Shown one piece after another: positions 1 through 39,806 of a stretch of DNA of 39,806 nt (positions within the stretch are counted from its first letter, which is position 1; the number at the start of each line of letters is the position of its first letter). The DNA comes from Bernardetiaceae bacterium (GTDB lineage: Bacteria; Bacteroidota; Bacteroidia; Cytophagales; Thermoflexibacteraceae). The stretch spans positions 1 to 39,806 of the forward strand of contig JANWVT010000022.1 of the NCBI GenBank assembly GCA_025056255.1. Reading direction: 5' to 3'. The notes below the pieces were generated by a model. It was not told where the DNA came from. It saw only the letters and a program-made list of their open reading frames with translations, and searched no databases. The translations under genes and the position numbers were made by a program.

Positions 1-88
1 GATAGCGGCGGGGGCTGCCGACGATTTCATTGCTCAGGTAACAGGCTTGACAGCAGCACAAGTAGCGCAGCTACGCGAAGGATTATAA
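1..88 (+). CDS. C-terminal tail of an unidentified protein (partial)
   Basis: An open frame enters from the left edge (codons in phase with base 2) and stops at TAA 86-88. It gives 28 residues rich in Ala, Gln and Leu, likely an alpha-helical tail. There is too little to assign a family. It ends 35 bases before the pyrE ATG on the same strand, so the two could be co-transcribed. Confidence 0.55.
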   Translation, partial: IAAGAADDFIAQVTGLTAAQVAQLREGL

Positions 89-112
89 GCAGGTTAATCA
101 AGAAATGATTCG

Positions 113-120
113 TACATTTG
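113..120 (+). promoter_or_regulatory. Possible Bacteroidota -7 element (TACATTTG) abutting pyrE
   Basis: TACATTTG matches TAnnTTTG and ends three bases before the pyrE ATG at 124. If real, transcription would begin at or next to the start codon, making a leaderless message. No clear TTTG -33 box lies 19-23 bases upstream, so it could be a chance match. Confidence 0.3.
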
Positions 121-123
121 GGC

Positions 124-777
124 ATGAATTTGGAAATTGCTAAACAAGTAGCTGCTCTCTTGTTACAAGCAGGTGCTGTTAAACTCAGTCCATATCAGCC
201 TTTTACGTGGGCTTCGGGTTGGAAGTCGCCTATTTACTGCGATAATCGCCTTACCCTATCTTACCCTGCTATTCGTTCTTACATTAAAAATGCACTTGCT
301 CAGGTTGCTAAACATTACTTTCCTGAGGCAGAGGCTATTGGCGGCGTTGCTACTGCTGGCATTCCGCAGGGAACTTTGCTGGCAGACCTGCTTGAGTTGC
401 CCTTTCTCTACATCAGACCTAAACCCAAAGAGCACGGCATGGAAAATTTGATAGAGGGCAAAATATTGCCTCAGGCAAAAGTACTGCTAGTAGAAGATTT
501 AATTTCGACAGGTGGAAGCAGCCTAAAAGCTGCACAAGCCGTTAGAGATGCAGGCATGCAAGCCTATGGCATGTTGGCGGTGTTCAGCTACGATTTTGAT
601 ATTGCCCGTGAGCATTTTCAACGCGCCCAAGTGCCGCTACAGGTGCTTTGTACTTATCCCGTTTTGTTGCAAGAGGCAGTAGCACAAAACTTAGTTAGTC
701 AGGAAGAAGTAGCATGGTTGCAACAATGGCGCGCCGCTCCAGACCAGTGGCAAGCTTTAAAGAAAACGAGCTTGTAA
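124..777 (+). CDS. pyrE: Orotate phosphoribosyltransferase
   Basis: Cytosolic enzyme of de novo pyrimidine synthesis: it transfers the phosphoribosyl group from PRPP to orotate, giving orotidine 5'-monophosphate. The 217-residue product has the PyrE landmarks in order: FTWASGWKSPIYCDNR near residue 27, a GGVATAGIP segment near 73, the RPKPKEHG mobile-loop region near 98, and the PRPP-binding VLLVEDLISTGG near 120. Length is normal. ATG 124 is chosen over an in-frame TTG at 118 because the protein then begins MNLEIAKQ, as PyrE proteins usually do. The 3' end overlaps the convergent DCC-family gene by 21 bases. No other pyrimidine genes are visible here. Confidence 0.95.
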   Translation: MNLEIAKQVAALLLQAGAVKLSPYQPFTWASGWKSPIYCDNRLTLSYPAIRSYIKNALAQVAKHYFPEAEAIGGVATAGIPQGTLLADLLELPFLYIRPKPKEHGMENLIEGKILPQAKVLLVEDLISTGGSSLKAAQAVRDAGMQAYGMLAVFSYDFDIAREHFQRAQVPLQVLCTYPVLLQEAVAQNLVSQEEVAWLQQWRAAPDQWQALKKTSL

Positions 778-1164
778 CTCAGGCGTAGGCATGCGGCACA
801 TATTGCGTTTGCCAAACCATTGATAACGCTTAGCTGATATTTGCTGGTATACCCAGTCGCGGATACAAGGTGGAATAAGTATGCCCAGATAGGCTATCTG
901 CCATATGCCGCCCAGTTTGCGTGCAACTTCCAATGCCGCTCGCGACCGTGTATAAATTTTTCCTTTGTCGTAAAAAATAAAAGTATCAAAATAACTCGTG
1001 TCAAATCCAAAGTGCTGTAACACTTGCTGCCCCGTTGCCGATTGCAAAGAAGCAAATTTCAGCACTTGCCGACGGTCGGCTGATAGTAGAAAATCGACCA
1101 GTCCGTTGCACAAATTGCATATGCCATCAAATAATACCAGTGATGTGTTCTCCCATGTGTGCAT
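757..1164 (-). CDS. DCC-family thiol-disulfide oxidoreductase-like protein (DUF393)
   Basis: A 135-residue protein of the DCC family, named for its N-terminal Asp-x-x-Cys-x-x-Cys motif. Here residues 11-20 read LFDGICNLCN, a good match with both cysteines. The family is predicted to have a thioredoxin-like fold, but its substrates are not established. A basic, aromatic C-terminal half (RDWVYQQISAKRYQWFG) is also typical. There is no signal peptide, so it is probably cytosolic. Its stop codon lies inside the convergent pyrE 3' end. The start is ATG at 1162-1164; no convincing -7 promoter element was found upstream. Confidence 0.85.
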   Translation of the reverse strand: MHTWENTSLVLFDGICNLCNGLVDFLLSADRRQVLKFASLQSATGQQVLQHFGFDTSYFDTFIFYDKGKIYTRSRAALEVARKLGGIWQIAYLGILIPPCIRDWVYQQISAKRYQWFGKRNMCRMPTPELQARFL

Positions 1165-1327
1165 AAGTTTTTAACAATCAATATAGGCAGTTAGTTGCAA
1201 AGCCTCCCTGTACATCGTTTTTGTAATGTATGCTGTTTGGGTTGCAAACATTGGGTACTGGGTGCAAATTAAAACCATGTTGAGGTTTTACAGGGACAAA
1301 CATGATAGATAAAAACCTAAATAATTG

Positions 1328-1349
1328 GACAGGATGGCAGGATTAACAG
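1328..1349 (-). repeat. CCTGTC/ATCCTG dispersed motif, copy 1
   Basis: Read on the minus strand this is CTGTTAATCCTGCCATCCTG followed by TC. It matches the plus-strand copy at 5971-5993 at about 20 of 22 positions. It looks like a short tandem of an ATCCTGY heptamer. Function unknown. Confidence 0.65.
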
Positions 1350-1451
1350 AGCTTGAGTACCTTATAGCTGAGAAAATGACCTTGCCACATCGTAGCGCCT
1401 ACTTGCAACAAGAGCAAACATAATTAGATACAAAACCTAAAAACTACCTAA

Positions 1452-1474
1452 GACAGGATAGCGGAATGAACAGG
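1452..1474 (-). repeat. CCTGTC/ATCCTG dispersed motif, copy 2
   Basis: A more diverged minus-strand copy, matching 5971-5993 at about 18 of 23 positions by eye. It lies 103 bases from copy 1 in the same orientation. Confidence 0.5.
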
Positions 1475-1839
1475 ATTGCAGTATTTTGTGAACACATAAA
1501 CAACAGTGCAAATATGCATTTGGCAAAATGAATCTTAGCCCCCACAACTACTAAATTCGGAATAGGTTGGTGACAGTATTACCAAAGCATAACGAGTTGT
1601 GCAAATTGTTCGGATTGGCAACTACTCCATTAAACCCCAGACAAATAAGGCTTTGCACCATAGCCTAAATTCCAATATTGCTATACACCAGTGTTTTGAA
1701 ATAGAAGTTAGCATCTCTTTATGAGCAAAGCCTAATCACCCAACTAAGGATGCTTATTCACTTCAAAAAGTGAAATGAAAATTTAATGCTCGCTGCCGAC
1801 TGCTCAAATCCGTCAGGGGGCTATTGCATTATCTTGCCA

Positions 1840-2904
1840 TTAGCCAATTTCTATTACTACATTCTCGCTGAGCGGATGAGCTACACAAGTGAGTACATAG
1901 CCCTCTTGAATTTCTTTTTCAGAAAGTCCTTCATCTTCATCCATTTTCACCTCACCCGATTTTTTATGCCCACGACAGGCAGTACAAAGCCCGCTTTGAC
2001 AAGAATAAGGCATATCTAAACCTGCTTCTAAGCCGGCATCTAAAATAGATTGGGTAGGTTTAACGGTAATTTGGTACTCTTCTCCATCTAAAATAACAGT
2101 AACTTGTTGCTCTACAATGCCAGAGGCTTTCAGAGCAGCTTCGTCTTTGGCTTCTTCGGCAGTAGGGCTGAAAAAGCTTTCGCGGTGGATGCGTTCTTTG
2201 GGTACTTTTAAAAAGTGTAGCGCTTCTTCTACTTGGTCCATCATACCTTCCGGACCGCACATGAAGTACTCAGTCTTATCGGCATCGAACTTAGGTAGCA
2301 AGTTCAGTATATTGATAGTCAGGTTTTTATCTATTCTTCCTTTGTAGCCATGCCAGTCGTTGTCTTCGGCGCGGCTGAGTACATGTACTACCTTAAAGCG
2401 TTCGCCGTACTTTTTCTGCATTTCTTCCAGCTTTTGGCGGAAGATAACTGTTTCCATGGTTCGGTTACCATAAATGAGCGAAACGATACTTTGAGGCTCA
2501 AAAGCCAAAATACTTTTGGCAATAGACATGAGCGGTGTAATGCCACTGCCGCTGCCAAAAAGTACAATATGCCGTTTTAAGTTTTTGTCTGGTTCTAAAC
2601 AAAAATTGCCCATGGGTTCTAAAATATCCACGTAGTCGCCCACTTTAAGGTGGTCGTTTACGTAGTTAGAAACCAATCCACCTTCTACACGCTTAATGGT
2701 AATAGACAAGGCTTCGTCTATATGCGGGGCGCTGCTCAGCGAATAGGCTCGGCGCACGCTTTTGCCATTGATGGGTAAAATAAGGGTGAGAAACTGACCG
2801 GGCTTGTATTTAATTTTGCTAAAAAGAGGTTGTTTCAAATGCAGGGTTACGGTATCTTCTGTTTCCTGTGTAATATCTTTGACTTTCAGGTTGTACTGTT
2901 TCAT
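1840..2904 (-). CDS. NAD(P)H-dependent flavin/2Fe-2S oxidoreductase (PaaE-like ferredoxin reductase)
   Basis: A 354-residue cytosolic electron-transfer protein. It has an N-terminal FAD-binding barrel with RRAYSLSS at 51-58, an NAD(P)-binding domain with GSGSGITP at 117-124 and MCGPEGM near 215, and a C-terminal plant-type 2Fe-2S domain. The cluster ligands are Cys302, Cys307, Cys310 and Cys340, in the canonical C-x4-C-x2-C plus distal Cys pattern. This order is that of PaaE, the reductase of phenylacetyl-CoA epoxidase, but no paaABCD genes are nearby, so a general ferredoxin-reductase role is equally possible. It is divergent from sufB, and a -7 element lies 54 bases upstream of its ATG. Confidence 0.85.
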   Translation of the reverse strand: MKQYNLKVKDITQETEDTVTLHLKQPLFSKIKYKPGQFLTLILPINGKSVRRAYSLSSAPHIDEALSITIKRVEGGLVSNYVNDHLKVGDYVDILEPMGNFCLEPDKNLKRHIVLFGSGSGITPLMSIAKSILAFEPQSIVSLIYGNRTMETVIFRQKLEEMQKKYGERFKVVHVLSRAEDNDWHGYKGRIDKNLTINILNLLPKFDADKTEYFMCGPEGMMDQVEEALHFLKVPKERIHRESFFSPTAEEAKDEAALKASGIVEQQVTVILDGEEYQITVKPTQSILDAGLEAGLDMPYSCQSGLCTACRGHKKSGEVKMDEDEGLSEKEIQEGYVLTCVAHPLSENVVIEIG

Positions 2905-2957
2905 GGAGCAATAATTGCTATTTTTTCAAAACCGTTGGGCAAGCAATGATAAGCCTT

Positions 2958-2965
2958 CAAAATTA
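2958..2965 (-). promoter_or_regulatory. Candidate -7 element for the flavin/2Fe-2S reductase gene
   Basis: The minus strand reads TAATTTTG, an exact TAnnTTTG match, 54 bases upstream of the ATG. I see no TTTG at the expected -33 distance, so support is partial. Confidence 0.4.
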
Positions 2966-3057
2966 ATCAATAAACTTGAATGAAATGATAATTGTTTGCC
3001 AGCAAAAATTTTTTGTTGACTTTGTATTTAGAACAATTTTAAATAGTTATTTGTTAG

Positions 3058-3065
3058 TATCTTTG
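3058..3065 (+). promoter_or_regulatory. Candidate -7 element for sufB
   Basis: TATCTTTG is an exact match to the Bacteroidota TAnnTTTG element, in an A/T-rich stretch, and its last base lies 35 bases before the sufB ATG. A clear -33 TTTG at the normal spacing is missing. Confidence 0.55.
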
Positions 3066-3100
3066 CATATTAGCAGTCTATTATTTGCCTCCAAACAGAT

Positions 3101-4546
3101 ATGAATCAGAGCAATCAAATTCTGGAAGAGTTTACCAATTCGGAATATAAATACGGCTTTGTTAGTCATTTTGAAACAGAAGAAGCACCCAAAGGGCTGA
3201 GCGAAGATATTATTCGCTTCATTTCTGCTAAAAAGGAAGAGCCCGAGTGGATGACGGAATGGCGACTGAAAGCTTATCGCCAATGGCTCACCATGAAAGA
3301 GCCCAAGTGGCCTAATGTAACCTATCCACAAATTGATTTCAACGATATTATTTACTATTCTGCCCCTAAGAAAAAGGCAAAATACAATAGTTTAGACGAG
3401 GTTGACCCTGAGCTATTAGCAACATTTGAAAAACTCGGCATCTCCCTTTCCGAGCAAAAGCGATTGGCAGGCGTAGCCGTAGATGCAGTAATTGACAGTG
3501 TTTCGGTTGCTACTACTTTTAAGGAAACACTTGCTGAACTGGGCATTATTTTCTGCTCCATGAGCGAAGCCATTCGAGAACATCCCGAGTTAGTGCGCAA
3601 ATATATCGGCTCAGTAGTACCTGTTAATGATAATTACTATGCAGCGCTTAACTCTGCTGTATTTAGCGACGGGTCTTTCTGCTACATTCCCAAAGGCGTT
3701 CGTTGCCCAATGGAACTCTCTACCTATTTTCGTATCAATGCAGCTAATACAGGGCAGTTTGAGCGCACGCTGATTATTGCTGATGAAGCCTCATACGTTA
3801 GTTATCTGGAGGGTTGTACTGCACCTATGCGCGATGAAAACCAACTGCATGCAGCCGTAGTAGAAATTATTGCGCTAAAAGATGCCGAAGTAAAATATTC
3901 TACTGTTCAAAATTGGTATCCGGGAGACAAGGAAGGCAAAGGCGGTATTTATAACTTCGTGACTAAGCGCGGCATTTGTTTAGGAGACAATTCTAAAATC
4001 TCTTGGACACAAGTAGAGACAGGTTCAGCTATTACATGGAAATATCCCAGTTGTATATTGAAAGGCGACAATTCGGTTGGTGAATTTTATTCAGTGGCAA
4101 TTACTAACAACCGCCAACAAGCCGATACGGGCACTAAAATGATTCACATCGGCAAAAATACACGCAGCCGCATTGTCTCGAAAGGTATTTCTGCTGGCTA
4201 CAGCCAAAACTCTTACCGCGGTTTGGTACATATCAGCAAACGTGCTGAAAATGCTCGCAACTTCTCGCAATGCGACTCGCTGCTAATGGGCGATAAGTGC
4301 GGTGCACACACTTTTCCATACATAGAAGTTGAAAACGATACTGCTAAAGTAGAACACGAGGCTACTACCTCTAAAATTGGTGAAGACCAGATTTTTTACT
4401 GCAACCAACGTGGTATTGATACAGAAGAAGCCGTAGCGTTGATTGTAAACGGTTATTGCAAAGAAGTACTAAATCAACTGCCTATGGAATTTGCTGTGGA
4501 GGCACAAAAGCTACTCGCCATTAGCTTAGAAGGCAGTGTAGGCTGA
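3101..4546 (+). CDS. sufB: Fe-S cluster assembly scaffold SufB
   Basis: A 481-residue cytosolic SufB, the scaffold on which the SUF machinery (SufBC2D with SufS/SufE) builds Fe-S clusters. Length is as expected and the sequence is full of family landmarks: [20 protein letters not shown] near 195, the beta-helix segment with YLEGCTAP near 240, [18 protein letters not shown] near 300, and the C-terminal [19 protein letters not shown] through [20 protein letters not shown]. The start is ATG 3101 behind a TATCTTTG element. Unusually, sufC, sufD and sufS do not follow: a hairpin with a T-rich tail lies 38 bases after the stop, then an unrelated gene. Confidence 0.96.
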
Positions 4547-4583
4547 TTGTTGAGATAGGTTTCGTTTCAGTAGATACATTTTT

Positions 4584-4620
4584 CCCCTCTTGCATTTTAT
4601 CTTAGGAGGGGATTTTTATT
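4584..4620 (+). terminator. Rho-independent terminator after sufB
   Basis: CCCCTC at 4584-4589 pairs with GAGGGG at 4606-4611, and the stem is followed by ATTTTTATT. The position, 38 bases past the sufB stop and 31 before the next ATG, suggests that sufB is transcribed alone. Confidence 0.7.
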
Positions 4621-4641
4621 TATTTTCTCAAAAGCACATCC

Positions 4642-5784
4642 ATGTGGAAAAAAGTAATTCTTGTCGGAGTTGCCCTTGTAGTAACCTATCATTTCTGGTC
4701 TGTAAGTGGCAGAATGGTAGAAAGTAATAGTAGCAAAACACATGAGCAGCTACTGAGTATAGAAATGGTGCAACAGGGGACAAATGTAGGCAAGGGCAAC
4801 CTAGTAGGTATTCAGCCTTATTTGACCGCCCGAGAATACAGTACTGAAAGCCAGTTGTTCAGTGTACTAAATGCCTACATGCAAAGGTTACAACAAGCAG
4901 GTGGCATTGGCGACAAAACCATTGTGGTATTCCCCGAATATATAGGTACGTGGTTAGTGGCAATGCACGAAAAGCATGCCTTGTATGAGAAAAGCACGCT
5001 TACAGAAGCCATGACGCTGATGACACTTTCCAATCTTGTGAAAGTAGGCTATTGCGCCATTACAGCTCCGTCGGGCTATGACCGCCTTGTACACGGTTTA
5101 TTTACCTACAAAAGCGACAAGGTCTGCCAAGCTTATCAACGTATATTCAGCCGGCTTGCCAGTAAATATGCCTGCACTATTGTAGCTGGTTCTGTAGTGT
5201 TGCCTGAGCCTTTTCTTGAAAATGGCAAACTCTTTATTCAAAAAGGGCGGCTGTTCAACACAACTGCCGTTTTTGATGCCAACGGAAAGATAATGTCACC
5301 ATTGGTGAAAAAAATATTTCCTATCCGTGCAGAACAAGGCTTCACCTGCCAAGCCGACTTACAACAAACACCTGTATTTCACACCCCCGCAGGCAGGCTG
5401 GCAGTGCTGATTTGCGCCGATAGTTGGTATCCGCAAGCCTATGAAAGTTTGACAGGCAAAGCAGACTTAATGGCTGTTCCCTCTCTTGCCGATACAGACA
5501 GCATTTGGCAGAGTGCTTGGCAAGGCTACAATGGCTTTTCTGCACCCGCCGATGTAGATACTCGCGACTATTATCGCATCAGCGAAGGGGAAGCATGGGC
5601 AAAATACAGCATGGGCAAACGCGCACCTCGCGTAGGTATTCGTCAGGGTATCAATGTCTTTTTTACAGGTCAACTTTGGGATATGCACCCTGAGGGAAGG
5701 GTGTTGATACTGCAAAATGATTCTTTACTTGTATTACCGCCTGCCCTCGGCAAAGGAAGGATTGTAAACATGTGGTTGCAATGA
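4642..5784 (+). CDS. Membrane-anchored carbon-nitrogen hydrolase (nitrilase superfamily)
   Basis: A 380-residue protein with one N-terminal hydrophobic segment (about residues 4-20) followed by a nitrilase-fold domain. The catalytic triad can be placed: Glu99 in VVFPEY, Lys223 or Lys224 in PLVKKIFP, and Cys258 in LAVLICADSW. The N-terminus suggests a signal anchor with the enzyme outside the cytoplasmic membrane, as for the catalytic domain of apolipoprotein N-acyltransferase. The multi-span membrane part of that enzyme is absent, so this is not a complete Lnt. The substrate is unknown; an amidase or acyltransferase acting in the periplasm is possible. It stands alone between the sufB terminator and a repeat-filled gap. 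Confidence 0.82.
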   Translation: MWKKVILVGVALVVTYHFWSVSGRMVESNSSKTHEQLLSIEMVQQGTNVGKGNLVGIQPYLTAREYSTESQLFSVLNAYMQRLQQAGGIGDKTIVVFPEYIGTWLVAMHEKHALYEKSTLTEAMTLMTLSNLVKVGYCAITAPSGYDRLVHGLFTYKSDKVCQAYQRIFSRLASKYACTIVAGSVVLPEPFLENGKLFIQKGRLFNTTAVFDANGKIMSPLVKKIFPIRAEQGFTCQADLQQTPVFHTPAGRLAVLICADSWYPQAYESLTGKADLMAVPSLADTDSIWQSAWQGYNGFSAPADVDTRDYYRISEGEAWAKYSMGKRAPRVGIRQGINVFFTGQLWDMHPEGRVLILQNDSLLVLPPALGKGRIVNMWLQ

Positions 5785-6211
5785 TGCTGAGCCGCTTGGA
5801 TAAACTGATGAGCAGATTCAATAAACGTAAATCATGCGATTAAATAAAAAATTCAATTTTTGCGTTAGTGTTGCTCACCATTGTTAATGTTTTCACGAAA
5901 TCCCCAGTTTTGTTCGTGTTTGCACTAACAAACTTAGCAGTGTGTGAAAACATGGGCAACGGCATAATAGCCTGTCAATCCTGCAATCCTGTCTGTGAAA
6001 AGATGGCGCGCTGCCGTTGTTCGCCTCCCCACGAACAACCCCGCCGCCGTTGGTCGTGTCTTCACGAACAACTCTTATCAATCTCCTTGGCGGTGTGTGT
6101 GGACACACACCGTGGCTTAGGGGGCACGTTGCGGCGTAGCATTTAGCCCTCATAAATCCGACAGGTTTTCGATTCGGCTTGCACAAGTAGGTAAAAAGAA
6201 GCAACTTCCTG
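5785..6211. other. Repeat-filled intergenic region before mltG
   Basis: About 430 bases without a credible gene. It holds an A/T palindrome (AAAAATT C AATTTTT, 5847-5861), then a long composite element at 5887-6112, then a half-palindrome AATCCGACAGGTT at 6155-6167. That half-palindrome matches one arm of the 11494-11523 inverted repeat except for one base. Frames crossing this region are low-complexity by-products of the repeats. Confidence 0.7.
5887..6112. repeat. Composite hairpin-rich dispersed element, copy A
   Basis: Parts in order: (1) outer arms ATGTTTTCAC (5887-5896) and GTGAAAACAT (5944-5953) around an inner near-perfect hairpin TTTGTTCGTG / CACTAACAAA; (2) the motif CCTGTCAATCCTGCAATCCT plus GTC at 5971-5993; (3) hairpin GTTGTTCG / CGAACAAC (6016-6039); (4) a second version 33 bases on, GTTGGTCGT / ACGAACAAC (6049-6072), one mismatch; (5) hairpin CGGTGTGTGT GG ACACACACCG (6091-6112). 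Related elements lie near 8983-9130 and 16135-16345. Confidence 0.75.
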
Positions 6212-6219
6212 TATATTTG
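6212..6219 (+). promoter_or_regulatory. Candidate -7 element for mltG
   Basis: TATATTTG is an exact TAnnTTTG match ending 18 bases before ATG 6238. It covers the in-frame TTG at 6217, which argues for the ATG as the true start. Confidence 0.5.
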
Positions 6220-6237
6220 AGCACGTGTTTCCTGCAT

Positions 6238-7278
6238 ATGAACAAAAAGACAAAAGTTATTGCTGGCATTTTTATTGGCTTGTCGGTACTGGCATCGGTG
6301 TTTAGTTTGTACTTTTACCAAGTTTTTTTTGCTGCCAATTTTTTGGTAGATAAAAAAGACAAGGCGCTCTACATTCCACCAGGGGCAAGCTTTTCCCAAG
6401 TGATGGACTCCCTGCAAAGAGGAGCTTTTTTGCAAGATGAAATTTCCTTTCGCTTTGTAGCCAAACTACTCAACTATCAAAACGAAAGGCGCATAAAACC
6501 CGGGCGCTACCTCATCAAAAGCGGCATGAACAACCTAACAGTAGTGCGCAAACTGCGCAGCGGCGCCCAAGACCCTGTTCGGGTAACATTTAACAACATA
6601 CGACTCAAAAAAGACTTAGCTGGGCGGCTCACCCGTCACCTAATTGCCGATTCGGCGCGCCTGCTCCAAATGCTCAACGACCCCTCCATAGCTGCTGCCT
6701 ATGGCTTCGATACAGCCACTATCACCACCATGTTTATCCCCAACACCTATGAGATGTATTGGGACACATCCGAAGAGGAGTTGCTTAAAAAAATGAAGCG
6801 CGAATACGAAAAGTTCTGGACTGCCGAGCGCAAAGCCAAAGCCGAAGCACTCGGGCTAACTCCTATACAGGTTGCTATTTTGGCTTCTATTGTAGAGGCA
6901 GAGACCAAAAAGCGCGATGAGGCGCCACGCATTGCAGGGGTGTATTTAAACCGCCTCAATGCCAACGAAAAGTTACAAGCCGACCCAACAGTGGTATTTG
7001 CTATTGGCAATTTCAACATTAAACGCCTCTCGTTTCAAGATTTAAAATACGACTCTCCCTATAACACCTATCTGTACACTGGTTTACCGCCCGGACCTAT
7101 CAACGTACCACCTATACAAGCTATTGAGGCTGTGCTCAATCCAGAAAAACACCGCTACATGTTTTTTTGTGCCAAAGAGGATTTCAGTGGCTATCATGCC
7201 TTTGCTGAGACGTTTGAGGAGCATTTGAAAAATGCTGCCCGCTATCGCGAAGCCCTCAATCGGGCAGGTATTAAATAG
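6238..7278 (+). CDS. mltG: Endolytic murein transglycosylase MltG
   Basis: Inner-membrane lytic transglycosylase that cleaves nascent glycan strands and is thought to end peptidoglycan polymerisation. The 346-residue product has one N-terminal membrane segment (about residues 7-29), a LysM-like stretch around 45-110, and the YceG catalytic domain. The catalytic Glu is probably Glu220 in ASIVEAET, followed by the family blocks RIAGVYLNRL, LQADPTVVFAIG, SPYNTYLYTGLPPGPI and a GYHAFAETFEEH-type C-terminus. ATG 6238 is chosen over a TTG at 6217 because that TTG lies inside the -7 element. No pabC or tmk neighbour is present. The downstream kinase gene starts 220 bases later. Confidence 0.93.
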   Translation: MNKKTKVIAGIFIGLSVLASVFSLYFYQVFFAANFLVDKKDKALYIPPGASFSQVMDSLQRGAFLQDEISFRFVAKLLNYQNERRIKPGRYLIKSGMNNLTVVRKLRSGAQDPVRVTFNNIRLKKDLAGRLTRHLIADSARLLQMLNDPSIAAAYGFDTATITTMFIPNTYEMYWDTSEEELLKKMKREYEKFWTAERKAKAEALGLTPIQVAILASIVEAETKKRDEAPRIAGVYLNRLNANEKLQADPTVVFAIGNFNIKRLSFQDLKYDSPYNTYLYTGLPPGPINVPPIQAIEAVLNPEKHRYMFFCAKEDFSGYHAFAETFEEHLKNAARYREALNRAGIK

Positions 7279-7498
7279 TTGCCATGAACCTCTTCCTACA
7301 AAAACATGTTCAACGTAATAAGCGGGCACTACCCAAAAGCAGCGGCTTGTGCCATTTAGCCTTCATACTGGGGCGCTCTGTACTGAATAGGTAGTATGTT
7401 AGTGAGTCATGTAGCGCACATCAGCCCAAAAAGTTTGCCGCCCCTGTGGGTTTTGTAATGCAGCAAAGCACCTATTTGAGAGTAACCTAACTGGCATT

Positions 7499-8941
7499 AT
7501 GAGCCTGATAAAGCGTTTTACAGAACACCCAACTATTCGCAATGCTGGGCAGCAAATTGACAAGTGGCTGCAACAGCGCCACATACACATTCAAGACTTT
7601 CGCACCAATGTTATTTTGCGGATAGCAGCATTGGTTGCTACCATCTTTGCCTTTACTTATTTAGTAGGACAGGCTGGTTATACCATCACCGGAGTAGGAC
7701 TGGGCGCGTTGATTATTTTTCAAATCTTTCGGCTCATACACAAAGTGGAAAGCACCAATCGGGAAGTGATTAACTTTTTGAACGCCATTCGTTACGACGA
7801 TTTTTCATATCATCACCAACCCGCCAACCAAGGAGCTACATTTGAAGAATTAGCTGCCGCATTCAATCGCGTGATAACACATTTCAAAGCAATACGCAGC
7901 GAAAAAGAAGCACACTACCAATATTTAAAAACCATTATTCACCACATTGGCATTGGGTTAATATCCTTCGATACAGCTGGCAACATACAAATTATGAATA
8001 CGGCTGCCAAAAGGTTGTTTCAAACTACGGGCAGCATCCGCAATATTTCAGAGTTAGCTTCATTTAGTCAGGAGTTAGTAGAAAAGTTCATCCGCTTGCG
8101 CACGGGCAGCCGCGACTTAATTAAAATTGTACACGGAGCAGAAATCATTCAACTGGCAATGTATGCCATCGAGCTCAACCTGCAAGGCAAAGAATACAAG
8201 CTTATTACCCTGCAAAACATCCACAACGAACTGGAAGAGCGAGAAATGGATGCTTGGCAAAAGCTCATTCGCGTACTCACTCACGAAATCATGAATTCGG
8301 TAACGCCAATTGCATCGCTGGCAACTACACTGGAAGGCGAGGTAGAATACTTACAAGCCAACAACCAGTCGCTCAATGCTGAGGATTTAGAAGATATGCA
8401 CATGGCTATCAAGACCATTCAGCGGCGCAGCGAAGGACTCATCCGTTTTGTGAGCGATTTTCGCAACCTTACCCACGTGCCCATTCCACAATTTAAAAAT
8501 GTTTTGGTTAGCGAAATATTTGCGCACGTAGTTAAACTGATGGAAGCTGAAATGAAGGCGCAAAATATTGACTGCCAAGTGGAAGTGGAACCTCAGTCGC
8601 TCATGATTACAGCTGACCGCGAAATGATAGAGCAAGTACTTATCAACTTAGTCAAAAACGCCATTCAAGCGCTCAGTGATGTGGAACGCGAAGATGGACG
8701 AAAAATTTTACTTTTGGCGCGATACGACGAAAAAAGCCATCCTTTCATCATTGTGCGCGACAACGGTCCGGGCATAGACCCCGATGCTTTAGAACGCATT
8801 TTCATTCCTTTTTTCACCACTAAAAAATCAGGGTCTGGAATTGGGTTGAGTCTTTCACGGCAAATTATGCGCTCACACAAGGGTTCACTAACCGCCCATT
8901 CCGTTATCGGCGAAGGAACAGAATTCATTCTAAAATTCTGA
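7499..8941 (+). CDS. NtrY-like membrane sensor histidine kinase (orphan)
   Basis: A 480-residue two-component sensor. Two adjacent membrane segments lie at about residues 38-58 and 63-80, followed by a linker, a PAS-like region (about 135-235, GIGLISFDTAGNIQIMNTAAKRLF), and the kinase core. The phospho-acceptor is His262 in VLTHEIMNSVTPIASL. The ATPase domain has the N-box at Asn387 (NLVKNAIQAL), G1 DNGPGI at 421-426, the F-box IFIPFFTTK and G2 GSGIGL at 445-450. There is almost no periplasmic loop between the two membrane helices, so the signal is probably cytoplasmic or membrane-borne. NtrY kinases normally pair with an NtrX-type regulator, but no response regulator is encoded nearby. Confidence 0.88.
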   Translation: MSLIKRFTEHPTIRNAGQQIDKWLQQRHIHIQDFRTNVILRIAALVATIFAFTYLVGQAGYTITGVGLGALIIFQIFRLIHKVESTNREVINFLNAIRYDDFSYHHQPANQGATFEELAAAFNRVITHFKAIRSEKEAHYQYLKTIIHHIGIGLISFDTAGNIQIMNTAAKRLFQTTGSIRNISELASFSQELVEKFIRLRTGSRDLIKIVHGAEIIQLAMYAIELNLQGKEYKLITLQNIHNELEEREMDAWQKLIRVLTHEIMNSVTPIASLATTLEGEVEYLQANNQSLNAEDLEDMHMAIKTIQRRSEGLIRFVSDFRNLTHVPIPQFKNVLVSEIFAHVVKLMEAEMKAQNIDCQVEVEPQSLMITADREMIEQVLINLVKNAIQALSDVEREDGRKILLLARYDEKSHPFIIVRDNGPGIDPDALERIFIPFFTTKKSGSGIGLSLSRQIMRSHKGSLTAHSVIGEGTEFILKF

Positions 8942-8982
8942 CAACCCAATGCTAATGATGCAATTGAGCATTTGAAAAATTT

Positions 8983-9130
8983 CATTCCCTTTGCTGTTGC
9001 TCACTTCTGCACCAACAGTTGCTTGTCACTTGCAAATACAAGAGCAACGGCGTAACAGTGAAAATTTCACCCTGTCAATCCTGTAAGCACACACCACACC
9101 CCCGCAAGGGCACACTGCCATTGCCAGTTG
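8983..9130. repeat. Composite dispersed element, copy B
   Basis: Between the sensor kinase and the Rieske gene. It contains a GCTGTTG/CAACAG hairpin-like start, the CAACGGCGTA block shared with the other copies, a perfect palindrome GTGAAAATTTCAC (9058-9070), a shortened motif CCTGTCAATCCTGT (9071-9084) and a CACACACCACACCCCC tail. The order matches copies A and C, but the tail is shorter. No gene is credible between 8942 and 9222. Confidence 0.6.
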
Positions 9131-9222
9131 CATAATCAAGCTGCCAGTACACCAACCGAGTAAAACAACACTGCAAGAAAAGAGCTTGAAATGAAGCGTC
9201 GTATGCTTTGCTAACAGGCTGC

Positions 9223-9636
9223 TCAATCAAGAAAAATGATCAACCTGTCTTGCCGTAACTCATAGCGATAGCGTTTGAGCGGCATCGTAGCAGGACCTTG
9301 CAGCACTGCCCCCTCCGTATTAAAAACCGAACCGTGCACGGGGCATTCCAACCGATTGGCTCCGGCGTTGAAGCGAAGCGCGCCCGCTGCATGGGTACAC
9401 CATCGCGACAGCACCCGAAAATCGGTAGCAGAAAGACGCATGATAAAAAACTGCCCCACAAACACAAACCCTCCGATTTGTTGCAAGGATGTTGCTTGCC
9501 CTTCGGTGAGCATAATCTCAAAGGGCTTGTCTTCAACAGGTAAAACTGCCTCCGGCTTTCCGCAAGCAAAGGCACATAGCATTACGCCTCCTAACTTCAA
9601 TACGTGCCGGCGATCTTTATGTATTGGTTTTTCCAT
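9223..9636 (-). CDS. Rieske 2Fe-2S protein with Tat-type signal
   Basis: A 137-residue Rieske protein. The cluster ligands are visible: Cys80-x-His82 in WCTHAAG and Cys98-x-x-His101 in CPVHGS, spaced as in the family. The N-terminus DRRHVLKLGG (residues 8-17) resembles a twin-arginine motif before a short hydrophobic stretch, fitting Rieske proteins that fold with their cluster before export. A Cys at 25 could alternatively be lipid-modified, although the lipobox is weak. It begins five bases after the stop of the di-heme peroxidase lipoprotein gene, so the two are almost certainly co-transcribed. An electron-transfer role with that peroxidase is a plausible inference. Confidence 0.9.
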   Translation of the reverse strand: MEKPIHKDRRHVLKLGGVMLCAFACGKPEAVLPVEDKPFEIMLTEGQATSLQQIGGFVFVGQFFIMRLSATDFRVLSRWCTHAAGALRFNAGANRLECPVHGSVFNTEGAVLQGPATMPLKRYRYELRQDRLIIFLD

Positions 9637-9641
9637 TGGTG

Positions 9642-11465
9642 CTATTGTACAATGTGTTTAGGCTGAATGTATCGAGTGCGTACCGTATCAGTAAGGCTGT
9701 GCATAAAAGCAATCAGCGCTTTTTTCTCCGCAGCAGTTAAATTCAGTGGGTCGGGCGGCAAAGTTTGGTGCTCCAGCTCGATACCAATACCAGCGGCTCC
9801 TCCGCGGTTATAGAAATCAATGACCTCTTCCAGCGTCTGATATACACCATTGTGCATATATGGAGCAGTGAGCGCAGCATTGCGAACAGTAGTGGTTTTA
9901 AACGCGTGTTTGAAAATATCGAACCGATGCAGGTTGTACTTTCCTAAATCGCTGTCAATAGTTGCATGGAGCGTATCGGGACGTGCCGGTGTGCCAATTA
10001 CTTCGCTTTCGGTATGGATGAAATGCGGCGGCACTAAACCGTTGAAAAAAGGCATAAAATGACAAGTCCCGCACTTGGCTTTGCCCATGAACAAGTTGAA
10101 ACCGAGTATTTCCTCTTGTGTGAGCAGTTCGCCTTCGCCGCGCATGTGGCGGTCAAAACGGGAGTTTAAAGCCACCAAAGAGCGCAAGTAAGCCGCTAAA
10201 GCATTGAGAAACTCCTGCTCGGAAACAGGCTGCTCCACTGCTCTGCCGAAGGCTTGGGCAAATCGTTGGCGATACTCAGATACCTCGTTGATTTTTTGAA
10301 CTACTAATGCCACTGAACTGTGCATCTCGTCGGGAGCTGCCAGTACGTCGCGGATTTGGTCTTCCATGAAAACGACACGTCCATCCAAAAACTGCACTGC
10401 CTGAAAAGTAGCATTCCACAAGGTAGGCGCATTGCGTCTGATAAAATCTTTTCCATTAAAGGCAATGCTTTTCGCCAAGCCGTCAGTAAATGCTTTTGCA
10501 GGCTGATGACAAGAGGCACAACTGCGACTGTTGTTCCCACTTAGTTTGGGGTCATAGAAAAGGGCTTCGCCCAGTGAAATTAACTCGGGAGTTGCCGAAA
10601 CGGAAGTTGTCGGTTTAAAAAATTCAGGATTGAGATGTTCATAGTCAAACAAATGAGCAGCGCGAGCAGCAAAGATGCGGTTTTCCTTTTCAAAAAAGGG
10701 TATTTGCAGTTTTTCCCGAGTGGCTATCATCTGCTTGCCTAAGGGGTTGAGGTAGTTTTTAATGAAATGCAGGCGGTCAAAGGTTTCAAAGTCCGAATGT
10801 TGGTGCAAATAGGCAATTGTGCTGTCTAAGCTGCTCATTAAAGTAGCAGGGCTGCCGTATATGTGGATAAACTCTTTGATGCCTTCCAGCGATGCGGCAG
10901 CTTCTTCTATGGAAAGGAATGCCACAGGCGAATCAAATCCGGCAATACCCATGGCAGCGATGCGAAAAAGTTGCAGATGCAGCGCATCCCACAGGTGAGC
11001 ATCGGTAAAGGTATTGTGCTCGGCGGTATATTTGAGATGTTTGATATTGACAATCAGCGCATTGACTTGCTCGTTGAGTTCATTTTTCGCTGCTTGTTCA
11101 TAAGGGAAAATCAGCTCTTCTATCACCTGAAAACCCTGAGGAGGCAATACTTTGGCATCGTAGAGTTCCGCTTCGGGTATTGCCGGACCGTTGATGCTGC
11201 GGGCAGTAGCAGGATTGTAGTACTCGGCTATGGCTTCTATTTTCTTGTAAATCAGGCGGGCTTTTTTAAAACTTTCCTGAATTGCCTTTTCATCATCGGT
11301 TTGGCGAATGGTTTGCTGCATGGCTTCGGCGCTTGCCATCAGGCGATTGATATAATGCACATACAGGCGATAGCACAGTTCGGCAGTGTCTTCTTGGCGA
11401 CGGCTGCCTACAAAGTAACAAGACGCAACAAACAGCAAACAAGCTATTGGCAGCAAATTTTTCAT
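9642..11465 (-). CDS. Di-heme cytochrome c peroxidase lipoprotein with large helical N-terminal domain
   Basis: A 607-residue exported c-type cytochrome. The signal peptide ends in the lipobox LFVASC (Cys16). Residues about 25-260 are alpha-helical and have no heme motif; similar domains precede peroxidases in other Bacteroidota, and a remote imelysin-like relationship is my guess. The C-terminal part is a CcpA/MauG-type module: heme motif CASCH at 316-320, then CGTCH at 465-469 and NAALTAPYMHNGVYQTLEEVIDFYNRGG near the end. Such enzymes reduce H2O2 using electrons from small redox proteins. The module alone would be about 350 residues, so this is a fusion. The Rieske gene follows directly. 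A 30-base inverted repeat separates it from the upstream PhoX-like gene. Confidence 0.9.
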   Translation of the reverse strand: MKNLLPIACLLFVASCYFVGSRRQEDTAELCYRLYVHYINRLMASAEAMQQTIRQTDDEKAIQESFKKARLIYKKIEAIAEYYNPATARSINGPAIPEAELYDAKVLPPQGFQVIEELIFPYEQAAKNELNEQVNALIVNIKHLKYTAEHNTFTDAHLWDALHLQLFRIAAMGIAGFDSPVAFLSIEEAAASLEGIKEFIHIYGSPATLMSSLDSTIAYLHQHSDFETFDRLHFIKNYLNPLGKQMIATREKLQIPFFEKENRIFAARAAHLFDYEHLNPEFFKPTTSVSATPELISLGEALFYDPKLSGNNSRSCASCHQPAKAFTDGLAKSIAFNGKDFIRRNAPTLWNATFQAVQFLDGRVVFMEDQIRDVLAAPDEMHSSVALVVQKINEVSEYRQRFAQAFGRAVEQPVSEQEFLNALAAYLRSLVALNSRFDRHMRGEGELLTQEEILGFNLFMGKAKCGTCHFMPFFNGLVPPHFIHTESEVIGTPARPDTLHATIDSDLGKYNLHRFDIFKHAFKTTTVRNAALTAPYMHNGVYQTLEEVIDFYNRGGAAGIGIELEHQTLPPDPLNLTAAEKKALIAFMHSLTDTVRTRYIQPKHIVQ

Positions 11466-11493
11466 AGCAACAATAAGATGGTAGGTACAACAT

Positions 11494-11523
11494 AACCTGC
11501 CGGGTTAAAAAACCCGACAGGTT
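11494..11523. repeat. Inverted repeat between the PhoX-like and peroxidase genes
   Basis: AACCTGCCGGGTT (11494-11506), loop AAAA, AACCCGACAGGTT (11511-11523): a 13-base stem with one mismatch. No T-run follows on the minus strand after the second arm, so it is a weak intrinsic terminator and may be a mobile hairpin repeat. Arms of the same type occur at 34465-34495 and, as a half-site, at 6155-6167. Confidence 0.7.
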
Positions 11524-11544
11524 GTAACTTGATGAGGACAGTAA

Positions 11545-13011
11545 TTATTTAGGCAATCCTTTGATAACAATGAGCTGACTGGCTTGGTCTTCGTTGGGGC
11601 GCAAGGTACCGCCATCTACACCGCGATACTGCGTTCCGCGCCAAGTATGCGGCTGCACGCAAACAACATATGTGTCGGGGCTACCGATTACATCGGAAAT
11701 GTCAATCATAGCACCATACTCCCATGAGCCAAGGGCAGAGCGCCCGTTCACATTGTATTTAGCTGCATCAGAAGCATTGCGGCGATGGTCGCATTCAATC
11801 ACAGGGCGCAGCTGCTTGGTGCGGATGTCGTACTGATAGATGTAGGCATCGTGTGTTTCATCGCCGTAGCCGTTAGGGTCTTCTTGGATGTACACATAAT
11901 TTTCGCCTACGAAAATATTATCGGGGTTTTGGAACAAACGGGCAGGTCCTTGGCGGTCATCGCCGTCCAAAATCACTTCCAATTTGCCGCGCAGCGGGTT
12001 GTTAGCATCCAAGTTCAGCTTGTACACACGTCCGTACTTGGTGCGGCTGTATCCGGCATTCACGCCTGTGTTGTTTTGTCCGGTTACGCAGAAATAAAGT
12101 TCCCGATTGTTGGCAGCAGAACCTTTGCGGTAGTCAATGTCTTCTACCCTTCCAAAGGAAATAGCCCCCAAACGGTTTACAGCTTCATTGATTTGTCGAC
12201 CTGTCAGTGTAGTATGATTTTCTATTTCTACAAATTCTACGTCGTAAACAGTTCCTACGCGCATGTCCATTTCGCGCTGATTGCGGTCGGTGCGGCGCAA
12301 CATGTAGAGTTTGCCATTGGCAAGGTCGCCTACGCGGTCGCTCACATACATGGCAACTTGTCCGCCGCCGGTGGTACCGCTGTCATCGTCGCCGATGATG
12401 ATAACAGTGCGTCCGGGGTAGGCATTTTTGTTCAATGGCACAGCATTTTCAGCACTCCAACGACCCAAGCCGGGCAACTCGCGGCTGGTGCTTGCCATAG
12501 TGGCAGGGTCGGTAGGATTCAAGCCATGCGTGCGAGACTCTTCACCGCTCTCGCCGCAAGTAAGAAACAGCGGACCAAAGCCATGCTCTTCGGGAGTTGC
12601 CAGTGTAGCGGAGCACAAACGCCAGATGCCACCGGTAGAATTCAACACATACTCACCTGAAACGGGCTTGAAGGTTTCGTCTAATACCAAACGGGAAACG
12701 GCAAAGTTGTCTTCGTGATTTACCAAGAGGGCATACTGTCCGTTGGCTAATTTCATGATGCCTGCACCGTCGGCAGAACCGCCAAATACAAAGTTAGGAG
12801 AGGCTGGCAACTTATCGTCGCTACCAAACAACGAGAAAACCTGAATGTTTTCAAATCCGGGCATCTTTTTTACCAACGCCGGCGTTACAGAGTGGTCTTT
12901 CAATACTATTTTGCTTACTTCTTCTTTGGAAGAAGAGTTGCAAGCAGTTAGCGCCAAAGCTGTCATAGACAAACAGCCGGCTACTTTTACAATTGCAGGA
13001 AAATTTTTCAT
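11545..13011 (-). CDS. PhoX-like (DUF839) lipoprotein, possible phosphatase
   Basis: A 488-residue predicted outer-surface or periplasmic lipoprotein with signal MKNFPAIVKVAGC and lipobox LALTAC (Cys24). The body resembles the PhoX/DUF839 family, beta-propeller proteins whose characterised members are Ca2+/Fe3+-dependent alkaline phosphatases. Visible family-style blocks are ALLVNHEDNF, FLTCGESGEE, IIIGDDDSGTTGGGQVAMYV, DVEFVEIENH, FGRVEDIDYRK and DNIFVGENYVYIQED. The acidic, metal-binding character fits. The start is placed at ATG 13011, not at an ATG eight codons upstream, because it gives a standard lipoprotein signal. Phosphatase activity is inferred, and many DUF839 proteins are untested. 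It lies between a GT2 gene and the peroxidase-Rieske pair on the same strand. Confidence 0.82.
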   Translation of the reverse strand: MKNFPAIVKVAGCLSMTALALTACNSSSKEEVSKIVLKDHSVTPALVKKMPGFENIQVFSLFGSDDKLPASPNFVFGGSADGAGIMKLANGQYALLVNHEDNFAVSRLVLDETFKPVSGEYVLNSTGGIWRLCSATLATPEEHGFGPLFLTCGESGEESRTHGLNPTDPATMASTSRELPGLGRWSAENAVPLNKNAYPGRTVIIIGDDDSGTTGGGQVAMYVSDRVGDLANGKLYMLRRTDRNQREMDMRVGTVYDVEFVEIENHTTLTGRQINEAVNRLGAISFGRVEDIDYRKGSAANNRELYFCVTGQNNTGVNAGYSRTKYGRVYKLNLDANNPLRGKLEVILDGDDRQGPARLFQNPDNIFVGENYVYIQEDPNGYGDETHDAYIYQYDIRTKQLRPVIECDHRRNASDAAKYNVNGRSALGSWEYGAMIDISDVIGSPDTYVVCVQPHTWRGTQYRGVDGGTLRPNEDQASQLIVIKGLPK

Positions 13012-13148
13012 AGCAGTCTTGTGCGGTTTTGCCACAAAAGACTACAACAGAATTCAACTACATATGAAACGCTATTTAATAATTTGTCAACAAAAAGAAC
13101 GTTTGTAACATTTTATTGAAGTAAAATTCACAAATAAGCGAAAAAGCT

Positions 13149-13958
13149 TTACCGAAAGTTCTCAATTCGATATTTGACACGCATGAGCCAGTAAAAAAAG
13201 CGCAGCGGCAAAATGTTTTGCAACAATAGATTGAACCGGTGTTGCACCAATAGGCACTTAAAATGCTCTTGGATTGCTGTCGCTTTTTCGGGAAACAGTT
13301 GCAGCGCCGCATCGCGGCAGTCGTTGAGGTATTGCTCTTTGCGTTGCGCGCTTTGTCCGCCGTCTTCATAGTCGGCAATAAAAACATCAACATGCTGAAA
13401 AGCAGCACCATGCACGAGCATAGTTGCCAATTGGATGTAGTCGGCTGCAATGGAATCGAGCCGGTAGGGAAACCGCTGCGCCCATTGAGTTTTTATCAAT
13501 ACACTTTGGTGATTGATAACCATGCCCTGCCATAAGGGGGGTGGGGCGGGCGGCGTATATTTGGCTTTGGCAAAGCCTCTGGGGTACACGATGCAGTAGT
13601 TGCCGTAAATGACATCGGCGGCAGGGCTGCCATGCACGAAAATGGTAGAGAGCACCTCTGGCGAGTGAAAAACGTCGCCGGCATTCATTAGGCAAACCCA
13701 TTCACCTTTTGCCATGCCAATTCCTTTGTTCATGGCATCGTAGATGCCGTTGTCTTTTTCGGAAATCCAATGCAGGCGTATGTGAGGATAGCGGGCGGCA
13801 AAATCGGTTAATGCATTGAGCGTATCGTCTTGCGAAGCACCGTCAATCACTATCCATTCAAAATTGGTAAAAGCTAATGCCGCTACGCTCTCCATGGTTT
13901 TTCGGAGGGCTGCAGCGGCATTGTAGGTTACTGTAACAATGCTGCACAAAGGCGGCAT
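13149..13958 (-). CDS. GT2-family glycosyltransferase
   Basis: A 269-residue cytosolic inverting glycosyltransferase with a GT-A fold. The N-terminus has SIVTVTYNAAAAL and the nucleotide-sugar binding region FEWIVIDGASQDDT. HWISEKDNGIYDAMNKGI and the acidic WVCLMNAGDVF follow, a pattern typical of GT2 enzymes that build surface glycans. The C-terminal half has a basic, aromatic tail and no clear membrane helix. ATG 13958 is preferred to a TTG five codons upstream that would overlap the FKBP gene; with the ATG, only one base separates it from the FKBP stop, so translation is probably coupled. Donor and acceptor are unknown. No other polysaccharide genes are nearby. Confidence 0.88.
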   Translation of the reverse strand: MPPLCSIVTVTYNAAAALRKTMESVAALAFTNFEWIVIDGASQDDTLNALTDFAARYPHIRLHWISEKDNGIYDAMNKGIGMAKGEWVCLMNAGDVFHSPEVLSTIFVHGSPAADVIYGNYCIVYPRGFAKAKYTPPAPPPLWQGMVINHQSVLIKTQWAQRFPYRLDSIAADYIQLATMLVHGAAFQHVDVFIADYEDGGQSAQRKEQYLNDCRDAALQLFPEKATAIQEHFKCLLVQHRFNLLLQNILPLRFFYWLMRVKYRIENFR

Positions 13959-13959
13959 A

Positions 13960-14397
13960 CTAATAAATCTCAATCAACTGAATGTCAAAAACCAGCGTTT
14001 TACCTGCCATCGGGTGGTTGCCGTCTAAGGTAATGATGTCTTCGGTCAGGTCAGCTACTATAACCGGAAAGTTGGTGCCATCTTGCAAACGCAGCACCAG
14101 TTCATCACCGATTTGCGGGTTGAGGTCGTCTGGTAATTGCGAAACAGGAAAATGGAGAACATATTGTTCGTTGCGTACGCCGTAGGCGTCTTCAGGAGCA
14201 AGGGTAACAGTTTTCTGTTCGTTGAGTTTCATTCCCAGAACAGCCTCGTCAAAACCTTTAATCATCTGACCGGCACCTACCACAAACTCCAGTGGTTCGT
14301 TGCGCGCCAGTGAAGTATCGAAAACCTGACCATTGAGGAAACGACCTGTATAATGCACTGCTACGCGGTCGCCGCTTTGTGCTTGTGTTTTTGACAT
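13960..14397 (-). CDS. FKBP-type peptidyl-prolyl cis-trans isomerase (SlyD-like)
   Basis: A 145-residue isomerase/chaperone. The FKBP domain begins GDRVAVHYTGRFLNGQVFDTS and continues with FVVGAGQMIKGFDEAVLGM. An inserted flap follows (about 70-120), then DGNHPMAGKTLVFDIQLIEI, the signature that closes SlyD-like FKBPs. The His-rich metal-binding tail of E. coli SlyD is absent. No signal peptide is present, so it is cytosolic. It is followed after one base by the GT2 gene and preceded at 55 bases by the OmpA lipoprotein gene on the same strand. A near-consensus TACCTTGC upstream could be its promoter, but it lacks one T. Confidence 0.92.
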   Translation of the reverse strand: MSKTQAQSGDRVAVHYTGRFLNGQVFDTSLARNEPLEFVVGAGQMIKGFDEAVLGMKLNEQKTVTLAPEDAYGVRNEQYVLHFPVSQLPDDLNPQIGDELVLRLQDGTNFPVIVADLTEDIITLDGNHPMAGKTLVFDIQLIEIY

Positions 14398-14452
14398 GAT
14401 ATTGTAATTAAAACGCTGGCAAGGTAGTAAAAAAACTTCACCTAAGCAGCAT

Positions 14453-15172
14453 TTAGTCCACTTTTACTTTGCCTTCTGCGGCATCTTTTTTGAGTTTTTC
14501 GTTGGCGTAAATAGCTATTTCTACACGACGATTCTGTTGCCTGCCTTGCGGGGTGCTGTTGTCGGCTATGGGTTCGGTTTTGCCCAGCCCTCTGGTCATC
14601 AGGCGCTTGCGATCTATTCCGAGCGAAACCAAATAATTTGCAACAGATTCTGCACGTTGTTGTGAAAGGCGGTTGTTTACTTCATCGGAGCCGACATTAT
14701 CGGTATGACCAGTAATGAGCAGGTCGGTATCGCTATATTTCTTAAAAGTTTCTGCCATCGTAGCTAAGTTGCGGCGTGCCTCAGGGCGCAAGGTTGCCTT
14801 GTTGAAATCGAACAAGATACCCGAACCCATGGTGATTTGGATGCCTTCGCCTACACGTTCTACTTTTACTTGCTCTTCGGGTGGACGATTTTTGTTTTCG
14901 CGTTCTAATTGTTCATCTAATTCGCGCTTTTGTTTGTCCATGTACCTGCCAATGATAGCACCTGCTGCGCCACCTACCGCACCTCCAATGATAGCACCTG
15001 CTGCTGTGTTGTTAGAACGGCTGCCAATTGCCCCTCCGATGACTGCACCTGCACCTGCACCAATAATTCCACCCTTGGCAGCGTTGCTGGTACTTTTCCA
15101 TTTCTGACAACTGCCTAACAAAAAGGCAGCTAAAGCCAACAAACTGATAGCTTGGATAGTTTTTGCCTGCAT
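14453..15172 (-). CDS. OmpA-family lipoprotein with glycine-zipper segment
   Basis: A 239-residue outer-membrane lipoprotein that binds peptidoglycan. The signal peptide ends in the lipobox LLGSC (Cys22). Residues about 34-78 are Gly/Ala-rich with repeated GAIIGGAVGG-type segments, a glycine zipper that may insert in or associate with a membrane. The C-terminal OmpA domain (about 112-225) contains GSGILFDFNKATLRPEA, LLITGHTDNVGSDEVN, NRLSQQRAESVANYLVSLGI and the GLGKTEPIADNSTPQGRQQN block, the standard diaminopimelate-binding region. A consensus -7 element lies 37 bases upstream of the ATG. Confidence 0.93.
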   Translation of the reverse strand: MQAKTIQAISLLALAAFLLGSCQKWKSTSNAAKGGIIGAGAGAVIGGAIGSRSNNTAAGAIIGGAVGGAAGAIIGRYMDKQKRELDEQLERENKNRPPEEQVKVERVGEGIQITMGSGILFDFNKATLRPEARRNLATMAETFKKYSDTDLLITGHTDNVGSDEVNNRLSQQRAESVANYLVSLGIDRKRLMTRGLGKTEPIADNSTPQGRQQNRRVEIAIYANEKLKKDAAEGKVKVD

Positions 15173-15208
15173 AGTAATGAAAGATTGAAGGTTTAATTTA
15201 AATTATCA

Positions 15209-15216
15209 CAAATTTA
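15209..15216 (-). promoter_or_regulatory. Candidate -7 element for the OmpA lipoprotein gene
   Basis: The minus strand reads TAAATTTG, matching TAnnTTTG, ending 37 bases before the ATG at 15172, in the short divergent region shared with the NTF2-like gene. Confidence 0.5.
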
Positions 15217-15230
15217 ACCCATAATTGCGT

Positions 15231-15671
15231 ATGAACCCTGTTTTAGCCGCCAATCAGGCTTTTTTTCAAGCCATTATTGAGAAACGTGTTGCCGATATTT
15301 GCAATAGCTACGTTCCTTCTGAGCATACTTACGTCATTTTAGAAGGTCCTCGCTATACTACCCTTGGCTATGAGCAAATAGCTAAAGGTTGGGCAGACTT
15401 TTGCCATTCGCCACTTTCACTTCGGGCAATTGAGTGGATAGAAGGTCCTTTCTGCGAAACAGAAGGCAACATGGCTTGGATTGGCGGTATCATTCTCTTA
15501 ACGGTACAGGTTCAGGAACGCAATTTTACAGTCAAATTCCGTGCAACATTTGTGATGAGACAAAATCAGCAGGGACAATGGCAAATTAAACACGAGCATG
15601 TCTCTGCCCCTATGGCAGACCCCTATGGCATTGGCGATTGGCTCAAAAAACAACCCAGTAGCGCGCTATGA
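15231..15671 (+). CDS. NTF2-like (SnoaL/DUF4440-type) protein
   Basis: A 146-residue cytosolic protein with the helix-then-curved-sheet pattern of NTF2-like proteins: ANQAFFQAIIEKRVADICNSY, a central LGYEQIAKGWADFC helix, and strands AIEWIEGPFCETEGNMAWIGGI and NFTVKFRATFVMRQ, ending with WQIKHEHVSAP. Homologues of this type often carry SnoaL-like or ketosteroid-isomerase-like labels without a known reaction. The start is ATG 15231; an upstream in-frame TTG at 15225 is less likely. Its stop overlaps the moaE start (ATGA at 15668), indicating translational coupling. A role linked to molybdopterin is not supported by anything else seen here. Confidence 0.75.
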   Translation: MNPVLAANQAFFQAIIEKRVADICNSYVPSEHTYVILEGPRYTTLGYEQIAKGWADFCHSPLSLRAIEWIEGPFCETEGNMAWIGGIILLTVQVQERNFTVKFRATFVMRQNQQGQWQIKHEHVSAPMADPYGIGDWLKKQPSSAL

Positions 15672-16078
15672 TTGTTTTAACTACGCAACCTATAGAAATA
15701 GCCGCTGTTGTAGCTGAGGTAAGTACTGCATCAGCGGGCGCCATAGATATTTTTATTGGCACGGTGCGCAAGCATAATCACCAGCGAAAAGTCCTCCGCT
15801 TAGAATATGAAGCCTATGCGCCCATGGCACTGCAACAAATGGAAAAAATAGCACAAGCAGCAAAGCAGCAATGGCAAATTGAAAAGTTAGCAATGGTGCA
15901 TCGCACTGGTACTTTGTTGGTAGGAGAAGTAGCCGTAGTAATAGCAGTCTCTACTGCTCATCGCCAAGATGCCTTTGAAGCCTGCCGATACATCATCGAC
16001 ACACTAAAAAAAACTGTTCCTATTTGGAAGAAGGAATACTACGAAGACGGTGCTATGTGGATAGACGCGCATCCGTAG
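15668..16078 (+). CDS. moaE: Molybdopterin synthase catalytic subunit
   Basis: A 136-residue MoaE. It converts precursor Z (cPMP) to molybdopterin using the thiocarboxylated C-terminus of MoaD. Family features: AGAIDIFIGTVRKHNH near residue 23, LEYEAYAPMA near 45, IEKLAMVHRTGTLLVGEVAVVIAVS around 77-100, HRQDAFEACRYIIDTLKKTVPIWKKE with the conserved lysines, and the C-terminal W-x-D. Length is normal. It overlaps the upstream NTF2-like gene by four bases. moaD, moaA and moaC are not in the window, so this is a split pathway locus. A hairpin element and the rny terminator follow. Confidence 0.94.
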   Translation: MIVLTTQPIEIAAVVAEVSTASAGAIDIFIGTVRKHNHQRKVLRLEYEAYAPMALQQMEKIAQAAKQQWQIEKLAMVHRTGTLLVGEVAVVIAVSTAHRQDAFEACRYIIDTLKKTVPIWKKEYYEDGAMWIDAHP

Positions 16079-16134
16079 AAAGTTTCAAGGCACTGTCAAC
16101 ACGCAAATGATATGTGATTATGTAATTGAGAAAT

Positions 16135-16345
16135 TCAATTTGCACGCCGCCATTGTTTGTGCCCTACGAACAAACTTTGATATTTGTTGCACATGAAAAA
16201 AGATACATGCAACGGGCGTAGCATCACATCCTGTCAAGCCTGTTATTCTGTCTAAGAAAAAACTTTGTGGCGTGTAAGGACTCACATCTCGACGTGGAGG
16301 GCTTGTTGCACGCCGCCGTATCGCGCCGCCGTGGCACGTCGCCTC
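16135..16345. repeat. Composite dispersed element, copy C
   Basis: Between moaE and the convergent rny. It starts with a GTTTGT...ACAAAC hairpin near 16145-16170 and shares the CATGCAACGG block (16207 onward) with copy A. It then carries CCTGTCAAGCCTGTTATTCT plus GTC at 16230-16252 (about 19 of 23 identical to copy A), followed by GAAAA and a GC-rich tail with GCACGCCGCCG and GCACGTCGCC. The rest of the 380-base gap is unique or terminator sequence; the minus-strand frame across it is not a credible gene. Confidence 0.6.
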
Positions 16346-16374
16346 ATCCCTAACACACCAACTAGAAATCGCTA

Positions 16375-16410
16375 ATAAAAAACCCAACAAGGATTTGACA
16401 CTTGTTGGGT
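16375..16410 (-). terminator. Rho-independent terminator of rny
   Basis: ACCCAACAAG (16382-16391) and CTTGTTGGGT (16401-16410) form a perfect 10-base stem with a 9-base loop. Read on the minus strand, the stem is followed by TTTTTATTAG, the expected U-tract. It lies about 50 bases past the rny stop. Confidence 0.88.
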
Positions 16411-16458
16411 GCGGCACTGAACTTGGTTAACTGTATAGCAGTCGCTTAGGACACAACG

Positions 16459-18054
16459 CTACTTAGCATAACTAACTGAGCGCGTTTCGCGGATGACTGT
16501 TACTTTAATCTGACCCGGATACTGCATGTCTTTCTCTATTTTCTGGGAAATATCAAACGACATCTGACTTGCTTTTTTGTCTGATACATTTTCAGCATCC
16601 ACAATCACACGCAATTCTCTGCCAGCTTGGATGGCATAGCATTTATTAACTCCTTTGAACGAAAGGGCAAGAGCTTCTAAGTCTTTCAGGCGTTGTACGT
16701 AGCTTTCCATCATTTCGCGCCGTGCACCGGGGCGAGAGCCTGAAATAGCATCACAAGCCTGCACAATGGGCGAAATCAGGGAGGTCATTTCAATTTCGTC
16801 GTGGTGTGCGCCAATGGCATTGCATACTTCGGGGTGTTCTTTGTATTTCTGTGCCAGTTCCATACCCAGCAAGGCGTGTGGCAACTCGTGCTCTTCGTGC
16901 CACACTTTGCCGATGTCGTGCAATAACCCTGCTCGCTTGGCTAATTTGGCATTCAGCCCCAGTTCAGCAGCCATGATAGCACACATTTTAGCGACTTCTT
17001 TGGAGTGTTGCAGCAGGTTTTGTCCATAAGAAGAGCGGAAGCGCATCCGTCCTACCAACTTAATTAGTTCAGGATGTAAGCCATGAATGCCCAATTCAAT
17101 TACGGTGCGTTCACCGATTTCTACAATTTCATCTTCAATGGCTTTTTGCGTTTTGGCTACTACTTCTTCAATCCGAGCGGGGTGAATTCTACCGTCGGCA
17201 ACTAATCGGTGGAGAGCTAAGCGTGCAATTTCTCGGCGAACGGGGTCGAATCCAGAGAGGATAATAGCTTCCGGCGTATCGTCTACAATAATTTCTACAC
17301 CGGTTGCTGCTTCTAATGCGCGAATGTTGCGTCCCTCTCTGCCAATAATTTTGCCTTTCAGGTCGTCGCTTTCTAAGTTGAAGACCGACACACAGTTCTC
17401 AATAGCGTGTTCGGTGGCTGTTCTTTGAATAGTGTTGATAATGATTTTCTTGGCTTCTTTGGCAGCCGTGAGGCGCGCTTCTTCCATGATGTTTTTGATT
17501 TCGGCAGCAGCTTTTGTCTGCGCCTCGCTTTTAAGCGCATTAATGAGTTGCTCACGCGCTTCTTCTACTTTCAGGTTGGCAATTTTTTCCAATTGAGCTA
17601 CCTGAGAAAGGCGCAATTGTTCGGCTTCTTCCATTTTTTTAGCAGCCACATCTAACTGTTTAGCCACCGTTTCGCGGAGCTTTTCCGCTTCTTCCATCTT
17701 TTCTTTGAGCTGCTCTTGTGCTTTCAGGAGCGTTTGTTCCTTCTTTTTCAAATTAGCTTCCACCTGCCGCAACTTATTTTCATATTGCTTTACTTTGGCT
17801 TCGTTGTTGATAATTTGCTCTTTGCGCCGGTTCATTTCGTTCTCAAACTCTGCTTTTTGTTTGAGAAAGCGTTCTTTTGATTCGATTTCTTTGTTTTTCC
17901 AAATACTCTCAGCTTTTAATTCAGCTTCTTTAATAATGAGATTCGCTTTTTCGGCGGCTTCAGCTTCTTTTTGTTTAAAAACCCGCATTAGCAGGAAGTA
18001 TCCTATGCCGATACCTACCAGCAAAGATACAATGGCGATAATCACGTCTGTCAT
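16459..18054 (-). CDS. rny: Ribonuclease Y
   Basis: A 531-residue membrane-anchored endoribonuclease that initiates mRNA decay. Order of parts: N-terminal membrane helix (about 3-22, [19 protein letters not shown]), a long charged coiled coil (about 25-200), a KH domain with [28 protein letters not shown] (about 232-260), and an HD domain with [20 protein letters not shown] and GAHHDEIE. The C-terminus [18 protein letters not shown] is the usual RNase Y ending. ATG 18054 is chosen over a TTG two codons upstream. It is followed by a strong terminator. zapA lies 98 bases upstream on the same strand. Confidence 0.96.
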
Positions 18055-18152
18055 TGTCAATCAGCATATATATAAAGGTGAAACCATCATGCAGGCGCTG
18101 TCGCCAACACAATGACCCGACGTCAGAAGAAAGGATAACGGTAGGAAGCAGG

Positions 18153-18425
18153 TTAAGACAACTCGGGGATAAGCTGTTCTAACGCTATCATTTTTTGACA
18201 GAGGGCATCTAATCGTTCGCGGGCTGCCAATTCTTCTACTACCATATCGAAGGCAACCATGGCTAACAAGTCTTGCTTGTCGTAGATGCGCATGCGTTCT
18301 TGTTTGTTCTGAATGCGCTGCCTAAGCGCTGCTGCCGCTTTCTCGAGCAAAGGCGCGTCATTAGGAGCAACCCTGAGGTTGTATTCCCGATTGGCAATTA
18401 CTACTTTCACATTTTGGCTTTCCAT
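18153..18425 (-). CDS. zapA: Cell division protein ZapA
   Basis: A 90-residue protein of the ZapA family, which binds FtsZ and bundles its filaments at the division site. It has the short N-terminal sheet (NVKVVIANREYNLRV) and then a long helix with APLLEKAAAALRQRI and QDLLAMVAFDMVVEELA, as expected for ZapA, which tetramerises through coiled coils. It starts at ATG 18425, 24 bases after the stop of a coiled-coil gene, and rny follows. The 98-base gap before rny is too short for a standard 6S RNA and shows no gene. Confidence 0.88.
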   Translation of the reverse strand: MESQNVKVVIANREYNLRVAPNDAPLLEKAAAALRQRIQNKQERMRIYDKQDLLAMVAFDMVVEELAARERLDALCQKMIALEQLIPELS

Positions 18426-18449
18426 ACACTATCATGTGTAAAAAAACAT

Positions 18450-18791
18450 TCAGGCGCTTTTAAGCAATTGGCTATTCAAAAACAGCAACGCATGGTCTAT
18501 TTTTTTGATATATTGGTCTAACCGGTTTTTTAATTCTTCTGCCGTCAAATCATCGCTTGTTAGTGATTCAGCTAATTTCCCCATCAGCATTTCTGCCTGA
18601 GAGGAAGTTTCCTGCATATCACGTATCGTTTTGCGCAGCTGAGCTACCTCTTCGGCTAACTGCAAACGTTGCTTTTCCGATTCCCTATAAGCATGAACAA
18701 GGTTGCTAATTTTATTTTCCAACCTTTGCAAAACCTCTTCAGGGGGCTCAGAGCTAATATGTGTTGCAGGTGTCACAGTTGAGGTACTCAA
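18450..18791 (-). CDS. Small coiled-coil protein upstream of zapA
   Basis: I do not recognise a named family. With a TTG start at 18789-18791 the product is 113 residues. Residues about 15-75 are strongly helical and heptad-like (EEVLQRLENKISNLVHAYRE, QRLQLAEEVAQLRKTIRDMQ), followed by a second helical segment with LKNRLDQYIKKIDHALLFLN. An ATG at 18875 would add 28 hydrophobic residues, but a full -33/-7 promoter (18826-18857) lies inside that extension, and GGAGG sits seven bases before the TTG. Its place directly upstream of zapA suggests a division role, perhaps a ZapB-like partner; that is inference. Confidence 0.72.
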   Translation of the reverse strand: MSTSTVTPATHISSEPPEEVLQRLENKISNLVHAYRESEKQRLQLAEEVAQLRKTIRDMQETSSQAEMLMGKLAESLTSDDLTAEELKNRLDQYIKKIDHALLFLNSQLLKSA

Positions 18792-18825
18792 TTCAACGCC
18801 TCCGATGAATTTGATAGTTAAGTAC

Positions 18826-18857
18826 CAAAAATAAAATGGAACTTTGAATAATGCAAA
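18826..18857 (-). promoter_or_regulatory. Full Bacteroidota-type promoter for the coiled-coil/zapA genes
   Basis: On the minus strand, TTTG (complement of 18854-18857), 20 bases, then TATTTTTG (complement of 18826-18833): both boxes and the spacing fit the Bacteroidota -33/-7 consensus. Transcription should start near 18820, which rules out the upstream ATG at 18875. This is the best promoter I found in the window. Confidence 0.7.
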
Positions 18858-18890
18858 ATTAAATACAGGAATCATTTTAAACAGCTGTTA

Positions 18891-20708
18891 TCAGCCAATC
18901 ATGAGATAGGTGCGCGGGTATTTTAACAAGTTGGTTCTGGGCGTACCGCTGAGGGCAATAGCTAAGGTGAGCGGACCCACCCGCCCAATAAACATGGAAA
19001 TGATGATGATGATTTTTCCGCCTACACTAAGCGACGAGGTGAGGTTCATACTCAATCCTACAGTAGCAAAAGCAGAAATTTGCTCGAATACTAAGGCATG
19101 GATAGGCTTGTCGGGTTCGGTAACTGTGAGCAGCAGCACAGCAAGACTGTTGTAGGTGAAAGCAAACAGCAACAAGGTAAATGCTCGGTTTACAAGCTCG
19201 TTGGGAATGTAACGCTGTTCAATCACAATTTTTTTCTCTCCTCTGATGTTGCGAATAGCTGACAATACTACTACTGCAAATGTGTTGATTTTGATGCCGC
19301 CACCAGTGCTGCCCGGTGCCGTTCCAACAAACATTAGGAAAATACAAACAATGATAGTAGGGTTTTGCAAGCTACCAAAATCAATGGAGTTGAATCCGGC
19401 TGTGCGAGTGACTGCCGACTGAAACAAGGCTGTAATAAACGCCTGCCCGATGTTCAACACGCGTAGTTGTTCGTATTCCAATATCATAAAAGCTATTGTA
19501 CCGCCTATGAGCAGTATCAACGTGCCTATTAGTGGGATTTTGGTGCTAAGCTGAAGTTTTTTCCAAGGTTTGGTAAGGCGTTCTCGAATATTGGCAGGAG
19601 AAAAAATGTCTTCTATTACGTTAAAGCCCATTCCCCCAAACACAATGATAATAGTCGTAACAAAGTGCAGTCCGTACATTTCGTAGATGTGATAGTGATG
19701 GTTGTAGTAGCCATCCGTAAAAAGGCTGAACCCAGCATTGCAAAAAGCCGAAATTGCATGAAAAGCAGAGTAAAAAATGCGTTCACTATTGTTGGCAAAA
19801 GGACTTTCGGCATTTATCCAGCGCTCATCATCCCACGCATAGTAAATAGCAATGGTACCCAGTAGTTCAATAATTAGCGTAATCCATACAATTTTTCGCA
19901 AAGCCGCCTTAGCTTCGGTTAAGGTTTCAGCACTAAGGTGGTTTTGAATCATGGACTGTTGTTTAATGCCTACGCCGCCGCCCATAAATGTGGCAAAAAA
20001 AGTAGCAAAAAGCACGACGCCTAATCCACCCAACTGAAACAGTAACATTATCACTACTTTGCCTTTGAGGGTAAAAAAAGTAGCTGTATCTACCACAATC
20101 AGCCCCGTAACACAACTGGCACTAGCAGCAGTGAAAAGAGCATCTAAAAAGGAAATATGCCCTTCAACAGTCATGGCTGGCAGCATCAGCAAACCGGTTC
20201 CTGCGAGAATGAGCAGTGCAAAACTAGCCATGAATATTACCCCCGGCTTTACTTGAATTTCGGCTAATATAACCGAGACCCGCGCCAAATCTACCACAAT
20301 CAGCATCACCATGAATATGCCAGTGAGGTGCTCGTAAATTAAATGGGCTGGTTCTAAGGAAAAAAGCAATAAATAATACAGCAGAGGAGGTAAGCCAATC
20401 AGTTGCTCTACCAAAATATGCACCATGAGTGTGCCGTATAGCATGGCTTCCAGTCGCGACTGGCGTAGAAAGTCTTGTCGGTTGATACTAAAAAACCAGC
20501 GCATCAAAAACACGAGCAGAAACATGGTCAACAGCAACTTATACATCGGCTGTATTTGCTCATATTCGGCTTGTGTATGGATAAAACCATAGCGATACAC
20601 TAACAAAACAAGCGTCAGCAGAGAGGTAACATAAGAAAACCACTGCAACAAGCGGTTCACCTGCTCGCTATACTGAAAAAAGAAACTATCTAAGCGGCTC
20701 CAAGCCAT
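18891..20708 (-). CDS. TrkH/KtrB-family potassium transporter
   Basis: A 605-residue polytopic K+ uptake subunit. After an N-terminal extension of about 150 residues with four or five hydrophobic segments, the four pore-loop repeats are visible: ASASCVTGLIVVD, HAISAFCNAGFSLF, SAVTRTAGFNSID and FEQISAFATVGLSMNLT, each with the filter Gly. GTAPGSTGGGIKINTF and MFIGRVGPLTL are also family blocks. These channels normally require a TrkA/KtrA regulatory ring, but none is encoded nearby. The start is ATG 20708; an in-frame TTG at 20744 lies upstream of the -7 element and is excluded. It ends 15 bases from the 18875 position, so the downstream promoter lies in the short gap and the coiled-coil gene leader. 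Confidence 0.92.
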   Translation of the reverse strand: MAWSRLDSFFFQYSEQVNRLLQWFSYVTSLLTLVLLVYRYGFIHTQAEYEQIQPMYKLLLTMFLLVFLMRWFFSINRQDFLRQSRLEAMLYGTLMVHILVEQLIGLPPLLYYLLLFSLEPAHLIYEHLTGIFMVMLIVVDLARVSVILAEIQVKPGVIFMASFALLILAGTGLLMLPAMTVEGHISFLDALFTAASASCVTGLIVVDTATFFTLKGKVVIMLLFQLGGLGVVLFATFFATFMGGGVGIKQQSMIQNHLSAETLTEAKAALRKIVWITLIIELLGTIAIYYAWDDERWINAESPFANNSERIFYSAFHAISAFCNAGFSLFTDGYYNHHYHIYEMYGLHFVTTIIIVFGGMGFNVIEDIFSPANIRERLTKPWKKLQLSTKIPLIGTLILLIGGTIAFMILEYEQLRVLNIGQAFITALFQSAVTRTAGFNSIDFGSLQNPTIIVCIFLMFVGTAPGSTGGGIKINTFAVVVLSAIRNIRGEKKIVIEQRYIPNELVNRAFTLLLFAFTYNSLAVLLLTVTEPDKPIHALVFEQISAFATVGLSMNLTSSLSVGGKIIIIISMFIGRVGPLTLAIALSGTPRTNLLKYPRTYLMIG

Positions 20709-20732
20709 ATTGGATACTTTTTGCTTATTTTG

Positions 20733-20740
20733 CAAATGTA
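20733..20740 (-). promoter_or_regulatory. Candidate -7 element for the TrkH-type gene
   Basis: The minus strand reads TACATTTG, an exact TAnnTTTG match, ending 25 bases before the ATG at 20708. It fixes that ATG as the start. The region is shared with the divergent ftsE gene. Confidence 0.55.
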
Positions 20741-20792
20741 ACAAACCTGATAAGGATTAAAGGAATTGTAGCTAACTGATTCACCGCCCGTT

Positions 20793-21500
20793 ATGTCGTT
20801 ACAAGACATCGTTATTCGCCTGCATGATGTAACAATTAGCCACCAGCAGCAACTGGTTATTGAGCATGTCGGTTTTGAAATTACCAAGGGCGAGTTTGTG
20901 TATCTGTTGGGCAAAACAGGTAGCGGGAAAACCTCTTTGCTGCGAGCTATTTATGCAGACTTGCCTTTGCAGAGCGGTAGTGCGGAGGTAGTGGGCTACA
21001 GCTTAGAAAAAATAAAACGACGCGACTTGCCTTTTCTGCGGCGCAAGGTGGGTATTGTTTTTCAAGATTTTCAACTCTTTGGCGACCGGAGCGTGGCTGA
21101 AAATTTGCTCTTCGTGATGCGAGCTACTGGCTGGACTGACCGCACTGCCATGAAAACACGCCTCAATGAGGTGCTCATACAAGTAGGATTGCTTAGCGCT
21201 ATCAACAAAATGCCTTATCAGCTCTCTGGTGGCGAACAGCAGCGTGTTGCTATTGCTCGTGCCCTCATCAACGACCCGCATATCTTACTTGCAGATGAAC
21301 CAACAGGTAACTTAGACCCCGCAGTAGCTTCTGATATCTTAGACTTGTTTGTTCGCATTCATCACAGCGGCACAGCAGTGCTTATGGCAACTCATAACCA
21401 TAGCTTTTTGAAGCGTTTTCCTGCACGCGTATTGCTTTGCGAAAACCACACCATCCGCGACATCCCACGCGAGCACATTATCCGAAAAATTCAAGCGTAA
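20793..21500 (+). CDS. ftsE: ABC transporter ATPase, FtsE-like
   Basis: A 235-residue ATP-binding subunit of the FtsE/LolD type. Motifs: Walker A GKTGSGKT at 40-47, Q-loop VFQDFQLF near 89, signature LSGGEQQ at 144-150, Walker B ILLADEP at 164-170, D-loop GNLDP and switch His201. [23 protein letters not shown] is the style of FtsE, which with FtsX couples the divisome to periplasmic peptidoglycan hydrolases. ftsX is not adjacent; in Bacteroidota the two are often separated. Assignment to FtsE and not another lipoprotein- or macrolide-type exporter ATPase rests on overall resemblance. It is divergent from the TrkH-type gene. Confidence 0.82.
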
Positions 21501-21671
21501 GCGCTTGTGTCAATGCTCATTTGCACTTGAACAGTTTTTGACTTGCGAACAAATCCGCAAGCTGGCTACACAGCTCTCCCCTTGCCAATTTACCGCTACT
21601 TGCAGTTTTAATAAATCGAAAATAACAAGCCAACCCGTTTGGGCATAGCCCCAACGCTTAGCAACAAAATA

Positions 21672-21731
21672 GCCAAAGGGGGTTTTCATTTTCATATACG
21701 TTGTTCATGATAACAACAACACCCCTTTGGC
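21672..21731. repeat. Long nested hairpin in the convergent gap after ftsE
   Basis: GCCAAAGGGG (21672-21681) pairs perfectly with CCCCTTTGGC (21722-21731), and the intervening sequence contains its own hairpin GTTGTT CATGAT AACAAC. It lies between two convergent genes (ends at 21500 and 21764). The outer stem is followed by AAAAAAATAA on the plus strand, so it is not a standard plus-strand terminator; on the minus strand it is followed by a weak TATTTTG. The rest of the 263-base gap shows nothing else. Confidence 0.6.
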
Positions 21732-21763
21732 AAAAAAATAACATGCAGACAAGATGGAGGAGA

Positions 21764-22339
21764 TTAGCGAGCTACGCGGACGGTTTGAGAAAGGGTTTGC
21801 TCGCCACAGGTAATGGTGAAGGTGTAGTTACCTGATGGTTGTTGGGTGAGGTTGAAAAGGCGGGAGAAGTCTTCTTCAGTAGAGTGGCTGCTATACACTT
21901 CTTCACCTTTTTCGTTAAAAATCTGGATATACACCTTCTCCTTGGCAAAGTTTTGAAAATATGCTAAGTGGAAAATTCCTTTCTGCATACTTTCTGTTAC
22001 GTTCATTACCAGTGCAGACTCTCTGCCACGCACCTCAACTGTTTGAGCGGAAACGCCACCTTTGCCTATCAATTCAAACCGATAAACACCCTTGCCTAAA
22101 TGGCTTACATCGTAAAGCCGTGCAGTAGGTTGCACAATGGTTTCTTGATGCACTACATTGCCTGCTTGGTCTTTAATTTTCAGCACAAGTTTTTCACCGG
22201 CTGCATTGTCGCACGCAAAAATTACTTTCTCGGCGTTTTTCACCGCCGCCACGTTGAACTTAGGACCGTCTAATGCCCAAAGTGGGAGAGCAACCATAAT
22301 GGCTACTAACACCCAGATTTGACGAATTAACTTTTCCAT
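21764..22339 (-). CDS. Secreted protein with two related beta-sandwich repeats
   Basis: A 191-residue exported protein of unknown function. A signal peptide (about residues 1-22, WVLVAIMVALPLWALD) is followed by two similar halves. Each has a K/E-rich strand, then a 'xxYDVSHLGKGVYRFEL' or 'xxFNLTQQPSGNYTFTI' turn, and ends with TVEVRGRE or TVRVAR. This G-x-Y-x-(F/L) pattern resembles the fold of C-terminal sorting domains and other Ig-like modules of Bacteroidota, but no type IX sorting signal can be claimed because it is duplicated and makes up the whole protein. It probably arose by internal duplication. A consensus -7 element lies 36 bases upstream. Confidence 0.7.
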   Translation of the reverse strand: MEKLIRQIWVLVAIMVALPLWALDGPKFNVAAVKNAEKVIFACDNAAGEKLVLKIKDQAGNVVHQETIVQPTARLYDVSHLGKGVYRFELIGKGGVSAQTVEVRGRESALVMNVTESMQKGIFHLAYFQNFAKEKVYIQIFNEKGEEVYSSHSTEEDFSRLFNLTQQPSGNYTFTITCGEQTLSQTVRVAR

Positions 22340-22375
22340 TTTTGTAATGAATTAGGTTAAACATTTAATTCTTTG

Positions 22376-22383
22376 CAAAAATA
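22376..22383 (-). promoter_or_regulatory. Candidate -7 element for the two-repeat secreted protein gene
   Basis: The minus strand reads TATTTTTG, an exact TAnnTTTG match in very A/T-rich DNA, 36 bases before the ATG. No -33 box is clear. The surrounding 189-base gap (22340-22528) holds nothing else. Confidence 0.45.
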
Positions 22384-22528
22384 AACCTTTATTTTTAAAA
22401 AATCATAATTTTTGTAGTTGAAAAAATACAAAGTGCTGTATATCAGATACTTATTTTTTAAAATTAACAAATGCACAAACGAAAATGAGTTTTATTGAAA
22501 TATTGGCAAAAACTTGGCGAGGTACTTT

Positions 22529-23950
22529 TTAGCGAGATTTGACAGTAACGGTTCTTCGTTGAAAGTAGTGTGCAAAGGCGCGATTAGACCAGTCTGCTGT
22601 GTCGGCAATCAAATCACCTTTGTAAATGGTAAGGGGCATGGCTTGCAACGTATCTAAGGCTATTAGTTCGTTTGCTCCTGCCAAACGCATAACAGCATAC
22701 CGTCGTTTTATTTCGGCATCGTGCTGTGCAGCACTTCCCGAATCAATATCTATCCATACTTGGCGCATATTAGATACATACTGCGGCAACAGCAGCGTGA
22801 GCAGCATGGCTGCAAACACAAGATTGAGCAACCAAGTATTTTTTTCGGCAACTGCACAGCGCTGCCCTACCAATGCTGCCAAATAGAACAAAGACACCCC
22901 CCAGCCAGTCATGAAGAACACCAGTGCCATGTCCATATGTCGTGCGGCAATATAGCTTACCAGCAACTTAGGAATCCAAAACCAAAGAAAGCCCACAAAC
23001 CATGTAGCTGCAAAAGGCATCCAAATAGGTATTGGCAAGCGTGGTACGATGCGCTTTTGTACCAACCAGAGCACAAACACTACCGAACTGAGCATGAGCA
23101 AACTGTCGGACAACCACTTGGCGAGATAGTCGCGATACATATTGAAAGCAAATATGGCAGAGGACAACAGCCGAAGTTGTGCCAAGTTTGATACCCCTCC
23201 TTCCGACAGGCGACGAGCTGTACTAGGTGCAGTGAGCAAATACGCCAAAGCTAATAAAGCCATCAACACGAGCAAACCCAAAAACAAGCGCTTTTCTTTC
23301 CGATAGCTCCTCAACAACGCATACAACCATACACCTATACACAAGCCCACTGTTAGAACGGACACCACCGGTTGCACGCCCATTGCCATGAGCATTGCTA
23401 TCCCTACCACTCCGTAAGAAACAAAAGATGGAACAGAGCTTTCAGACGATGTGCACAGATAGCTCACCAAAGCGGTTGCAAACCCTACTGCCAACACGTA
23501 ACTGGAAGCATAGGCAATGGCAGACATGCTCCAAAAAATGGTTTGCATAGGGCTTTCCATCAACCTGAAAAAAATGGCAAAGCAGGAAACAGCTATCAGC
23601 AGCCGCTCTTGAAAAGTGCTTTGTTGCGGTAGCAATGCGGCTATCCCTCCATAAAAGGTCAGCAAGTAGGCTAGTATAATACAGATGGGAACTAAGCGAA
23701 AACCAATGCCCTGTACATCCGACGGCTGAAATAATGCCTGAGCAAACACGCCTGTATAAGCAGCCGAGCGTTTCATTAGTGCCATTGCTGTTTGCCAAAT
23801 GCTTTGTGTATGCATCAGCAGTCCGCTGACTTCAAAATCGTCTGCTCCTGCATGGTTATAGCGGGATATGTATAATAAAGGCGCTATGATGAGTATAATT
23901 ACGGCAAAGGCATAAATCAGGGGAAGGCGGTTCCATATTTTTTGCAGCAT
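22529..23950 (-). CDS. Polytopic membrane protein, DUF6056/GT-C-like
   Basis: A 473-residue inner-membrane protein with about eleven hydrophobic segments. An N-terminal helix (residues 11-28) leads into SRYNHAGADDFEVS, an acidic Asp-Asp pair in the first extracytoplasmic loop. That placement is characteristic of GT-C glycosyltransferases that use lipid-linked sugars and of the related DUF6056 family. Towards the end, the helices give way to a soluble tail (about 395-473: AEIKRRYAVMRLAGANELIALD). Substrate and reaction are unknown, and the family call is by resemblance only. It is divergent from the nfu gene, and no polysaccharide cluster surrounds it. Confidence 0.65.
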   Translation of the reverse strand: MLQKIWNRLPLIYAFAVIILIIAPLLYISRYNHAGADDFEVSGLLMHTQSIWQTAMALMKRSAAYTGVFAQALFQPSDVQGIGFRLVPICIILAYLLTFYGGIAALLPQQSTFQERLLIAVSCFAIFFRLMESPMQTIFWSMSAIAYASSYVLAVGFATALVSYLCTSSESSVPSFVSYGVVGIAMLMAMGVQPVVSVLTVGLCIGVWLYALLRSYRKEKRLFLGLLVLMALLALAYLLTAPSTARRLSEGGVSNLAQLRLLSSAIFAFNMYRDYLAKWLSDSLLMLSSVVFVLWLVQKRIVPRLPIPIWMPFAATWFVGFLWFWIPKLLVSYIAARHMDMALVFFMTGWGVSLFYLAALVGQRCAVAEKNTWLLNLVFAAMLLTLLLPQYVSNMRQVWIDIDSGSAAQHDAEIKRRYAVMRLAGANELIALDTLQAMPLTIYKGDLIADTADWSNRAFAHYFQRRTVTVKSR

Positions 23951-24015
23951 ACTAACACTGTTTTGGGTTGCGATGGTAATAAAATATTTACTCGGTCAAT
24001 TCACACAAAATCATC

Positions 24016-24023
24016 TACTTTTG
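24016..24023 (+). promoter_or_regulatory. Candidate -7 element for the nfu gene
   Basis: TACTTTTG matches TAnnTTTG and ends 32 bases before ATG 24056. It lies downstream of a potential in-frame start at 23942, which is therefore excluded. Confidence 0.55.
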
Positions 24024-24055
24024 TGTTGCTATTTAGTCTAAATGCTATTGAGATT

Positions 24056-24670
24056 ATGAAACCTGCTTATAACGTTAATAACCTCTACAAGAAGCTCATC
24101 AACATCTACACGGAAGCTGTTCCCAATCCCAACGCCATGAAGTTTGTTGCCAACACTATGCTGGTTGCCAACGAGGAAGTTGTAAAGGACTATCCTGATG
24201 CGGCTTCGGCTACCGATTCGCCACTGGCGCAGGAACTGTTTAAGTTCCCCTTTGTGCAGCGCGTATTTATTGCCTCTAATTTTGTAACCATCACCAAAGA
24301 TGAAGCTTCGGACTGGGCAGAACACATTCCCGTGATACGGCATTTCTTGAAAAACTATCTGGAAGAAGGCAGTCCTGTTTTTGAAGGCGACAGCGCAGAA
24401 CAGCACGCTGCCATCAATCCTAACGATTCGGAAGCAGTGAAAAAAATCAAGGGTATTCTGGATGAGTACATCCGTCCGGCGGTAGAAATGGATGGCGGAC
24501 ATATTATGTTCCATTCATTTGAGCCTGAAACAGGCATAGTAAAAGTATTGCTGCAAGGCTCATGCAGCGGCTGCCCGTCTTCTACCATTACGCTGAAAGC
24601 GGGCATTGAAAACCTGCTTACGCGCATGATGCCGGGGGAGGTAAAAGCAGTAGTGGCAGAGGGCATTTGA
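24056..24670 (+). CDS. Nfu-type Fe-S carrier protein
   Basis: A 204-residue Nfu protein, which carries assembled Fe-S clusters from the SUF scaffold to target enzymes. The N-terminal Nfu_N domain shows IYTEAVPNPNAMKFVANTML near 17-36 and FPFVQRVFIASNFVTITK near 64-81. The C-terminal NifU-like domain has EYIRPAVEMDGGHIMF and the cluster-binding Cys170-x-x-Cys173 in LQGSCSGCPSST. Length and order are typical. The start is ATG 24056; the longer frame from 23942 begins upstream of the -7 element. It works in the same process as sufB, about 20 kb away, but is not in an operon with it. Confidence 0.92.
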   Translation: MKPAYNVNNLYKKLINIYTEAVPNPNAMKFVANTMLVANEEVVKDYPDAASATDSPLAQELFKFPFVQRVFIASNFVTITKDEASDWAEHIPVIRHFLKNYLEEGSPVFEGDSAEQHAAINPNDSEAVKKIKGILDEYIRPAVEMDGGHIMFHSFEPETGIVKVLLQGSCSGCPSSTITLKAGIENLLTRMMPGEVKAVVAEGI

Positions 24671-24732
24671 TGGTTTGCTTATTTTTTGATAGCTTAATAG
24701 GCGACACTTCTTTTTAATCAGTTGTTTAACAG

Positions 24733-26859
24733 TTGAACATTAACCAGTCTTATCGGTCATATTGCGTTTATTTGCCTGTTATCTGGTTGTTGTTGCTTTT
24801 GAACATTTCTCATTTTTGCTGCGGGCAGCAGCTGAAAACAAATATTTTTGAAAATGAGCAACTAAAGACCAAAGATGCTGTTTTTCATATCACGCGAACC
24901 GATACAGTGCTACTGCCCGGTAAGTTTCTCTACCTGCTGACTGATAGCACCAGTCAGTTGACTATTCAAGATATTTTGCAACCGAACTATCAAGCTGCTT
25001 TTCAGAGGCATCCGTACGATTTTTCTTCTCAAACAGCTCCTCAGCATGCTCATTGGGTAAAACTTTCGTTCATTAATCACACCGATGAAACCATCTGGCT
25101 AAGCAATCAGAATGCTTTTGTGCATTACATTGATTTTTATGCAGCAGATAGCAGTGGACAGTATCGCGCTTTGTATCAAACGGGCATTATGCGTCCTGAC
25201 AGCACAAAGGCTTTTCCGCATTCCAACATGTATTGGTTTCCTCTACCAGCTCGCAAAGGCAAACTGACTACTGTTTATATCCGCATGGAAGGAGGTACGG
25301 TTGTTCCTTATAGAATGTATGCAGGTTCGCTAACGACATTGATTGGTCAGAAAAATATTAGCGACTATGCTTTCGGCATGGTAGTCGGTATTATTTTAGT
25401 TATGCTTGGCTACCACATTTTTCTTATTTTCGCTACACGTGCCAGCATCTATATCACCTACTCAGCTTATTTGTTAAGCTGTTTGTTTGTTGTTCCTCAA
25501 CTGATGGGTTATCATGAGGTATTCACGTTTTTTTTGCCAGCATCATATAAGCCGCTGTTACACAAATATTTCTTGGCATGGCATAGCATCATATACGTAT
25601 TGGTTATTTGTTTTGCCATTCATTTTTTAAAATTGCGACAAAGGCTACCTTATTTTTTTGCTTATCTGCTCGTGCAATTAGTCATATTTGGCGTTGTTTT
25701 TCCTGCGCTGAACATCATAGGTAAAGTATACTTCTCTTGGCTTTTTGTTTGCTACCAACTGAACATTTTGTTGCTCTATGTCACGCTGATGTTAGTAGGT
25801 TTTTACCTGTGGTTGTATAAAAAAGACAGCATGGCGCGTTTCTATACTTTTGCGTGGGTATGGATAGTGATTGCTTCGTTTCTATACATCTGTTACCTGA
25901 ATAACTTACTGCCTTACAGGTTAATTTTCTCGTTTGCCCCTATTTGGGGCATTACTATGGAAATTTTGTTTTTTTCTCTTGCCATTGGCAACCGCATCAA
26001 TTTAATGCGTCAAGAAAACTTGCGCCTCGTAGCTGAACAAAACATCATACTGGAAAAAAAAGTGACTGAGCGCACCTATGCACTCTCGCAAGCCAACTTG
26101 GCTTTGCAACAAGCCAACGAAGAGCTTACTGCCGTTAATGCCAAGTTAGAAGCACAAAGCCATTTGTTAGAAGAGTTGAATCGTACCAAAGACAAGTTAT
26201 TTGCCATTATAGGCCACGACCTGCGCAATCCAATTAACTCCCTACTGGGTTTGTTCAGTCTCTTGGAGAGCGGTGTGATTGGGTCGGAGGAGTTCATGGC
26301 TTTTTCTGAAAAGCTCAAAGCCAACGTAGAAAGGCTTCATGTAACGCTTGACAACCTGTTGATATGGGCAAACAATCAGTTGTGGGGCATCAAAGCTATC
26401 CCCCAACGTTTTAGCTTACATGAAGTAGCAACAGAAAACATCAGGTTGCTCAACCAGATGGCACAGGCAAAAAACGTCAGTATTCACAACCTTGTCCCGG
26501 TAGAAGCACATGCATTAGCAGACGTAGAGCAAATTAAACTTGTATTCCGCAACCTGATTACCAATGCTATCAAGTTTACCTCCACAGGCGGGACAATTAC
26601 CATTACAGCTTCTCGACAAGAACGGCATTGGCAAACAGACATCACCGATACGGGAACAGGCATTCCTCCGGACAAACTACCCAAACTATTTACTAGCGAA
26701 TTTACCTCTACCAGCGGTACCAACAAAGAGAAAGGCACCGGACTGGGCTTGCTGCTCTGCAAGGATTTTGTTGAGAAAAACGGCGGCAAGATAGGTGCAA
26801 ACAGCACCGAAGGCATAGGAAGCACGTTCTTTTTCACTGTTCCGGCAGCGGCGGATTAG
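24733..26859 (+). CDS. 7TM-DISM sensor histidine kinase
   Basis: A 708-residue membrane sensor. A signal peptide (to about residue 32, ending HFCCGQQ) is followed by an extracytoplasmic DISMED2-type sandwich (about 50-200) and a 7TM-DISM block of seven helices (about 205-430). Next come a coiled linker and the kinase core with His495 in IIGHDLRNPINSLLGL, N-box NLITNAIKFT, DTGTGIPP and GTGLGLLLCK. Ligands of such receptors are often carbohydrates or other small molecules. No response regulator or receiver domain is present. The start must be TTG 24733: TAA at 24727-24729 closes the frame upstream, and no ATG occurs before the signal peptide. The 3' end overlaps convergent uvrC by 26 bases. Confidence 0.9.
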   Translation: MNINQSYRSYCVYLPVIWLLLLLNISHFCCGQQLKTNIFENEQLKTKDAVFHITRTDTVLLPGKFLYLLTDSTSQLTIQDILQPNYQAAFQRHPYDFSSQTAPQHAHWVKLSFINHTDETIWLSNQNAFVHYIDFYAADSSGQYRALYQTGIMRPDSTKAFPHSNMYWFPLPARKGKLTTVYIRMEGGTVVPYRMYAGSLTTLIGQKNISDYAFGMVVGIILVMLGYHIFLIFATRASIYITYSAYLLSCLFVVPQLMGYHEVFTFFLPASYKPLLHKYFLAWHSIIYVLVICFAIHFLKLRQRLPYFFAYLLVQLVIFGVVFPALNIIGKVYFSWLFVCYQLNILLLYVTLMLVGFYLWLYKKDSMARFYTFAWVWIVIASFLYICYLNNLLPYRLIFSFAPIWGITMEILFFSLAIGNRINLMRQENLRLVAEQNIILEKKVTERTYALSQANLALQQANEELTAVNAKLEAQSHLLEELNRTKDKLFAIIGHDLRNPINSLLGLFSLLESGVIGSEEFMAFSEKLKANVERLHVTLDNLLIWANNQLWGIKAIPQRFSLHEVATENIRLLNQMAQAKNVSIHNLVPVEAHALADVEQIKLVFRNLITNAIKFTSTGGTITITASRQERHWQTDITDTGTGIPPDKLPKLFTSEFTSTSGTNKEKGTGLGLLLCKDFVEKNGGKIGANSTEGIGSTFFFTVPAAAD

Positions 26860-28663
26860 TAGCTATTTTACTGTTGAGATGCTTCAAAACCGTTGCCGCT
26901 TTGTCTTTACCAATCAACTCAGCCAGTTCTTCAAAAGGCACGGTGGCAATTTTTTTTACCGAACGGTATTTGGCAAGCAGTTTTTCGGTGGTTTGTTTGC
27001 CAATGCCGGGGATGCCTTCTAACTGACTCACCAAACTTTTGCGGCTGCGCTGGTCGCGGTGGAAGCTGATGGCAAAGCGGTGTGCCTCGTCGCGGATGCG
27101 TTGCAGCAGCATCAAACCTTCCGATTTTTTGTTAATCAGCAGCGGTAGCTCGTCTTCGGGGTAAAAAATTTCTTCCAACCGCTTGGCAATGCCCACAATA
27201 GGCACCAGCCCGTAGATGCCCAAATCTTTCAGCGCTTGGCAGGCGGCACTCAGTTGTCCTTTGCCGCCGTCAATCACAATCAGGTCGGGCAGGGTTTTGT
27301 GGTCGTCCAGCAGGCGGCGGTAGCGGCGCGTTACGATTTCGTACATAGACGCAAAATCGTTCGGACCTCCTACGGTTTTGATATTGAAATGGCGATAGTC
27401 TTTTTTAGAAGGCTTGCCGCCTTTGAAACACACCATTGCTGCCACAGGGTTGGTGCCTTGCAGGTTGGAATTATCAAAACATTCTATGTGCATCGGCACA
27501 TTGGGCAGGTTTAGGTCGGCTTTGAGGCGGTCAAGTACGCGCTTGCTTTGTTCTTTCTGCTCGCTGTCGCGCTGCATTTTGTCTTTGCGGTAGAACATGG
27601 CGTTTTTGTAGCTCAGTTCTACTAATTTTTTCAGGTCGCCGATTTTGGGAACCATCACCTCAAAGCCTTCAAATGCAATCTCCGTTGCAATGTTGGTTAC
27701 TACGCGGGCTGCTTCGGAACGGAACTGTTGCCGGAACTCCACAATCATGGAAGCCAAAATATCGGCTTCGCTTTCGTCTAATTTCTTTTTCAGATGCACG
27801 GTTTTGGTTTGAACGATGCAGCCGTGCTCAATGTGCAAGTAGTTGAGGTAGGCATATTTTTCATCGCTTGTGATGGCTACCACATCCAAATCGGAAATAT
27901 CGGGATTGACCACCAGCGACTTGCTCTGAAATTTTTCCAACGCCTCTAACTTTTCCTTGAAAACCTGTGCTTCTTCAAAAGCCAGCCTGCCGGCAGCTTC
28001 CATCATTTGCTCGCGGAAGTAGTTGCGCACCACGCCTAACTTGCCTTTAAGAATGTTAGTTACCTGCTGCATGTCCGCATCGTAGTCGGTAGCGGTTTGC
28101 AAACCTTCGCAGGGTCCTTTGCAGTTTTTGATGTGGTATTCCAAACACACTTTAAACTTCCGGCGGGCAATGTTTTCAGGGGTGAGCGCATATTTGCAAG
28201 TGCGAATGGTGTACAGGCGGCGCACCAATTCCAGCACGGTTTTCATTGCTTTCACGCTGGCATAAGGTCCGAAGTAGGTTCCGCGTCCTTCTATTCGCTT
28301 GCGGGTCGGAATCAAACGCGGGAAGGGTTCGTTGGTAATGCACAGGTAGGGATAGGTTTTGTCGTCGCGCAGCAGGATGTTGTAGCGCGGCTGGTGTTGT
28401 TTGATGAGGTTGTTTTCCAGCAGCAGCGCATCAAATTCCGAATTGACAACGGTGTATTCTATGCGGCGAATTTCGCGCACCAATTGGCGGGTTTTGCGGC
28501 TTTTGTCGTTAGATTTGACAAAGTAGCTGCTGACTCTGTTTTTCAGGTTTTTGGCTTTGCCGACATAGATAAGTTCATCCGCTGCATTGTAGTAGCGGTA
28601 CACACCCGGCGCGGGCGGCAAGTTGCGGATGGTTTCTATCAGTTCGCTGCGTTCTTCTTGCAT
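26834..28663 (-). CDS. uvrC: Excinuclease ABC subunit C
   Basis: A 609-residue UvrC that makes both incisions in nucleotide excision repair. Order: GIY-YIG nuclease (APGVYRYYN and LIYVGKAKNLKNRVSSYF, about 17-48), a Cys-containing middle segment (KVCLEYHIKNCKGPCEG near 170), the UVR motif that contacts UvrB (about 205-240), and the RNase H-like 5' nuclease with HIECFDNSNLQGTNPVAAMV and DLIVIDGGKGQL. The C-terminal helix-hairpin-helix reads LEGIPGIGKQTTEKLL and continues to the end. Length is normal. The start is ATG 28663, and a TATCTTTG -7 element lies about 100 bases upstream between palindromic repeats. Confidence 0.97.
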   Translation of the reverse strand: MQEERSELIETIRNLPPAPGVYRYYNAADELIYVGKAKNLKNRVSSYFVKSNDKSRKTRQLVREIRRIEYTVVNSEFDALLLENNLIKQHQPRYNILLRDDKTYPYLCITNEPFPRLIPTRKRIEGRGTYFGPYASVKAMKTVLELVRRLYTIRTCKYALTPENIARRKFKVCLEYHIKNCKGPCEGLQTATDYDADMQQVTNILKGKLGVVRNYFREQMMEAAGRLAFEEAQVFKEKLEALEKFQSKSLVVNPDISDLDVVAITSDEKYAYLNYLHIEHGCIVQTKTVHLKKKLDESEADILASMIVEFRQQFRSEAARVVTNIATEIAFEGFEVMVPKIGDLKKLVELSYKNAMFYRKDKMQRDSEQKEQSKRVLDRLKADLNLPNVPMHIECFDNSNLQGTNPVAAMVCFKGGKPSKKDYRHFNIKTVGGPNDFASMYEIVTRRYRRLLDDHKTLPDLIVIDGGKGQLSAACQALKDLGIYGLVPIVGIAKRLEEIFYPEDELPLLINKKSEGLMLLQRIRDEAHRFAISFHRDQRSRKSLVSQLEGIPGIGKQTTEKLLAKYRSVKKIATVPFEELAELIGKDKAATVLKHLNSKIATNPPLPEQ

Positions 28664-28719
28664 GTGTCAATTGGGTACATGAGCTATCCCGATTTTTTTA
28701 ATTGTCTCTTGGATATGCC

Positions 28720-28895
28720 AGCCCTACGGGCTTTTGAGACTGGAATAAACGATTTTTGCTACAAAGATAACAGCCCTAAGGGCTTGTAAGTGCTATTTGT
28801 AAAACCGTAGGTTTGTCATCTTAGTAGCATTTGCCGGTAATAGAAACGCCGTCAGCGAAAACCGTAGGTTTGCTATCTTAGTAGTAGCATTTGCA
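28720..28895. repeat. Cluster of four short palindromes and a 57-base direct repeat
   Basis: AGCCCTACGGGCT (28720-28732) and AGCCCTAAGGGCT (28772-28784) are two versions of one hairpin. AAACCGTAGGTTT occurs at 28802-28814 and 28859-28871, and each copy is followed by a similar tract (ATCTTAGTAGCATTTGC in the first; the second has an extra TAG). The spacing between the latter two is 57 bases. They are too few and too irregular for a CRISPR array. Confidence 0.75.
28762..28769 (-). promoter_or_regulatory. Candidate -7 element for uvrC
   Basis: The minus strand reads TATCTTTG, an exact match. It sits directly next to one palindrome (28772-28784), and the other (28720-28732) would lie in the uvrC 5' leader of about 90 bases. 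Confidence 0.5.
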
Positions 28896-29124
28896 GCACA
28901 CATTCAATACAAAACGCTATTCGGCGTGGCATCTCACGATATTACCAATCTTTGTTATTGCATCAATCACGCGGCTATTCAATTTTCGGGATGACTCATC
29001 TCTGCGTTACCGCCTTTCCACAAATTTAGGTTTCCTGCGATTCATTCACCACAAAAAACGCCGCCGTTTACCTGTCCAAAGCCGCCGTTCACAAGTTTGG
29101 CAAGCGCGGTAATTTTCATTTTTC

Positions 29125-29132
29125 TACTTTCG
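29125..29132 (+). promoter_or_regulatory. Weak -7-like element before the symporter gene
   Basis: TACTTTCG differs from TAnnTTTG at one position and lies 53 bases upstream of ATG 29185. It is the only promoter candidate seen for the 29-38 kb run. Confidence 0.25.
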
Positions 29133-29184
29133 GTAGTGCACGGTGTTGATTGGCATTAACATCGTGGGTAAATCTGAAAATGAA

Positions 29185-30729
29185 ATGACTGAACTTGCCT
29201 CCGAACAACTGGTGATTGCCGGTTGGGTCAGTATTGCGGCATATGCCCTGCTGATTCTGTTTTTTGTGGTGCGCGGCGCACGTAAAATCACTAACCTGTC
29301 CGACTATGCGGTGGGTAGCGTGCTGTTTTCGCCCGTAGCGGTGGGGCTTTCGCTGGCTGCCTCTATGACCTCCGCTGCCACGTTCATCATCAACCCGGGT
29401 TTTGTGGCTTTCTACGGCATCAGCGGCGTACTTTCTATGGCGGTGATGTTGCCGCTGGGGGCTTTGGGTTCATTAGTTGTTCTCACCAAAGGTTTCCGCA
29501 AGGTAGGCATGAGCGTAAAGGCGCTCACCATGGCGCAGTGGATTGGCACGCGCTACGGTAGCCCTGCTTTTGCCATGTTTTTTGCCGTGTTGTCGCTGTT
29601 GCTGCTCACGTTTATCGTGCTAATTTGCGTGGGGCTGACCAAAGTTATTTCGCAAACGCTGAACCTGCCCGAACTGCCTGTGCTGATTGGCATCGTAGTT
29701 TTCATTTTCGGTTACATGATGTTTGGCGGGGCTAATTCAATGGTTTACACGAACATGATTCAGGCGCTGCTGATGATAGCGGTTGCCGTTATATTACTTA
29801 CTTCGGGCTATGAACATTTTTCGGCAGGTGTGAAGGGCTTTATAGACAAGCTCGCGGCAATTGACCCGCTGCTCACCGCGCCACTGAACCCGAAATCTTA
29901 CCTGTTTCGCGATTGGTTTGAAGTGGCATTTTGCCAATTGGTGGTAGGCGTGGCAATTGTTTGTCAGCCGCACATCATTACGCGCTCGTTGTTGCTCAAA
30001 GATGACAAAGATGTCAATCGCTACTTAGTAACGGGCGTGCTGGTGGAAATCCTGTTTTTCTTCGTGGTATTTGCGGGCTTATATGCTCGCCTGCGCTTCC
30101 CCGATTTGACCATTAACGGGCAGGCTGTACCTCTGGACGGCATACTTTCCGCCTACGTGGTCAGTGAATTTCCTGTTTATGTGGGGCTGATTGTGGTGCT
30201 GGGGTTGATTTCCGCCGGACTTTCTACGCTGGAAGGCTTGATTCAGTCGCTATCAACCTCTATTAGCAGCGATTTGCTCAAACCACTGGCAGGCAAGTGG
30301 CTCATCCGCGATGAACAAAATCCGCAAGGGCTGATTCCCGCCATTTTGTTGAATCGCTTGGTGATTGTGGTGCTGGGCGTGCTGGCGGTGCTGGTATCTT
30401 GGCAGCAGTTGGTCGCCCCCGATTTGAGCGTAGGCATATTCGCACAAAACGGGGTGTATGCCTATTTTTCAGCGGCTTTTGTACCGGTGCTGTTCGGAAC
30501 GTTTGTCAAAAATGTACCGCTGCGTGTGCCTGTGGCAGGGGCGGTAACGGCTACTATTGTGCATTTTGCAGTGTATTACGGCAGGCTGACGCCCTATATG
30601 GAAGCACCCGTGCGCAACCCGGGCATTGCTGCCGCGCTGGCAATTCTGTCGGCGGTTGCAGTTGCAGGGGTGTTGTATTTAGTCAGTGCCAAAGTGCGCA
30701 TAGTTGAACCACAAAGTACACAAAGGTAA
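29185..30729 (+). CDS. Sodium:solute symporter (SSS family)
   Basis: A 514-residue inner-membrane transporter with about thirteen helices. The early block NLSDYAVGSVLFSPVAVGLSLAASMTSAATFI is the SSS helix-1/2 region, and GLISAGLSTLEGLIQSLSTSISSDLLKPL near residue 345 is the conserved helix-8 region with the Na+-site Ser/Thr residues. The family takes up sugars, amino acids, short carboxylates or pantothenate; the substrate cannot be read from sequence. The start is ATG 29185, 14 codons inside the maximal frame. The last codons (PQSTQR) come from a CACAAAG repeat. It heads the plus-strand acyl-processing gene run, so a carboxylate is a reasonable guess. Confidence 0.87.
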   Translation: MTELASEQLVIAGWVSIAAYALLILFFVVRGARKITNLSDYAVGSVLFSPVAVGLSLAASMTSAATFIINPGFVAFYGISGVLSMAVMLPLGALGSLVVLTKGFRKVGMSVKALTMAQWIGTRYGSPAFAMFFAVLSLLLLTFIVLICVGLTKVISQTLNLPELPVLIGIVVFIFGYMMFGGANSMVYTNMIQALLMIAVAVILLTSGYEHFSAGVKGFIDKLAAIDPLLTAPLNPKSYLFRDWFEVAFCQLVVGVAIVCQPHIITRSLLLKDDKDVNRYLVTGVLVEILFFFVVFAGLYARLRFPDLTINGQAVPLDGILSAYVVSEFPVYVGLIVVLGLISAGLSTLEGLIQSLSTSISSDLLKPLAGKWLIRDEQNPQGLIPAILLNRLVIVVLGVLAVLVSWQQLVAPDLSVGIFAQNGVYAYFSAAFVPVLFGTFVKNVPLRVPVAGAVTATIVHFAVYYGRLTPYMEAPVRNPGIAAALAILSAVAVAGVLYLVSAKVRIVEPQSTQR

Positions 30730-30750
30730 AAATCGCAAAGAGGCACAAAG
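30710..30750 (+). repeat. CACAAAG tandem-like repeat overlapping the symporter 3' end
   Basis: CACAAAG occurs at 30710-30716, 30719-30725 and 30744-30750, with a GCAAAG variant at 30735-30740. The symporter stop (TAA, 30727-30729) lies inside, so its final residues are repeat-encoded. Confidence 0.7.
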
Positions 30751-30825
30751 TAAAATTTCCAATAAAAGAACTTGGCATTCGCTGCGGTGGAACACAAAAA
30801 CCAAAAAAACAAACCGACAACCCAT

Positions 30826-31794
30826 ATGAAACTCACTCCATTTTTCTTGCTGTTTGTCCTGTTCGCCGCCTGCGGTGGCGATGCGGAACTTGCTTGGGAC
30901 AGCGCCAATGACAAACGTCCACCTTTTGCACCACAATATGCCTTCGCCGTGAAAGAAACCGAATATCCGAAAGGGTACAAAATGGCTTATACGGACGAAG
31001 GCACAGGCGATACAGCTATTGTATTCATCCATGGTTTGGGCGGCTACCTGAAACACTGGGAAGCAGTTGCCGATTCACTGAAAGGTTCTTTTCGCTGTAT
31101 TGCGGTTGATTTGCCCGGCTATGGCAAATCGTCGCGTGCCGAATTCAAAGCCAATGACTTCATGGATTTTTACGCCGATGCAGTGCTGCACCTCATCAAT
31201 GCTTTGCAACTCAAAACCGTTGTGCTGGCAGGGCACAGCATGGGCGGACAAATTGCGATGGTTGCCGCACTGAAAGCCCCTGATAAAATCGCAGCGTTGG
31301 TGCTGGCTGCTCCGGCAGGCTTTGAAACGTTCAGCGCAACGGAAGGCTATGCGATGAAGTCATTTGCCACTGCCGATTTTTTTGCCAAGCAGGGCGAAGC
31401 CGAAATCCGCAAGAGTTTTGAAGCCAACTTTTTCCAAATGCCACCGCAAGCAGAGCAACTGATTCAGGAACGGCTGGCGATGCGCAACAGCTACGGTTTT
31501 GAGGCATACTGCCAAACAGTCGCCAACGGCGTAAAGGGCATGTTAGACCATCCTGTCAGAGAGCAACTGCCCAATATCCGCCAAAAAACGCTGGTGCTGT
31601 TCGGGGCAAACGACATGCTGATTCCCAACCGATTGATGCACAAGGATTTAACTACGCAACAAGTAGCGGAAGAAGGTACCAAAGCACTACCCAATGCTCG
31701 CTTGGTAATGATTCCCGAAGCAGGTCACCTGCTGACCTTTGAAAAACCGCAGGCAGTGGCGGCAGAAATCAGGCAGTTTTTGAAACCGCAATAA
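30826..31794 (+). CDS. Alpha/beta hydrolase lipoprotein
   Basis: A 322-residue exported hydrolase. The signal peptide ends with lipobox LFAAC (Cys16), followed by GGDAE, so it is probably a lipoprotein facing the periplasm or cell surface. Catalytic elements: oxyanion HGLGGYLKHW near 69, nucleophile Ser138 in AGHSMGGQ, acid Asp263 in GANDMLIP, and His301 in PEAGHLLTFEKP. It resembles esterases and lactonases of the broad fold; the substrate is unknown. ATG 30826 is preferred because upstream in-frame codons would give a non-hydrophobic leader. The stop codon touches a hairpin (31794-31828), and the TonB receptor gene follows. Confidence 0.9.
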   Translation: MKLTPFFLLFVLFAACGGDAELAWDSANDKRPPFAPQYAFAVKETEYPKGYKMAYTDEGTGDTAIVFIHGLGGYLKHWEAVADSLKGSFRCIAVDLPGYGKSSRAEFKANDFMDFYADAVLHLINALQLKTVVLAGHSMGGQIAMVAALKAPDKIAALVLAAPAGFETFSATEGYAMKSFATADFFAKQGEAEIRKSFEANFFQMPPQAEQLIQERLAMRNSYGFEAYCQTVANGVKGMLDHPVREQLPNIRQKTLVLFGANDMLIPNRLMHKDLTTQQVAEEGTKALPNARLVMIPEAGHLLTFEKPQAVAAEIRQFLKPQ

Positions 31795-31828
31795 ACCGCC
31801 GGCAGGGACTTCGTCCGCTGACGGGGTT
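31794..31828 (+). terminator. Imperfect hairpin directly after the hydrolase stop
   Basis: AACC...GGTT outer arms enclose CAGGGAC TTC GTCC-G-CTG with one bulge (31803-31820). The hairpin starts at the last base of the TAA stop. No strong T-run follows, so it may be a hairpin repeat or attenuator and not a full terminator. Confidence 0.4.
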
Positions 31829-31929
31829 ATTAGAATCCCTGAGAGCGGCTACAAGCGCGGCTGCAAGCTCTGGAATTCAGCAAAATAACAGAAAATCAAT
31901 TCACACAAACCTTTGAAAATCAAGTAAAC

Positions 31930-34446
31930 ATGAAAATGATGAAAACTTTTCTACTCACAGTTGCCCTGCTGTTTGGTGCAGTGCAGGCATGGGCACAAAA
32001 CGGTACGATTACAGGTACTGTTACGGCAAACAACGAACCGCTCATCGGTGCTTCGGTAATTGTAGTCGGCTCTATTACGGGCAGCACTACCGACGCAACG
32101 GGCAAGTATTCCATCAGCATCAAGCCCGGCACGTATAAATTGCGCATTTCGTTCATTGGCTATGAAACCCAAGACCATACCGTTACTGTTACGGCAGGGC
32201 AGACCACTACTTTGGATGTTGCCATGGTAGAAGGTGCGCTGGTAGGTCAGGAAGTAATTATTTCTGCTTCGCGTCGCCCTGAAAAGCTAACCGAAGCCCC
32301 TGCCACCATCGTTACTTTCGGTGCGAAGGAAATCAGTGAACTGCCTTCGTTCAACGTAGGCGAACTGCTGGCGCGTCAGAAAGGCGTGGACTATGTTCGC
32401 TCGGGTGTTTTGGGCGTAGGTATTAACGTGCGCGGTTTCAACTCGGCTTTCAACCCCAAAAACCTGCAAATGAACGACGGTCGCCTTTCCACGCTGATTG
32501 CCACTGGTTTGCCACTGGGCGCACTGAGCACCGTTGTAAAGGAAGACGTAGAGCGCGTGGAAATTGTACTGGGTCCTTCTTCGGCGCTGTACGGACCGAA
32601 TGCACACAACGGCTTAGTGAATACCATCAGTAAAGACCCACGTACCTCGCAAGGCACCACCGTTGCGCTGGGTGTGGGCAACCAAAGCGTAATGACAGCC
32701 CGCTTGCGCCATGCACAAGTGTTGAGCAAAAAATTTGCTTTCAAGCTATCGGGCGAATATACACAAGGCGAAGAATTTCCTTACACCGATACTGTTTATT
32801 TCAACAATACTGCTTTCCCGACCTTCACGGGTGGTGCTGTTCCGGCAAGATTCTCTGCCGTTCCCGAATTGGATTTGGACAGAAAATTCAGCAGCCTGCG
32901 CGGTGAAGCAGCCCTGTATTATTCTATCAACAACAACTCTGATTTAATTTTGGCATATGGCGGAAGCAATAGCAACAACATTGGCGTAACCAATGCCGGT
33001 CGCAACCAAATCAAAGACTGGCAGATTCATTACCTGCATTTGCGCTATGTGTCGCCACGCTTGTTTGCACAGGTATATCATACCATTTCCAAAACCGACG
33101 ATACCTATGCCATGAACCAACGCACGCAGAACTACATTTCGTTCCGCGATGCGGGATTTTCTGATGCGGAAGCACGCCGCCGCTCTATGAGTGAACAATG
33201 GTTTGGTATTTCGCCTACAATTGGCGTAGCTTTAAATCGCGGCGCACTTTTCCGCGACGACTCGCGCCGTTGGAACGGAGAGGTGCAATACAACAACAGC
33301 TTTGCAGGTTTTGACGTAATTGTAGGTACGCAGTTCCAACGCGATATTGCGCAGAGCTACAACACTTACTTGCTGGATGCCAAAGGCGCAATCGTAATTG
33401 ACCAAGTAGGTTTCTATGGGCAAATTGAGCGCGGACTGGGAAATGGCTTTAAGGCTACGGTGGCAGCCCGCGCCGATAACCACGACTTGTACGGCTTCAA
33501 CTTCATCCCCAAAGCAGCTATCACCAAAACATTCCAAAGCGGAACTGCACGCATTACCTACGGACAAGGTATTTCAGCCCCTACCATCTTAAACTTGGAA
33601 GCCAATATCTTTGGCGGCTTATTGCTGGGTAACGGTAGCGGCTTCACCTTGAACGACGGCACAGCCATTCCAGCTTTAAAAGTTGAAAAAATCAGCACTT
33701 TTGAAATAGGTTACAAAGGCACCATCGGCAAAAATCTGTTCATAGATGTAAACGCTTATCACAATACGTCCCGCGACTTCCTCAGCCCCGCCCTGAACAT
33801 TGCCACCAACGGACGCACCGTAACACAGCGCGGTGGCGTGCCCATGAACCAAGTGATACCCGGCACACCTGCTACTGGTGCACCATTGGTGCTGACTTAC
33901 CTCAACTTTGGCAATGTACAAACTTATGGCGCCGACCTGAGCCTTACCTATGCTTTTACGCCACAACTTTCTACTACTCTGAATTACAGTTGGTTTGGAT
34001 ATAGCTTAGACAAAAATGACTTGGCTAATGACGGCAACAAAGACGGTCGCGTAACCGATTTGGACTTGCCCATCAATACGCCTGCTCACAAAGCAAGCTT
34101 TTTAGTAAGCTACTCAAGCAGTAAATGGTTTGGTTCTATCTTTACGCGCTGGGTAGACCGCTACAACTTCTTTTCAGGTATTCACGTAGCTTCCGAAACC
34201 ATTCCTGAGCTGGGCATTCGCGAAAATGCGCGTTTTGGTCGCACTTTCAACTACGGTCCTTTGGGCGGTTTTGTAAACGTGGACGTATCGGCAGGTTATC
34301 GCTTTGGCAAAGTGGTTACACTTTCTGGTCAGGTAACCAATCTGTTCAATGCACGCGTGTATGAGTTTGTAGGTTCGCCGATTATCGGTCGCTTGTACAG
34401 CTTGGAATTGAAAGTGAACATCCCTGCCATTGGCAGCAAGAAATAA
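31930..34446 (+). CDS. TonB-dependent outer-membrane receptor with carboxypeptidase-regulatory domain
   Basis: An 838-residue outer-membrane transporter. The signal peptide (1-23) ends QAWAQ. A carboxypeptidase-D-regulatory-like domain (about 25-105) has GTITGTVTANNEPLIGASV and LRISFIGYETQ. The plug (about 115-235) has EVIISASRRPEKLTEAPATI, INVRGFNSAFNPKNLQMNDG and VERVEIVLGPSSALYGPNAH. The rest is a 22-strand-type barrel with alternating residues. There is no SusD-like partner, so it is not a SusCD glycan pair; it belongs to the siderophore/vitamin/hydrophobic-substrate type. The protein ends NIPAIGSKK, without the usual terminal aromatic residue. It is preceded by a surface hydrolase and followed by a FabG-like gene. 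Confidence 0.92.
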   Translation: MKMMKTFLLTVALLFGAVQAWAQNGTITGTVTANNEPLIGASVIVVGSITGSTTDATGKYSISIKPGTYKLRISFIGYETQDHTVTVTAGQTTTLDVAMVEGALVGQEVIISASRRPEKLTEAPATIVTFGAKEISELPSFNVGELLARQKGVDYVRSGVLGVGINVRGFNSAFNPKNLQMNDGRLSTLIATGLPLGALSTVVKEDVERVEIVLGPSSALYGPNAHNGLVNTISKDPRTSQGTTVALGVGNQSVMTARLRHAQVLSKKFAFKLSGEYTQGEEFPYTDTVYFNNTAFPTFTGGAVPARFSAVPELDLDRKFSSLRGEAALYYSINNNSDLILAYGGSNSNNIGVTNAGRNQIKDWQIHYLHLRYVSPRLFAQVYHTISKTDDTYAMNQRTQNYISFRDAGFSDAEARRRSMSEQWFGISPTIGVALNRGALFRDDSRRWNGEVQYNNSFAGFDVIVGTQFQRDIAQSYNTYLLDAKGAIVIDQVGFYGQIERGLGNGFKATVAARADNHDLYGFNFIPKAAITKTFQSGTARITYGQGISAPTILNLEANIFGGLLLGNGSGFTLNDGTAIPALKVEKISTFEIGYKGTIGKNLFIDVNAYHNTSRDFLSPALNIATNGRTVTQRGGVPMNQVIPGTPATGAPLVLTYLNFGNVQTYGADLSLTYAFTPQLSTTLNYSWFGYSLDKNDLANDGNKDGRVTDLDLPINTPAHKASFLVSYSSSKWFGSIFTRWVDRYNFFSGIHVASETIPELGIRENARFGRTFNYGPLGGFVNVDVSAGYRFGKVVTLSGQVTNLFNARVYEFVGSPIIGRLYSLELKVNIPAIGSKK

Positions 34447-34464
34447 TTTTTCACCGTTTTTCTA

Positions 34465-34495
34465 AACCTGACAGGTGTTCATAACCTGTCAGGTT
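34465..34495. repeat. Perfect inverted repeat after the TonB receptor gene
   Basis: AACCTGACAGGT (34465-34476), loop GTTCATA, ACCTGTCAGGTT (34484-34495): a perfect 12-base stem 18 bases after the stop. T-runs precede it and none follows, so intrinsic termination on the plus strand is doubtful. The arms are related to the 11494-11523 repeat. Confidence 0.75.
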
Positions 34496-34528
34496 GGAAA
34501 GACCATCCATCAAACATCGTAACCAAAC

Positions 34529-35269
34529 ATGAAATTACAAGGAAAAGTCGCCGTGATTACGGGCGGGGCTGCCGGTATCGGGAAAGCCGCCTGCTACAAA
34601 TTTGCCGCAGAAGGTGCAGCCATCGCCATTTGGGACATGAACGAAGCCGCAGGGGCGGCACTCGCCACCGAACTTGTAGGCAAAGGCACAAAAGCGACGT
34701 TTTACAAAGTCAACACTGCCGACTATGCCGCCGTAGAAGCTGCTGCAAAGGAAACACATGCCGCCTTCGGTCGGATTGACATTCTGATTAACAATGCAGG
34801 CATCACCCGCGATGCTTCGTTGAAAAAAATGACCCCCGAACAATGGCAACAAGTGATTGACGTAAACTTGACAGGCGTATTCAATTGCGGCAAGGTTATT
34901 TCCGAATACATGGTAGCACAGAACTATGGGCGGATTATCAACACCTCTTCCGTAGTAGCACTGTACGGCAACTTCGGGCAAACCAATTACGTAGCCGCCA
35001 AATCAGGCGTTATTGGGATGACCAAAGTATGGGCAAAAGAATTGGGCAGAAAGGGCGTTACCTGCAACGCCGTAGCGCCGGGCTTCATTGCTACCGATAT
35101 GGTAAAAACTATTCCGCAAGAAATTTTAGACCAAATCACCTCGCGTGTGCCGCTGGGGCGCATGGGGCAACCCGAAGACATCGCCAATGCCTATGCCTTT
35201 TTGGCATCCGATGAGGCTGCCTACATCAACGGGGCGGTTATCAGCGTAGATGGCGGCGCAACGTTGTAG
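34529..35269 (+). CDS. FabG-like short-chain dehydrogenase/reductase
   Basis: A 246-residue classical SDR of the 3-oxoacyl-ACP/acetoacetyl-CoA reductase type, cytosolic and probably NADP(H)-dependent. Motifs: cofactor loop TGGAAGIG at 11-18, NNAG near 88, structural Asn113, Ser140/Ser141 in INTSSVV, Tyr154 and Lys158 in YVAAK, then VAPGFIATDM and the C-terminal ISVDGG. Length and fold match FabG and PhaB, and cannot tell ACP from CoA substrates. It is followed by a KAS III-like gene after a palindromic repeat. Together with the ligase downstream it suggests acyl-thioester chemistry. An essential housekeeping FabG is usually near fabD/acpP, which are not here. Confidence 0.9.
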   Translation: MKLQGKVAVITGGAAGIGKAACYKFAAEGAAIAIWDMNEAAGAALATELVGKGTKATFYKVNTADYAAVEAAAKETHAAFGRIDILINNAGITRDASLKKMTPEQWQQVIDVNLTGVFNCGKVISEYMVAQNYGRIINTSSVVALYGNFGQTNYVAAKSGVIGMTKVWAKELGRKGVTCNAVAPGFIATDMVKTIPQEILDQITSRVPLGRMGQPEDIANAYAFLASDEAAYINGAVISVDGGATL

Positions 35270-35296
35270 GGGAATATTATGACGCATTGTTGTGAT

Positions 35297-35337
35297 GTAG
35301 GGACAGGGCGCGCCCGTTGCACGTCGCCTGTCCCTAC
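35297..35337. repeat. 41-base inverted repeat between the SDR and KAS III-like genes
   Basis: GTAGGGACAGG (35297-35307) pairs perfectly with CCTGTCCCTAC (35327-35337). Inside is a second palindrome, GGGCGCGCCC (35306-35315), and TTGCACGTCG. Part of the interior (GCACGTCGCCT) recurs in the tail of the element near 16330. A similar 28-base palindrome follows the KAS III-like gene. Confidence 0.8.
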
Positions 35338-35380
35338 AATATCGCAACCGCGTTACAAAAACATTCAAATTCAAAAAAAC

Positions 35381-36370
35381 ATGAATAATGCCATTATTTT
35401 AGGCTCGGGCAGCTATGCCCCCGAATGGGTATTGCCCAACAGCTACTTCAACGAACTGCTTGGTGAAGACGTGGGCACGTGGCTGGAACAAAACGTCCAC
35501 ATCTATGAACGCCGCTGGTGCCGCGATGATGAATCAACTTCCGACTTGTGCCTGAAAGCCGCTCAAAAAGCACTGGCAGCTGCCAAAGTTGCCCCCGAAG
35601 AACTAAACTTAATTATCGTAGCCACTGATACGCCCGAATATATTTCGCCTTCTACCGCTTCCAAGTTGCAGTACCAACTCGGGGCGGTCAATTCGGGCGC
35701 GTTTGACTTGAACAGTGCCTGCGCGGGCTTCGTAACTGCCTTGGATGTGGCGGCTAAGTATATTCGCGCCGATGAGCAGTACCAAAAAATCTTGGTCGTA
35801 GGTGCATATGCCATGAGCAAACACCTCAACAAGCGCGACAAAAAAACCGTTACGCTCTTTGCCGACGGTGCGGGTGCGGTCGTTTTAGGTGCAGAAGCCG
35901 ACACCGACAGAGGCTTCATAGCCTCGCAACTGATTGCACAGGGGCAATATTGCGACTGGATGGGCATTTACGCGGGCGGCACGCGCCAACCTGTAACCGA
36001 AGAAGTGCTGCAAGCTAAAACGCATCAATTGCAGTTTGTCAAAAAATTTCCTGTGGAAATCAACCCCGATACATGGACGGCAATGATTCAACACCTCTGC
36101 CAACGCATTGGCGTGCAGCCTGCCGACGTGCAGCAATATTTCATTACCCAACTGAATATCAACAGCATTTGGGAAACGCTCGGGCGGCTTAACCTGCCGA
36201 AAGACAAGGCGCATACCATCATGCAACGATACGGCTACACCGGCTCGGCGTGCATCCCGATGGTGTTTGACGACGCAGTGCAAAAAGGCATCGTCAAAAA
36301 AGGCGATTTGGTATTTTTCGTAGGTTCGGGCGGCGGGCTATCGTTCGCATCGGCGGCGTTTAGGTTGTAA
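35381..36370 (+). CDS. KAS III-like thiolase-fold protein with altered catalytic residues
   Basis: A 329-residue FabH-type (3-oxoacyl-ACP synthase III) protein. The N-terminal half has ILGSGSYAPEWVLPN, an ERRW segment, ATDTPEYISPSTASKLQYQLG and the nucleophile Cys114 in LNSACAGF. The C-terminal half is unusual. Where FabH has the catalytic His (VPHQAN), this reads FITQLNIN with Gln257; where FabH has Asn (YGNTSAASIP), it reads YGYTGSACIP with Tyr286. The fold is intact to the GSGGGLSFASAAF end. It may be an acyltransferase or hydrolase-like variant and not a decarboxylating condensing enzyme. ATG 35381 is chosen because an upstream in-frame start at 35279 would translate the 35297-35337 repeat. 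Confidence 0.85.
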   Translation: MNNAIILGSGSYAPEWVLPNSYFNELLGEDVGTWLEQNVHIYERRWCRDDESTSDLCLKAAQKALAAAKVAPEELNLIIVATDTPEYISPSTASKLQYQLGAVNSGAFDLNSACAGFVTALDVAAKYIRADEQYQKILVVGAYAMSKHLNKRDKKTVTLFADGAGAVVLGAEADTDRGFIASQLIAQGQYCDWMGIYAGGTRQPVTEEVLQAKTHQLQFVKKFPVEINPDTWTAMIQHLCQRIGVQPADVQQYFITQLNINSIWETLGRLNLPKDKAHTIMQRYGYTGSACIPMVFDDAVQKGIVKKGDLVFFVGSGGGLSFASAAFRL

Positions 36371-36394
36371 AATTTATTGACAACCATGTATCGT

Positions 36395-36422
36395 GTAGAG
36401 ACGTTGCACGCAACGTCTCTAC
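36395..36422. repeat. Perfect 28-base palindrome after the KAS III-like gene
   Basis: GTAGAGACGTTGC (36395-36407), AC, GCAACGTCTCTAC (36410-36422): a perfect 13-base stem with a two-base centre. It lies 25 bases past the stop. The GTAGnGAC...GTCnCTAC frame is shared with the repeat at 35297-35337, so the two flank the KAS III-like gene. The rest of the 176-base gap has no obvious feature. Confidence 0.8.
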
Positions 36423-36546
36423 TGTAAAACCCGCATCCTCTATCCAATTCTGATGCTCAAATCAACAAAACCTTAGTGTTCACTGCGTTTAATCCCCTGA
36501 CGCTCTTTGCGGTAAACAATCCCAAAACAACAAAAATCCTTCACCT

Positions 36547-38049
36547 ATGACAACCGATTGGATAGGCAAATGGGCAATGTATCAGCCCAATAAAACGGCG
36601 GTCAGCTCTTACGAAACAGGGCAACGCCTGACTTACGGGCAATTGAATCAACAGGCGGAACAAACTGCCCGTTGGTGGGCTTCATTGGGCATCCGCTCGG
36701 GCGACCGCGTGGCTGCGCTGTTAGATTTTTGCGTTGAATATGTCGTTTTGTTCGGTGCGGCGCAAAAAACGGGCGCAATCCTCGTGCCGCTGAACTATCG
36801 CCTGTCGCCGCGTGAGTTGGACTATCTGCTGTCCGATTCGCAGCCTCAAATGGTGATTTGTGCCGAAAAATACCTGCCACTGTTGCAGGAACAACCTCAT
36901 TATGAATCAGTTAATAATCGCCTGACGCTGACAGATTATCAGCAAATACTGTCTAAGGATGCCGTTGCAGGCGAATGGCACTTTGCGCCGCCGACAGAAG
37001 AAAGCCCCCTATTCATCCTCTACACATCGGGTACGACGGGCTTCCCCAAAGGCGCCATTTATACCCACAAAATGGCATTTTGGAACAGCATCAACACCGC
37101 CTTGCGCTTAGACCTTACCTCGGCAGACCATACGGTTATCTGTATGCCGCCGTTCCACACGGGTGGCTGGAACGTGTTCCTTACCCCCTTCCTGCATCAT
37201 GGCGCATCGGTTACGCTGATGCAAAAGTTTGATGCTTCCGATGTACTGCGTGCGTTGGCAACTGAAAAAAGTACCATTTTTATGGCAGTGCCTACCATGC
37301 TCAAAATGATGGCTGATGCACCCGAATTTGAGCAAGCAGACCTATCGGCGATTCGCTATTTCATCGTAGGCGGCGAACCCATGCCCATCCCTTTGATTGA
37401 AACATGGCATCACCGCAAAGGCATCCCCATTCGGCAGGGCTTTGGCATGACCGAAGCGGGACCCAACCTATTTTCCCTGCATCAGGACGATGCCATTCGC
37501 AAAAAAGGCTCTATCGGCAAGCCCAATTTCTACGTGGAAGTAAAATTGGTGGACGAAGAAGGCAAGGAAGTACCAACAGGCGAAATCGGCGAACTGCTCA
37601 TTAAGGGGGCGATGGTAACGCCCGGCTATTGGCAAAAACCCGAAGCAACGGCTCAGAGTTTTCAGGGCGAATGGTTCTGTTCGGGCGACCTGCTCAAATG
37701 CGACGAAGAGGGCTATTTCTTTGTGATGGACAGAAAGAAAAATATGTTCATTTCGGGCGGCGAAAACGTATATCCCGCTGAAATTGAGCACTTTTTGCGG
37801 CAGCATGAGCGAATAGCCGAAGTGGCAGTCATTCCGATTCCGCATGAAAAATGGGGCGAAGTCGGCAAGGCATTCATTGTGCCGCAAACCGGTGCCATGC
37901 TCACCGAACAGGAAGTGCTGGATTTCTGCCAAGGGCGGCTGGCACGCTACAAAATCCCGAAGGAAATTGTATTTATCAATGAATTACCCAAAAATGCAAC
38001 GGGCAAAATAGACCGTCGGGCGTTGGCGAATCTCTCCTCATCAGTTTGA
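36547..38049 (+). CDS. Acyl-CoA synthetase / AMP-dependent ligase
   Basis: A 500-residue adenylate-forming enzyme that activates a carboxylic acid with ATP and usually transfers it to CoA. Motifs: P-loop FILYTSGTTGFPKG (156-169), MPPFHTGGWN, IRYFIVGGEPMP, A5 GFGMTEAGPN, the hinge region YFFVMDRKKNMFISGGENVYPAEIE, and the catalytic Lys487 in PKNATGKIDRRAL. The N-terminal WWASLGIRSGDRVAALL and length fit the FadD/medium-chain group. Substrate length cannot be deduced. It follows the KAS III-like gene across the 36395-36422 palindrome and precedes a FAD-linked oxidase by 40 bases. In context it could activate acids released by the secreted hydrolase. Confidence 0.93.
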   Translation: MTTDWIGKWAMYQPNKTAVSSYETGQRLTYGQLNQQAEQTARWWASLGIRSGDRVAALLDFCVEYVVLFGAAQKTGAILVPLNYRLSPRELDYLLSDSQPQMVICAEKYLPLLQEQPHYESVNNRLTLTDYQQILSKDAVAGEWHFAPPTEESPLFILYTSGTTGFPKGAIYTHKMAFWNSINTALRLDLTSADHTVICMPPFHTGGWNVFLTPFLHHGASVTLMQKFDASDVLRALATEKSTIFMAVPTMLKMMADAPEFEQADLSAIRYFIVGGEPMPIPLIETWHHRKGIPIRQGFGMTEAGPNLFSLHQDDAIRKKGSIGKPNFYVEVKLVDEEGKEVPTGEIGELLIKGAMVTPGYWQKPEATAQSFQGEWFCSGDLLKCDEEGYFFVMDRKKNMFISGGENVYPAEIEHFLRQHERIAEVAVIPIPHEKWGEVGKAFIVPQTGAMLTEQEVLDFCQGRLARYKIPKEIVFINELPKNATGKIDRRALANLSSSV

Positions 38050-38089
38050 AACACGGGAAAAGCGTCGTATCTTAGAATTAAGTGTGAAT

Positions 38090-39806
38090 ATGGTCATTCG
38101 CACTTCCAAACGACCTTTTGTTTCTATGATAAACGCCTTGAAGCAGTTGGAAAAGCAGTTGCAGGGCGAACTGCACACCGACCTTGCCACGCGCATCTTG
38201 TACGCTACCGATGCCTCTGCCTACCGCGAAATGCCACTGGCAGTAGCCATACCCAAAACTGTTGACGACCTCAAACGGCTGATTCAGTTTGCCAATCAAT
38301 TTCACACCTGGCTGATTCCACGCACGGCAGGCACTTCGCTGGCGGGGCAGGTAGTCGGCAACGGCATTGTGGTAGATGTTTCCAAATATTTCAACAAAAT
38401 TCTTGAAATCAACCCTGAGGAAAAATGGGTGCGTGTGCAGCCCGGAGTCGTTCGCGACGAACTCAATATGGCGTTGAAACCTTACGGACTGTTTTTCGGA
38501 CCCGAAACCTCCACTGCCAACCGCGCCATGATTGGCGGCATGGTGGGTAATAATTCTTGCGGTTCTAATTCTATCGTTTACGGCAGCACGCGCGAACATG
38601 TACTGGAAATCAAGGCGTTACTTGCCGATGGCAGCGAGGTTGTTTTCAAAGAGCTAAGCCTCAACGAATTTCAGGCAAAGTGCAATAACCACAACACTAC
38701 CAGCCCCTTAGAAACAGCTATCTATCGGCAAATGAGAGAGCTACTGTCAAATCCTGATAATCAGCGAGCAATTCGCGACAACTTTCCCAAAGCAATTATT
38801 GAGCGGCGCAACACAGGCTATGCATTGGATTTGTTGCTGGAAACGGAACCCTTCAGCACAGCAGAACAATACCGGACTTTCGGACCTTATCAACAAAAGG
38901 CAGATAAGCCGCCGTTGTTTAATTTTTGCAAACTGCTTGCTGGTTCAGAAGGAACTTTGGCTTTTATGACGGAGTTCAAGCTCAATCTGGTGCCGCTTCC
39001 GCCTAAAAAAGTTGGATTGGTTTGTGTGCATTGCAACAGTATTGATGAGTCGCTTCGTGCCAACATCATCGCCGTCAGACATCGCCCCACTGCAAGTGAA
39101 CTAATGGATCATTACGTACTGGAATGTACCAAAGCCAACATTGAACAGCGGCAAAACCGATTTTTTGTGCAAGGCGACCCGCAAGCAATTTTAATAGTAG
39201 AATTTTCCAAAGATACTGACGAAGAAATTTACCAAGCTGCTCACAACTTAATTGCCGATTTGCAAGCGCATGGTTTGGGTTACCACTACCCTATTGTTAG
39301 CGGAGCAGACGTCAAAAAAGTGTGGGCGCTGCGCAAAGCTGGACTCGGATTGCTTGCCAATATTCCCGGCGACGAGAAAGCAGTTGCTGTTATTGAAGAT
39401 ACCGCCGTTGCCGTAGAAGATTTACCTGCTTACATCCGCGAGTTCAATGCCATTTTGAAAAAATACGGGCTTTACAGCGTACACTATGCCCATGCCGGCT
39501 CCGGCGAGCTGCACTTGCGCCCTATCATTAATCTGAAAACCGAAGAAGGGAATCGTTTATTTAGAACTATTGCCCAAGAAATTGCCATACTTGTCAAAAA
39601 ATACAACGGTTCGCTTTCAGGCGAACACGGCGACGGGCGCTTGCGCGGCGAGTTCATTCCTCAAATGGTTGGGCAGCGCTGCTACGAAATGTTCCGGCAG
39701 GTCAAACAAACTTGGGACCCCAAAGGCATTTTCAACCCCAACAAAATTGTGGACACCCCGCCGATGAACCAATCTCTGCGCTATCAGCCTAACCAGCCTA
39801 CCCCCG
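38090..39806 (+). CDS. FAD-linked oxidase, D-lactate/2-hydroxyacid dehydrogenase type (partial)
   Basis: An open frame runs from ATG 38090 to the right edge without a stop: 572 codons. It has the FAD-binding-4 region with TAGTSLAGQVVGNGIVVDVS (about 78-97) and FFGPETSTANRAMIGGMVGNNSCGSNS, then the FAD-oxidase C-terminal domain with HYAHAGSGELHLRP (about 465-478) and SGEHGDGRLRGEF near 510. WDPKGIFNPNKIVD follows. Relatives such as YdiJ-type proteins continue with a CCG/4Fe-4S half to about 950-1000 residues; that part would lie beyond the window. It likely oxidises a D-2-hydroxyacid and passes electrons to the respiratory chain. A second ATG at 38126 (MINALKQL) is an alternative start. Confidence 0.88.
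   Translation, partial: MVIRTSKRPFVSMINALKQLEKQLQGELHTDLATRILYATDASAYREMPLAVAIPKTVDDLKRLIQFANQFHTWLIPRTAGTSLAGQVVGNGIVVDVSKYFNKILEINPEEKWVRVQPGVVRDELNMALKPYGLFFGPETSTANRAMIGGMVGNNSCGSNSIVYGSTREHVLEIKALLADGSEVVFKELSLNEFQAKCNNHNTTSPLETAIYRQMRELLSNPDNQRAIRDNFPKAIIERRNTGYALDLLLETEPFSTAEQYRTFGPYQQKADKPPLFNFCKLLAGSEGTLAFMTEFKLNLVPLPPKKVGLVCVHCNSIDESLRANIIAVRHRPTASELMDHYVLECTKANIEQRQNRFFVQGDPQAILIVEFSKDTDEEIYQAAHNLIADLQAHGLGYHYPIVSGADVKKVWALRKAGLGLLANIPGDEKAVAVIEDTAVAVEDLPAYIREFNAILKKYGLYSVHYAHAGSGELHLRPIINLKTEEGNRLFRTIAQEIAILVKKYNGSLSGEHGDGRLRGEFIPQMVGQRCYEMFRQVKQTWDPKGIFNPNKIVDTPPMNQSLRYQPNQPTP

Follow-up and report, generated by a model that had tools for sequence, protein, structure and literature searches.

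What reaction does a FabH-type beta-ketoacyl-ACP synthase III (KAS III) carry out when its nucleophilic cysteine is kept and the two residues that normally assist it are not? The question is raised by a gene in the window, by which we mean the whole stretch of DNA analysed, 39,806 nucleotides of a contig from a Bernardetiaceae bacterium. The first-pass annotation had called a KAS III-like reading frame here, and its coordinates as well as its family are borne out by the reading-frame list, Pfam and NCBIfam (Table 1). The mechanically called frame begins at 35279, and we adopted the start at 35381 because homologues align from its residues 1-4 and the additional stretch crosses a palindrome. 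The resulting product, a FabH-type KAS III of 329 amino acids, scores 91.4 bits against Pfam ACP_syn_III (cut-off 24) and 80.4 bits against ACP_syn_III_C (cut-off 26.6). Among the NCBIfam models it passes the general PRK09352 (254.2 versus a cut-off of 249) and fails TIGR00747, the fabH model (220.6 versus 292.1). It is not placed among the thiolases by Pfam, with Thiolase_N at 25.9 bits falling under its cut-off of 26.4 and Thiolase_C absent at E 0.001.

A Cys-Thr-Tyr active site in a KAS III fold

Alignment to FabH structures places Cys114, within the motif LNSACAGF, at the nucleophile position, as had been proposed. The same alignments (five of five printed in each of two comparisons) set the FabH catalytic His against Thr256, Gln257 against FabH's own conserved Gln of HQAN, and the catalytic Asn of the GNT motif against Tyr286. 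The earlier proposal that both His and Asn are lost is therefore upheld, including Tyr286 at the Asn site; its assignment of Gln257 to the His site was displaced by one residue and is ruled out, and the triad reads Cys-Thr-Tyr. Judged from these alignments, the pair of residues that supports malonyl decarboxylation and condensation has been replaced, while the nucleophile is kept. The thioester enolate is normally stabilised at a site made up of His and Asn. On sequence grounds the protein likely carries out a reaction that differs from that of FabH. Two further KAS III genes found in the source genome have the normal HQAN and GNT motifs.

Structure prediction supported the family and left the active site aside. 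An AlphaFold model, built from five sequences that included the His/Asn protein L026, reached a mean pLDDT of 64.3 and fell below 50 at residues 84-89, 113-115 and 281-287, so that it gives no active-site geometry. All 50 Foldseek matches shown were KAS III proteins, mostly FabH (E 9.3e-24 to 9.7e-18), at an rmsd of 13.6-17.9 A, and the model accordingly supports membership of the KAS III family only.

Conservation and a separate subfamily

Among 395 genomes sampled from Bacteroidota, the phylum of the window, 58 had a match at E <= 1e-52, the window included, of which a single one, G266 (locus L114), has the normal triad. A Thr/Tyr-type gene is thus present in 57 of the 395 sampled genomes, its own genome counted. 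The phylum matches together with G002, G003, L024 and L025 gave an alignment of 63 rows, and removal of the two His/Asn rows, L026 and L114, left 61 (the window and 60 homologues of its phylum). Cys114, Gln257, Asn259 and Tyr286 are each present in 61/61 rows; at residue 256, 60 rows have Thr and one (L064) has Ser. Close homologues thus carry the same change, which defeats the objection that they might have the normal triad, and a local or chance mutation is rejected, since Cys-Thr/Ser-Tyr is common to all rows. A compensating His is rejected as well, as no His is invariant across the 61 rows. The genus relative G001 is without a close homologue (best E 1.3e-39).

Beyond the phylum, a Chloroflexota plasmid protein, the best among 361 matching plasmid records, is 41-42% identical and also of the Thr/Tyr type. 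In the phylum of the deltaproteobacterial MAG G430, 119 of 297 genomes had profile matches at E <= 1e-70 (best 293.6 bits), and the 12 loci checked for motifs were all His/Asn. A scan of the viral_contigs set for additional rows found none.

For a comparison of the two types we combined 50 of the 61 rows with the Chloroflexota protein (51 Thr/Tyr rows) and set them against 32 His/Asn KAS III rows, of which the window's order and genome supplied 19 and the G430 searches 13, a search-derived and unbalanced sample. In a quick, unrooted tree of 27 of the Thr/Tyr rows and the 32 His/Asn rows, a single branch with an SH-aLRT of 100 separates the two sets; the Chloroflexota row forms a long branch. 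Several other positions switch as well: Ser89 is found in 50/51 Thr/Tyr rows versus Phe in 21/32 His/Asn rows, Ser316 in 50/51 versus Phe in 32/32, Pro224 in 51/51 versus Val in 31/32, and Asn228 in 51/51 versus Ala in 31/32, while Met194 of the Thr/Tyr rows is replaced by Leu or Ile in the His/Asn rows. Since these positions change along with the triad, the pocket of the Thr/Tyr subfamily looks rebuilt rather than decayed, as far as aligned residues can tell. We found no description of a Thr/Tyr KAS III subfamily in the titles and opening lines of abstracts in the open-licence literature.

The gene neighbourhood and a possible degradative role

The first-pass annotation had placed the gene in an acyl-processing run, a description that holds and can be extended to a conserved gene set that covers uptake, CoA activation and dehydrogenation (Table 1).

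Table 1. Features of the window around the KAS III-like gene. Neighbour counts refer to genes on the same strand in 60 homologous loci, assigned to their best class by BLAST at E <= 1e-15; the classes are large families and the counts are unshuffled.
Feature	Coordinates	Strand	Basis and occurrence
SSF sodium:solute symporter	29143..30729	+	Pfam, NCBIfam; within 8 kb in 47/60 loci
Alpha/beta hydrolase, GHSMGG Ser nucleophile	30826..31794	+	within 8 kb in 55/60 loci
TonB-dependent outer-membrane receptor	31930..34446	+	Pfam; within 8 kb in 21/60 loci
FabG-like SDR dehydrogenase	34529..35269	+	Asp36 at the NAD/NADP-selecting position; within 500 bp in 52/60 loci
Palindrome	35296-35338		GTAGGGACAGG...
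KAS III-like protein (main finding)	35381..36370	+	Cys114-Thr256-Tyr286; Pfam, NCBIfam, homologue and FabH-structure alignments
Palindrome	36395-36422		GTAGAGACGTTGC...
AMP-dependent acyl-CoA ligase	36547..38049	+	within 4 kb in 57/60 loci
FAD-linked lactate/glycolate dehydrogenase-like gene (by eye)	downstream of 38049, to window end 39806		incomplete

At least three of the five partners lie near the KAS gene in 56/60 loci, and at least four in 45/60. The SDR is found within 8 kb on the same strand in 53/60 loci; in L068, L078 and L080 one is encoded in the opposite direction some 6 kb away, and it is missing from L099, L105 and L107. Three loci are without the ligase, two of them truncated by a contig end and the third being L024, where the KAS gene has neither SDR nor ligase within 8 kb. 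By best model score the ligase is closest to FadD/MenE-type models and the SDR to FabG. The hydrolase, whose scans began at 30829, one codon short of 30826, has an N terminus that by eye is signal-peptide-like and lipoprotein-like, and its Ser137 is present in 57/57 rows. An MFS-like transporter, named by eye, occurs in seven loci.

Other genes recur with the set. A MarR-like regulator was matched in 49/60 loci, and a lipoprotein and an outer-membrane protein in 37/60 each (E <= 1e-5, anywhere in the stretch examined); none of the three had a match in window positions 25000-39806. The lipoprotein and a roughly 510-residue outer-membrane protein stand at 12033-14583 of L066 (KAS orientation) as recurrent operon genes, and those of L025 had no Pfam match. 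In L083 the ligase is followed by another KAS III-like gene (12061-13080, KAS orientation), which is also present in L082, L087, L088 and L090 and shares 21-23% identity with the first; by eye, the L083 copy keeps one His close to the site of the FabH His and has another at the FabH Asn site, within IGHVGQ. The FAD-linked dehydrogenase-like gene that follows the ligase in the window gave no match in the other loci compared. The Chloroflexota cluster comprises SDR, KAS, thiolase, OB-fold protein, hydrolase and ABC transporter genes, and an acetyl-CoA hydrolase/CoA-transferase family gene occupies the ligase slot.

Two palindromes of similar style do flank the KAS gene, as had been noted. Each is single-copy in the genome (at up to two mismatches in one search and with exact arms in the other), and on the downstream side, which was the side compared, L056 has a different palindrome 3' of the KAS gene and L057 none. 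We reject them as part of the system: this variation between close relatives probably places them outside it and suggests a variable intergenic element.

The combination of uptake, CoA-activation and dehydrogenase genes points to a catabolic operon. Asp36 of the SDR, at the end of the second strand, is invariant in the 57/57 loci aligned, the window included (proteins of at least 45% identity, taken from anywhere in the locus). An acidic residue at this position favours NAD, and Asp36 is suggestive of NAD use by the enzyme. The evidence is weak, since four of seven other SDRs examined in the source genome (of 18 other matches) also carry Asp or Glu there; the nearest SDR paralogue has Lys. The secreted-looking hydrolase, the uptake genes and the CoA-forming enzyme point in the same direction as Asp36, and the CoA-hydrolase/transferase gene and ABC transporters of the Chloroflexota cluster fit the expectation for catabolism of an acid.

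We tentatively favour, with rather less than even confidence, a KAS III subfamily found mainly in the window's phylum that works in a catabolic operon, with acyl capture at Cys114, probable thiolytic cleavage, and Tyr286 and Thr256 helping. A secreted esterase and an outer-membrane receptor or porin would supply a carboxylic acid, which the SSF (or MFS) transporter would bring into the cell and the ligase would convert to its CoA thioester. The SDR could then oxidise a 3-hydroxyacyl-CoA to the 3-oxoacyl-CoA, after which the KAS-like protein would load the acyl group onto Cys114. Thiolytic (retro-Claisen) cleavage is the likeliest route for this last step, in which Tyr286 and Thr256 would substitute as acid/base or hydrogen-bond donors. 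A more specific version, which we regard as possible and put forward with reservation, is that a KAS III has turned degradative, having lost condensation through the exchange of His/Asn for Thr/Tyr, with its Tyr-assisted Cys cleaving a 3-oxoacyl-CoA or polar beta-keto thioester in an operon for ester-linked 3-hydroxy acids. The main difficulty for retro-Claisen chemistry is that the enolate would be left without a proven stabiliser once His and Asn are gone. In addition, a thiolase-like gene, named by eye, flanks the KAS locus in five loci; with the thiolase of the Chloroflexota cluster, this would make a second thiolase redundant and counts against cleavage.

Alternatively, Cys114 might be acylated from CoA and then deliver the acyl group to water, an alcohol or a carrier, with no C-C chemistry involved. 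The kept Cys and the replacement of both condensation residues would suit such an acyltransferase, and CerJ and ChlB3 are KAS III folds that became acyltransferases, according to excerpts of PMC9573744. Those enzymes use Cys-His-Asp, however, whereas the Thr/Tyr family has no invariant His, and no obvious acceptor gene (ACP or glycosyltransferase) stands among the commonest recurring neighbours, as named by eye; we consider this role somewhat unlikely. Less probable again is a condensing enzyme with Thr and Tyr as helpers in a biosynthetic, OleABCD-like pathway. KAS, hydrolase, ligase and SDR are the four protein classes of the Ole pathway, and the PDB sequence matches include 3row, which we take to be OleA, and its relatives at 66 bits. 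Yet the hydrolase has a Ser nucleophile and the signal-peptide-like N terminus, the ligase and SDR score closest to the models named above, Asp36 and the uptake genes argue for the opposite direction, and OleA has both His and Asn. Finally, the protein might serve the SDR or ligase as a partner that binds substrate or does no catalysis, with its KAS fold playing a structural part. This would agree with the loss of two catalytic residues and the close gene neighbourhood and is very improbable given the invariance of Cys114 in 61/61 rows and of Tyr286, Gln257 and Asn259.

If the catabolic reading is correct, Cys-Thr-Tyr would be an added catalytic solution in the thiolase superfamily, and the genes around it would form a testable set for the catabolism of a carboxylic acid; the degradative reading would make this a widespread, previously undescribed operon. 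Such a likely catabolic gene is easily masked by a fatty-acid-synthesis label, since it passes PRK09352, the general 'beta-ketoacyl-ACP synthase 3' model.

Relation to known systems

OleABCD brings a KAS, an alpha/beta hydrolase, an AMP ligase and an SDR together in one run. The window operon differs in its secreted-looking hydrolase, its transporters and its subfamily scores, and membership is rejected because the protein has Cys-Thr-Tyr in place of the Cys-His-Asn triad of OleA. With FabH and other KAS III enzymes it shares the fold family, the Cys nucleophile, the length and the best sequence matches; it differs from them by Thr256 for His, Tyr286 for Asn, the other switched positions and the failure of TIGR00747.

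CerJ and ChlB3 resemble it in being KAS III folds with a changed triad, which excerpts of PMC9573744 give as Cys-His-Asp. Their His apparently sits at the FabH Asn site, where the window family has Tyr, and with no invariant His among the 61 rows membership is rejected; the residues do not match acyl transfer of this type.

In the thiolase-fold enzymes Ltp2 and Sal, a Tyr serves as catalytic acid or base when C-C bonds are cleaved, as described in excerpts of PMC12329534. They share the thiolase superfamily with the window protein, whose Tyr286 is comparable to their Tyr by residue type. Both are of the SCP-2 type, with a DUF35 partner and retro-aldol chemistry (same excerpts), and the window operon showed no DUF35-type partner.

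The deoxyribonate catabolic cluster of Klebsiella, for which a CoA ligase, a 3-hydroxyacyl-CoA dehydrogenase and a thiolase have been proposed to act together (PMC6365646, in excerpt), is a proposed precedent for such a grouping, in which an enzyme for C-C cleavage stands beside the other two. In the Klebsiella cluster this enzyme is a thiolase, whereas in the window operon the KAS III protein fills the slot.
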